In this document: in pieces, positions 1-64,000 of the stretch
Numbering within the stretch: position 1 is the first letter of the stretch
Layout of the letters: each line of letters begins with the position of its first letter
Source of the DNA: Trachythela sp. YZ-2020
Taxonomy: Eukaryota > Cnidaria > Anthozoa > Malacalcyonacea > Clavulariidae
DNA length: 64,000 nt
Assembly (NCBI GenBank): GCA_016169945.1
Contig: JADLSH010000334.1
Location: forward strand, 170,784 to 234,783
Reading direction: 5' to 3'
Notes under the pieces: generated by a model
The model's database searches: none
What the model saw: the letters and a program-made list of their open reading frames with translations, nothing else
Told to the model about the DNA's origin: nothing
Translations under genes and position numbers: made by a program

Positions 1-71
1 GCAACACTGAGGTAACAGGTATTTGCATTGACCAGAATTATATGCTGCAGTTGAAGCTATGCTATAAGAAC

Positions 72-279
72 GTGCGGCGCCAGTGTGGATAGAGTATAGC
101 AAATACGGCGGTTGACTGTTGTGTAAAACTACCTGAAAAATACAATGAGAATTTAGGCGTTTTGAGCGAAGGCCCTTCGCCTGGAAGTTAGTAGGAAGTT
201 AACTTCCAGACCTTTGCTCGAAACGTCGAAGTTCTCATTGTATTTTTCAGGTAGTTTTACATAACAGTCAACCGCCGTA
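72..279. mobile_element. Foldback MITE, copy 1
   Basis: A palindromic element: the arm beginning atacggcggttgactg near 103 returns as its reverse complement ending at 280, roughly 50 bp per arm, around a core with a second inverted motif (cttcgcctggaagtt / aacttccag). The 14-bp string tatgctataagaac occurs on both sides (58-71 and 280-293), consistent with a target duplication. A related copy lies at 48.4-49.2 kb. The left end carries about 30 bp (gtgcggcgccagtgtgg...) missing from the right end, so one end is shortened. No coding capacity. Confidence 0.7.
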
Positions 280-293
280 TATGCTATAAGAAC

Positions 294-1029
294 TTACAGT
301 ATGTCTGCAAAAGAGTCAGCTTTGGTGTGAATGCTGGGCGGTACTACTCTGCCACACAGTGCTGCCCACCATGGTCAGAATTACCCTGTGCAAATGTCGA
401 TAATGGGCCCATACAGTATAACAAGGTACAGCAGGCTGTACTTCATCAGAGATGTGTTCTTATCCCAAATACTTTGAAGGACCTATTCTGATAATGGCAA
501 TACCCTGTCGCAGAGCTCACAAGACAGTATTAGCTTTTCCTCACATGACTGCATGCACATGTTTGAGTTACGGCTTTCTGGTTGCGGTTGAATACCACTA
601 CATTCATAAAGACGCCAGCTAAATTCACTATTCTTTAACCATTGCTTAACGAAGGTTTGGTGGAAAAAGTTTTTCTTTCTGGGAACCTGGATTTCAGACT
701 CAAAATCAATCATTAATGAGGTTCAATGATGATTGATTGATTCATTGAACTGAGTGTTGTTTCTTGACATTCAGTGGTGTTCAATTTGATATAGTGAATA
801 CCAAATGCATCACAATTACTATTCTAGACTGGAAATACTAGTTTTGCTATAATTACTCATTAGTAAATTATTAACTTTAGAAGTTTCTGTGAAACATTTT
901 CTGCAAAAGTTCAGATCCAAAAATATTTCTGAGAACTAAGTTTCCAAGATTCGATACCTTTTCCACCTCTAGCTAAACTCATAGGAGTGTTTGTACATTT
1001 CAAGTGAGTGTTGATATACTTGGTATACT
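294..1029. other. AT-rich non-coding DNA
   Basis: No ORF with recognisable similarity, no inverted repeat and no RNA gene seen. The short ORFs here look random. Confidence 0.5.
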
Positions 1030-1875
1030 CGTGTTCATATAATGTTTCTGGCATGAATGAGACTTGTTTGTCCTGTCATGGTCTGTGTGGTTTTTCATAT
1101 CATAAATATCAGAGTACTGTACTCAGGCAGCATTTCTACATGTATAACATTGCTAATTGTAACCGAGATATTGTACCTACCTGTATATATTCAATTGTGT
1201 GAAAACCACACTTCCACAACAGCAGCTTATTGTAGAGTATTACAGTCACCTACCCATCATGGACTACCACATTTGAGATATTTCGTGATTTTTTTTAGAA
1301 TATGATATGTTGAGAACATACATGAAATACAGATTTAAAGATTTCTCTTACCTTTTTGGAATACAGTCTGAATTAAAACATGATCACTTCGCAAAATGGA
1401 TGGGAGTGTGGAAAAGTAAAGAGTTTATGATGACAACAATGCAAGTTGGAGTTTGAGCGTCATTGAGGTAACAAATTTTTGCTTCTCTACTGATATAGTT
1501 CACTTGGCAATGTTCACAATATTGTGTCTATTACTCTATCAGCCAGGGATTGTTTATTCCCTGAAACATTTCAGTTTACCATTTGTTTCTTGGCACATAT
1601 TTTTACACTCCACATGTGCTTCGTCTTCTTTTTTCTTATCTTAATTTAACTTTGTTTTGTCTTTGTGTAGTCTTCCTTGTCATATAATGTTTCTTGCATT
1701 AATGAGACTTGTTTGTCCTGTCGTGTTCTGTCATAGTTTGTGTTGTTTCTCATATCATATATTTCATGGTACTGTATTCAGACAGCATTTCTGCACGAAT
1801 AACATTGCTCATTTTAACCGAGATATTGTACCTACTGTACCTGCATATATTCAATTGTGCAAAAAGCACACGATC
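1030..1875 (+). repeat. Spaced direct repeat, two copies of about 180 bp
   Basis: The stretch 1036-1205 (beginning catataatgtttctggc) recurs at 1680-1865 (catataatgtttcttgc) in the same orientation, with substitutions and small indels. Both run through tgagacttgtttgtcctgtc to an ending with ccgagatattgtacct and atattcaattgtg. The roughly 470 bp between them show nothing recognisable. The unit has short ORFs but no convincing coding signal. Confidence 0.7.
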
Positions 1876-2776
1876 CTGTGAATAATATCAGTTTACTTAT
1901 AATATATTACATGGCTGTTGGAATTCACTTGGTCAGAAAGGAATGCCCAATTCGTCTGTATTAGAGCATTGCAAACGATATTCAAAGCATATTGAAAGTT
2001 CGAAGAAACCACTAACTATATTTTTATGACAAACGTTATCATGGGACAGTACTGTAGTCCTGTTTGGGTGAAAACATTTTGTTTACGTAGAACTTTGGCC
2101 TCCCCAGGGAAGTTCGTTCAATAGTAAGTGCGGATACAGAATCTCTTTAAGGTGGTCTTCCACCCGGATTTCAATTATCAATAAAATAGCTTCAACTGAA
2201 CTACTAATGCATGAACCAAAGAGGTATTGGTATAGTGATCAGAACAACATAAGTATTGAACTTTATGTTGCCATGGCAACTAAGATAATGACCCCCAACA
2301 GCGATTTTAGTATCCCTTTTTCAAAAACTATAGAGAAGTTAATAGGGGATACAAAAACAAATAAATCTTATTTCTGTACTCACTATAGACCAGTCTAGGG
2401 GATGAACCTAAAAATCCTTCCAATATATAAATTATTTCATAAGAAACAGCGGATATCATTGTTTTCAATGCATTAGGGTGCATCAAATTCAGTTATTTAT
2501 GAACTATTAACAAAATAGCCACAAATTTAGGTTCAGGAACAAGAAAACATACCTATCTTACAACATAAAAAAATTCAGGTCATTCCATTAAATTGTTTTT
2601 AAGTTATCATTTTTAAAAGAGTTCTGTATAGCCGAAAATGCTATTTTGAGAAAACGACTACTGAGAACATATATTGACTACAAATCAAGAAATATACAAG
2701 TATTAAAACATTACCAAGTCAATATAACTAAGTTTAGTCAAAATGCACCTGATGCATATGTTTCTCCTTCTTTTGC

Positions 2777-3505
2777 CACTCTCCTCCGCAGAGCCTTTAT
2801 ACGTAAAAAATAAAGTAAAAAATAAAATAAATTTTTAGGGGCGCTAAGTATGACGGGAAGATGGAAGTTTCGTAAGGCTCTGCCATATAATGTTTTAAAA
2901 ATGGCGCCAAATTACCGTGAGAGATTGGCACTTGTTCTTGCATGCCATGTCCAAATATTGGTTTAAAGACTAACACTAGCATTAAGAAAGTAAAAATATA
3001 CAATGAAATCATACTATAACTTAAAGTATACAAGCCGTTTTTGAAGAAACCAGTTAGATTTATCAAGCATACATCGACATGCAAAAATCACAATATGGCG
3101 ACCTTTCACCTTTCACATGATTATTATATACTGATTTTTTTGTTATAAAATAGCTTCAAAATAACGTGAAATTCATTCTACTTACCTTCAAGACTTAAAT
3201 TATCAAGTGACAATTCCAAATCCTCAACTATAATCTCGTTTTCACCTCGCAATTCCGTCATCCCCGAGAACCGATCAAAATCCCTGAGAACCGAACATTA
3301 TATGGCAGAGGCTTCTCCTCCTTTTCCCCCTTCGCCTCCCCCCCCCATGTCCGCTACGGTCCCTACTTTACCATTATTACCCTCCACTACGAAAAATGCC
3401 ATTATTACTTCCGCTACGAAAACTATATATTTCCTTTGATTTTATTACTATGAAAAAACAATTTTAACTGTGAAAAAAACAAAGAAGCCTCTGCGGAGGA
3501 GAGTG
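2777..3505. mobile_element. MITE with 19-bp TIR and 9-bp TSD
   Basis: Terminal inverted repeats cactctcctccgcagag at the left and ctctgcggaggagagtg at the right. The 9-bp sequence ttcttttgc flanks both ends exactly (2768-2776 and 3506-3514). An inner inverted pair (ggctctgccatataatg near 2876; cattatatggcagaggc near 3297) shows further foldback structure. There is no coding capacity. A 9-bp duplication is typical of Mutator-type transposition. Confidence 0.85.
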
Positions 3506-3587
3506 TTCTTTTGCTGCTAATATGTCCCCTTTCTTCTTCTTTTCCCCCCGTATTAACCTGCGCCGTATCTTATTTTTTTCGTGACAT

Positions 3588-5233
3588 TTATAGTTTGCTT
3601 ATACGCAGCCTGTCAGATTTCAAGCACTCTTCTGTACAAAACTTGCCAGGTGCAAGGCCCATATCCTTTAGAAGCTCAATTGCAGCAGATGCACCAGTGT
3701 TGAAATGGGCAGCAGCATCATATACACCCAACGAAAACACTTCAGACCCAACAAACACTTCTTTTGGGACACGATTCCAAATCATGGCATTAAACGACTC
3801 GTTTTGGTTTTGAGTCTTGCCATAAAGGCACCTTTGCAGCAGGCTGGGATCACTTAGTGTGTCAAATACTGGTTTAACATGACCAATGACTTGCTTAGGG
3901 AGGCCAGCACCGTGCTTGTACTCCTTTGTGACATTACTCTTATCCCGTTGAATGCCCCACCAGCTATCTTTGCCTTCTGGGCAGTGGGTATGATAGTCAT
4001 CTTTCTCAGATGAAGCACAAAGACATAGAACAGCATATATTGCTTTCTTCATGGATTCTATGTCTTTACAGTTAGTTCGAATGGCTATTCCATAGTAGTT
4101 TTGGAGCTTGTCAATCATGGCATCCGTCAAACGACCTTTTCCTCCTAAACCTTTGTTCTCCTTCTTCAACTTTCGCAGCGCTGTTCCAACCCTTTTTTGC
4201 ACGTGTCCCACACATTCCTTTTTAGTAACAGTTACATTGTCTTCCTCATAAACATCCTTCACAGCAGCATAACTCTTGCTGTCCCCATCTCCATAAAACT
4301 CTGAATAACGAAGCTGGTTGCTCTCCACCGACCGATTAAAAATTCTCAAAGCACCTTCTGGTTCCATTGCAGGGGCAGATCCTTCATAGTTTTTTGCCTT
4401 GCACTTTTGCTCATGCTCAGCTTTCAAAGATGCAGTTTTAGATGTCTGTGGCTTCTTGTTGAGTTTCTTGCATGAATGGCACACTTTGCTTAGTGGTTCA
4501 ACATCAACAATTTTCCCCGTATCCATAGAGATTGTGGCAACACAACCATTAAGCGAAGAAAACCCTCTCCTCTGCCAAGTCCCATCACAAGACACTGCAC
4601 AATCCGCAACTTCGTTTGACGCTGTTTGCTTCAGGTAATGAATTTCTTGACAAGCATCTTGACAAGTACTGTTTTTTTATACGCAGTCGTAGCACTCTGG
4701 AGAAGAGCTTTATTGTGCAAAGCATATGGAGTAGGCCTTGGTGGTGGTGGCATGTTCATAAGTCCACAAAATCGCTTAGCTCCAGCAGGTCCACAACCAA
4801 CAGATCTCATGGCATACACCATCCTTCTGTTCACTTCATAAAAGTTATTAGTCTGTTTCGAAGTGTAGAATTCACTTGTCCACTCACAGGAAGAACACCT
4901 CAAGTAGAGATAGGAAGCACATCCCATCCGCTTGTGTGGATCCTCGAGAAATTGAAGGCTAAATTGTAAACAATTTGAACACGGCAAGAGCTCAAGTGTG
5001 CCTTTTAAAATTTCGAGGTCGACTAAACGAAAACTAGTAACACTCCCTTCTTTCGTTTCAGCATGTACAGTCGAATTATTTGCGGGAATTTTTCGAGCAG
5101 AAGCAGAAGTATTCGGCGTCGTCTGATTCGTCTCACTTTGATCTTGAATCTTCGGCATTTTTGCCGCGGTTGCAAACTGGTTACCAGAAAACTTACGCTT
5201 TCTACGGTATCCAGATGATTTCTTACTCCCCAT
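3588..5233 (-). pseudogene. Mutator-like-domain transposase, one frameshift
   Basis: DNA transposase of the Mutator-like-domain family that is expanded in cnidarians. The first reading frame (5233 to 4631) starts MGSKKSSGYRRKRK, a basic and probably nuclear-targeting N-terminus. It continues with a cysteine-rich zinc-binding-like part (LPCSNCLQ, LRCSSCEW). The second frame (about 4670 to 3588) holds the catalytic part: SCDGTWQRRG, GDGDSKSY and TQNQNESFNAMIW. These are plausible D, D and E positions, though that assignment is inference. The frames join if one base is added in the A7 run at 4672-4678 (T on the plus strand), after which the second frame stays open to the stop. Combined length is about 548 residues. 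It is otherwise intact, so the frameshift could be a sequence error, slippage or a recent mutation. No introns seen. Confidence 0.8.
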
Positions 5234-5683
5234 CGTAACAAAACAAGAATAAAGTCGATGAAGAAGAACTTTTTCTTTAGATTTTTAGTCGTTGTGTTTG
5301 TGAAGCTCAAAGCTTTGATTGTCTGCCGGCACAATAACTCGTGGTTTTCGTGGCTTATACTTCATGTAAACAGCATATAATCACATACCAAATACCTAAC
5401 TAACTGGGGGAGGGGCAAGCAAGCAAATAAATTCAAATATATCGCTTCAAAGCAACCCAATCAGGATTTTTTTAGGACAACAACGCGTTGCTAAGGCCGT
5501 TTCCAAGGACAAAAATCTCATATCCTTTCACTAAATCGCCAAAATATTACATTTCTACTTAGATTTAGGGGGTAAGCAATACATCAAACGGGAGCCTATA
5601 AATCAGGGAATCTAGAAATGTAGCTTTCAAAAATTTCCTAATTTCTAATTTTTTTCTCAAGTTCTGGGTGGAAGACCCTAAAA

Positions 5684-6936
5684 GCCTGATAATGGAAAAA
5701 CATCTACGAAAAATACCAAAGTTGGTAAAAACAACAGCAAATGGTCTGAGAATTGAAGTAAAACAATTCTGGTTTACAAGGTAGAACATTGGTTTTGGGG
5801 TTGCTACCAGGTATGGAGGCTCCCTCTTGATGGCACCTTCTTAGGTTTGCATTGGGGCTGGAAGTGGCTGTTTTATCTGTCTTGCGCATGACCACAACCA
5901 GATCACTTTTTGTTCTTCGTTTATTACGATACTTTTCATAAAGTTGGGGAAACAAATAATCCTATATTTTGAAGACAAAAGTTATTATCTTCCAGCTGAG
6001 ACTTTATTAGCTACCACAGTAAAATGATAATCAAATTCCAATTGATATGAGACACTTCCTCAACAGAGATTTCAGACGGTGCATTTTTACTTCATTTTCA
6101 AAGGCCTTGTTAGACCAATTCGAGAATTTACAGTCTTGTTGACCTGTTTTGGTCAGACATTAGACAGGTAAATGATACTAAGCCTAAGCGTTTTAACAAG
6201 GACAAGGCAAAATATGAGATGTCTGGTTAATCATTGCCATTATCACTCAACACAATAAAATAGTCTGGCATTAGACAGAGCACCTGTAAAATAATAATTA
6301 TTAATTATTCCCACATCATGGGGATAGGACGATAGGTTGGCCGATAAAAGCAATTAACCAGGCTGATGGGCAATACGCCCATGGTTCCTTCACATCTGCC
6401 TTACTATCTTATATTACTACCTAAAATGCCAAACGTTTTACCTTTCAATTCCGGGACATGATGCTGGCGACAAACTCGTAACCCCACTACATCTGTTTGT
6501 TTCATCAACCAAAGACTGTAGCATTTCATCCGTTAACAAATTTTATGGTGTGACTTCATCATCTCTGGTTGTTGGAAGGACAGTTAGCGTTGTGACGCCC
6601 CAGAAATCTATGTTATCAGGTGGTATAAAATTGATGGTGCGCCATTTGTAACTTGTGGTCGGTAGGTGGCCTGGGCCAAAAAGAGCCAAACGCACGATAA
6701 AAAGTAGCCAAACCAAGCCAAAAGAAGCCAAACTCGAGATTTAGAGCGGGGTCTGGGGCCGAAGTAGTAATTATGCGAAATATACCATAAATTACCATAA
6801 ATACAATCGGTTACATTTTAAAAAGAGAAAAAAAGAGATTTTAAAATGTCGAACATCTCATATTATTTAAGGTCTTTAACATGCTATAGTCAGTGTTTAA
6901 TTTAGAAACAGTTTCAGTTTAACTATATATATATAT
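5684..6936. other. Non-coding interval
   Basis: No convincing gene. Short ORFs occur but none has recognisable motifs. The stretch 6660-6740 has gccaaa-rich sequence resembling the 5' region of the hAT fragment at 7745-7830, so it may be hAT-derived. Confidence 0.4.
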
Positions 6937-7848
6937 CTAGAATGGAAGTTCGTCTTCGTCATCTGCTGAGGAGCTTTTGTTCGCATTTTTATAAATTTCC
7001 TTCGTGAATAGCTCAAGCCTTCTTTTGCTAGGAGCAAAGTCCTTGCAGCACTTGCCTCTAAAATACAGATGGGTGCGGATTCTGACGATGGCTTCGAGCA
7101 TGGAGGAACTCATCTTGTTGCGTGATTTCGTCTTGATAGCCGTAACATACGAGAACATTGCTCGAACATTGCATTACTTGTTGGCGTAGTAAGGCAGGCT
7201 AGCGCGTAGGTTGCAAGATCATGATAGGTGTTGTTCCCAAGCAGGTTTTGATACTGAAGCACACCAGACCAAAAGCTGACAGCCTCAGTTGGAATGTCAT
7301 CTTTAGAAACGCCATTCTCTTTCCAGTCGACATACAAAATGCTGCGATACTGGTTGTCCATCTCTTGAATCTTCTCATTGATAAGATGATGCATTGGAAG
7401 GCTGGCCAACGGAATACGCCCAACTTGGTTTAGAATACGAGATGGGTGTAGAAGGGATAATCCATTAAATCTGTCCTTTGAGGATGGAAGACGTTTCTGG
7501 ACTTGTGCAGCTGCTTCTAAAAGCATTAAATGGCACCTGTTGTACACTTCGCGAACTCTTCTGACTGTATTCTCATTGTTCTGGCTACGAAGTAATGCAG
7601 CTGCTTCAAATACAAACTTTCCCCGTAGTCAACTTTATCAGCTGGCAGCACAACACCAGAGGAATTGTAGACTCGACCACTCAGGCTGTTATAGTAGATG
7701 TTATTACTTTTCTATTTTTTGAAAAGTTGCTTATTTCATTATTTTGAAAAAGAAGCCAAAAAATAGAAAGAAGCCAAGCAGCCAAACAAAGTCAAAAGAA
7801 GCCAAAATCGATAAATTTGGCGCTTTTAGCGACAAACTGGCAACCCTA
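6937..7848 (-). pseudogene. hAT transposase C-terminal fragment with 5' element end
   Basis: Reading from about 7690 leftward gives an interrupted hAT-superfamily transposase tail. Recognisable pieces are FEAAALLRSQNN, YALACLTTPTSNAMFEQ and FSYVTAIKTKSRNKMSSS, the C-terminal dimerisation region typical of hAT (ordinarily ...P.SNA..ER.FS.....K...R..M). At least two frameshifts are needed, one near 7630 and one near 7140-7160. Upstream, the sequence ends at about 7848 with a motif reading TAGGGTTGCCAG outward, as at many hAT termini. No N-terminal BED finger is present, so this is a decayed, internally deleted copy. Confidence 0.75.
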
Positions 7849-8580
7849 ACATCAACCGACTCGGTATTAGCCCTGCTATGCTTGATACGGAATATCATCA
7901 TCTGACTCCCACTCATCTTCATTGAATGTAGTGGCCATAAATCAATTTAAAATTGGCAATAATTTATGAAAACATTAAATAATAGCTAACAAACTTATTC
8001 TAGTTGGCAACATTTCTTCTCATGAAACTTTGCCGATGTTGATTACAGCTTTGCAGACTTCCTCTTCCTTTTTCATCACAGAACGGTTATTAATAAATAG
8101 TAACACTACAAAATTGAGAAATTTAACTGATTTTAGGCATATGATGGCATGTGAAATAGCCAAGGGGCAAGGTATTAACAAAAAAACAATATTCCATTTT
8201 AGCATGAGGTGGGAAAATATAGACATATCATCTTAATTTGCTTCTACCCCTTCATCTTAACGCATGGATGTAAAAGTCGTACATAAATCCTGCGCACCCA
8301 TCCCAAACCAAGTATTTAGATTCACACTTCAAGGACTTCTTTGGGTTGTACTGTTGAACCCATATACCATATTTGGTTTGCATTACTCGCAAAACGCCTT
8401 TACCTTTCGAACGCCTTTTAGAAATTCCATCGTAAGACCGATTAATGATTATTTAATGCTTAGGCCACAAATACTATAAAGGAAGTATTACCAACAGACA
8501 AGGTTCTCCTTTTTATAAACTGCAACAATTAAAATGCACAATGCATAGGGTATATAATAACCTAAGGATTTACGATAGAT
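7849..8580. other. Non-coding interval
   Basis: No similarity recognised. Short ORFs on both strands have no motifs. Confidence 0.4.
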
Positions 8581-9115
8581 ATGTATCGAACACTCAACAT
8601 GTATTGTCAACCAATTGATGTTGTGACAGTCATGGACATGGACGGATACACTGTAGCGAACAGATTTTTATGTAAGCAGCTGGTCCTAATGAAGGTCTGA
8701 GATGTAGAAGCCAGGTCCTTTTTCGACATCGGTATGAGTTGGGACGATCTCACCCAAAAAGACATGAAGAACTGCAGCTTTGTTCAAAGACGCATCCATA
8801 AGTTACCGTTTGGAGTGCAGCGAGGCACCGAAGCATTCCCTATTTCGGATTTGGAGGCAATTGTAGAGAGTTTTTACAGGGAAGTAGGCGTAAACTCAAA
8901 CTCTATAATTGCCTACAAAGGGGGTCATTTTGAGAGGGATTTGCTGGCAAACCTCAAAATCCCTCGTAAATTTGGAATGCTTCGGTTGTGCCAAAGCCGA
9001 AAAACCTTTTGATCAGCTGGTCTGGTTGGAAACATGTGGCAACCACCTCGAAGCCAATGCGTACCATCACTATGCAAAAGTCGAAGTGGAAGCATATGCC
9101 TTATGGTTCTTTTAA
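8581..9115 (+). pseudogene. Exonuclease-like repeat-family protein, broken
   Basis: From an ATG at 8581 the frame reads through VTVMDMDGYTVANRFLC, hits one in-frame TGA near 8698, then continues with SWDDLTQKDMKNCSFVQRR, HKLPFGVQRGTEAFP and IAYKGGHFERDLLANL. Near 8965 it shifts into the frame carrying NLECFGCAKAEKPFDQL and ANAYHHYAKVEVEAYA. The regularly spaced acids (DMD near the start, D/E pairs later) resemble a DEDD-type exonuclease fold, but that is inference. The protein looks like a repeat family I associate with cnidarian genomes, without a function I can name. The stop plus frameshift make it a pseudogene. No TIR or LTR was found next to it. Confidence 0.45.
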
Positions 9116-10440
9116 GAACCACCACATTTACAAAAGAATATAGAACGCATTGTTTGATATCCCTAAGCCAACGGTTGAAATCCTGTTAACTATCCTGCGC
9201 ATGCGTACCAAATTTCTCACGGTAACCACATGCCGAATGATTGGGGGTTTGTATGTATATAAAATTATAAATAGAAAGAGTGTTTTACAAGGGTTTTTTT
9301 TAAATGATAGTAATCAAACTCGGTTCAAAGCATGTTAATTAATATGTTTTATTTCATTTAAAGCTTTATAATGTTATAATAAATTAAGTGATTTAACAAT
9401 AGGTTGGGAGTCTGAAGTGTTTTCAGCCTATAGAGTAACTTTATTTTATTTTATTGGTGTGATTACACAACAATATTTTTTTGTCAAAAATAGCTTTTTT
9501 AATATATTTTTTTCACCAAATGATCACTTAGACACAGTGATGATCAAAGACACTGTTTTCAAACCTATGGTTACTATGGTTACCGAGATAATTACCCCCA
9601 ACGGTGAAAATAGTAATAAATATTACACTTCAAAAATGTTATATATAGTAACTTATATACTTAATCTATGCTGTGAACCAGAATAATGAAAAAATATGTT
9701 TTAGTGTATTTGCTGCCTCCCCGTAGGGAGGCAGCACACTATTCTTGACGTGCTAAGGATTCTCCAGAGTTCACTTGCCCCAGTCTTTTACCCGACCTAT
9801 ATATTGTCGAGATTTCGATTTGGCGTCGGTTAAGATGGATGTTTATCGTAAGTCCGGGGCAAAAGGTCGAGCTTAAAGTCATTTTTAAAATTAGGGGGAG
9901 TGAACGAGATATTGTAATTGTATGCGCACGCATGCATGTTTCTTTCCATGTGCTCGATCAATATTTTGAAAACTTTATAATTTATACGGATGCGAAAAGA
10001 TCGAAATTTTTCAGAAAATCTTAGGTAAGTTACGTACGTATGGCTCTGTTTCTTTCTACTGACATACATCAAGGCGATGAACTATTTAGTGTTCAATCTA
10101 GAGAGAAGCAATGTGCTTTTTCTGAGTTTATCGGCTATTTTAACAGCCCAAAATAACCCGCTGATCGATTGGTCAAAACAACATAAATGTCTTAATATTG
10201 CAGGGAGACAAAATGTACTTAAAAGCACTAGATAATGGCTTAATTATCCTAGACCCAGGTGTAGAATTTTTGTCTATAGATCACTTACCAACAGTTGTCA
10301 GTGTTTCATATGGTAAGAACATGTTTTCTTACGAGATCTATGGATATGTATAAATATCGCCTGTACAGGCAAAAACAGCTATATTATCTGTGATGGCGAC
10401 AAATAGTTGTCTACCTGTTTTATGTATAGTCGACAGAGGC
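9116..10440. other. Non-coding interval with a relic related to 2210-2400
   Basis: No gene seen. The part around 9525-9640 (gatcaaagacactg... gttaccgagataattaccccca) resembles 2235-2330 (gttgccatggcaactaagataatgaccccca), the subterminal region of the Mutator-domain element. It is probably a relic of the same family. The rest shows nothing. Confidence 0.4.
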
Positions 10441-10451
10441 ACTAAAAGGCA

Positions 10452-11680
10452 TTGATTTGCCCCGTTGAGGCACTGAATAACATCGACCTGCCCGTTGGGG
10501 TTGGTGCTGTGTTATCGCACGAGATGGAAGACGGAACGGAGAAACCGATCGCCTTTGCTTCACGAACTTTGACAGCAGCAGAAAAGAAATATGCGCAGAT
10601 AGATAAAGAAGGTCTTGCCATGGTTTTCGCAGTCAAGAAGTTCCACCAATTCCTATACGGTCGGCATTTTACAATTTATACCGATCATAAACCACTCCTG
10701 GGAATATTTAGTTCCGATCGAGCAATTCCACAAATGGCCTCGAGTAGAATTCAAAGATGGGCATTGACGATGTCAGCCTACGAATATGATGTAATCTTCA
10801 GACCTGGAAAGGAGAATAGCAACGCGGATGCCCTTAGCAGACTGCCGTTGAAGATCGAGCCAAGTTCGACGCCGATACCCGGCGATGTGATAAATTTGAT
10901 GGATCATTTATCCCGAAGTCCCGTTGATGCATTAAAAATCAAACAGTGGACAATGAGAGATCCGATGTTAGCTCGAATATACCAATTCACTATGAAGGGA
11001 TGGCCGACCACCGTGCAAGATGATAGAATCAAGCCGTATTATACTAGAAGAAACGAATTGAGTGTACAAGAAGGTTGTCTGTTATGGGGATCGAGAGTGG
11101 TAATACCTCCTCAAGGAAGAAGTCAGGTCATGGATATCTTGCATGAAACACATCCTGGTATGTCACGGATGAAGGGATTGGCTCGGGGATATGTTTGGTG
11201 GCCTGGTATGGATAAAGCTATTGAAGAACGAGCCAGAGGTTGTTCTACCTGTCAAATGCATCAAAAGGTACCACCGAAAGCACCTATGCATCCATGGGAA
11301 TGGCCGCACCAGCCATGGTCTAGAATCCACGTGGATTATGCTGGACCGTTTATTTCCTGTTAATTATTGACGCACATTCCAAATGGTTGGATATACACAT
11401 GACCAATTCATGTAATGCCGAGACGACTATTGAGAAACTACGAATGACCTTTGCTAGTCAAGGGTTACCAGAGATGGTGGTGTCTGATAATGGTCCTGCG
11501 TTCGTGAGCAAAGAATTTGAAGAATTCCTTGTGAAGAATGGAATCCGTCACGTGAAATCGGCACCATATCACCCAGCGTCCAATGGTCTTGTGGAAAGGG
11601 CTGTGCAAACTTTCAAACAAGCGATGAAGAAACAAAATGGAACTTTGCAGACAAGATTATCGCGATTTCTGTTTAAGTAT
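10452..11680 (+). pseudogene. pol: Gypsy pol: RNase H and first part of integrase
   Basis: The 3' part of a Ty3/Gypsy polyprotein. It opens inside RNase H (VGAVLSHEMEDG, AFASRTLTAAEKKYAQIDKE, ALSRLP). The integrase zinc-binding part follows (HETHPGMSRMKGLARGYVWWPGM, then CSTCQMH). The integrase core has the first aspartate in HVDYAGPF and the second in VVSDNGPAF, and the glutamate in SNGLVERAVQTFK. One base is missing near 11350-11360, where the frame changes between GPF and FLLIIDAHSKW. Protease and reverse transcriptase are absent, so the copy is 5'-truncated at about 10443. The frame is interrupted at 11680 by the inserted 1.26-kb element and resumes at 12945. Confidence 0.85.
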
Positions 11681-11977
11681 TAGCCTGAAAACAGACCTAC
11701 GTTTCGCCCGCCCTAAAATTCACGGGTCAAGGAATGGCGAAACGTAGGTCTGATGAAAATGTTGTCAAAACGCTGTGGAATCCGACCGCCTGGCGGTCGG
11801 AATAGCTGATTGGATAATTCACAGGGAAATGGGTTCTGATTGGTTGGTCGCTAACATGAAAGGTTTAGAATTAGTTTGGAAAGGTCAGCAATTTTCAGCA
11901 AGAAGGTCAAGTTGACAAATATTATGCTACGAGTTTATGAATCAAAATTTGAATATAAATCTACATAACAATAGCTG

Positions 11978-12502
11978 TTGCGTGTGGACATGTCGAAGGA
12001 CGAGTTGTTTAAGAAGGCATTGGATTTAACTGTAGCACAATTTAACTACCGTTCGTTTAAAACCGAACAAGACACGTGTATTAAAAAGCTTGTGGTGGAT
12101 CGTGAGGATGTATTTGCTGTGTTGCCAACTGGCTACGGAAAGAGTCTAATTTATCAGATATTACCATTAGTGTTCACCGAAATGGATGTGCTTGAATACG
12201 GCCAGTGTAACGATACTCACACTGTTATTGTTGTAAGTCCTCTGGAGTACATTCGTGCAACAAGTAGAAAATTTAAAACGTCTCGACTTCGGGCTGTGTC
12301 GCTGGATGCTTCGTTTAGTACAACAGAAGGGGTATCCGCACAAGTTATATATGGCAGCGCTGAACAATGGTTATCTGATGCCTGGATACAGAAACTGAAG
12401 GACGGTGGTCTTGGAAATGTCAAAGCACTAGTAATAGACGAAGTACTCCGACTTGAGAGGAAAGTGAGTCATTCTTTTTTACTGCTTCACATATTTCCAT
12501 AA
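11978..12502 (+). CDS. RecQ-like helicase N-terminal fragment
   Basis: The product begins MRVDMSKDELFKKAL and contains the RecQ-type start of helicase domain 1: FNYRSFKTEQDTCIKKLV, then Walker A LPTGYGKSLIYQ. A partial motif Ia-like VIVVSP and motif II VIDEVLRL follow. The expected DEVH/DEAH box is degenerate (DEVL), and everything after motif II is missing. The frame runs out after a candidate splice donor (gtgagt near 12462), so it could be a first exon whose partners were lost. It lies about 300 bp inside the left TIR and points inward, so its promoter would be near the TIR. In a full-length relative this may be an accessory or replication protein of the transposon; here it is probably not a working helicase. 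Confidence 0.75.
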   Translation: MRVDMSKDELFKKALDLTVAQFNYRSFKTEQDTCIKKLVVDREDVFAVLPTGYGKSLIYQILPLVFTEMDVLEYGQCNDTHTVIVVSPLEYIRATSRKFKTSRLRAVSLDASFSTTEGVSAQVIYGSAEQWLSDAWIQKLKDGGLGNVKALVIDEVLRLERKVSHSFLLLHIFP

Positions 12503-12749
12503 ATGTATTATACATACTTGTAACTTTCCGCGCACATTTCTTGCACACGGATCTGCGGTTGAACTTATCTTTTTGAAGTTTTATGCCGATATGTGACAAA
12601 AGAACACTCAATGTAACTGTATCTACATTTAACCCTTTTATTAGAGCGACAATTTCTTTATTATTAGTGCCAGTGAATAGCGGAACACTTGTGTGTTTAT
12701 TGCCGCGAATTTTAAAATTGCCAAAACAAAAGGCACACTCGGCCGACAT
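12420..12749 (-). CDS. ZAD-like zinc-finger ORF
   Basis: The product starts MSAECAFCFGNFKI and later reads SVCKKCARKVTSMYNTFMEICEAV. Two CxxC pairs separated by a helical stretch resemble the ZAD (zinc-finger-associated domain) layout. It starts about 195 bp inside the right TIR and runs inward, overlapping the RecQ-like ORF tail-to-tail at 12420-12502. The last residues (about LSSQVGVLRLLLVL) are antisense to helicase codons and so are unlikely to be original; the natural protein probably ended its similarity near KKNDS. The overlap suggests that an internal deletion fused two convergent genes. Assignment to ZAD is by motif spacing only. Confidence 0.5.
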   Translation of the reverse strand: MSAECAFCFGNFKIRGNKHTSVPLFTGTNNKEIVALIKGLNVDTVTLSVLLSHIGIKLQKDKFNRRSVCKKCARKVTSMYNTFMEICEAVKKNDSLSSQVGVLRLLLVL

Positions 12750-12944
12750 ATTCGATATTGTTTACAAAAAACTATTCTAAACTTCTATTTTTAGGTGTTA
12801 AATGTGTCAATCTCATTGTTAATTATTACAAAATGTAAAGTGGGCGGAATGCACTTTTGACAACATTTTCATCAGACCTACGTTTCGCCATTCCTTGACC
12901 CGTGAATTTTAGGGCGGGCGAAACGTAGGTCTGTTTTCAGGCTA

Positions 12945-13454
12945 TTTAAGTATCGGATTACACCACACTCCACTACCGGCCAAGCACCCGTGTTATTACG
13001 CTGGGGAACACAGTTACGTTCTCATCTTACGTTGGTACAGCCTGACACTGGAAAAACGGTGCGATATGCTCAAAATAGACAGAAAGTGCAACATGATCAG
13101 CATTCGAAGCCTAATAATATTTCGGCTGGAGAAGAAGTTTGGGTACGAAGTTATACAGCTCCTGAGAAGTGGTCTATGGGAAGGGTGATGGAAGAAACGG
13201 GACCAGTCTCTGCGAAGATTGAGATGGAAAACACCAGAGTGGTACGGAGACATCACGACCAGATCAGACGTCAGACGCCAATCGTATCTGAAGCGTTTGT
13301 ACAAGATACTGTTGGTGCTCCTAACGCTACAGAATATGGTTCAAGTATCACGAAGTCAACGGATCATTCCATGGTGGAATCAAGTGAATCTACTAGACGT
13401 TATCCGACAAGAGTCCGTAGGATACCTCAAAAACTAGACGATTATGTGACGTGA
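12945..13454 (+). pseudogene. pol: Gypsy integrase C-terminus
   Basis: Continuation of the Gypsy polyprotein after the 1.26-kb insertion. It reads from RITPHSTTG through the GPY/F-like region (HSKPNNISAGEEVWVRSY, KWSMGRVMEETGPVSAKIEM) to the terminal motif RYPTRVRRIPQKLDDYVT. This ending, a short basic PTR.R..P..L.DYV tail, is usual for this lineage. It is separated from the first half only by the inserted transposon and its duplicated 9 bp. No env-like ORF follows; instead a polypurine tract and LTR start appear at 13535. Confidence 0.85.
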
Positions 13455-13534
13455 CTATTGATAGTTATGATATGTTTTAATATTTAAAATTTTGGAAAAC
13501 ACAAAAACTAAAAAAAAAACTTAGAAGGAAGGAA

Positions 13535-13800
13535 TGTAGTAACCGGACATGACGTTTTAGTCTTGTGACCGGATGGGTGTGACTCTTCATAAACAGTTTT
13601 ATTTTAGTAACATTTAGCTAGACTTAACGTGTAATCAATCCGGTAGCATATATTAAATCATGTGAAATACTTGAATATACTATACGTTGGTGTTCTTTGA
13701 TCGATAAGATACCTAGCTTCTCTAAACCGAAATCAATAGCTCCTCGAACATTCATATTGACTATATTCCCTTCGCTGTTTGTAATGTTTTGAAACGAGAT
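13535..13800 (+). repeat. Gypsy 3' LTR (5' boundary supported, 3' end uncertain)
   Basis: A polypurine tract (agaaggaaggaa) immediately precedes tgtagtaaccggacatgacg, the expected PPT followed by the TG start of an LTR. No second LTR copy is present in the window, so the 3' end cannot be fixed; the stated end is only approximate. Confidence 0.55.
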
Positions 13801-13950
13801 CGAGCTTGGATCGAATTATTCGCTAATAGGATGACGTCAGATCAAAGCGTGTGACTTTTGATTGGTTAAAATTGTGACACACCTCCGACCAACCTCCGAC
13901 CAAAATACAGGTCGGTAAAAAAACGCGCGAAGCAGGCTGGAAAAGTCCGT

Positions 13951-15051
13951 TTACCGCCTCAAAAAAAACAAAAAACGGACTTTGAGAAAGTCTACGGCTG
14001 GGGCTGCATGGATGAAGGTAGGCAATGAGGCATCACTAATTGGTGGATTTTGGATGAGGTTAGGCAATGAAGCATTACTAATCGATGCATCCTGGGTGTA
14101 GCTAGGCAATGAGGCATCACTAATCGGTTGATTACTTCGCTGTTGCGATGTATCATTATCTATGCCCGTCTTCCTCTGTTTCTTTTTCTTTTTCTTAGAG
14201 ACTTTACTGGAAGGATCCCTTGCATTTGAATTCTCTGTGATTATAGCAGTATCGTTTTCAGAATTTTTGGAGTTGACTGAACCTGAACTGAGTTGCTTAC
14301 TAAGTAGTTCAACTGATGTAATTAAAGCAGAATTATCTCTTCGTAGGCGAGACATTTGCATATACATAGTTGGCTTCTCAGGCTTTTTTCCTTCAGGAAA
14401 AACAGCTTCCTTGAGAACAGCGATTTCAGCATATAGATTCTTAATATCCTCTCTATGCTTGGCACAACAGGCACAGCAGGCACCCACACTTGTATATTCC
14501 GGGTCGAGCAATATACACTCCGACTCGAGCGGATCTTGATAGGCGACCTTGTGTTTGCCTGACTCGTTATGCCCAGACGCATCTCCGTCATATTTATTAT
14601 CCGATTTATTACAGCAGGATATATTGCTGACTTGTAGTAACGAAGTACATGCTCTTGGCGTTCCATCGAAGTTAGGATTGTTCGCTTTAAGATCAGCTTC
14701 GGCCATAAAACATTCAAAGGAGTGATTAAGATCGGTATTATCGACTCTCTCTGGTATGCTTGATTTTACAATACCATCAAGTATTCGCTTACACAAGGCT
14801 TCGGCTTTAGCTCCATCAAAACAAATGACTTCGCTCTTTGAATGCCAGGTGACTTTGAGCTGAGCGCTATCGAAGCACCATTTGCCACCACTGGGTGATC
14901 GCCATTGCGTACTTTCAGCTGTTTCTTCGTCGATTATTGTGAGAACAAAAGCCTTTAGATCTTCGAGTGAGCCTGACCATATTAATTTGTTTTTCTTCAG
15001 GCCAAAAAAGTCATACAATACATTGATAACAGTCGACGAATTCATTTTCAT
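13951..15051 (-). CDS. Retrotransposon ORF1-like protein
   Basis: A 366-residue ORF beginning MKMNSSTVINVLYDFFGL. Visible features are a cysteine/histidine cluster (VGACCACCAKHRED near residue 190), a predicted coiled-coil-like stretch after it (IKNLYAEIAVLKEAV), a lysine-rich patch (SKKKKKKQRKTG) and three degenerate repeats of the type PISDASLP near the C-terminus. It has the look of a nucleic-acid-binding ORF1 of a non-LTR element. The last residues run into a plus-strand CT/A-rich junction and may be chimeric. It is on the same strand as the APE/RT pieces at 18.9-21.4 kb but out of the usual order, so the element has been rearranged. Confidence 0.5.
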   Translation of the reverse strand: MKMNSSTVINVLYDFFGLKKNKLIWSGSLEDLKAFVLTIIDEETAESTQWRSPSGGKWCFDSAQLKVTWHSKSEVICFDGAKAEALCKRILDGIVKSSIPERVDNTDLNHSFECFMAEADLKANNPNFDGTPRACTSLLQVSNISCCNKSDNKYDGDASGHNESGKHKVAYQDPLESECILLDPEYTSVGACCACCAKHREDIKNLYAEIAVLKEAVFPEGKKPEKPTMYMQMSRLRRDNSALITSVELLSKQLSSGSVNSKNSENDTAIITENSNARDPSSKVSKKKKKKQRKTGIDNDTSQQRSNQPISDASLPSYTQDASISNASLPNLIQNPPISDASLPTFIHAAPAVDFLKVRFLFFLRR

Positions 15052-15845
15052 CAGAGTTCCTAAACACTACCTCGTCGACTTTGGGAGCCAGAGACATAAC
15101 GTTTGATAAGAGGAGACTAGGAGCGAATTCAGTGGAAGACTTGGGGCGAGCTAATTGTTTAGTAGTGGTTTTGGGTGAAATTTTAGGAGTGATGTATATA
15201 ATATTACTAGCACTGTTGTGGCTTATATAGCTCCGCAGAGGGGGAGAAAAGCACTTGGTTTTCGCAAGCCGGTTTTTAACTCGGACAGGTATTGGCCGTT
15301 CTGAAAGTTCTTTTGACTTTGCGTTTGAGTGTTGTGGGAACAGTCCATGGATATTTGATGTACAAGATGTAAGTGGTCTAACCAATCTTTGGTTGGTCGA
15401 CGAAGGCAGGAGGGTGGTCTGTTTCGGAATTGATATTCGCTGAGCGGCTTACTTTCTGTTTAAGCTTTGATGATGCATCATTAGGAGATGTTATGGGTGG
15501 AGTATGTACTGTTATATTGTTCTCTTTGTTTGACTCACTGGTACTTTGTGTGTTTAAGTCGAGATTTTCATTTCTATTGCCTTGACAACTCGTTTGTTTA
15601 TAGCACTCATTAATTGTAAAGTCCAAACAAGGGAGTAATTGCTCCTCGTTTGTGTTATTGGTTGTTGACGGGTTGTTGCAAGAAACCTCAACCGTAAAGA
15701 CTTCATTAACATTGTTATTGACTGTCTGTAAGGCATTAAGGTTAGCACATCGCATCACGATATCTGTGTAGTTTTCAGGACTCTTGAACGTCAAAATCCC
15801 ACGGACTCCACTGCCAGTAGGGGGCATTAATGGGGTTGTTTTCAT
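15011..15845 (-). pseudogene. Truncated ORF2 N-terminus of the minus-strand non-LTR element
   Basis: Two overlapping frames, MKTTPLMPPTGSGVRGIL... (from 15845) and a second running through KSKELSERPIPVRVKNRLAK to NVMSLAPKVDEV, cover the linker region that precedes the endonuclease in the intact-order copy at 21.4-21.75 kb. The stretch 15067-15440 is nearly identical to 21390-21740. The similarity stops right after SLAPKVDEV, where the sequence changes to unrelated FRNSDENEF, so the endonuclease is missing. A frameshift lies near 15380. Confidence 0.6.
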
Positions 15846-16933
15846 TGATCTGAAAAAGGCCTTTGATACTATTGACCATCAGATAATTTTACAGAAATTA
15901 GAAAATTATGGAATCGACCATAATAGTTTAAAATGGTTCGAATCATATCTTACTGGCAGAATACAAAAATGCAAAGTCAACGATCGGCTATCAGGTTCGA
16001 CGTCAGTAACGTGTGGTATCCCACAAGGGAGTAATTTGGGTCCGTTGCTGTTCCTTATCTATATTAATGACCTGCCAAACTGCCTCCACCACGCCACTCC
16101 TAGAATGTTTGCAGACGATACGAATGTAAGCTTTGCAGCTGATTCTCTGGAAGAGCTCCAAAGTGTCATTAACTCTGAATTAGAACGTCTTAAAAGCTGG
16201 CTGATTACAAATAAGCTCAGTTTAAATATTGCAAAAAGAATCAATGCTACTCAGAATATATCGACAAAGAATCAATGCTACTCAGGGTAGTATAACCATT
16301 AAGCTTGATGGTAGTGAAATCAACAAAGTCGATACTATTAAATCCTTAGGAGTACATATCGACAAACACCTTTCTTGGTCAACCCATATTGAGAAATTAA
16401 CTAAGAAAATTGCCTCAGCCATTGGTGCATTAAAACGTATTAGACCATTTGTAAGTACGAGAACAGCTGTTCAGGTGTATCAAGCCTTGATACAACCTCA
16501 TTTTGACTACTGCTGCTCAGTCTGGGACGGTTTTGGAGAAACTCTCAGTAATAAAATACAGAAACTACAGAATCGAGCAGTAAGAGTCATTACGAGGTCG
16601 CACTATGATGCAAGTGCTAGTCCTCTTTTGAATAATTTGCACCTAGACAATCTTTGTTTACGACGCAAAAAGATTAAGGCTGGAATTATGTTTAAAATAG
16701 TCAATGGTGATGCACCATCTTACCTACAAAATATTTTCTCTGTTCACGACAGTGGGTATAACTTAAGAAACTCTGAAATAAAGCTAAATTTGCCCAAGCC
16801 ACGAACTAACTATTTAAAACGAAGCCTTTGTTATACTGGAGCCTTATTATGGAATAATCTGCCTCAGGATATACGAATGCTTCGTTCGTTACCACTATTT
16901 AAGAATTCCTTAAATTATTACTATAATTTGTAA
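15817..16933 (+). pseudogene. Plus-strand non-LTR reverse transcriptase, 5'-truncated, copy 1
   Basis: The 3' half of a non-LTR RT. It starts in NGVVFIDLKKAFDTIDH (motif A, catalytic D), then CGIPQGSNLGPLLFLIYINDL and MFADDTN (motif C, FADD). After a disruption near 16235-16285, where an 18-bp string agaatcaatgctactcag is present twice, the thumb continues: SLGVHIDKHLSW, QPHFDYCCSVWDG, LQNRAVRVITRS. It ends at TAA 16933. The 5' junction near 15820 abuts an antisense ORF fragment, typical of 5'-truncated insertion. Relative to copy 2, copy 1 lacks a stretch encoding about TEFMTIGSRQ. Confidence 0.85.
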
Positions 16934-16980
16934 AATGACTCCCACACGGCAAACTTGGAAATCAGTTGTAATTATTTTTC

Positions 16981-17221
16981 CTATCTAATTAATGTACTGA
17001 AGTTTTTGAGCAAGAGAGCAAGGCTGTCGTCATAACTTGAATTTGGGTATATGATAGACATAACACGTTTTTGCACCCGTTCAACGGCGTTAGAAAGATA
17101 GCATGGTAATCCATAGTGGTACACTTGGCAACAATATTCCAAAATTTGCCTAATGCAGGCACAATAAAAGTTAAGAATATCTGCAGTTGGAACAAATTTT
17201 AGTTGGACAATCAAGTAGAAC
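16981..17221 (-). pseudogene. Minus-strand RT 3' tail fragment
   Basis: Copy of the last part of the minus-strand RT ORF (FVPTADILNFYCACIRQILEY... to NFSTLIR stop at 16981), nearly identical to 18923-19160. It is present because of the tandem duplication and is cut at the duplication join. Confidence 0.8.
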
Positions 17222-17575
17222 AGCTTTGATGATACATCATTAGGAGATGTTATGGGTGGAGTATGTAATGTTATATTGTTCCCTTTGTTTGACTCACTGG
17301 TACTTTGTGTGTTTAAGTCGAGATTTTCATTTCTATTGCCTTGACAACTCGTTTGTTTAAAGCACTCATTAATTATAAAGTCCAAACAAGGGAGTAATTG
17401 CTCCTCGTTTGTATTATTGGTTGTTGACGGGTTGTTGCAAGAAACCTCAACCGTAAAGACTTCATTAACATTGTTATTGACTGTCTGTAAGGCATTAAGG
17501 TTAGCACATCGCATCACGACATCTGTGTAGTTTTCAGGACTCTTGAACGTCAAAATCCCACGGACTCCACTGCCA

Positions 17576-18875
17576 GTAGGGGGCATTAATGGGGTTGTTT
17601 TCATTGATCTGAAAAAGGCCTTTGATACTATTGACCATCAGATAATTTTACAGAAATTAGAAAATTATGGAATCGACCATAATAGTTTAAAATGGTTCGA
17701 ATCATATCTTACTGGCAGAACACAAAAATGCAAAGTCAACGATCGGCTATCAGGTTCGACGTCAGTAACGTGTGGTATCCCACAAGGGAGTAATTTGGGT
17801 CCGTTGCTGTTCCTTTGTGGGGAATGTAGTATGAAAGACCACACAAATAAACCAGATTTAAAACGTATTTTTTACACGCCTCGCCTCTCTCTTTTACAGC
17901 CCTAAAAACGAAAGTGCTTACCTAAACAGTTTTTTAATTACTTAGTTAATGTCAATATAAATTATAATATTAATGTTAATATATTAAGTTCACGACACCT
18001 TATCTATATTAATGACCTGCCAAACTGCCTCCACCACGCCACTCCTAGAATGTTTGCAGACGATACGAATGTAAGCTTTGCAGCTGATTCTATGGAAGAG
18101 CTCCAAAGTGTCATTAACTCTGAATTAGAACGTCTTAAAAGCTTGCTGATTACAAATAAGCTCAGTTTAAATATTGCAAAAACGGAGTTTATGACCATTG
18201 GATCTCGACAAAGAATCAATGCTACTCAGGGTAGTATATATAACCATTAAGCTTGATGGTAGTGAAATCAACAAAGTCGATACTGTTAAATCCTTAGGAG
18301 TACATATCGACAAACACCTTTCTTGGTCAACCCATATTGAGAAATTAACTAAGAAAATTGCCATTGGTGCATTAAAACGTATTAGACCATTTGTAAGTAC
18401 GAGAACAGCTGTTCAGGTGTATCAAGCCTTGATACAACCTCATTTTGACTACTGCTGCTCAGTCTGGGACGGTTTTGGAGAAACTCTCAGTAATAAAATA
18501 CAGAAACTACAGAACCGAGCAGTAAGAGTCATTACGAGGTCGCACTAAGATGCAAGTGCTAGTCCTCTTTTGAATAATTTGCACCTAGACAATCTTTGTT
18601 TACGACGCAAAAAGATTAAGGCTGGAATTATGTTTAAAATAGTCAATGGTGATGCACCATCTTACCCACAAAATCTTTTCTCTGTTCACGACAGTGGGTA
18701 TAACTTAAGAAACTCTGAAATAAAGCTAAATTTGCCCAAGCCACGAACTAACTATTTAAAACGAAGCCTTTGTTATACTGGAGCCTTATTATGGAATAAT
18801 CTGCCTCAGGATATACGAATGCTTCGTTCGTTACCACTATTTAAGAATTCCTTAAATTATTACTATAATTTGTAA
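17576..18875 (+). pseudogene. Plus-strand non-LTR reverse transcriptase, copy 2, interrupted by a solo LTR
   Basis: Second copy of the truncated RT. It has the same start (FIDLKKAFDTIDH) and CGIPQGSNLGPLLFL, then a 182-bp insertion at 17816-17997. It resumes at YINDLPNCLHHA with MFADDTN and retains the TEFMTIGSRQ stretch lost from copy 1. Further damage: a 4-bp tata insertion near 18236, loss of 6 bases near 18360 and a stop (tat to taa) near 18547. The tail reads LCYTGALLWNNLPQDIRML, stop at 18875. Non-functional. Confidence 0.85.
17816..17997. mobile_element. Solo LTR, 182 bp, with 4-bp TSD
   Basis: Starts tgtggggaatgtagta and ends ttcacgaca, the TG...CA ends of an LTR. It is flanked by cctt on both sides (17812-17815, 17998-18001). 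Removing it plus one cctt restores the sequence seen in copy 1 (gttccttatctatatt). No internal retroelement sequence remains, so it is best explained as an LTR-LTR recombination product. Contains aataaa near 17849. Confidence 0.85.
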
Positions 18876-18922
18876 AATGACTCCCACACGGCAAACTTGG
18901 AAATCAGTTGTAATTATTTTTC

Positions 18923-21740
18923 CTATCTAATTAATGTACTGAAGTTTTTGAGCAAGAGAGCAAGGCTGTCGTCATAACTTGAATTTGGGTATATGATAGA
19001 CATAATACGTTTTTGCACCCGTTCAACGGCGTTAGAAAGATAGCATGGTAATCCATAGTGGTACACTTGGCAACAATATTCCAAAATTTGCCTAATGCAG
19101 GCACAATAAAAGTTAAGAATATCTGCAGTTGGAACCTTTGCACGTTTAAGTTGGACAATCAAGTAGAACCGCTTGTTCGCCTTCTTGATAGTGTTAAGAA
19201 TATGTTTATTCCATTTCAAGTCACTGCTAATAGTCAGGCCAAGAATCTTAGCGTGGGTGACAACTTCAAGTTGGTTACCGCAGACTACGACATTCTCATG
19301 TAGTGAAGCATGACCAGATTTTGTAAAACAAAACCTTAGTTCTTTACATTTGGAGTCATGGAGTTGTAGCTTGTTCGTGATAGACCAATTTTGTACGACG
19401 TCGACGGAGTTTTGTATTGTGCTTGTGTTGCCTTTGCTTACAACTTCAGAAATTGTGGTATCGTCGATGTATTTCCAACAATCGCTCTCTGGAGTTCTTA
19501 GATCATTAATCATAAGAATGAAGAGCCAGGGGCCAAGTTTGGTTCCTTGAGGGACACCAGAGGGTACACTGCCCCACTCCGAAAAACAGTCATTCGACAG
19601 TTTTACCCGTTGGAATCTGTTTGATAAAAAGTCTAAAATCCACTTCTTTACAAAAGAAGGAACATGCAGATAGTTGGATAACTTTCCTGGCCAAAATGAG
19701 GTGGTCAACAAGATCGAAAGCTTTACGGTAATCAAATAATACAGTTCTGACAACATTTCCAGATCCATCAGTAGCCTCCGACCACTTGTGCACCATCGAG
19801 ATAAGCGCGTAAGTTGCCGATGAGCGCGGAATGCCTCCAAATTGTGCTGGATCAGCTATAGATAAAACAGCTGGGGCGACGTATTTCTCAACTATAACAT
19901 CCTCAGCCAATTTAGATACTACTGAAGTAAGCGAAATTGGCCTAAGATGTTTATTAATTTCACGCACAGGTTTATCTTTGGGGATAGGAGTGATGTTTGC
20001 TCTTTTCCAGACAATAGGAAGTTTTTCTTCCTGGTAAGATGTATTCAACAAGATGGATATTGGGAATGCTAGAATCTCGCCATAAGTTTTTAAAATCCAG
20101 TTGGGTATACCATCTGGTCCTGGTGCTTTGGACGCGTTCAGATTCTTCAGCTTGGTTAACACTGATGCCGGAGAAGTTATCGTTTTAACTACAGTTGGGG
20201 GGTCGACAGGAATGTCTTGAAGTAAGTTGGATAGATCTTCGTCTCGTAAGGGCTGGTATGTGCTCATAGGTTCCAGAAAGGTGTTGTTAATTAAATTGGC
20301 AAGTTCTTTCAACGATAAGTGGTCAATATTTTCTATTTGAAGTTGCGATTGAAGATCGTTGTTGCAGGTTTTCATTCCGCCGATACGTTTGATGTCAGAC
20401 CACCAAGACTTATGTTTTGACTTTTTTAAGTTACTGACCTTCGTAGCAAAAAATTTTGCTCGTAACAGTTTCCTCTCTCTATTCACTTTATTGCGATAAA
20501 ATTTAAACAACTGTACGTTTCCAGATGAAAACGCGCGTTGGCGCAACATTATCAATCCTTTAAAATCCTCAGTAACCCATGGTGCATCGTTAGTGTGGAA
20601 TTTAACTTTTCGCTCCGGCATAGTAAAGTTGACCCCGGTGAAGATAATGTCAGAAAATAATTCACATTTTTCATCACAAGTGACCAAATCCTCGAACGAA
20701 CTCCAATCTATTTCACTAAAATAACGGCCAAGTTCCATTTTACGAGACGGTCGAGTGTCTCTTTTTAGGACAGTTCGTCGACTGGGAAGATTTTGCGCTC
20801 TCTGTTTTGGGCAGATAGTAATTGTGTTGTGATCTGACAGCCCAAAGGGGGGGGAGAATTTCAACTGATGTGGGATCATAAAATTTATGCAGATTTGTAA
20901 GTACTAAGTCCAATATGTTCGATCCACGTGTTGAACTGCGCACCAGTTGCTTTAGTTGAAAATTGCGCTTCAAAATCTTGATATCCAGCTTATTGAAATC
21001 ACCCGCGATAATAATGGCACAACCAGGATGCAGACCCTCGACCTTCGTTAAGGATTCGAAAAGATACTCGAGAATTTCGTGGTCGTTTGAAGATGGAGGA
21101 TGATAAACACAAGCAAGAATGACGCATGTCACACCTCTTGGTAGTCTTTTTGGTCTAGTGTGAACCCAAAGTACCTCAAAGTTTGGATTTTCGAGCTCAT
21201 CCAAGCGTATGCATTTTATGTCTTCTCTGATGTATATACAAACCCCTCCATGTAATCCAAATAAACGGTCACGCCTTATCAGATTAAAGTTTTCGAGTGC
21301 TATTTGGTTGTCACCGATAACGTCCCTCAGCCATGTTTCCGTAATAAAAAGAAAGTCGAAATAACGTTGCGAGGCAAGAACACGGACCTCGTCGACTTTG
21401 GGAGCCAGAGACATAACGTTTGATAAGAGGAGACTAGGAGCGAATTCAGTGGAAGACTTGGGGCGAGCTAATTGTTTAGTAGTGGTTTTGGGTGAAATTT
21501 TAGGAGTGATGTATATAATATTACTAGCACTGTTGTGGCTTATATAGCTCCGCAGAGGGGGAGAAAAACACTTGGTTTTCGCAAGCCGGTTTTTAACTCG
21601 GACAGGTATTGGCCGTTCTGAAAGTTCTTTTGACTTTGCGTTTGAGTGTTGGGGGAACAGTCCATGGATATTTTATGTACAAGATGTAAGTGGTCTAACC
21701 AATCTTTGGTTGGTCGACGAAGGCAGGAGGGTGGTTTGGA
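18923..21740 (-). pseudogene. APE-type non-LTR retrotransposon ORF2
   Basis: Endonuclease plus reverse transcriptase on the minus strand. Upstream linker: KSKELSERPIPVRVKNRLAK and MSLAPKVDEVRVLASQ. APE endonuclease: FLFITETWL, GGVCIYIRED, CVYHPPSSN, IIAGDFN and, after a frameshift, GLSDHNTI. RT: LNASKAPGPDGIPNWILK, RPISLTSVVSKLAE, VLFDYRKAFDLVDH, then after a second frameshift SGVPQGTKLGPWLFILMINDL and the catalytic KYIDDTT, ending NFSTLIR at 18923. The first frameshift lies in a G8 run at 20847-20854 (plus strand), the second near 19680-19700. Apart from these the order is complete, so this was a near full-length ORF2. Upstream it abuts unrelated GC-richer sequence at about 21740. Confidence 0.85.
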
Positions 21741-22860
21741 GTTACGGTTTGGCAGGCAAGACGCCGGTGAAGACGCCTGCACCGCGGCACGTCACACACA
21801 TGCACATATCGACAAAACCAGCGTGAACTAATGCAACGCCCACTATTCGACGAACGACAGATAGCTGAGCCAAAACGTGCCTCTGAACTCTCTGGAGGGT
21901 ACTGGGATGCAGAGGACGGAAATACCCGATGTACAGCCGACGTATGGAAATTACACAACTCCACCTGCATAGTGGACCAATCAGTAATATGGCGAGCCGC
22001 CACATCCCGTCTAAAAGCCTCGTCGTAGTTAAGCCAGGTCACCCCCTCCCCCGAACTGTGAGAACGTACGAAGGATTAATAGCTCATACCTCACGAGGTC
22101 GACTGCTCGGGAAGGACAGTACGATACTAGCACTAGCTTGTAAATAGCAAACGCTTGGACCCATTGGATGTGGTCCGTGGGGCGACGAGGTGGCTTCGGG
22201 ATCTGGGACACCACCACCCTGCCATCCAAGGAAATGATAGAGCCTGACAGGAGGGATCCGTTGGTTTCGCCAACAGGGAAGCCAAATCTAGAAATTGGCC
22301 AGGCGTAATAGCCACCACCGTCTTATAAGGTATGGGCAAAAACCCTGGGCCCACAACAAAAGACTATAGGAATGGTGGAACACTGACTGACATACCTTGA
22401 GGTGGAACCCGCCCTGGTCGAGACAGCAAGGTACCAGGTTGTTGCATCAAATGCGTGGGTGGTGGCATCAAATGAGTGGGTAGTTGCATCACGCTAGCTG
22501 GGTGCTGCCCACAGGAGGCCACACGGAATGACTGGCTACTGCAGGAGTCTGTTGCACAGCCAACGCCTGCTGACGGATGGGATTTAGCGCGGCTGGCGTG
22601 GAGTCGGGGACTGGACCGACAAAGCAAGATGGCGCCCGAGGCAGCGTAGTCTGTGTAGATAAAAAATTCGAAACTATACCCAACGGTGAGATGGCATGTA
22701 TGCCATTGAGGGACTACTCGGCACCGAGGCAAAATTCGGAGTAGAAACCGGCGCTAAAGACGACCAAACCGCCGTCGAACCGGTCGAAAACGACCCCGAT
22801 GTTGAGACGCTAGGCACGGATGCGCTATTAAGTGAGCTATTAGCCTAGCTAACTCGTGGT
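21741..22860 (-). pseudogene. GC-richer gag-like segment
   Basis: Base composition is clearly richer in G+C than the surroundings. On the minus strand, 22042 leftward reads MTWLNYDEAFRRDVAARHITDW, then a possible CCCH-type cluster (CRYVHVCDVPRCRRLHRRLAC). Upstream, at 22732-22364, lies a His/Pro/Ser-rich low-complexity ORF. I associate this combination with gag-like proteins of tyrosine-recombinase (DIRS-type) retroelements in cnidarians, but no RT or recombinase is attached, so that is tentative. The left side is fused directly to the non-LTR element. Confidence 0.4.
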
Positions 22861-22969
22861 CTATTGCCACTCTACCAGGCAACAGTTAGCATTTTTGGCG
22901 CCTAGATTATGGGTTATTTTATACATTAAACTTGCTACAAACTACAAACTACTGAGTTCTGCGTTCACT

Positions 22970-23128
22970 CAAGGATGACCATCTTCATTTTTATGACCCA
23001 TGATAACTCTAGCAGCCCTATTTTGTAATCTTTGGAGACGATCAGAAAGTGTAATACCAATAGTGTCCCAAACTTCGCAGCAATAATCAAAATGCGGTAA
23101 AATAAGTGCATTGTAAGCACATCTATTA
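22970..23128 (-). pseudogene. Short RT thumb fragment of another non-LTR element
   Basis: The minus strand translates to LILPHFDYCCEVWDTIG followed by LSDRLQRLQNRAARVIMG, the thumb region after the RT palm, comparable to QPHFDYCCSVWDG...LQNRAVRVI in the copies at 16.5 and 18.4 kb. It is only about 50 residues, preceded by an att microsatellite at about 23124-23140. Confidence 0.8.
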
Positions 23129-23263
23129 TTATTATTATTATTTCAATTTATTTGATAACGGTGACCCTTCAGAGTCAGTGCTACTTTTCAAGGGGCCCTT
23201 CATTATCCTTAGCAGTGTCAATATAGTTTTTCCTAAGGTGCCTTAATATTGTTCTTCTCTTTT

Positions 23264-23518
23264 TTACTCTGTCTGTGTGTTTTTTGCGGACAGTGTGATT
23301 CTTGCTTTGTCACAGTCTTCGGAACCTTTACAAGTGAAGTATCCAGGGGTTATGTCCAAATCGCTAAATATTTTGATAAAGGAAATGTCCCCATCATTAA
23401 ACTTCAACACAGCTAAACCAGTTGCAAGGGCAACGGTTTCCTGCTCTACATAAGTAGATTTTGGACATCTGTCCCAGATACGGCCGTTCAAGCATTCGTT
23501 CACATTTTGGGTCAAGCC
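23264..23518 (-). pseudogene. 3' part of the split Mutator-domain transposase
   Basis: Starts in the middle of a conserved motif: GLTQNVNECLNGRIWDRC, then PKSTYVEQETVALATG, ending SAKNTQTE at 23264. This matches the C-terminal third of the transposase at 3588 (KTQNQNESFNAMIWNRVPKE). The sequence 5' of codons GLT is missing here and found at 33744-35138: the 9.3-kb transposon sits between, and its 9-bp duplication (ggtcaagcc, 23510-23518 and 32843-32851) covers codons G-L-T. The two pieces are therefore one disrupted gene. The putative catalytic glutamate is in QNVNE, right after the insertion point. Confidence 0.85.
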
Positions 23519-23610
23519 AAAGGAGGATTATTCAGCTATCCCATAATGCAACAGTTTGAAACATATTATCGACGAACGGAAATGCAAATTTTATTTGCGC
23601 GGCGTCTGTC

Positions 23611-24729
23611 ATGGACGTAAGAGAACATATGGCGGACGTGTTTACAGCTAATCAGTGCCTATATGTTCATTGTTTAGACCTTGAAGTTGAGAGAATTCTT
23701 CATTTAAAATCTGTCCCATGTATAGAACTTTACATGGTCATGGCACACGTTAGTTTTCCTGAGAAATTAAGCGAACGCCTTGCTGTTTTGTTCTTACACA
23801 GCGAAGAGAACGTCTCGAAATTGCGCGAACAACATTCACCAGCTATTATAGAAGTAAAGTCAAGCTGCGTTCACACAGTAAGTGTATTATTTACCTCAAT
23901 TTCTTCTTCTACATTCAAATTTCATAAATAATGCTTATTCTTTTTAAAGATTGAAAACGAAGGACCAGATGAAGGCTGTACAATTATGCTTGTATTTACA
24001 TTTGATGTAATGGTCAATAATTCAATTGCCGCGCAAGTATTGCCTCCTAGAATGCCTTCGAGCGAGGAAGACGATATAGTCTCCATGCCCTTTCTGAAGT
24101 TGGATTCGTGCAAGTGCAACTGTACATCGTTTCCCGAACTTTCTGATGTTTTGCTGGAAGAAGGTAAACGAAATGCTTGCGATGTAAGCAACGAAGCCAA
24201 GGCCATGGAGGCAGCCAACATGGCCGAAGATGCAAGTGCAACAGCAATTCTGTCAGCAAATAACATATCTGCTTCTGAGGCAAACTCGACTGATTGTTAT
24301 CCGGAATCAGAGGTTTCATATTCTGAGACTTTTACCTTAAAGGGGAGTAGTTTCCACAAAGATTTTCAGAGGGTACTTCGAAGCTGCAAACAGATGCTTT
24401 TAGAAAATATTCCAGTTGAGCTCAAATTGTGCAACGAACCTGTGAATGTCAACGATGAGAATGCAATTGTTGCTAAGGCAAAAGTAAATGGAAATTTTTC
24501 ATCTATTGGATATGTTCCAGGGAAAAAGCTAAAGAAAATTGAATCCGCAGTAAACAACAATGAAATTACAAACATTGCATTAACTACAGTGCAATACACA
24601 TTTATATGGGGAGCTGGGGAACACAAGTATATTCCTCAAATAACAATTACAAAGAATGGAAAATGGCTTCAAGATGACAAAAGATACAAATATAATAAAC
24701 TTTTTGATAAAATAATGTTACAAGTGTGA
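23611..24729 (+). CDS. HIRAN-like domain protein of the 9.3-kb transposon
   Basis: Two exons: 23611-23877 and 23950-24729, joined in phase 0 by an intron with donor gtaagtg and acceptor ttttaaag; 348 residues. The N-terminal part (MDVREHMADVFTANQ..., a Cys/Leu-rich segment) is unrecognised. The middle has an acidic stretch (SSEEDD) and a CKCNC cluster. The C-terminal about 130 residues resemble a HIRAN domain: FTLKGSSFHKDFQ, then VELKLCNEPVNVNDENAIVA, IGYVPGKKLKKI. HIRAN domains, known from HLTF/Rad5 helicases, bind DNA ends. The reading frame is intact, the only large intact one in this element. Start chosen as the first ATG, 92 bp from the TIR. A role in recognising transposon or target ends is inference. 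Confidence 0.65.
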
Positions 24730-25894
24730 GGGGACACTTAGACAACTTTGTTAAACCAGAACAATGGTCAAGAAACCATACTGCAGTATGTTTTTTATAT
24801 TACTTTTTTATATCAGTGGGTCAACTGAAAATAGCCTGCTCGTATTTTAAATAGTACATAATAAATGTAAAATACCCAACCTCCACTCTGAATTGCAAAT
24901 GGCACACCCTGGGACATGCCCTGCAGCAGCCCACTGGGTGACATAATACAGGAATGTAAACTAATTATCCAACCAACCTATTTAACCCATTAGCTGGCAA
25001 TGCACCCTACTTCAGTATTTGGCTCTGTCCAATGCCAGAAAATTTCATTTGACAGTGGTAGGGTACTGTCAGTAAATGGGTTAGCAAAACTATCTGCTAG
25101 TGTCTCTTGTTAACCCATTACTAGGTATTTAGCTGGTATTGTGCCTCATTGCACCTTTCTGAAGTGTTTTGCTCTGTCAGTCACCAGATGATTTTACTAT
25201 TCAGTGGTAGGGACATACCAGTAAATGGGTTAACCAAAAACCAAGGATAAAATACTGTTGGCCATCTTGTTTTGGCACCCTAAACCAACCACAGAGCTGA
25301 GCAATTTGGCAACTATCAAGAATATTTATGTCACAGATGTTAATACCTAAGAATATAGACACAATGTTTTGCTTGAAATGTTGAGATATTTTTTTATGTA
25401 CATACACCCATAACGAAGAATTGAAAACTCATTAAACCCACACCACATGAGTCTAGTTAGATAAGCAAATCCTAAACCATCCCCCATAGATCAAGCCAGA
25501 AAACATTCTGAAGAAGACTCGAGCACCAAGTTGAAAGCTCAATAGAAAACAATTTAATCCGGAGAACTTAAAATAAACACAATATGCCTGGATTACAAAT
25601 CTTTAAATAAATATATATATATATATATATATACGTGTAGGTTTAGGTCTACGAAACGCAAAGAGTGCTCGACAACATATAGTTAGAGCAAATTATAGAT
25701 TTTCGCTTACCTCAAAACTTGTCTGCAACAGGCTGTTTCATCTGTAAAAGAATCATCAGGCAGTTGATTCTGCCTGATGATTCTGCCTGATGATTCTTTT
25801 ACAGATGAAACAGCCTGTTGCAGACAAGTTTTGAGGTAAGCGAAAATCTATATATATATATATATATATATAAATATAAAATCTCGAACCATAG
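24730..25894. other. Spacer between convergent genes, with a foldback
   Basis: No coding signal. Contains repeated phrases of the type cagtggtaggg...agtaaatgggtta (about 25051-25082 and 25202-25232), an AT microsatellite and a hairpin element at 25697-25852. Polyadenylation of both convergent genes would fall here (aataaa near 24860). Confidence 0.5.
25697..25852. mobile_element. Foldback hairpin, arms about 65 bp
   Basis: The arm agattttcgcttacctcaaa...aatcatcaggcag is followed, after about 20 bp, by its near-perfect reverse complement ending tttgaggtaagcgaaaatct. AT dinucleotide runs flank it on both sides. Likely a small foldback insertion inside the larger transposon. Confidence 0.8.
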
Positions 25895-28800
25895 TTAATC
25901 GGTCAGTGTTAGATGGGTTGGGATTGGTGGCATTCCCATCTCTGGTTTGTGCAGCCTCTGCCGTATGGTCCCCTTGTTTCGAATAGGCAGCATTGCTCGT
26001 CCAGGCACCAGAATGGAGTTGTCTTCCCGGTGATTAATTCGGAGCTTGTGAAGACGTGGTTGGTGTTCTTTGCTTGCGTTTGACTTTTCTGAGATGACAT
26101 CAAATGATGGCATTTCAGCTTCCCTGTATCTTTCATTTATTGTATAATAATAAAATGGAAGATCAGATGACATCCGTTTGGTAAATTCCCTAATGAAAAA
26201 AGAAAGCATTTATATCCTGCATGACACAGGGTATAGCATATTTTAAGACATTACACTAGGATGCAACTAAAAGTAAGACCCAAAGTTATTACATTATGTA
26301 AAAGACAGGCCCATACAGTGATGGGTAAATTCTTGTCAGCAGCAGACCAGTTTATACACCCTTTTCATAAATGGCTGCCGATTAAAAATTCTTTTATGTG
26401 CATATAAATTGGCCCAACTAGCCTCGTATTCATGTTAAGATTTCAAAGGAATTTCTACCCAGAAACGAGGCTAGTTGGGCCAATTTATATGCACATAAAA
26501 GAATTTTTAATCGGCAGCCATTTATGAAAAAGGTGTATAGGGCTGGTTCGTCCATGGCACACCAATCCCTTGGTAAGGGCAGACTGAGTGTGTCGTCAGT
26601 TATATAGATAGCTTACCTCACAATTTGTGGCCAAAATTCCTTAAACTGCTTGAGTGAGAAGACATTTCCAATGTAGCGGTGGGTCAAACTGAAAAGGTTT
26701 CCAAGTCATCTGTTCCCCAGCCCGTGGATGCTCTGGATAGCCAATAGCCTCGTTCTCACATCTGCGAAGTTCTTGACTTTCAATATTTGTGGTTATTTCA
26801 ATCACTGTCTCCTGGAGAATCCACAGATGTTGTCTATTGGCCTGTAATACGGTTAAAAATGTCAGTGGCGTTTGGGAAATTTAAAGCAGGATGAACAGGT
26901 TCATTTTCGCCAATAATTGGGTTAATATAGTATATGCATGGTATACCAATTATGGACAAAGGTTTACTCCAGGATTCAATGTTATTTTAACAGTAGATAC
27001 CCTACCCTACCCTACGCTCCACTCTACCCTACCCTACCCATTTTTCCCAGTTTATAAATATCTTTGAAAACACAGGGCAATTTTAAATATTTACCTGTTA
27101 ATGTCAATCGTGGAGAAATCATAACAACTCTTGTGCCAAGGCATCCACTCATCCAAGATGTATTGCAGCATCAAATGATTATATTTGCACCGTTTAAGTT
27201 GACTGATACCTCTGCCATCGGTTGCCTCATGCCAGTTTGCTATAACCTCAACGTGTTTGGCTTCTCTTTCATGCCCATGCCTTCTTAGTGATTCAACCAC
27301 GTGATAGGAAAGAAGCCGTTCCGCATCTACAAGGGACTGCTTTCGTTTGCCAATCAAAGCAGCGTGTGTAAGGCCACTTTTGGGATCTAATAGTGCAGCG
27401 TCAAATGCTTCATAATTTAGGCTATTATACTTTCCTTCCCGAACACTTTTAGCAGCTCGCCTAAATAAGTGGTTGTGATCACTACGGTCATGCCTTGGAG
27501 TCCCCATAATTGGATCTATTTCTGGCACGTACAAAAATGTTGAGAAGTCAACATTTTCCTTCTTCAGCTCTTCTATCTTCTCCCTGTATAGATATGTTGC
27601 TACAATTGAACGCAGCATGTCCAGATAGGACTCGGGATTGTTTCTTCGGAAAGGATAAGGAGTATGACCTGCTGGAACAAAGTTTTGTCTGATGATGGTA
27701 ATTGCAGTTTCCAATTCTATTCCTGCATCTGTTGTCATTATGTCAATCTCCTCAATGACATCGAGAGGAATGGCAGTAATAGGAAGTGGAACAACAGGTG
27801 TACCATCGTCCAGATCTAAAAGAGAAATTGTTCAGGAATTGGAACAGGTCACAAGGCGTTAAAAAACATAGTGTACATAATTATATCATAAAAAAACAGA
27901 TGACATCAGAGCTCTTTACAAAAATCAAAATGCAAATAAGGCAATGTTACACGGAACAACTTTTAGTATGCTTGTAATGACAATTTGCAATGCAAATGTG
28001 GTTACATGAAATTTGATTAGTTGGGAACCTCAGGACAATTTACAGTACATTGCAAGTTGCCTTACAAGTTTTCCATGTAACATCGTCTTAACACCAACTG
28101 GCATTGGGAAATAGAGTACAAATTGTAAGTTAGAATGCTACGCGGCAATTCATACTTTGAAAATACATGTATGTACGAGTATCATCTCTAAAATGAACGC
28201 ATTATTTTGTAGGAATGTACCTTTAAAACACGGATCTTAGAACATGGACATAGTTAATATATGGCTGGTTGTCCAAAAGCTGGTTAGCTTAATCATAGGT
28301 TAACGTAAAAGTCAAAGCAAGCTTACCAACATCTTGTTTATCAACTTCGAGATATTTTTGTAGAAATCTTGTCCGGATCATCAGAAGTTCTATTTTCCAA
28401 AGTTTTGAAATGAACAGACGTGCAGAAATACTCGAACCAAGAAAGTGGGTTAAATTTTGACAAGGGTTAGGGCTAATCCAGCTTTGAACAACCGACACCT
28501 GTATACATGTAGGAAAAACACAAATATTATGATACCTGACTTTGCCAAAAGACATCCTTCAAGTTTCTTCTTTGACATATTTCTTGCCTGTTGTCGGGCA
28601 TCATGTATAAGCTGCCACACATGCAAAGCTCTTGATTCCCTTTAGTTCGCAATGAACAAAATTCACCATCTGTTACAGTACCTAAATGCAATAAAACAAA
28701 ACGGCTATTATAAAGCATTAACTATTTGAAACATGCAAATTTCCTTCAAAGTAGAAGTAAGGTTAAATGTTAACCCACCTCTGCACCTTCTTAACTTCTT

Positions 28801-31800
28801 AAAGTGCCTATGGCTATTCAATAAAATCTCACTCCAGATTTTTATGGTAATGTGTTGTGAAGGTTAGGGACAAAGATCATTTCACCATAGCCCGTATGGC
28901 AAGATCCCCTAACTTGTTACTGTACACCACATAAAATACATTACTACAGAGCAATCAAGTTAAACAGTGACAAGCTAACAATAATACCTGCAAGGGTCAT
29001 ATCGCGCTTTTTCATTTCCCTCTTTAGATCCTGGTTGAACTTCCTCACATCGTTGTCTTTGAGTGTAATACATGGAATATATCGAACAGGAAGAGCATAA
29101 GGTTTACTTGATCTCCTTTCATCTGACAACATTGTAACAACAACATGGGTGGCACTGGTTCGTTTCTTCTTGTACAAATTCCTAAGGTATTGCGAACGAT
29201 GTGATGCAAGGGTATTAACATTGCTTCTCATAGGCTTTGTGATGGTTGAGCCTGAAATTGATGACACAGCAGTCTGAAAGTTAAGTGCAAGTTGCTGGCT
29301 CTGTTGAAGCAGAGTCTGGTACTCAACAACTTCCCAGTTTCTGTCCTTTAAAGTAGCCTCGGGGCAGTTGCCTTGCTTGACTTTTTCCTCAAAGAGTTTC
29401 TTTGCTGTTTTGAAGCCATCGCTAAGGAAATTAGTTTCCACCTGAAAATCAGATATGGTTTTCTTGATAATCTCTTCTATCTTTGGCTGGGGAACAATAG
29501 GAGTTCTCAGAAGTTCCATTTTGCGTTCATGTCAACGTATTCATCCCTTAGTTCCTTTAGCTTGCCATCATCATAATCTACGTCACCGTTCCAAACCTTC
29601 TTTTGTGACTCCATTATTCCTGCTCTTACATCTGTACCATCAAGTTTAATCCAGAAACGACCATTGCAATTTACTGACTTCAACTCATCAATGGCTGCAA
29701 CCTGTGTAACATTAAGTATAAGAAATGAACATTGTATAATTTTATATACTTGCCCTGTGCTTTTCAGATGAGATGCATTCAATTAGCTACTTGAATAACT
29801 CGTTTAGATGCACGTAGCTACTTGAATAACTCACTTAGATGCAAGGATGCTTTATTTACCTGTATTGCTTGAGTCGGAGTATATTCTGATTTTTTATTTT
29901 GTCTCCACTGACTGCTGTAGCTTGAGCATGCCACATTAACTTTTGCCTAATAAAATAATCAGCATCTACATGTAGTAACAGTTTTACTGCCAGTTCATTC
30001 AAATAATGAGCTAATGATGAATGATCATAAATTTCCAATACCAGCAGTCAAACACTTACAGTATAGGACTGCTGGTATTTTATCATTTCCGTGGTCGCTC
30101 TCTAGCCTCTGGGTGCTCACACACACTGAGGATAGACCCTGGATATCAGGTTGCTCAAACAGATAGCTCAGATTGTATAACCACCAATTGTAATTAATCT
30201 ATCAAATAAATGTGGTTTATAATTTTACTCAACTAAAACTTGATAACAATTTATTGAGAATTAGCTAGGAAAACAAAAAAATCATCTAAGTAATAAAATC
30301 ACAACTCATACCATTTTAGGATCCTTTGTGACATCCTTTCCTCCACCACTCCATAAAGGACCAGCAAAAAGACGCTTGAAGCGGCTGGGAAACTCAGTTT
30401 CCATTGTTTCACGCCACAACCTGAAGTCCTCAGGCTCTTTAACCTACACAAGAGAAATACATGTATAGATCAATATGTATTTAATCAATCTAATTACTTA
30501 CCATATATATCCTAAGGGATCAGTGGACAATGTATCAGACTAGTGTACAGTGCCCAGTGGAAAATCCTTTCTACCAGCAATTTCTACCTGTAGACCATAG
30601 TTTTACACCTTTTACACCATAGTTTTAAAATATTCTACACCTACCTGCATAACATTTGTTGCAGTGAAAAACTCCAACTGGTATTCTATTAATCCAAATG
30701 GCATTCTATTCAGTGGTATTAATGGTGTTCCATTTTCTCCAACAATGCACTGTGACCATTTATAGACAAGGTTGTGTTTTTTTGCATCCTGCAAAACTTT
30801 CATTGCTTCAATGGATAAATTGACAAAATTAGAACAGTTACCGATAAGACCAACTGAATGATATAGATCAGAAAACAACTTATCCAAAATAGCAATCTTA
30901 ATTTCCTTTCCAAGTGCAGAAAACATTGGCAGTGTAACACGTTCCACATCTTTCAGATTTGATAATTGGATCTTTAGTAAGACTTCTGACAGAACATTAA
31001 CAAGCATGTTGGGATGCAGGAGTCCAAGGCCTTCTTTAACCACATCTTCAAGCTGCTCGTGTAAGCTTGCTCAAACGTGAGACAAGAAATGTTGGGGTAT
31101 TTAGCATACTTGTCGGTGTTTCTGAGTTCTCATTCAGAAAATCTCCATCCAGGATGGTGTCAATGGTCAATCCATACCCTTTTTCAGCTTCTTCAATTGT
31201 CTTAAATTTTGGCCTTAAAATGTTGACAACTCTTTGACGAACAGAGCGCTCTAACAAATTACAGAGTAAGCTACATATTAACAAATTTATTTGTGAAAAC
31301 AGGGAAAGTGATGTCGGTTTTGGTTCTGACTGTTGAACAGTTGGTGATTACCAATGTAAAACTGTTGCATAACTTTCTCGTTCAATGGTTATTGAGAATC
31401 GGTTGGTGTCAGGTTGTGGAACCAACACAGCACTCAATAAACACTGAATTTTCCTCAATTAATCGACCTTGTGTACTATATCAACTGTCACTCTTATGGT
31501 TAATTATCAGTTTATCACTATTTCTTATTGCTTTCAATCTCATCGCCATAGTTTCTACTAAGCTGTGGCAATCTTACCAGTTCGCTTTTCTGATGAAGCA
31601 GTTTCCTGTACATATTTTGCCGCTTTATGCCAATATTGATGAGATGCTTTCATTGCAGGCCAGACAATATCGGTAGGTTGTTCATCTTTGTGCAACGATA
31701 CAAACTGAACAAGTGCTTTGTCCTCTCTTGTGGTCCAAGGAATACGCTGGCTCTTTGGTCCTTCATTGCCTGTCTGATGAGACTGTGAGGGTGCTAAAGG

Positions 31801-32282
31801 CGACTTGTTTTCCTGTCACAGATTTAAAAATGATCATGTATATTAGCCTCAAGATTTATCATTATCTATGGTCTTTATTCCTATAAAGTGTACTGTGTAG
31901 CATGCTGTAATGACAAATAGTTAAATATAGATCCCTTTTATGTTTAATTAATACATATTGCTGGCAGTGCCATTTCGCCCATTTGTGATTCACTATAAAT
32001 CACTGGACACTGGTATGACAAATTATGCATATATCACATAAAAACATTGACGAAGTCTTGGGAAGTTTCTTGCCTGTATTATACTTTTGTGTGCCAAAAA
32101 TGTAAATAAAACAAGGGCTTCAAGTTTAATTAATAAATTACCTGTAGTTGGGAGGAGTGATAATCCAACCTTCTCGATGCTTTTATTATTTTTATACTGT
32201 CCTCAAGATTATCGATTGAAACCAGTGGTCGCTTTCTGTTTGCACAGGCTCCAAAACTGTCTTTAACGTTCTCTGTTGACAT
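25895..32282 (-). CDS. Multi-exon Myb/SANT-like protein of the 9.3-kb transposon (candidate transposase)
   Basis: Exons found by GT-AG and phase continuity: 32142-32282, 31578-31812, 30645-31250, 30312-30443, 29860-29946, 28988-29701, 28536-28681 (acceptor uncertain), 28327-28389, 27095-27815, 26617-26833, 25895-26189. Roughly 1,100 residues. Exon 2 encodes a Myb/SANT-like helix bundle (IPWTTREDKALVQFVSLHK, IVWPAMKASHQYW). Exon 6 has GRFWIKLDGTDVRAGIMES and VWNGDVDYDDGK. The 27-kb exon carries TTDAGIELETAI, IANWHEATDGRGISQLKRC, LDEWMPWHKSCYDFSTID. The last two exons carry TDDLE, FSLKQFKEFWPQIV and DLPFYYYTINERYREAEMPSFD, ending TLTD. The last blocks look like a family I associate with expansion in cnidarians, with no function I can name. 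Frameshifts in exons 3, 6, 7 and two in exon 10. DNA binding via SANT and many conserved acids make a transposase plausible but unproven. Confidence 0.7.
26353..26539. mobile_element. Long perfect hairpin in an intron
   Basis: About 75-bp arms (tatacacc...cataaatggctgccgatt... to gcctcgt, and the reverse complement from acgaggct to ggtgtata) with a loop of about 36 bp. It lies in the intron between the last two exons of the Myb/SANT-like gene, so it would fold in the pre-mRNA. Arms are almost identical, suggesting a young foldback insertion. Confidence 0.85.
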
Positions 32283-32629
32283 TTTACCTTCCTTTCAAAC
32301 TACATTTTCCTTCTTTAAAGTTTTATTTTGTCAACCCTATATTTTTGTTTGCCAGCTTCATGAATTTGTGTGCGATATTCCAACTTTTGGCATCAAAATT
32401 ATGAGGGCTATACATCGCTGAGTAATGGGGACCTTTGGGGACCTTTGGTATCAAACAGGAGGAAAATTACCATAGAAACGATTGATTTCATCATAATACC
32501 CAAGAAACCTTCGAAAAATCCGTATCCATCCATACAAGTACCATATCCACACGTTGTGTCGCCTAGCGAAGCCTGCTTGATTATTAATCGGTCGGTAAAC
32601 AATGATAAAATTCGTTGTTTATTTAAATT

Positions 32630-32770
32630 CTAATTAACTTTTTGCATAGAAAGTAATCGAGAATAAATAAAACCTGTATGAATTGGTGAATATGTTGTGA
32701 TGAGTGTCCCTCGTTGATTCAATATATTGGCCTGAAGATCGTGTAAATACCCCGCGAAATTTTCTGCCAT
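32630..32770 (-). CDS. Short ORF near the right transposon end
   Basis: A 46-residue ORF starting MAENFAGYLHDLQANILNQ, 72 bp inside the right TIR on the same strand as the multi-exon gene. A candidate donor (cag|gtttta near 32671) could make it an alternative upstream exon of that gene. Equally it may be chance. No motif recognised. Confidence 0.25.
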   Translation of the reverse strand: MAENFAGYLHDLQANILNQRGTLITTYSPIHTGFIYSRLLSMQKVN

Positions 32771-32854
32771 TTTCTGAAAACCGGAAGTCGCTCGCCGAAA
32801 GAAAGCGCGAGGCATATAGGGATAGCTGAATAATCCTCCTTTGGTCAAGCCATG

Positions 32855-33738
32855 TAGGCTAGTGCGGTTTAAAAAAAAAACCGGAACCGAAAACCGACGG
32901 AAAAACCCCGATAAAACCGACAAAATCGGGTTTTTTGTCCGCCATCTTGAAAAGTGAAAACAATTTTTAAATTGGCATAAAATTATTTTGCCTTTGGAGC
33001 AAAAGGAATTAGTAAAAGATAAAAAGACAAAAAATGTTTTGTTTATAAGATATTATTATTTAACCAAATAAATATTCAATAATATAACTTAAGTTAAAAC
33101 AAAAAAGGTTTTCACAAATCACAAGAAGTGTGAGATGGCATTGGTAATTGCTTCGTGACGGTGGTTTCCAGGTGTTAGCGGCGTTGCTCTAGCAAATGCG
33201 CTCGTGGTGGAAGGCTGCGAGGACGACGGACTGGACGGAGATTCTGGCGTTTCAACCAAATCACTGGTTTTGCGGGTGGTTTGTCCGCAGATGCCTTGAT
33301 AGGTTTGACGTGTTTGATCCCTTATTTTTCACGGTCCGCTTACATATTTGACATACAGAATCATCCTGCGCTTCTTCCGTGTTCTTAAAAAAGTTCCACA
33401 CTAAACTTCTTGCGGCCATCGAAAGTTTACTTTTAATTGAAGAACGTATCGCACCTGGTCTTTCGCAGCACAAGATGACGATGTTATGAATTTAGTATCA
33501 CCTCGTGCGTAGTGCACGCAATACCCACGCATCAGAATAAATTTAATCTGATTTATTATCGGCTCAGCTGTCAACACGCATGGTTTAGAGATGAGTCATA
33601 CTATTAAAATAAGGATGCGATATCCGATCTAGACGCGGTTAAATCGATTTTCGTTTTTTTCGGTTTTCCGATATAACAAAACCGTAAAACCGGTTTTTTT
33701 AAAAAACCGGTTTTTTCGGTTTTAACCGCACAAGCCTA
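32855..33738. mobile_element. hAT element with 8-bp TSD and BED-finger remnant
   Basis: Ends taggctagtgcggttt / aaccgcacaagccta form short TIRs. The 8-bp duplication aagccatg is exact at 32847-32854 and 33739-33746, the hAT signature. Runs of aaaccgg / ccggttt make the subterminal regions strongly inverted. Non-autonomous: only the start of a transposase remains (see 33261-33473). It sits 12 bp from the 9.3-kb transposon, inside the same transposase gene; the two TSDs overlap by 5 bp (aagcc). Confidence 0.9.
33261..33473 (-). pseudogene. BED zinc-finger start of a hAT transposase
   Basis: Contains SLVWNFFKNTEEAQDDSVCQIC and NTSNLSRHLRTNHPQNQ, that is CxxC followed by HxxxxH after a VW.FF start, the usual BED-finger layout at the N-terminus of hAT transposases. 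The catalytic domain is absent. Located inside the 884-bp hAT element, oriented leftward. Confidence 0.8.
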
Positions 33739-33743
33739 AAGCC

Positions 33744-35138
33744 ATGAGTACATTTACCCAACAAGTCCGGGTTACTGAAATTGTCAAATACCGGCTCAAT
33801 GAAGTCAACAATGCACTTTGGAATCCCATTCTGTGTTCTTGTGCTTGTATGTCTCACTGTCTCTTTGGTAACTGCACCAACTGTTCTCGCCATCAGGCAG
33901 AGATGTTGCTGAGGATTCTCATCGGTTGACGCAACATGATACAGTGATGCCTTTATGGCCTTGGCCATTTTACCAACATCATCCAGTTTTCTCTTATTGC
34001 CAAACCATAATAGTTCTGCAGAACATCAACTTTGCCATCAGTGAGCCTACCTCTACCAGCCAAGCCTTTCCCATCATCAAGTTTAACACCTTTGTTGGCG
34101 TTCTTCAACTTTCGCAACCGACTTCCAACGCGCTTTTGCACGTGTCCGATGCACTCCAATTTATTCGGTATGAAGTCATCTCCATATGGCTTGCTTTGAA
34201 CAATAGCATTGTAGGTTGACGAATCACCATCTCCAAGCATGTCCTTATACTTGAGCCTTCTTGTAGTGAACGACCGTTCGAATATCCGCAAAGCTCCAGT
34301 CGTTTCCATGCTGCCGGCACTTCCTGCATGGTTGATTTTGCATCGGTGAGAGGCTTTCCATTCTCCATATCTTGGGTCATTCATATTTTTCCCCCACTTA
34401 TGACATTGTTGGCACTTGTCAGATAACACTTCGACATCCAGGCACTTCTTGGTATCCAGGGATATTATTGTGACGATGCCATTGTGAGATGCATGACCCC
34501 TCTTCTGCCAAGTACCATCTAAGGATATTCCGCATTCTCCAGCACCATTCGCACTCATCTCCCTAACAGTCACAGCATTGCTCACCATGCTATCATTGGC
34601 TAACTGCTTCACTGTGGGAAAAGCTTTTCATTTTATATCTTGGTGAAGATCCGGCACGATGGTAGATCAGGCATATTCATGATCTTGCTGAAGGTTGTCA
34701 TGGCAGTGTGTCCTCGACCAATTTCCCTGAAAGCCAGAATCGCTCTGACATTTACTTCATAAGAAGGGCCTTGTTTCTTTGATGTGTTGAAACAATACTT
34801 CCACTCACACTCCATACTTTTACATTGCAAAATAATGTAACTGGAAAGCCATCCTTTTTCTTCCTGTCAAGATGAGAATCCATGTCACCTCCACATTCAG
34901 GACATTTCAAAATGTCATCGAAAACACCAAATAGCACCGACAAATCCATAAATACTGTGCCTTCCTTAATACTGGTGTCCACATTTCCCGAAATAGCACC
35001 CAACTTGGCAGTATTTTTGCCGATATTCATCGCAGAAGGTCCAGGGCTTTCATCACCAGGTCCGCCATCTTTGATTTTTGCATTCTTTGATGGTGGATTT
35101 CTAGGCTTCTTTCTCTTTCTATTCTTAGTATTTCCCAT
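33744..35138 (-). pseudogene. 5' part of the split Mutator-domain transposase
   Basis: N-terminal two thirds of the gene whose tail lies at 23264-23518. Starts MGNTKNRKRKKPRNPPSKNAK (basic), then a zinc-like pair (LKCPECGGDMDSH), CKSMECEWKYCF, SLDGTWQKRGHASHNG, MLGDGDSSTYNAI and HVQKRVGSRLRKLKN, ending PDLLGKCTHG where the hAT and 9.3-kb elements interrupt it. Putative catalytic aspartates are in SLDGTW and GDGDS. Frames change near 34810, 34625 and 33960, so at least three frameshifts. It is diverged from the copy at 3588-5233, so they are separate insertions. A family-type terminal motif lies upstream at about 35530. Confidence 0.85.
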
Positions 35139-36074
35139 TTATTTACTCCAAATTAATATCACAGAAACAAAATGACTGTACTACAACACTAAGAAATTAA
35201 CTTTTCGCCTTAGAAATGTAAAAAAACAGAGATATTTGTAGCGGATTTTGCACAAAACGTGTTGAGAATCGATCACGAGTTTGCTATAAAAGACAGTGCG
35301 TTGCCATGGTTCCCAAAGGACCAATTGCAATGAACCAACGGAAAAACCTTTAAATAACATACACCTAAGGGAAAAATTGTAAAAAAACTTTTTTGAGTGA
35401 ATGAATCCTGTGAACTTTGGCTGAAATAATATTTTGGGGGGAAAAAAGAGACATGTAGCCTTAAATCACAAAAAAATTATCTAAATCGAAAATAATTTTT
35501 TTTTAAAGATCACTGTCAAAAGGTGAATGACCACCTTATTAAAACAAGAATATTTTTCTTGTCATTTTTCTTGACAATAATCTGAATAATAAGAAATTAA
35601 TATAATTATTGGAGATTTAAAGTGTAGTTCATTCAATTTTCAATATGCTTGTTTGTTCCTTCCTATTTTGCTCCACCAAACTATTTCATCACTAAAATGT
35701 TATCGTCTGTCTGATGACAGTACAAGTAGATAATCTGTCTTCTCAAACTCATTAAATATTCATGACCTCTCGGTCCAATCAGACACGCTGAAATCAGTCA
35801 CGTGCCGTATCTGGATAGAAGAGGAAGATCGGTCTGATTAGAATTCCTTATGAGAACAGTAGGAAAATAATATAACATTTGCATAATGACTGTATCTAGA
35901 AACTTTGTTCTCAATACAGTATTTAGAACAAAATTGGCAAATCTGTATTTAGAACGCTTTTTCTAAGCACACTGAACACAGTACTAATAAATAGTACTAA
36001 AAATAATTAAAAACAAAATTACGAACGACAAACACCCAAAAGTATCTAATTGTATTTGCACAACATCACAAACT
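35139..36074. other. Non-coding interval
   Basis: No gene. Contains the outward-reading terminus-like motif of the Mutator-domain element (gaatgaccaccttatt near 35525) and the left inverted repeat (cttctcaaactcattaaata, starting near 35741) that matches 37660-37686 on the other side of the Crypton-like gene. Confidence 0.5.
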
Positions 36075-37543
36075 CTACTTACTCAAATTAACATTAATAT
36101 TCACAGTCGCGTTACTTAGGTCGCTATTGCAAAATAAGCCGTCCAAAAAAATACTCCTGCTTTGCAGTTCACTATTATTATTCTCCTTAGAGTCACACTT
36201 AGCATCCAATAATGCCAATTCATCAGAATTTAGACTGGCTAAATATTCATCAAAATCGTCGTCCAAAAATGTGTCTTCCTCAGCTGCCACAGGCTCAGCC
36301 TTGGTCGTTTTACCATCATCAGTACTTTCGACTAGTAAAGGAGGTCCTAGACAATCTGAAACACACTTAATCTGTTCTTCACTAGGCTTTTCATACCTAA
36401 ATAATGCATTCGATATATGTCCAGTACGCTCGCGGATAAGTTTTTCTTCAACGTTATTCTGAAAAAGCGTAGAGGCACATGTAACACGAAGGCTATGTGC
36501 AGTTTTCGTTGTAGACCAGCTGCTGTCGTCAAGGAAGGCAAAATGGAGTTCAGTTTATGAATTCCAACTGGAGCATCTTCAAATTTGTAACTTATTTTAG
36601 ATGGCCGAAAGTAAAATGCATCGTTGCGTCTACTTAGCTGACTAACCATGCTTATATACTTCTTAAACAGCTTAACAATACAATGCTTGTGGTCTTTCTC
36701 ATTATCTGCGTGGCAACGATGCTTAACATTTCTCGGGTTTCGCTTCAGATCTTTTAAACCGCCGTGAAAAGTTTTGCTTACATTTTCAACAAATGACACT
36801 TCATTTTCGGTCACTACAAAGTTATGCAGACGCAAAATACGGTGTTCTTTAGCCCTTAAGCCAAATAATTTGCCAATATAGAAATACAACGTGTTCAATA
36901 ACGTCTCCGGACTGCTCTCACCCAAAACACCGACACTCCACATCTGCTTTTCCTCTTCCACGGTAATGGCTGCTCTCTCTGCCTTGGCTACTTTTTTCGC
37001 ATGATCTTCGCTTATACATGCATGGAGAACTTTCATCTCCGCGTCTAACACCTTTCGAAACACCTGAAACCTGCCAACAATATTTGGATACACTAATTAG
37101 AAAACTATATTTTCAAACTAATGGTAAATGAACAGCCTGCGTCGAATATTACTTACTTGTAATTTTCTTTGTTTAGCGGGTTCATCTCTGCCTTCCCATT
37201 TTCTTCGTAGTAACGCTTCATACAACATATCAGCTGATATATGGTTTTCTGGGTATGGTTTTCCATCTCGATCTCGCACTTCTTGAACATACTTGCATAA
37301 CCAAAAATTCAACGTTTCGGCAGTCATATTTAATATGTCTGTCTTCAGGCTTTCGACAACTGACACATCAAGGCCAAAGTTGCAGCTTTCTGCCGGCCCG
37401 TAGTCATTGGTTCTTTCGCTCTTCCAGGATTCAAATATACGAATACCCCACTGAGTTTTATACTGCGTAGTCTTTGGCACTGCATTTTTTATTCTTTTCG
37501 AAGCCTCCTCTTCGTTCAATGCTTCGCCAAATCGTTTCGCCAT
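36075..37543 (-). pseudogene. Crypton/DUF3504-type tyrosine recombinase
   Basis: Exon 1 at 37157-37543 starts MAKRFGEALNEEEASKRIKN with a core-binding-like part (TTQYKTQWGIRIFESWKSER). Donor gtaagt; exon 2 probably starts at 37063 after tttcag, phase 0. Exon 2 has EKQMWSVGVLGESSPETLLN and FGLRAKEHRILRL (candidate first catalytic Arg). After a one-base shift near 36505 it reads KTAHSLRVTCASTLFQNN (HxxR), RERTGHISNALFRYEKPS (GH and the candidate Tyr). An acidic tail ends VNINVNLSK at 36075, a last segment common in this family. So R, HxxR, GH and Y are all visible. One frameshift; otherwise complete. DUF3504 proteins derive from Crypton recombinases; whether this copy is mobile or domesticated is open. 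Confidence 0.8.
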
Positions 37544-37687
37544 CAAACACATGCACAAATGAATCAAGTTATGGGTGGATTCACGCATATATTTTCATAG
37601 CTACATATACTTAACGTTTTCTATACTAAAGCAACAAAAGGTCATATTCCCTCGACGTCAATGAATATTTAATGAGTTTGAGAAGCC

Positions 37688-37827
37688 ATTTCCTATCCTC
37701 GGAAGCTGTGTTTGCAGTAGGGCTCTAAACACTAGGCATTAGTTCCGCTCCTCGGCTGCGCCTCGGAGCGGAACTAATGCCTCGTGTTTAGAACCCTACT
37801 GCAAACACAGCTCCTCGGATAGGAAAT
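37688..37827. mobile_element. Foldback hairpin, arms about 60 bp
   Basis: The sequence atttcctatcctcgg...gttccgctc returns as its reverse complement after a short GC-rich loop. Near-perfect. It lies just upstream of the Crypton-like gene. Confidence 0.85.
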
Positions 37828-38171
37828 AGTACTTCAACCTCGCCCGCTAAACTGGGAACCTGACAAATCCGGAGAGTTTCATGTATATGTAAATTCAGTA
37901 TAGATTTTCACTGATTGTTCACAGGCAGTGTTTGTACAAAATTTTTGAGAATGTCTACTGTCTGGACATTTTTCATTGCTTCTAGATATAAGATTATATG
38001 CAGATGATAGGTCATACCAAGTATCTAAAGTAGTGCTTTCCTGTACAAAATGTTTAAAAGGGCAATGCTATAGTTGAATGTTTGAATTTAGACACATCGT
38101 CAAAAACAAATCACTTTTTGTGTAGTGTTTGCATATCATATACTTTTCTCTTGCTGGTCCATAGTTATGTT

Positions 38172-38417
38172 GATAACATGGTTAGGAAACTCGTCAAATT
38201 ACAATTGAATGGGATTTATGTTGAACGGTACCTGACCGTGCACAAATCTTTTGTTTTACATTCATTAATATTTCAGAAACACGGTTTGGAGATTAAGCCC
38301 AAACATTTCTATTGGTCGATTCATAAAACTACAATATATTCACTAACCGCGACCGTGCACAAATGCAAACAAAAACATAGAACAAAAGCGAAAGCCGAGT
38401 TTCCTAACCATGTTATC
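38172..38417. mobile_element. Small MITE with 22-bp perfect TIR
   Basis: Left gataacatggttaggaaac(tcg), right its exact reverse complement ending at 38417. Interior contains two copies of gaccgtgcacaaat. No obvious TSD and no coding capacity. Confidence 0.75.
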
Positions 38418-39771
38418 TCTATATTTACTATGGCTGGTCTTTCTCGATCATCAAGTACCAAATGATGTGTTCGTATGTAGTATTATCAATATTCTATCAT
38501 TTGTCTTGTGCGTCATCATACATCAAAGTAAATTTTTGACAATGCATTGATATGGTACCTTACCTCATATTTCATTGTTTTGTTATATTAAATATTATAT
38601 AATAGAAGTAACATAAAAACATTTATATGTTTATTTATATGTTTATTTATATGTTTATTGAAGTAGTGAAATGTTCCACTAGACGTTTTTAAGGACAAAA
38701 TCCCGTCAATTATTTTTTGGGTTGTATGTCTGAACTTCTTTGATATGTTTATTGTGTTATGTGTCAGTCACTGTTTTTTCTACGTATTTCCTGCCTGTCA
38801 TTTATTTGTCTCCCCCAGACACGATTACCTTTAATATTCTTGCATTGCCAAAATGTGACTAATCAGTTGAGTTGTGATAATCTGTTCCAAAACGATATTC
38901 AAATAAGACCAAGACATTACAGTGAATAGATGCCAGTTGTAATGGACATGCGCGACGCACAGAATTATACCATCTAAAGCAGCGTATGCTATACAACTGT
39001 GATAGCAAGGAATACATGTGCCTAACTTACCAGGAAGTAATTGGTTGGACTTGTAGAAAGTTGTTATGGAGGATGGACTTAAGAACAACCACAAATTTAC
39101 TGGGAAATCTTCGATACTTCAAAATTCCGAACATCAATCAAATGGTAGAAAAAATGTGATATATTAATAAACTAATTCAATCAGGACATTCATATGTTCT
39201 TTGTTCAAGACACGACTTCGAAACTTGTTTTGATTCGGAACAATATGCTACTTTGGTCACATCTAATCATCTTCACAATCTCTGTGGCTGAATCAGAAAT
39301 ATTTAATGTTTGAGAATAACTAAAGAACTATTGTATTAAGGAATAGATAATTAAAATATCAAGAAAATGTTTTTGTTTTATGACAGTTTGTATTTCTTTG
39401 TTTGATTGTGGTTCGCGAGAAACTGTTCATGTGTGTACTCTAATGAAGAATATGGATTGTTCAGTTTGTGTCCTTTCGAGTTAATCTAGTAAATGCTTGT
39501 ATTACTTTACAACAGATCCCTAGTTTTATTGGTTAGTAAAGCCGGGCGTGCGCGATGATTTTAGTCGGCCGATCTATATGGTTTAGGGGTATGGTATTTA
39601 ACGAAACCAATACAGAGGACTGAATGATCCCAGGTTGGTTCTTTATGTAGCCCAACACGAGTTATGTCTGTGATTATATATAGGGTTAGGGTTGGGGTGG
39701 AGGTGGGGGTTGGGGTTAAATTCTACATTTCGTGTAGGGCTACCTGATCCAACAAATAATACCACTGACTA
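38418..39771. other. Non-coding interval
   Basis: No gene recognised. Contains a 13-bp tandem repeat (tatgtttatttat) at about 38622-38660 and short G/T-rich sequence at about 39680-39720. Confidence 0.5.
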
Positions 39772-40085
39772 AAGGCCATTTTCCATTACGGTCGCTCCGC
39801 CCGCGCGGGCAAAGCGGCTGTAATGGAAAATGGCCTTCAAATCGTAGCGTGCGCGCCCAGCTTAAGGGTAACTCAGTTAGTATAGTGCGAAATGCAATCC
39901 TAAGGCCGTTTTCCATTACGGTCGTTTTGCCCTTGCGGGCGAAGCCACCAATTTTAATCACGTGAAAAATCAGTCGCGCGGGCACACCAAGAAATTTTGA
40001 TGCTCAGGTTCTACACCTACAGCGCAAGTTGAAACATGTTCGCTCCGCCCGCGCGGGCGGAGCGACCGTAATGGCAAACGGCCTT
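39772..40085. mobile_element. Two GC-rich palindromic MITEs of one family
   Basis: 39772-39837 is a 66-bp near-perfect palindrome: aaggccattttccattacgg ... gtaatggaaaatggcctt. 39902-40085 has the same ends (aaggccgttttccattacgg ... ccgtaatggcaaacggcctt) with a longer middle containing further gcccgcgcgggc palindromes. The short one looks like a fully collapsed version of the longer. Confidence 0.8.
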
Positions 40086-40677
40086 TATGCATGAGCCTTG
40101 TGTTTTGTTGGTCAGAGACCAAGATATTTTATAACCACTTTACCTACTAATCTTCAATCAATACCCATGATATGATGCTGGCTCACCCATAATCCACATG
40201 ACCTCCATCGTATGTCCCAAAGCTTGCATTTTTATAGTCGATGGTGTTTGTAGATGAAAATTTCGAGCGAGAATTATCTACAAATTTTTAGACCTAAACA
40301 GGAGCACTTGCGAAAAATGTAACTATAGCTCCGGTGTAGCGCCCTGCCAAATGAGATACAGGGCCCAGTTGTCAAGAGCTAACCACAAGTTCATGTATAT
40401 ATGCTAGGGTGATGCCAGTGTATATAATATTATATCTAATTTTCGCTCGTGATAATATGTCATTTTCTTTCGAAATTGCCATCTACAAACATCATCAACA
40501 TTCAGTTTGATCGAGCGAGATGCACAAAAGTTACATTGAAGTCTATAACTATTCACAACAACAGCAACAACTGTATCCCCGAGCTAACGGTACGAAGCGC
40601 CGTTCCGGGTGATAGCCTGGGGCGAGGGTACTAATTCCGCTCGGCTATCACTCGGGAGAAAAGGGAAGCTATGGAAC

Positions 40678-41336
40678 CATAGATATAGGAGACAGATTGC
40701 TGACTCGTAATACGTCACTATATTGACAAATGCGCCAAAATTCAAACAAAATTTGACCGGTTGAGCAGCCATTTTGTATGATGGCGCCTCAAGTGACTCG
40801 GTGAACGAAGCTTAATGGGAGCATTTGCTAGATAATAACAGCATTAATTTCACATTACCGTGGAGTGTATTCAATATAGACGTGTTGTGGACGGTTTTTC
40901 TTTGGAATAACAAACATTTGGCTGGTTTCAGTGAGCTCACGCATTGACGTTTTGCAATATTTTTGCCCTTTGGAGCAATGATGTCTAATAGAAAGTTGAA
41001 AGAGTTATTCCTGGATTATTTCCAAACAAAATAAAGTGGATTCAGGGCGACAAACTTGTGTATTACGAGCTGGCGGCCTAAATATGTGATTTCGCCGAAC
41101 TTAAATCAGCATGAATCGAAGGTAATTTGTATTATTTCCCTGTCAAATTGATGTCTTTATACGTCCACAAGGCCAATAAACATATTAAAAGAAGTATCTT
41201 TTCGTGAACGTTGCTGAAAGCGACGTACGTTGACTAGGTCACTTGATGTTTTGACCGGTTCAGCCGCCATTTTGAATTCTTCATGTTGGCGCGTGCCGTG
41301 ACCTCGAGTCAGCAATCTATGTCTCCTATATCTATG
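40678..41336. mobile_element. 0.66-kb TIR element with candidate 6-bp TSD
   Basis: Left catagatataggagacagat..., right ...atgtctcctatatctatg; TIR about 30 bp with an indel. The sequence tatgga is found at 40670-40675 and 41337-41342, a candidate TSD with 2 bp of slack at the left. Subterminal inverted pair ttgaccggtt..agc.gccattttg. No ORF. Confidence 0.7.
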
Positions 41337-41510
41337 TATGGACAGCTATTGTATATCTAAAGTTCATCAATGATCGTGGGCGCATGGCTATGTTTCATGG
41401 GTGTCATCACTGGTGGGTGTCATGGGTGGTCATCTCACTTATCTCAAAAGTATGGCAGATTGTCAGGAGTGGAATGAGCGAATTATTAAAAAAACATGAG
41501 AAAGTCTGAA

Positions 41511-42918
41511 TAGTCTAGGACCTGTATAGGAGTTTGTGTGCATTTCATTTACCACAGGCAATCTCAACTGTTTTAGGGTAAAATTACCATGGCGGTCAAC
41601 ATGGCATATGTGCCAAAACCTGCATCCGGGACGAAAGTCCTGAAAATGACCCCGCCCTGAAACGGCAGTGCCGACATAACTCTAACTTCCGAAAAGCAGA
41701 AGCAACAGCCTTTCTGAAGTGCTTATAGTGTTTAGAAGGTTGCTTTTAGGGGTAGTTATTGGAAGGAAAAATTTGTCTAAGTATAATATTTTACAAGAAA
41801 ATGACCATGCACCACCCCAGGTCAACTGCTAATTATCCATGAAATAACTAATATACCTGGCAGAGATTAAATTTTCTTATTTCCTAACAATTTTTATCAT
41901 GGGATGAAAAACTATGCTTAATTTAATATAATTATTGTAGATTTCATAAGGATTGACATTGTTTTGTTTAAATATAATACATTTTATTTCACTTACCCCC
42001 CACCAAAACACGGTTTCAGCCATATTTTGCCGTCTTGTTTGCTTTTATCGCCGAGTCTCGCAAGTATCATCCAATTGTTGTACTTTTACATAATGATAGA
42101 TGGCTAAAGAAGATTTCAACCAAGTTCCGTCAAGTTTTGAAGCAGTGCAGTGTATTTTATCTTCGATATTGTGTCCTTCGATATTTCGTCAAATAGCGGC
42201 CATTGCAATGCCTCGCCGCTTCTCTTCTCGATAAATGCCACTTCTTCGTCTTCATGTGTATTTAGATTACAGTATCCAAGAGTACTTCATTGTAGTATAG
42301 TCGCACTTGAAAGGAAAAAACCTCCCTTAACAAATTTAGGATCAGAATCAAAGACACAAGTTTAAAAATAATTTGAAAGTCACGCGCAATCTTCGCGAAA
42401 ACTCCTCGGGGCCACTTGACAGGGAGGGGGATATTTTCACGAAACGCTGGTTCGCCACCACAGAACCCAGTAAATATATTATATTTATTGTATTTTTATG
42501 ATTTATGAAAAAAACAATAAATATTTGCGTATTTTCTATTGTTTTTACTCTAGTTTTTCGATTGGGACTATTCTACAATGAAGTACTCTTGGATACTGTA
42601 ATCTAAATACATATGAAGACGAAGAAGTGGCATTTATCGGGAAGAGAAACGGCGAGGCATTGCTTCAAAACTTGCCAGGTATATTAGTTATTTCATGGAT
42701 AATTAGCAGTTGACCTGGGGTGGTGCACTAAAAGCAAACTTCTAAACACTATAAGCACTTCAGAAAGGCTGTCGCTTCTGCTTTTCGGAAGTTAGAGCTA
42801 TGTCGGCACTGCCGTTTCAGAGCGGGTCATTTTCAGGACATGGTCATTTTACCTAAAACAGTTGAGATTGCCTGTGTTAAATGAAACGCATACAAACTCC
42901 TATACAGGTCCTAGACTA
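41511..42918. mobile_element. 1.4-kb foldback element with 3-bp TSD
   Basis: Ends tagtctaggacctgtatagg and its reverse complement; long imperfect arms continue past gcagtgccgacata, cagttgacctggggtggtgc and the acagtatccaagagtact segment. Flanked by gaa on each side. The orthologous position in repeat X copy 2 (near 52168) lacks it. No transposase. Confidence 0.8.
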
Positions 42919-43295
42919 GAATTATAAGTAGCTTTTGAGGCCTCAGGAAAAGCTGAGGAACGAATTTTATCGTTTGTACTTTTAAAGAAAGATAAATAAA
43001 AGATATATGGTCGAAAAAATATGGCAAGTTTGTTATAATTGTTGATGTATTTATAGGTCTAAAAATATTGCTTTATTTACATAGTTTTTCATTTTATTCC
43101 AGTTAAAGTGTCCTATATTAATTTTTATGTTATCAAAAGCTCTAAATTAAAAGGAGAGCGAGAAAGTTGCATTTAACATTAATTTTAAGCTTATAGAATG
43201 TATATGAACATACCTACCTTTCGTTTCTATGGCTAACACTAATATTTTAATTATTTTTCCAGCTTTAGTAACCTGTTTAACTGTTTTGTACTGCA

Positions 43296-44712
43296 AAAAA
43301 GAAATATATTATTGATCGTGTTGCCATGGCTACAGTGCTTCCACTACTTGAAACAAAATGTCCATTGTCTTAAACAGAGGAGAATTTTGTCTGCGCATGC
43401 GCCCGGAGAGACAAGCGTGAAGTACACGCAGTGGATTGTCGCATGACTGAATTTGATAAACAAACAATGTGATCAGCAATTTTGCTATACTATATTGAAT
43501 GAGGGCGTTTTCTTGTTTCGTTATTGTATGTATACTCACAATTTTTGACCTTCCCAAGTGAGAAATGTTTGGTTTGTAATAGGAACGTTGAAATAGAAAT
43601 AAAAACGTTACCGCAAACGTATAATATCGTCCGAAAAATACCTGTTTATGTATGCGGTTTCGAACGCTCGTCGTAAAGAAAAATACAAATGTAAATTCAC
43701 CTTTTTTAACATGCACTTGAACAGTTTTCCACTCCACGAAAACTAGTTGTATCGAAAAATATATAAGCCTTTAAAACAAGCTGGAAAGAAAGTGTTGAAA
43801 AAGGCACAACTGAGATTCGGTACAACTACAAGGTACTGAAATTGTTGCATACACACAACAGTTTAACATGAATTTAAAATCCATTTACGTCAACGAATCG
43901 CGATAATTTCCACTTATTACAAAATAGACAATGGCCGACAAACGGCTACGGAATGAAACAACGAAAATACGGTCCCGAAACTGTCGAGTTTACAGACTTT
44001 TTGGACATTTTTCCTCAAGTCAGGTACCACATTTGTACGACCAGCATTATGTATATTTTAACATACGAGACTAAAAAAACTGTGGAAAATACATGAGAAA
44101 AATACATGAATTTAAAATGGGCATTTTTATGTACTCTAATGTCGAAGAGATACACACCATCGAGTCACATATACGTAGCTTAAATAACAAAGAAAAGTTG
44201 ACTTACCTCTGCATGTAGGGACATCAACGACGATAAAAGGCGAGTAAAACCCTCGTAAGAATGCCTGTCATATCAAACTACTAGCAATAGAGCTGCGGAA
44301 TACTCAACCAAAAGGTCGTCTCATTTCGTAGCCAATTTCGACATATTCGTATATTTATCTTCCTAAAAATGTTTCCAAACACAACAAAGAATAATTTTCG
44401 TCGGTTTTCCCGATTTTTCCGTGCGCCATTTCAAAGTATAAAGTCGGATTGATTGACGCTGTTTCAAAGCTTTTTCCAATTTCCCCCGCATGAAAATATT
44501 AGTTTTTGCAATTTTTTCGTATACGTAGATGAAGAGTTACTGTATTACTTGCAGCAAGAAAAACAACGATATTTTACAAATACAGTGAATCACAATGCCG
44601 TAAACTTCGACGTCCTTCGAAATTGCATGTCAAACTTCGGGAAACAAAATTCGCGAGGGAAAACGCTCGTGCCTGCGATAATTTCGCGCAGCGTCGACAA
44701 AAGTCCCCTCTG
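43296..44712. other. Non-coding interval
   Basis: No gene recognised; begins with a repeat-Y-like end (gttgccatggctacagtg, 43320). Several short ORFs lack any motif. Confidence 0.4.
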
Positions 44713-44719
44713 CTCAGCT

Positions 44720-46030
44720 GTTCTGTAACCATGGTAACACGCAACACTGTGTATTTCTCTTACTTTTTGTACAAAACGGTAAAATACTGATAAGATTTAT
44801 AATTTTAACTATAAAATTATGAATTTCCCTACTATATTAAGTAGGTGTGTGATTATGTACTTTTAGCTTTGATTGTGGCGGACAACATGGCAATCTGCTA
44901 TGTTCTCACATACCCGGGTGTGAATATCCCAGCGAAATTAGATAATATTATGTCATCGAGTTTCTATTTTGGGGGTCTCAATAAACCTTAACACTGCTTC
45001 TTGGGCAATAATTTTTCGTTCGTCTAAAAAGTAAGTAATACATTTGCTATTTCAAAACAACCAAAAAATTGACGTATCCTGAAATGCAACTCGAGATTTG
45101 TACTGGTTGGTATATCCAAGAGTGAAGTTGACTTTTCCAACTCTTTTTCTCCGGGCGGGAAACGCGCACGATAATCCCCGAGTCGGCGCGAAGCGCCGTG
45201 CGAGGGTAATAATTCCGCTCGGATATTTACACTTGGGTATGTGACAACATAGCGGAATGCAAAGTCGTCCACCATTATGCAATGATCGGTTTTCTACGTT
45301 ATGCGCATGCGAGAGTTCAGGCCGAGAAAAAACTGGTAACTAGCAACCTCACGATTGGCTAAGATAAATAATTTGTTTTTTTATGAATACGTCAAAACTT
45401 AACTGCCATTTAATTTTGCAAACTTTTTCAAAAACGTTTTGTATTCGGGGTCAGGACATAAACAAACAAAGTCTCTAAAACGAGAAAAATGATAATTATT
45501 TAGAGGACTTTCACATGTTAAAATTAACAGGAGGAAAAAACAGTCCAAAGACCGAAGAAGCCTTTGTGTCTATGTGTCTATTTTGCATGTGTCTATTTTG
45601 TATACTTGCTTTTGCCGTATTGGCATGCAGTATATTATAGTTTGTGGATTTGAAAATGCGTAGGTCATCCTGTGCAGTCAATACAACATTGATTGATCTT
45701 AAAAGGTATTTTAGTATTAATTCAAATACGTTATAGAATAAGAAACAACATATTAAATCTCAAAACCTTCATTTCAAAAACAAGTGCGAAGAGAAGAATG
45801 AAAATACTGTTCAAAAAACAGTTGAAGTTTCGAAATGTTTTCTCAGATTTCTAAAGTTTAATTTTACAATAATCAAAGCTAAAAGAGTACATAATAACAT
45901 ACCTACTTTATATGGTTGGGCAATTGATAATTTTATAGTCAAAATTAACAAATCTTATCAATATTTTATCATTTTGTACAACTGAAATAAAAGAAATATA
46001 CGGTGTTGCGTGTTACCATGGTTACAGTGA
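44720..46030. repeat. Dispersed foldback repeat Y, copy A
   Basis: Left end tgtaaccatggtaacacgcaa, right end ttgcgtgttaccatggttaca; arms of about 150 bp continue through ttgataagattt and actataaaattat. The interior has a second inverted pair (cacatacccgggtgtgaatatcc at about 44908; ggatatttacacttgggtatgtg at about 45222). The right part matches 50445-51340 in inverted orientation. No ORF. Confidence 0.75.
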
Positions 46031-48420
46031 TCGACTCAGTACTTCATGTTGCAATAACCTTTGGGGGAGTAAATTGTGTGGTTCGAATGGGCGAGGGGAT
46101 TCTGCATGCATTTATTTCTAGTTTGTTCAGTATTTTGAATGCGACTTTCTCAGCAAGTATTATCCCCCTTGTAACAAAACACCCTTTGAAATCCTTACAA
46201 CACAATCTTTTGAACGGGGGTCTAACGCACTGCCGTCTAAATATTACGCAAGCGAAAGATAGCACTAAAACTCCAAAACTTTGGCAAACTTACTTCATCA
46301 CATTAATTAGGAACGAAATCTTGAATATCTCTAAATCGTTTTGGAATTTCTCTCATATATTTTACAGACATGTAGCTTATATTCAAGCGTTTATATGTGG
46401 AAAGTTTCGTCTCTATAGGGCAAGCAGAAATATTTTTAATAATTTAAAATTTTTGTGATATTATGTTTACCTTTAGCTAAAAACACATGAAAATCAAGCT
46501 ACCGGGCTTTTGGACCGTAGGAATCAATTACCGGTTCCCATATGTCCGTAGGGTGCAATCAACCTGTAGTTTTGGTTGAGAAAACATGTACTTCCGGTTT
46601 GTCTTCACGCTTGGAGTGAGGCACGTTGAGAACATGAACAAAAACTTTTGAATATTTCGGTATTTTCCTGAAACGTCGTCTATCAGGAATATTTTGAAAG
46701 ACCAAGCTAATGATTTTATGCTGAAAAACACTCGAGGGGCCGAATTTATGATCGACGGAATTACTGGCATATTAAAATATAGTAATTATCGAAAATACAA
46801 TTTTGCTTGTCTTTCAAAGACCATAAATCACTCAAATATTGTTGTATAGAACTGAGTTTTCGGTCAATAGGTAGAGATTTTCCCGTCGTAATACTGTCCT
46901 TGTTTGGCACATAAATCCCAAACTCGTCTTTGAAAATGATATTTATGCCAAGATTTTTATTGAACTGTTAACCAACTGTAATATTCATCATTGTTGGATA
47001 AAAGTACGGTCAAGGGGCTTTTCAACGGTTAACGGCGAACCAATTTAAAACAATGTATAGACCTATCATTTAGTATAATATTTCGCTGCTATATGCCCGT
47101 TAACCGTTGAAACGACATCAAATATTTTCGTTAATCGTTTGAAATAATCTTATATCTTATTATATCACGTTTATGCTCCTAAAATCATAGGAACATACTC
47201 GCGATTCCGTATCGTAGTGCGGTACTTTGTTCTCAATCAGTGGTCTCTACTGCAATTATATAACCCGTGAAAAATGATGTTACTCTACTAAAATAGCCCG
47301 GTATGCAGGGTTGAGCATGACAATAATTTCGTTTCTTTTTTTCTGAACTTCGTCACTATGTTTAGCAATAGCTAAGCGGCTCCGATATCCTGGAGAATGT
47401 TTGCATATTAATGTGAATTGCCGTTTCGTAAAGCAAACCCTGTTACCAATCATGATCAATTTGTGTATGCCAAGTGTTGGATATGTTTCTATACAAAGCT
47501 TTCAATGATGACATGGAATAAATTCATTTAGAAATTCAGTTTACCATAAGTCTAATAAACAGTTTACTTTTATCTGAACGTGTATATTATGTCCTAATTA
47601 ATACATTTTTCTTTGCTTACAATATAAATATCAAATATGTATGGTCTGCAACAATTGGTAATATGGTTGTACATTTCGGTTCATTATAATACTTGCAATG
47701 TAGAATTTAGCAAATAATTATTCCTCCATCATAACACAAATATATGATTGTGGTTCTCTAACCATAACTAACAAACATTTCCCATGCAAGCAAAATTTTT
47801 ACATTCAGAGAATCTTGGACATCATGGTTTGGGACTGCCTTTCCCTCTATATACAAAATTCGCATAACCCCTTATGATAAATGCCCTGTCAAGTTTTGTT
47901 GTGTTTCTTAAGCCTCCACTCCCCTAAATGCCCTGTCAAGTTTTGTTGTGTTTCTTAAGCCTCCACTCCCCTAAACTCAAGGTTGAGCTTGTGTCACGGT
48001 AAATGATAAATTTTGGATTGTTCACAACATTGAACTGGGGAGAGGGTGTCACGAAACTTGTTTTGTCAGTGTACATTAACTTTGCAATATTGCGAGTAAT
48101 GGTCTCGATCAAGTGTTATGTCCAAGATTGCAGGTTTGGCTGATTACGACAGTCGAGCAGGGTTCAAATGTACCAATTGGAATTGCCTTCGCACCTGCAC
48201 CTTTGACACTGAGAAAACTGATGAAGATGAGACTTCTATACAATAAATTGCACCAATAGACCTTTACCAAAATATTATATATGTATACCAAAATATATTA
48301 ATTTGGCGGTTAATCGCACTGTAATTTCGCTATTGCATAAACCAGTTCCCGTGACAATGGGATTAAATTGATGAAGCCTGAAAATTGAGATGAATTGATT
48401 TCTTATTGAAACTACGTTTT
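46031..48420. other. Non-coding interval with small repeats
   Basis: A 151-codon ORF at 46003-46458 has no recognised motif and starts inside repeat Y, so it is probably chance. Small inverted repeat tttcaacggttaacgg / ccgttaaccgttgaaa at about 47019-47117. Tandem duplication of a 47-bp unit (aaatgccctgtcaagttttg...) at 47879-47974. Confidence 0.5.
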
Positions 48421-49170
48421 ATTGTAGTGTGCAAAACTACCTGAAAAATACAATAAAAACTTCGACGTTTCGAGCGAAAGCCCTTCGTCTGGAAGTTAGT
48501 AGGACTTCCAGTTGTCACTAACATTTCGACATTTCATTGGCATGACGTTAACGTTTCGGGCGAAGGCCCTTCCTGACGAAGGGCCTTCGCTCGAAACGTT
48601 GAAGTTCTTATGGTATTTTTCAGGTAGTTTTACATAACAATCAACCGCCGAATCTTTCAGTCTTATACAGGGTGTATCAAAAAACTGCAAATACCATAAT
48701 TTGTATGCCCGAGATCATACATTAGAATTTCAATGGCTGTGCAAATAATTACGCTTCTGGGATTTGAAAATACGTTGTACTTCAATTTGTTTGTTAGACA
48801 CAATTTGCTTTGCCTACGGTCGATCATGTTTACTAACGCTCCCTAACCATTGTGTTTTGCGTACCCTAGGGTTATGTGCTTTTCCAATAAACACGATTTT
48901 AGACGGAAGTTGAGTTTGCTCGTATACGTTTAAAACAAGAAATTCTCTTAGTTCTGTTCTTAACTGAGCCATTCGTAATCGAACTCATAAGTTTAATTCA
49001 CTTTGTGTGCTTGTTTTGATACCCCTGGGAAACGTATTTTCAAATCCCAGAAGCGTAATTATTTGCACAGCCATTGAAATTCTAATGTATGATCTCGTGC
49101 ATATACAAATTATGGTATTTGCAGTTTTTTTGATACACCCTGTAGTCTACCCACACTGGCACCGCACGTT
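48421..49170. mobile_element. Foldback MITE copy 2 with a nested mariner-type MITE
   Basis: The same family as 72-279: tgcaaaactacctgaaaaatac at the left, gtatttttcaggtagttttac and caaccgccg further in. The outer terminal piece (ccacactggcaccgcac) is displaced to about 49150 because a 477-bp element (48667-49143) has inserted between. That element starts acagggtgtatcaaaaaa and ends ttttttgatacaccctgta, with TA at each end. Confidence 0.8.
48667..49143. mobile_element. Mariner-type MITE, acagggtgtatc family
   Basis: Long arms: 48667-48778 (to tttgaaaatacgtt) and 49031-49143 are reverse complements. A second copy is at 58534-58963. The interior carries an antisense remnant of a short ORF that the other copy encodes as MAQLTTEQRVFLVLKYAQ, resembling the helix-turn-helix start of Tc1/mariner-type transposases. 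Confidence 0.75.
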
Positions 49171-50444
49171 TAAGTATTGTAGTTACTAGATTATATATTA
49201 ATAGTATTCAGAGCAGAATCTATATTTGCGAATGTTATTGCTATGTACAACAATATATGTACAAATCCGATAGTTTATCTTGAAATGACTATTTTTTTAT
49301 ACTTGAAATTTCGACATTTCGCATTAAGCAATTGCCCACAAACACGTCAGCGAACTGTTTTCTCTCAAAGATCTTTATTAAAAGTAGGAATACTAATCAG
49401 TCATGCATGATCGTCCCTGCGTCATATCATCAAAAAACAAGTATTGTCTACATAGAAATAACCATGCATAATGCCTGTTTATAATATTGAAAAATGTCAT
49501 TAGCGGTGAGTAGACTTTTGTGATTTCATTGTGCACCTTGACTGTTCTGACGAAGTTAGTAATACAAAAAGGATAATATCAAGGCCTTTCACTTCAACCT
49601 ACTCCATGGTAAGCCTTTTTCTATCAGTGATTAATATTTCAACGCTGTATGAAATTTCAACAATATTACATAGTACCTATGCATGCTTATACTCGTATTA
49701 CATGTAGTATTAAACTAAAGAGTCGACGTCGACTAAATTACATTATACTATTTGGCCGAGCAATTAGTCTCGCAAAATCGCTAGATTTTGCAATGGCTAT
49801 AGGCTTTGAGTTTTGTAGTTGCACTTGCAGTTTCTTAATTGTTTAGGTCTAAAATATGTCCATAGTTTTCGTTCACGGGTAACACGACGTATATATTAAA
49901 CGACGTTTTAAATGCCATATGCTGATAGCGAAATAGCTCTGTTTTGCCAAAGCGCTAGTCAGTAGGAAATACTTACACATTAGGTAAACACAATATAGAA
50001 AACCTGTCTCAATACGCCTGTGGCTTATTCATGCGGCTGGTTATATTATATCATGGAGTAAGGTCCGGGGGGGGGGACGGCAGGGGGAGCAAAATACACG
50101 GGGCCCGGGCTAAATAATTTTAATAATTTTTATGCGGGTTAAAGAATTTTTATCAGACTCGTATTTGCTCATTGTTTCTTCAAAATGGATGAAAAACGTG
50201 TCATTCAACAGCTAAAAGCCTGATCTTTCTTAATATAAAAAAATCGAGTTACCAAGTCATTTACACACAATAGCGTGCTGAAGTTGGATTACCTTTTTTT
50301 TGAGACACCATGTACAATACATCCGTCGAGAAAGTGTTAACATTGTTTTTATTGTAATAGAAATATATGCATGCAGAATTCCCTCGTCCATTCGAACCAA
50401 ACCATTTACTCCCCAAAAGTTATTGTAACATGAATTACTAAGCC
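49171..50444. other. Non-coding interval
   Basis: No gene or clear repeat. A G10 run lies near 50070. Confidence 0.5.
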
Positions 50445-51400
50445 GATCACTGTAACCATGGTAACACGCAACGCAATCAACACGACAACACTGTATATAT
50501 ATTTTGTAAATATGTACACAATGGTGAAATATTGATAAGATTTGTACTTTTAACTATAAAATTATCAAGTGCCCAACTATATAAAGTAGGTAGGTTATTA
50601 TGTACTCTTTTAGCTTTGATTTACTGTAAAATTAAACCTTAGACGAATACACGTCTCACAAAACGTTTCGAAATTTTCGTAAAACTTCAACTGTTTTTTT
50701 AACAGTATTTTTATACTTCGTTTTCGCACTAGTTTTGAAAGGAAGTTTTTGAGATTTAATATGTTGTTTCTTATTCCACAACGTATTTGAATCAATAGAA
50801 AATACTTTTTAAAATTAGTCCGTCAATGTTGTATTGACCACACAGGATGACCTACGCAGTTTCAAATTCACAAAAGCAAGTATGCAAAATAGCAAAGCAA
50901 GTATGCAAAATAGCAAAAGCAAGTATGCAAAATAGACACTTATAATGCTTTAAAACTCGAAAATCGTTTCCTTTTTTCAGTCTTTTGACTGCTTTTCCTC
51001 CTGTTGACTTTAACAAGTGAAAGTCCTCTAAAAAATTTCATTTATCTTACTTTGAAAACTTTATTTGTATGTATTATTTCCCGACTCCTGAGTACAAAGC
51101 AATGTACAAAACTATTTTTGAAAAAAGTTTGCAAAATGGCAGTTAAGTTTCTGACGTGTTATTAAAAACAAATTATCTGTCTTAGCCAATCATGAGGTTG
51201 CTAGTTACCAGTTTTCTCTCGGCCTAAATTCGCGCATGAGCATAAAGTAGAAAACCGTCCATGACGTAGAGTCCGTGACTTATTGGCGGACGACTTTGCA
51301 TTCCGCTACGTTGTCACATACCCGGGTGTAAATATCCGAGCGGAATTTAGTACCCTCGCACGGAGCTTCGCGCTGGCTCGGGGATAACATTCTGTCGAAA
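50445..51400. repeat. Dispersed foldback repeat Y, copy B
   Basis: From ctgtaaccatggtaacacgcaa to cgctggctcggggataac; aligns in inverted orientation with 45170-46030. Contains a local triplication of a unit of about 21 bp (aagcaagtatgcaaaatagc) at 50874-50937. Confidence 0.75.
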
Positions 51401-52301
51401 ATATACAATTGTTTGCTCAAAGCAAAGTTTGTTCAGACGGATACGGATTACCTCCAAACAGAAAGAACTGCCAGCAATGCAAACATATGCCACCTTGACA
51501 TAAGCGGCGATTAAATTGATTAAATATAAATTTAAAACTTTGGGCTCCAGCGTCGGCCACGGCGTATAATCTGCATGTAAACAGAAAAGATATACTTTCT
51601 CGACTTTTTGTTCAATTAAACCATAAGTCTTTCGTCGTACTAACTATTCTGACTAAGGAAGAAATCTTGCATATGCATAGTACTTTAATTTTATAGACAA
51701 AGTTAAAAAGTTATTTTCCTTGATCTTCGTCTGTATAGTCAAAATCAGAGATGTCAATTAACAGGTATATCTTGTTCACCAACATTTAAACTTCTCGAAA
51801 ATCAGGTTGATAGCTTGTAACAAACAATGGCTTCAAACTATATTTTGGCACAATTTTTATGTTGGCTGGGGCTCTACTCATTTTGGCTACTGTTATTACT
51901 CAGTCTCCTAGTCTCCTAGCCAATTAGCGGCGCGTATGCGCCGTTCCGGGCGTCAGCCTGTGGCAAGTGTAATAATTCTGCTTGGCTATTTACACCCGTG
52001 AAAAAGAGAGCTAGCCGTTTTCAAAGTTCATAATTGATTGCGCACGCGTCGCTATGGTTCATCGTTCATTGGTGATTGGTGGTCATCTCACTGATTTCAA
52101 AAGTATGGCGGATTGTCAGGACTGGAATGAGTGAGATTATAGTCTATAGAAAAACATGAGAAAGTCTACATGAATTAAAAGTCGCTTTTTGAAACTTTAG
52201 GAAAACCTGTGGAACGAATTTTATCGCTTTTACTTTATAACATAATTTTAGTATATAGATTGTTGATGTATTTGTTGCTCTAAAAACTGTTGCTATTATA
52301 C

Positions 52302-53508
52302 CGGGTGGGGCAAAAAAAAGTACGACTGTTTGATTTAGTATTACTTAAAAACTAAAAGAGCTATTACACATTTTGATATATACCATGTGCATTTTCATGC
52401 AATATTTACTGAGATAGCTGCGTTTAAACGTGACTAAACACTTTTGGAACTGTCGAGAATTAGCTAAAAACGGCCTATTAAACTAATTTGATAACCGTTA
52501 CCATTTTATCGTAAGTATTATTTAAATGAAGTGAAGTTGAAGTTAGAAATGTTTCTTGAATAGATATGCTCTTTTATTCTAACATTTGGCCTTCTAACTT
52601 CAACTTCACTTCATGGAAACGAATACTTACGTAAAATGCAGGTGGATCGATACAGTTTTCGAAAATCCAGGTGTCCAACACTTTGAAATTTTTAAACTCC
52701 GTATTTTTTGGTGTTATTCACCACGTATCGGGGTTTTCATATATTTTGATCTTTCTACTTTCAAATTATGTTAGTTTTAGTAACACATAGTTCGTTGCTA
52801 TGGCAACATACGCGTACGAAATTCACTCCAAAATAGCCTATCGCCTCGTGTAGTTGGAAAAGAAGCATGGTTACCCCCAATTTTTTTCGTGCATTATTTT
52901 ACTTGCAAGACAGACTAACAATAAGCAAAATATAAAAAATTTCTGTAATGCCATTTTTGTGAAAAAGGCAAAAATGTCGTTTTCTTCAATAAATTTTTTG
53001 GCATTACAGAATAATTTTTGGCATAATTTTTATTTTTGGTATAATGAAAGATTTTCGCGCTGCAATACAGCATGCAAAATCTGAACATAGGTCACCGGAC
53101 AAAATAATGAGATATAGCGCATTGTTTTTCAAAAATGGAATTTTTTAATGACGTCAGCAATTGACATGAAAACAGCATATAACACGCGTAATGACGCGAG
53201 GTGGCGCGAGCAACTGCCCACGTCAGGTAATTTTGGAAGTTCTTCGTTAATACTCCCGCGCGCACAAATGCTCACGCGGGTTTGTACATATAGTATGAAG
53301 TTTTGTTTTCGCGATTCTTGAATAAGGTTTTTGTGATTACTATATCGAGTCACCTTAATAGGCCATTTTTAGCTAATTCTCGACACTTCCAAAAATGTTT
53401 ACTCAAGTTTAAACGCAGCTATCTCGATCAATATTGCACGAAAATGCACATGGCATATATCACAATTTAAGTTAGACATCGCTGAATGCAAAGCAACTTG
53501 TTTAAGTG

Positions 53509-53539
<31 letters not shown>

Positions 53540-53897
53540 TTTATTTTATTTAGCTTCGCCAACTAGGGCAGGGTCACCACACCAGCATATGCCAATTACT
53601 GTGGGCCCTTTTACCTAACCCACCCTGTCAACTTTCCCTGTGGGGGGAAACCGGAGTACCCGGAGAAAACCCACGACTTTCGGCAGAGCGTTGACTTTAC
53701 TCTTTTCACTTGAGGACTGGGTTCGAGTCGCATTGAGAAAGTTCTCACTGAGACTTGAACCCGCGACCTTAGAGGTGAAAGGCAAGTGCGCTAACCACTT
53801 CGCCACCGAAGCCCATGTAATGAAGCCCGTGTAATAGCTCTTTTAGTTTTTAAGTTATACTAAATCGAACAGTCGTACTTTTTTTTGCCCCACCCGG
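52302..53897. mobile_element. Mariner-type element, ccgggtggggcaaaaaa family, TA target
   Basis: Ends ccgggtggggcaaaaaaaag and reverse complement, flanked by TA. Arms of about 190 bp continue through aactaaaagagctattacac and taaacgcagctatctc. An internal hairpin (gaagtgaagttgaagttaga / tctaacttcaacttcacttc) lies at 52530-52617. No transposase. The right arm is interrupted by a SINE at 53509-53814. Confidence 0.85.
53509..53814 (-). mobile_element. tRNA-derived SINE
   Basis: On the minus strand the head reads like a tRNA: ggcttcggtggcgaagtggt (A box tggcgaagtgg) then gggttcaagtctcag (B box). The body contains the gaaaccggagtacccggaga phrase seen in widespread invertebrate SINEs. The 3' end is a tail of ataaaataaaat followed by about 30 A. 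Inserted in the right arm of the mariner-type element. Confidence 0.85.
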
Positions 53898-54274
53898 TAT
53901 ATACATAGTTTTTCATTTTATTCCAAGTTAAAGTATCGTATATTTTATATTATCAAAAACTGTAAATTAAAAAAAGAGCGAAATCATGTTTACGAAATCA
54001 TTTTGCATATTTTCAACTGCTTTCATTTCAAAATAACTTCTCAGTAAAACTAGTTAAAAGGCAGTTTAGTTTTAATGTTTCAAGAACTTTTCGAAACGTT
54101 CTATTGCGGAAGGTTGAGTTTTGCATTAATTTGAAGTTTATTGAATGTATAATAAAATACCTATACATCATATATTTTGGAATTTTATGGCTAAAACAAC
54201 TAGTCTTTTGATTACTTTTGCTGTTTTATACCCTGTTTTATACTGCGTAAAAACATCTATATTTATATGTAATA

Positions 54275-54372
54275 TATACAAACCGCGCGACAGGTCTTTA
54301 TCTGATTTAAAACATCGAGGTGCAGCCGAGTGTTTTAGATCTGATAAAGGCCGAAGTGCAAGGTTTGTATAT
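54275..54372. mobile_element. 98-bp palindromic MITE
   Basis: Ends tatacaaaccgcgcgacagg...atctgat and its imperfect reverse complement (atctgataaaggccgaagtgcaaggtttgtata). Confidence 0.6.
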
Positions 54373-54888
54373 GACTTCTAAAATGACTCGTTTTGTACCA
54401 CCCATTTTCCAAAATTTTATTCCATTCATGATTCGTACAAATCATTATTAACTGACTCTTGCAAATGTACATGGCCTTATAAATCCTTAAATTGTTCATA
54501 TATTTTTCAATTGGTTTTTCAATTTTTCTCGCTTCGCTCTAATATCAATACAATATGAACAAAATATTGTTTAATTACACGCTTCCTTCATGTTCTCCCA
54601 ACATTCCCCGCGTGCATTATAACACCATAAATGCACGCAACTCGTTTTCTATTTCTTAAGTAGTGCGTCATTGGCTAGCACTCGCGCATGCACATAACAA
54701 CAGAACCGTCACCCGTCGAACTAGTTAGACAGGCTAACTTCTCACTTTACATAGCGGAAATGTTACCCTCGCCCCAGGTATGCGTCCAGGATGGCATATC
54801 ACACTGTTGCCACGACGACAAAGTGCTATTAATTTACCCACTTTCCATAACTTATGTCGCCAAACCAATAATCATCATCCCCACCATA

Positions 54889-56171
54889 CGATCTGATCTA
54901 AAACTCCACACGAGTCAGAACACGAGTGAACACGAATGAAGACGAGTGAACACCAGTGGACAGGAGTGGAACACGGGTGAACACGAGTGAACACGAGTGA
55001 ACACAAGTGGAACACGAGTGAATACGAATGAAATACAACTACAAATGACACTTAGGCACTATAAATATATAGGAATCAGGAAATAAAACCCCAAATTTCC
55101 AGTCATTTATTGAAAAAGGCTTGGAAACGTTAATTTATTGCGTGCTTCTGCTCAGTGTTCTACTCGGGATTTATTACAAGCGTTTTCTCTGACTCTGGGC
55201 TACACGACTGTGGACTACACAACCATTTGGAGTTTGGAAAACGTGGGTGTCAATTTGGGGAATTCTACTTTTTGTACATATGTATTTAGTTGTTGTTTGG
55301 ACAATTGTTGTGTATATTTAAGTATATGATTTAATTTAATTGCAATTTAAACGCAAATATTGTCAATTAATTGTAATATTAATAACGTTATTGTTATAGC
55401 CAAACGCAAGCCATTTATGGAAATATAATGTACATTGACCATTTCACTTTTCAGTCCATGTTCTGTTATTGCTAACTATCATTTGAATTAAAATGCTTTC
55501 TTTCATTCATATCTGTATGTCGTTTAATTTCAAAAAGGTATTGTCGGATGATTTGAAATATGTAAGCAAACAACAATGAAAGCATTTTTATTCAAATGAT
55601 AATTATCAATAACACAACGTGGACTCACGGGACTGAAAAGTGAAATGGTCAATGTACATTATATTTCCATAAATGGCTTGCGTTTAGCTAACAATTAACG
55701 TTATTAATATTACAATAAATTAACAATATTCGCCTTTAAATAGCAACTAAATTAAATCAAATATAAACAACAATTGTCCAAACAACAACTAAATGCATAT
55801 GTACCAAAAGTAGAATATCCACATTGACAACCACGTTTTCCAAACTCCAAATAGTTGTGTAGTCAACTGTCGTAATTTAGCCCAAAGAAAACGCTTGTAA
55901 TAAATGCCGAGTAGAACACTGAGCGGCAGCACGCAATAAATTAACTTTTCCAAGCCTTTTTTCAATTAATAAAACTGGGTAATTAGGGTTTATTTCCTGT
56001 TTACTAAATATCTATAGAGCCTAAATGGCATTTTTAGTTGTATTTCATCTGTTCACTCGGGTTCACTTGTGTTCATTCGTGTTCATTCGTGTTCACTCGT
56101 GTTCATTCGTGTTCACTCGTGTTCATTCGTGTTCACTCGTGTTCTGACTCGTGTGGAGTTTTAGATCAGAT
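54889..56171. mobile_element. 1.28-kb foldback with subterminal minisatellites and 9-bp TSD
   Basis: The two arms of about 600 bp are near reverse complements over their whole length (atctgatctaaaactccac ... gtggagttttagatcagat). Inside each end lies a minisatellite of a 10-bp unit (acacgagtga; reverse on the right, cgtgttcact). The sequence cccaccata is duplicated exactly at 54880-54888 and 56172-56180. No ORF. The 9-bp TSD and foldback structure with subterminal repeats fit a Mutator-type foldback. Confidence 0.85.
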
Positions 56172-56613
56172 CCCACCATAAACGAAACAACATTTTATGC
56201 ATACGTGCATCGTTTTCGAAAGTCTGAGACGCTAGGTTAACACCGTAGCATAATTATTCGGTATCAATCATGAAATCTCGCAAAGAGTAGAAATTACTGA
56301 AAAAATGAACAATCATTCTTACGTACTGTAAACATAGTCGTAAACAGACATTTTAAAATTTCCAGTTAATCTGTTGTCGATAGTAATGAAGATCTCCTAC
56401 TTTTCACTCGAGTCCAGCCTTTTCAGATTGTTTTTTCTATTGTATTGGAAATTAAACGATTTAAACGATATACCTTAATTCCCTCCCAATATGAACAGTA
56501 AAATATCCGAAACCTTGTAGTATATTTGAAATGTTCCCCTAAAAAATTACTGCTATCAGTATTAATAACTGTATTTTTGGATTTTGTGTAATGCCAAAAT
56601 AACAATTTTTTAG

Positions 56614-56899
56614 GTAACACCGAAAGCCAGCTAGATTTTGGTTCAAACGATAAGTTATATCATGCTGAAGGACGTTCAATATTTTACCCAGCGATAATGA
56701 GTGGAAATACAGAGTTGATCAAATATCTTCAATGTCACGTGTAGAGTTCAACAAAACTTTTATCAAATGAGATGAAGAATGACAACCACGGGGCGTTGGA
56801 AAATAGCATTATGAAATAATATGACTGATTTGCTGAACATCTTGCTACAACTTGAGGATACTTCACAAGAAAACCATTTACCAGAATCAGTTATTACAG
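56614..56899 (+). pseudogene. Possible ankyrin-type exon remnant
   Basis: After an acceptor-like tttttag the frame reads NTESQLDFGSNDKLYHAEGRSIFYPAIMSGNTELIKYLQ, where SIFYPAIMSGNTELIKYL has the spacing of an ankyrin repeat helix pair, then an in-frame TAG. Later MTDLLNILLQLEDTSQEN runs in another frame up to a donor-like cag|gtata. It could be a broken exon of the same gene as the exons at 63.2-63.9 kb. Weak evidence. Confidence 0.3.
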
Positions 56900-57405
56900 G
56901 TATATTTGTGAGGTAAGGAAGCTCATATAATATGTAACTGTCAATTAGCTAGAATTACCGAGACATTTTGCAAAAATTAGGCCGACGACGCGTAGTGAAC
57001 GAGGCCAGTATTTGGATAAATGGCTAGGTTCGAGTTCTGGTCATGTCGAGTTTTTTTATGTGTTGTAGTCTTATTGCTTGATATGGTGCTTTAACAGACC
57101 AAATGTTTGAATAAGGATCGAGGGACCGAAAAACCACTTTATATGCAGAGTACAGTAACATTTGAGTAATTGTGACTTTTGTGTGATTCAAGCTATAATT
57201 GCGTACCAATCGTATTGTGTGTACGGCAAACTGTAGTAAATTCATGCCAAATTTCGCTTGGCTTTTTCACTTGTCTTACTCAATGGTATGGTAAATGTAA
57301 TATTTATGTAATCTAGAGCAGGGTATAATTTTATTATTTTAAATAACTCACGAGCATTAGCAGAAAACAGGATTGTAAATTTAATGTTTAATAGTTAGTA
57401 TAGGT

Positions 57406-57890
57406 AATCACACGCGAAGGAGTGCAATTAATGATTAAAGTACGAGTGATATTTGAAAAATGTGCACAAAATTGCAAGAGCCGTCGGGCGAGTGCAATTT
57501 GGCACATTTTTTAAATATCACGAGAAGTTTTAAACATTAATTGCACTACTTGCCCGTGTGATTATTTATTTATTATATGCATGACAATATTATAGCTTTG
57601 TTCGCACCTTTCCGTAGTAAAAACTTTTGAAAAGCTTTATCCAAGTATTCAGGTCGATAACTTTCCATTTCAACGTCGTAATTTCGTCAGAAAGCCCATT
57701 CTTGCCTTTAAACCATCCTTTAAACCAACTCACAGTGCCCTTTTGAACGTTTAATAAAGGAAGCCAGACTTCTCATTCTTGGTATTGTTTACGAAGTAGT
57801 CCGTCATTTTGTTTTGTCAAATCATTAATTGCACTCCCCAGGAGTGCAATTAATGAATAATTGCACTCCTCTTAACCAATCAGATTGCAG
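57406..57890. repeat. Hairpin sequences built on aggagtgcaattaatg
   Basis: Palindrome at about 57406-57565 (aatcacacgcgaaggagtgcaattaatg ... cattaattgcactacttgcccgtgtgatta). The same core recurs as a smaller palindrome at 57825-57872. Probable foldback MITE with a duplicated end. Confidence 0.6.
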
Positions 57891-57940
57891 TAATTTTGTC
57901 GTGTATATAATAAATTGTGTAATAACGGTTATAGCGCAAT

Positions 57941-58532
57941 ACAGGGTGTCCCCCAAAAAGTCCCCCTATACAGGGTGTCCCCCCAAAAAGTCCCCCTATA
58001 TAAATCACTCTTTTGTTTATTATACGTGCATTGTTATACCTCTGGGAATTTAAAATAGCTTCTAAAACGAACACAAAAATGTCAAATTACAAATTCGTCT
58101 TGCCGTCAATTCGAGTAAGAATGGTTCAACTGACTACAGAGCAACGAGTATTTGTCGTAACAACTTATACGTCGCGTTAAATTATTTGGACGAAGGGAAG
58201 TTGTAAATACTTCCGCCGTTCATGTACAATTAAATTAAATTCCCAAAGGTATAATAACGCACAAGAGTGATTTCTAATTAAAATAGCTTCTAAAACGAAC
58301 AGCAACACAAAAATATCAAATGACAAATTCGTCTTACCGTGTAAGAATGGTTCAACTGGCTACATGCAGAGCAACGAGTATTTGTCGTAACAACTATACG
58401 TCGCGTTAAATTATTTCGACGAAGGGAAGTTGTAAATACTTCCTCCGTTCATGTACAATTAAATTAAATTCCCAAAGGTATAATAACGCACAAGAGTGAT
58501 TTCTAAAGGGGGACTTTTGGGGGCACCCTGTA
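57941..58532. mobile_element. Mariner-type element with internal tandem copy
   Basis: Starts acagggtgtcccccaaaaag (its first 29 bp are repeated at once at 57970) and ends gggggacttttgggggcaccctgta. The middle holds two tandem copies of about 230 bp, each with a remnant ORF MVQLTTEQRVFVV, an N-terminal transposase-like helix. Confidence 0.8.
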
Positions 58533-58533
58533 T

Positions 58534-58963
58534 ACAGGGTGTATCAAAAAAACTGCAAATACAATAATTTGTATGCACGAGATCATACATTAGAATTTCA
58601 ATGGCTGTGCAAATAATTACGCTTCTGGGATTTGAAAATACGTTTCCACGTGCAGTACTATCAAAATAAGCACACAAAGTGAATTAAAATTAGTTCGATT
58701 ACGAATGGCTCAGCTAACAACAGAGCAAAGAGTATTTCTTGTTTTAAAGTACGCCCAAACTCAAAACTCGACAGCAGTCATTCGTAAACTGAGCCATTCG
58801 TAATCGAACTCATAAGTTTAATTCACTTTGTGTGCTTGTTTTGATACCCTGAAACGTATTTTCAAATCCCAGAAGCGTAATTATTTGCACAGCCATTGAA
58901 ATTCTAATGTATGATCTCGTGCATACAAATTATGGTATTTGCAGTTTTTTTGATACACCCTGT
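58534..58963. mobile_element. Mariner-type MITE, second acagggtgtatc copy
   Basis: 430 bp, arms of about 110 bp identical in type to 48667-49143. Contains MAQLTTEQRVFLVLKYAQ at about 58706-58760, a truncated N-terminal transposase-like remnant. Directly abuts the element to its left. Confidence 0.85.
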
Positions 58964-59391
58964 ATTTACAAGTTGTCCCAAAAAAGGCTACCTTTTCAAA
59001 TTCAAATGAGCGTGTTAATTCAAACAACCTATTGTGTTCAATTTCAAAGGGCTTTAAGTGCATGCACACACGGGTGATTAAGAATAACTTCAAGTCTGCG
59101 TTTGGAAAGCGTTCAGAAGCGTTTTGTATTTGTTTAAGTCCTGTTTAGATGTTGAATTTGCGTTGAATTTGCGTTGAATTTAACTCGTCAAATTTTATAT
59201 GAAATGTATGTTTGAACGCAATTAATAATCTAAAACAGGTTTTATAACTTATTCATCAATTGGAAGCTTTTCTTAATATCCCATGTGTATAAAACTGTGT
59301 GTTTTTACGTTTCAAAGAACTACAATAGGTTGCTTGAATTAACATGCTAATTTGAATTTGAAAAGGTAGCCTTTTTTGGGTACACCCTGTA
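58964..59391. mobile_element. Mariner-type MITE, gtcccaaaaaaggctacc family
   Basis: Left ttgtcccaaaaaaggctacc, right ggtagccttttttgggtacaccctgta. Subterminal inverted pair through tcaaattcaaatgagc / gctaatttgaatttga and ttcaaacaacctattgt. The left end seems to share or lack the cagggtg terminus, having inserted next to the previous element. Confidence 0.75.
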
Positions 59392-59489
59392 TACAGTAGA
59401 TTAAATTATTGTAATGGTGATGAACCAAGCACTTTGAAAGAAACAAACGAACAGCTGCAACAAAGTGAACCTGCCTGTTTAAATTCACT

Positions 59490-61218
59490 TGTCAATTGCA
59501 ATCCCCACCCTCCTGCCTGCATGTGTACAGCATTGTGTTTCAGTGTTTGAAAATATTGAACAAGAATTCATACATTTTCAAATATATTCTTCGTTCAATA
59601 AATCAATTGAATGTCTTTAAATCTTTCCCATGGGTTGGGAGATTAACCTGAGTTATTCAGTTCAGTCTTCCTCAGGAAGTCAGGCAATTGTTTAGTATGG
59701 AAGTATTAAGATCTATCTTCCCACCTTTTCCCGATGTTGGACCACTCTCTTTCAAATTATTTTGCTATTCTGTGAGAAATCAAATTCTTAACTAATCCAG
59801 GAACTATTTTGAGTATTTTCATTGTGCCACTGTGTAGAAAAACAAACATGCTGGAAAACAAACAGATAATATTTGATTTAATTTGCTCAATATTTCAGAT
59901 CGTGAGTTTAGATCAGCTTAGCAGGCCAACCTTAGACTGTGACTAGACTGTATAGCCAATCCCTAAACGTTTCCCCATATTTAATATGCTCCAATTCCAG
60001 GGTCGAGAATCCAGGATAATGGAAATTCCCACCTAGTCAGGCTTTAGTAACAGTCAATAGAGGAAAAACACCTCACCATTCCTGAGGTGGGGATTGGGAT
60101 TTACAATTGACAAAATATAAGGCTAAGAATACTATTGTATGTGTCAAGGAAGGGGAGGGGTGGATTGTGTGCCACACTGTTAGAAAAAGAGTTGTAGAGA
60201 CCCAGAGTTGTCATTTGCACTTATTCCACTGAATACTCACTGAATACAGTTGTCAGTTGTAACCCCACTTCCTCCACCTTGAGGAATGGTGGGAAATGTG
60301 GGCATTTTTTCTCTATTAACTGTTAGTTAATCATGACAAAGTGGGGTTTCTAATAACTGTCAGTACCCACCACTGATCATGCAGTTACTTCAAAGTGTGG
60401 GGCACTTCTTAAGGGCACCTCTTCTATCAGTAAAGGGCACTTTGAATTAGCTGGAGAAAGGGGTACTTTGAAGAAAAGTTGGGGTCATGTGCCTCCGGTT
60501 CCTACGCCACTGCCACTGACAAGTAATATCCTCTGGCGTTAGACAGAGTGCTGAAAATTATGAAAGTAGGGTGCATCTGTTGACCCATTAACTGACAGTA
60601 CCCTACCACTGACGAGAAAAATTGTCGGGCGTTAGACAGAATAAATACTAAAGTAGGGCACATCTGGGCGTATTCCAGCTAATGGGTTAATATGGATTCC
60701 CGAGCCTTCCGAATGTGGAGCATATTAAATTATTATTATTATGGGGGAACGTATAGGGGGGGTTAGCTATACAGCCTGGTCACAGTCTAGGGTTTGCCTG
60801 TTAAGTCTGATCTAAACACATGATCTGAAATATTAAGCAAATTTAGTTAAATATTATCGGTTTGTTTTCCTGTTTGGTTTTCTACACAGTAACACAATGA
60901 AAATAGTTCCTGAATTATTTCAGAATTTGTTTTCTCACAGAATAGAAAAATAATTTGCAATAGTTTGAAAGAGAGTGGTTCTGCCATGCATGTGTACACA
61001 TTGTGTTTCAGTGTTTGAAAATATTGAACAAGAATTAATCAATTTTAAAAGTTATTTTTTGTTCAATAAATCAATTGAAATCTTTCCCACGTGGGTTGAC
61101 TAACCAGGGTTAGTCAGTTCAGTCTTCCTCAGGGAGTCAGGCCATTGTTTAGTATGGAGGTATTAAGACTATCTTCCCACCATTTCCCGATGTTGAGGGT
61201 GGGGTTACAATTGAATAT
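59490..61218. repeat. Complex region of direct and inverted repeats
   Basis: A direct repeat of about 220 bp (gcatgtgtaca...cccgatgttg) occurs at about 59519-59738 and 60987-61195. Between them, 59745-59965 and 60765-60978 are reverse complements. Short motifs of the type tcaattg.aa.ccccaccctcc face inward or outward at about 59490, 60090, 60246 and 61200. Likely two related elements inserted tail-to-tail. No gene. Confidence 0.6.
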
Positions 61219-63244
61219 TTAAAAAATACAATAACCTAAGCCGCACTTCGAGTTACACTTATTCAGAAAGTACTATTTACAGTTTGATTTAAATACACAA
61301 TATGTACAGTAAATCTTTACAGACTACCAACTTTTAATATTGAATTAATACGGTGCTATAGGTTTAATAATTTATAAACAGAAATATATTTAACTATGAC
61401 TTAATACCTGAATGCAATGCTGAAACTTATGTATCTGATGTATAAATGCTAAAACTAAAATCCTGCAGCTTTTAAAAATATTTAGAGTGTTTTATGACTT
61501 TCGAATTAAAAACCTACTGTTTACTTATATAGTAGTAGAATGAAAGAACCAAGGCATTCCAAGTAGAAAAACATTTACAAAACTGCTTTACTCATGGAAA
61601 AGCTATGTGTGTGTGTGTGTGTGTATTATTATTGTATTGCGGATATGTAATATAAATAATCGCGCCAAAACACAAGAAAAGCTCTGTGCTTGTACGTCAC
61701 AAAGGCCATTGTTTAGAGCATTCTAAGTCAGGTTTTAGTATGAATTTTAAGTCGCAAAATATGGCCATAAAACGTATGATCAATCGAGAAATATTCATAT
61801 AGAAAAATACATGATCAGCATAGATAGACAACATGAGAATATTCCCAGAGCAAAATCGTTTACTGCCGGTCTCTTACAACAATGCAATACCTGAAAACGT
61901 TGAGCAAATCGATTCTAAAACGATGAATATGTTCGAATTGTGCTCACTCACGGCGTCCTTTCAAGGCTGTTTTCTCCGTAATACGTGCAGGAAAAAATTC
62001 CTTTTAATTTGCACATAATTTAACCAAGACTACTCTTTACAATAATAACACAGCGATAAAAATAACAACGATCGCGACGTAGATTGGATAGAAAATTTGT
62101 CATTTGTTCTTTGAAACAAAATTGCCGCCATGACAACAAAATTTCTCGAGGAAGTGAATTTGACACCAAACTACCGGCATGCATTGCGCCAAAGCTCATT
62201 AGGTAATAGGCCTATTAGGAGACCAAGCATCTCTTGAAAATAATTAGGGCTCTTGCTCTGATTCATTAAAACGACTACCAGTTGATTAGGTATGGCCGAG
62301 TTTCAACTACATTTTTATTGTTTATATATTTATTTTTGTACACATGTTTTATTGCCTCAGTCACAACAGTTTGGGTAAAGAATGCCAAGCTGCGCCTTAT
62401 GGTATGAGGTGATGTTGAATATAGAAGGGTCAAGGAATGATCATGTACTATTGTTGATAAACACAAATAGTGTTAAAAATACAAATGGCATGATTTAATA
62501 CATTTAAGAAGTGAACTTGATCTGTAATAAAGCTTGAATGATGCAGGATATTTGTACTGTATTTAAAAGCTTTAGCTTGCCTTGCTTCTTGATTTAAATT
62601 AGGTTGATATATAGCAGGTCAAGTCAAGTTAATCTGTCAATAACCTTTTTGGGAATTGACGAATCATTTCCACCGAGACGAAAGTTATCAAAACATTTCC
62701 ATGACATGACAGGACAGGACATAGCGTGATTTTATGAAATTTGAAAGAAATTGGTTAAAATGTGCAATGGAAACAGGTTTTAAACATTTCGCGGAGTTTC
62801 TCACACTTAACGCTAATACTTTTACATGGTTACACGGCTTAGTTATTCATTACAAATATACCATATAAATGCGTAGGATAATGATGTACAAATACTGACG
62901 AAGTTAAATAAGAAAACAGGCCACAACGCAACGCAACGCAATGCAACCGTTACACGAAATCCCAACCCTTAACAAAATATCTATCTTCTTAACTTTGTTA
63001 ATACTTTAGTCAAAAGTTATACTCCAATAGTTAAATATTTGAAATTAGGTGGCAAAAATATTTTTAGGCTATAATAATAATATATGGGCTTTTCCTTTTT
63101 AATTTTTGTGTAGAGCTGTGGAACTAAACAATCATGAATTGGTTTCACAATCTTGAAAACAAATTATGGTCGCTCATTTACTGACAGTTTAGGCAGAGGG
63201 TGTTTTCATCATGCAGTGAAGTATCCTAAACTTCCTCTTCCCAG
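61219..63244. other. Non-coding interval, probably intron
   Basis: No recognised coding or repeat signal except a (gt)n run near 61606-61623 and an aacgc pentamer run near 62925-62945. May be intron of the ankyrin-type gene. Confidence 0.4.
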
Positions 63245-63896
63245 GAGTATTTGTTGAATACAGCTGAAGAAATATTTGATGAGGTAAAATGAACAGTTAA
63301 TTCATTTACCATTTTAAGCAATTCGGTGCTTGATTTGGAAAAGGAGTCACATTAAGAAAGGATTTCTAAGACAATTCATTTTGGTTTTGTTCATTCTCTT
63401 GTAACAGTTGAAATTTTTCAGTAATACGTCAATGTAAATAATAATTTTTGCATGTTTAGATATAAGTTCCTGCATTGTGTACCTGTTTACAGCATGCGAT
63501 ACCTGTAGGCGACAGACATTTAAATACAGCCAGAAGGTGTTGAGTGGATGGAATACTCCGAACGGAGATTTATATACAGTTTTTAGACCTGGGCGGGGAG
63601 CAGTTGCAAAAATGCAACTTAGTCCTCTGGCAGAATGATGCATGATGGCATCACTTCATATATACCGAACTCGCAGTTAATGCTCAGCATCTGAAGAAAA
63701 AATCTTAATATTGGGTTAATATTTAAATCATAAATGGAGCAATTAGTAGTCAAAGATGTATTCGCCAGTTCTATTTCCATGTAGTAATTTGTTTTTCGTG
63801 TCATTGTAGGCAAGCGAAACTGTTGATATTATCAATAAAGTTGACCGAAACAGATGTACTGCTTTACATTATGCTGCTGTGGCCAGTGTGAGCGAG
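63245..63896 (+). CDS. Two exons of an ankyrin-repeat gene (partial)
   Basis: Exon 63245-63283 (EYLLNTAEEIFDE, after acceptor cttcccag, before gtaaaa) and exon 63810-63896 (ASETVDIINKVDRNRCTALH then YAAVASVSE, after ttgtag, before gtatga). Both are whole codons and phase 0, so they join in frame. The second exon carries the ankyrin signature D..RCTALHYAA. The gene presumably continues beyond the right edge, and earlier exons may lie to the left (compare 56614). It is the best candidate for a resident, non-transposon gene in this window. The exact protein cannot be named from two short exons. Confidence 0.5.
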
Positions 63897-64000
63897 GTAT
63901 GAACTAGAAATTTGTTGGTTTTTATAGCTTGAGACACTGCATAAGAAACAATGATAATTATTAAAAGAAAAAAATGTACGCGTGTAGTACACGGACGAGC

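Follow-up and report, generated by a model that had tools for sequence, protein, structure and literature searches.

A recently spread two-gene DNA transposon of Trachythela that encodes a HIRAN-like protein and a putative P-related transposase

The segment 23519-32842 of a 64,000-nucleotide stretch of Trachythela sp. YZ-2020 (contig JADLSH010000334.1; this whole stretch is hereafter called the window, and coordinates without a contig prefix refer to it) is an animal DNA transposon with two genes that has spread recently. We consider it likely that this is a two-gene cut-and-paste transposon, in which the large protein would act as the transposase through a Myb-like N terminus and a P-related DDE domain, and the HIRAN protein would serve as an accessory partner. 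No element pairing a HIRAN protein with such a transposase was recognised in the titles and abstract openings of the papers listed. Judged on these titles and abstract openings, the lineage is apparently undescribed, and nothing in them contradicted the preliminary description of this DNA, which knew of no named superfamily that combines a HIRAN protein with a Myb/SANT-like one.

Ends, copies and surroundings of the element

The inserted element is 9,324 bp long (23519-32842) and has 24-bp terminal inverted repeats (TIRs) that are identical at both ends, the left one (AAAGGAGGATTATTCAGCTATCCC) at 23519-23542 on the plus strand and the right one at 32819-32842 on the minus strand. It is flanked by the target-site duplication (TSD) GGTCAAGCC, which is located at 23510-23518 on the left and at 32843-32851 on the right (no strand assigned). 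The genome (578 Mb, 396 contigs) was searched with a 182-bp query from each element end; each query gave 8 genome matches (8 of 8 candidates scored), and these paired into 8 copies. All 8 assembled copies were two-ended and flanked by an exact 9-bp TSD, and they occupied 7 sites with 7 different TSD sequences, one site being common to the window copy and C177. These two may represent two haplotypes of one insertion site; their right flanks showed 0 substitutions over 1,083 columns, and their left flanks agreed at 97.7% for approximately 970 bp and then diverged. Thus, the identical 24-bp TIRs and exact 9-bp TSD noticed in the preliminary description were confirmed in the window copy and in the 7 others, and its two-gene DNA transposon was substantiated by 8 two-ended copies at 7 sites.

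Pairwise identity among the 8 copies was 99.63-99.88%, and only 37 substitution columns varied among 8,028 gap-free columns. With the region 25500-25905 left out, 59 of the 83 distinct gap segments were one base long, and most indels between copies look like long-read assembly noise. Nested insertions were present in two copies, C239 and C117. Inside the element, a dinucleotide and fold-back stretch at 25560-25900 was highly variable in length across copies, and C239 had approximately 2 kb extra in this stretch.

The gene interrupted at the insertion site is a Mutator-like (PF20700) transposase relic, with its halves at 23264-23515 and 33741-34612, and a longer relative PF20700 frame was found at 3588-4595. 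These halves had been described as meeting in frame across the insertion. The left half indeed reads across the TSD, but on the right it stays in frame for a few codons only, because a second insertion (32855-33738) sits between the halves. This insertion is flanked by the 8-bp direct repeat AAGCCATG at 32847-32854 and 33739-33746, and we take its ends, TAGGCT(A/T)GTGCGGTT, to be hAT-like. Elsewhere in the window, a minus-strand frame at 36347-37093 with a DUF3504 match (E 1.7e-24) is presumably a recombinase-derived mobile gene, and retroelement frames occur at 10452-11363 and 19590-20879, comprising a reverse-transcriptase RNase H with an integrase zinc domain as well as a sub-threshold fragment of a reverse transcriptase.

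The two convergent genes and a second family of the same design

The HIRAN gene lies on the plus strand and consists of 2 exons encoding 348 aa. Exon 1 (23611-23877) ends at a GT donor, and a homologous exon was matched separately at other loci; exon 2 (23950-24729) contains the HIRAN domain, as indicated by Pfam and fold comparison, and the stop codon. The frame was open in 2 of the 8 copies (the window and C111). Pfam detected HIRAN in 14 of 16 members among the relatives of this protein. When the predicted model was compared with known folds, rank 1 was the bacterial protein lp_0118, ranks 2-7 were the HIRAN domains of HLTF/Rad5, and PDB entries titled HLTF HIRAN with DNA were among the matches. 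Both the signature, by Pfam in the relatives, and the fold, by the predicted model, were thus found for the small protein, and the model shows a HIRAN-like fold. The intact 348-aa HIRAN-like protein reported earlier therefore holds, with a frame open in the window and both Pfam and fold backing. Compared with HLTF/Rad5, the fold is similar, whereas the element's HIRAN is a stand-alone transposon protein with an N-terminal part of approximately 200 residues and without a helicase match. One database protein, P0014, has an integrase core (rve) fused to a HIRAN part and is probably a chimeric frame derived from a nested retroelement. PDB sequence searches yielded nothing useful for either the HIRAN protein or the large protein.

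The large gene lies on the minus strand and is convergent with the HIRAN gene, in agreement with the arrangement first described. It is composed of 10 exons with GT-AG introns. Exon 1 (32142-32282) carries the ATG, exon 2 (31578-31812) contains a weak Myb-like match, and exons 3, 4, and 5 are located at 30645-31250, 30312-30443, and 29860-29946, respectively. Exon 6 (28988-29701) spans most of the region corresponding to the PF21787 match of the relatives and includes D422 (KLDGTD), the candidate for the first catalytic D. The candidate for the second, D644 (TVTDGE), is in exon 7 (28536-28681), exon 8 (27095-27815) encodes part of the stretch between the second D and the E, and the candidate catalytic E (TDDLE, E977) is in exon 9 (26617-26841), which in the window copy is 3 bases shorter than in the majority of copies. 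Exon 10 (25895-26189) is C-terminal. By majority reading of the 8 copies, the protein is 1,102 aa long. For this length, one exon 3 homopolymer (window 30777) was read in the form that the window and C111 have; in the remaining 6 copies it is 2 bases shorter, which shifts the large frame. A Pfam listing with E up to 10, in which the HMMER filters drop most matches above 0.1, placed a weak, sub-threshold Myb match (E 0.013) at residues 73-143. Hence, the Myb/SANT-like protein of about 1,100 aa proposed earlier stands in its length, by the majority reading, and in a weak Myb match, but its roughly 11 exons are corrected to 10.

As assembled, the large frame was open in none of the 8 copies; the first stop occurred at residue 192 in the window and at residues 485, 217, 156, 288, 288, 288, and 288 in the other copies. 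All copies might be non-autonomous, being either young relics or copies moved by a source copy now lost or unassembled. The broken frame in 8 of 8 copies fits this reading, as do the one site occupied by two copies and the 2-base homopolymer difference, which, being common to 6 of the 8, may be a real frameshift. However, 7 target sites with exact TSDs and 99.6-99.9% identity argue against it, and few substitutions together with gap segments that are mostly a single base long (59/83) are what assembly noise would give. We therefore regard this explanation as unlikely and retain the reading of a two-gene cut-and-paste transposon that encodes its own transposase.

A search of the genome for HIRAN proteins gave at least 125 match rows (116 of 545 candidates scored), approximately 40 of which were near 28% identity. 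Seven HIRAN loci outside the first family were fetched (C313 twice, C254, C24, C79, C49, and C95), and the left end of a second family was seen at five of them; no such left end was found with the pattern used at C79 and C95. At the three loci for which the downstream side was fetched (C254, C24, and C49), transposase exons were convergent with HIRAN in every case, and a right TIR with an exact 9-bp TSD was present in two. The near-complete copy, C49:929127-937957 (8,831 bp), has AAAGGAGGACTGACC at both ends and is flanked by GCTTAATAC; its HIRAN gene is forward and its transposase pieces, spread over residues 67-1095, are reverse, with an in-frame stop in the exon-6 counterpart. The other, C24:1332790-1336478 (3,689 bp, ATGACATCC on both sides), is internally deleted and retains HIRAN, but of the transposase only C-terminal pieces. 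At C254, HIRAN and C-terminal transposase pieces were present and the same left end is embedded in a P-like gene of the THAP type; no right end was found within 9.7 kb.

Comparing the first 31 bases of the two families, 21 of 31 were equal on the left and 20 on the right, and 0 of 10,000 shuffles reached 21. The HIRAN proteins of the two families were 43-46% identical (C49, C24, and C254), and the transposase pieces were mostly 42-65% identical. Taken together, the genes and left ends at these three loci, the duplications at two of them, and the TIR similarity indicate two diverged families of the same design: both have the gene pair in convergent order, start with AAAGGAGGA, and are flanked by duplications of 9 bp. 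The preliminary description had suggested examining whether the two genes co-occur between such TIRs with 9-bp TSDs, and the pairing recurs in the second family between related TIRs, with an exact 9-bp TSD at 2 of the 3 loci.

Three HIRAN loci lie approximately 0.5 kb downstream of THAP-type P-like genes, and P elements carrying HIRAN were considered and rejected. The left end of the second family cuts into the P-like gene, so these are nested insertions and provide no evidence for P kinship. The P-like genes L039, L044, and L051 (C313 twice and C254) are all interrupted by the second-family element at one position and with an identical flank, ATGTTTGAC; thus, the two nested elements seem to have been copied as a unit.

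The candidate catalytic region of the large protein

At least 7 database proteins among the matches listed are relatives of the large protein. They derive from the sea anemones Actinostola and Exaiptasia, the coral Desmophyllum, the mussel Mytilus trossulus, and two further records; the M. trossulus relative showed 42% identity over 99% of the searched part. The 7 relatives were compared with Pfam at E up to 5, where the filters likewise removed most matches above 0.1. Sub-threshold matches to PF21787, the model of the N-terminal RNase H portion of P-element-like transposases, were obtained in 6 of 8 relatives (the 7 database proteins plus the second family's large protein), with E values of 0.069 to 1.3e-4 in P0002, P0003, P0004, P0021, and P0022 and of 0.0026 in the second family's protein. 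These matches started at profile positions 48-63, stopped at 128-131, and in every case stayed below the curated cut-off. PF21787 was not matched in the element's own protein (E up to 10), P0001, or P0023. No THAP domain was listed in the element's large protein at E up to 10, and neither a MULE-type transposase domain nor a GTP-binding domain was listed in the element's protein (E up to 10) or the 7 relatives (E up to 5).

P-like transposases are very numerous in this genome, with at least 150 matches over the PF21787 cut-off (796 candidates), and 12 P-like proteins with frames of more than 480 residues were used for motif comparison. These proteins contain the blocks LDEM...GYVDLG, CDGP, and SQDHLE.FF (the last in 10 of 12), and the counterpart blocks in the element's family are LD.TD...GDVDLGDG, TDGE, and TDDLE.FF, referred to below as the D1, D2, and E blocks. 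When approximately 850 places were scanned with ungapped profiles at three scanning sizes, the D2 block found its counterpart first all three times (z 3.5-5.5); the ranks were 5, 21, and 9 for D1 and 157, 22, and 26 for E. In the reverse scan of approximately 1,070 places, the corresponding ranks were 2, 1, and 1 for D2, 9, 29, and 11 for D1, and 240, 37, and 44 for E. Alignment with the P-like proteins by hhalign was weak (E 0.064), with the register as expected. A P-like HMM built from 11 P-like regions gave -1.5 to 7.1 bits on uncut proteins, the element's own protein being unlisted, and 2.4-18.1 bits on joined D1 and D2 stretches across 7 members, the element's own scoring 2.4. The joined-stretch score was reached by 0 of 200 whole shuffles in 6 of the 7 members and by 4 of 200 for the element's own protein, and by 2-35 of 200 D1-only shuffles per member. 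From the scan ranks and shuffle tests, the correspondence of the D2 block appears well supported in the relatives, that of D1 moderately, and that of the E block only by eye.

The putative triad would accordingly be read as D422, D644, and E977. D422 and D644 are 222 residues apart, compared with 89 in the P-like protein L033, and D644 and E977 are 333 residues apart, compared with 242 in L033. According to passages of PMC8230255 and PMC7776569, which also locate its insertion domain, the P transposase triad is D230, D303, and E531. The large protein also has a conserved Q663-x-x-H666 at a plausible position for the P-type [C/D](2)H motif, which follows the second D. An AF2 model of P0001 built with 7 sequences was poor (mean pLDDT 52), and the RNase H fold sought since the preliminary description did not emerge from it. 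Foldseek with this model gave 0 matches at E 0.001, and a fold search in VIA returned rows on a helical bundle (residues ~133-294), mostly unrelated helical-bundle proteins; P-element structures were absent from these rows, which excludes nothing.

The original assignment of the large protein as the transposase is thus favoured by the sub-threshold PF21787 matches of its relatives and by motif blocks of unequal strength, but gains nothing from the poor AF2 fold. We infer from the sequence comparisons that the large protein is the catalysing transposase, and a distant kinship with P-element/THAP9 transposases seems somewhat more probable than not. Alternatively, the large protein could be an accessory DNA-binding protein and the transposase could be supplied in trans by another element, for example one of the abundant P-like ones, an idea to which the lack of an open large frame in the 8 assembled copies also lends itself. 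This is improbable, however, considering that the P-type RNase H match and conserved acidic motifs are present in relatives of the large protein, and that the TSD is 9 bp in all 8 copies and in both two-ended second-family copies, versus 8 bp in P.

Place among known superfamilies and possible mechanism

The element resembles the P superfamily (P element and THAP9-type) in its cut-and-paste layout with TIRs, in the sub-threshold similarity of its relatives' catalytic region to PF21787 with similar D1, D2, and E blocks, and in the long stretch ahead of the candidate catalytic E. In contrast, P elements leave 8-bp TSDs, as stated in passages of PMC7776569, and not the 9 bp seen here. Furthermore, the element shows a weak Myb-like match in place of THAP, has approximately 130 more residues between its first and second D, and has a second gene, that of the HIRAN protein. 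P has a GTP-binding insertion domain between beta5 and alpha4; in the element D644 and E977 are separated by 333 residues, but no GTP-binding match was listed. Because the TSD length and the N-terminal domain do not agree with P and the catalytic-domain matches of the relatives are sub-threshold, the element was not filed as P, although by analogy it may work like a P element.

MuDR has two convergent genes, and the element agrees with MuDR/Mutator in this respect and in its 9-bp TSD, which fits the 8-9-bp range; it differs in the absence of a listed Mutator-type catalytic match, in its short 24-bp TIRs, and in having HIRAN as the second protein. PIF/Harbinger transposons likewise have two genes and involve a Myb-like domain, and their TSD is 3 bp. 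In the element, however, the Myb-like and the putative catalytic domain are in one protein, and the TSD is 9 bp, not 3 bp, in 8 of 8 copies. The catalytic domain or the TSD therefore speaks against membership in MuDR and in Harbinger. It is also very doubtful that the element belongs to a known 9-bp-TSD superfamily of MuDR type whose transposase has drifted past recognition, with HIRAN as a captured host gene that plays no part in transposition: the TSD length, the two convergent genes, and the two Mutator-like PF20700 frames within the window speak for it, but the sole catalytic model matched repeatedly was the P-type RNase H, no Mutator model was among the Pfam matches listed, and HIRAN stands beside the transposase in the second family too, a repeated pairing that argues against passing capture.

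Under the preferred reading of a cut-and-paste element with a P-related transposase, the Myb-like N-terminal DNA-binding domain of the large protein would recognise the TIRs, its RNase H-type DDE domain would excise the element, and the excised element would be joined to two points of the target DNA that are 9 bp from each other. The D422-D644 distance would leave room for a helical insert of approximately 130 residues. We propose that the HIRAN protein is a partner that binds the ends, since the HIRAN domain of HLTF binds 3′ DNA ends and P cleavage is staggered, its overhang being 3′. The stagger amounts to 17 nt according to passages of PMC7776569. By this analogy, the HIRAN protein would most likely sit on 3′ ends exposed in the excised element or at the broken donor site, where it could stabilise the ends or steer repair; such an end-binding or accessory role is put forward tentatively. 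Equally tentative is a broader view, in which the element would represent a new superfamily of animal cut-and-paste transposons, sister to P, with a dedicated HIRAN protein that binds long 3′ overhangs left at the element ends by a P-like transposase and so serves as the element's own repair or synapsis factor.

If the proposed reading is true, one more lineage would be added to the few P-related transposase groups, and HIRAN, a domain found in HLTF and Rad5, which remodel replication forks, could serve as a transposon protein. Some "uncharacterized" anthozoan and mussel proteins, such as the relatives of the large protein listed above, would then be explained as transposon genes. Being young, with two genes and ends that are defined, this animal element would lend itself to transposition assays.
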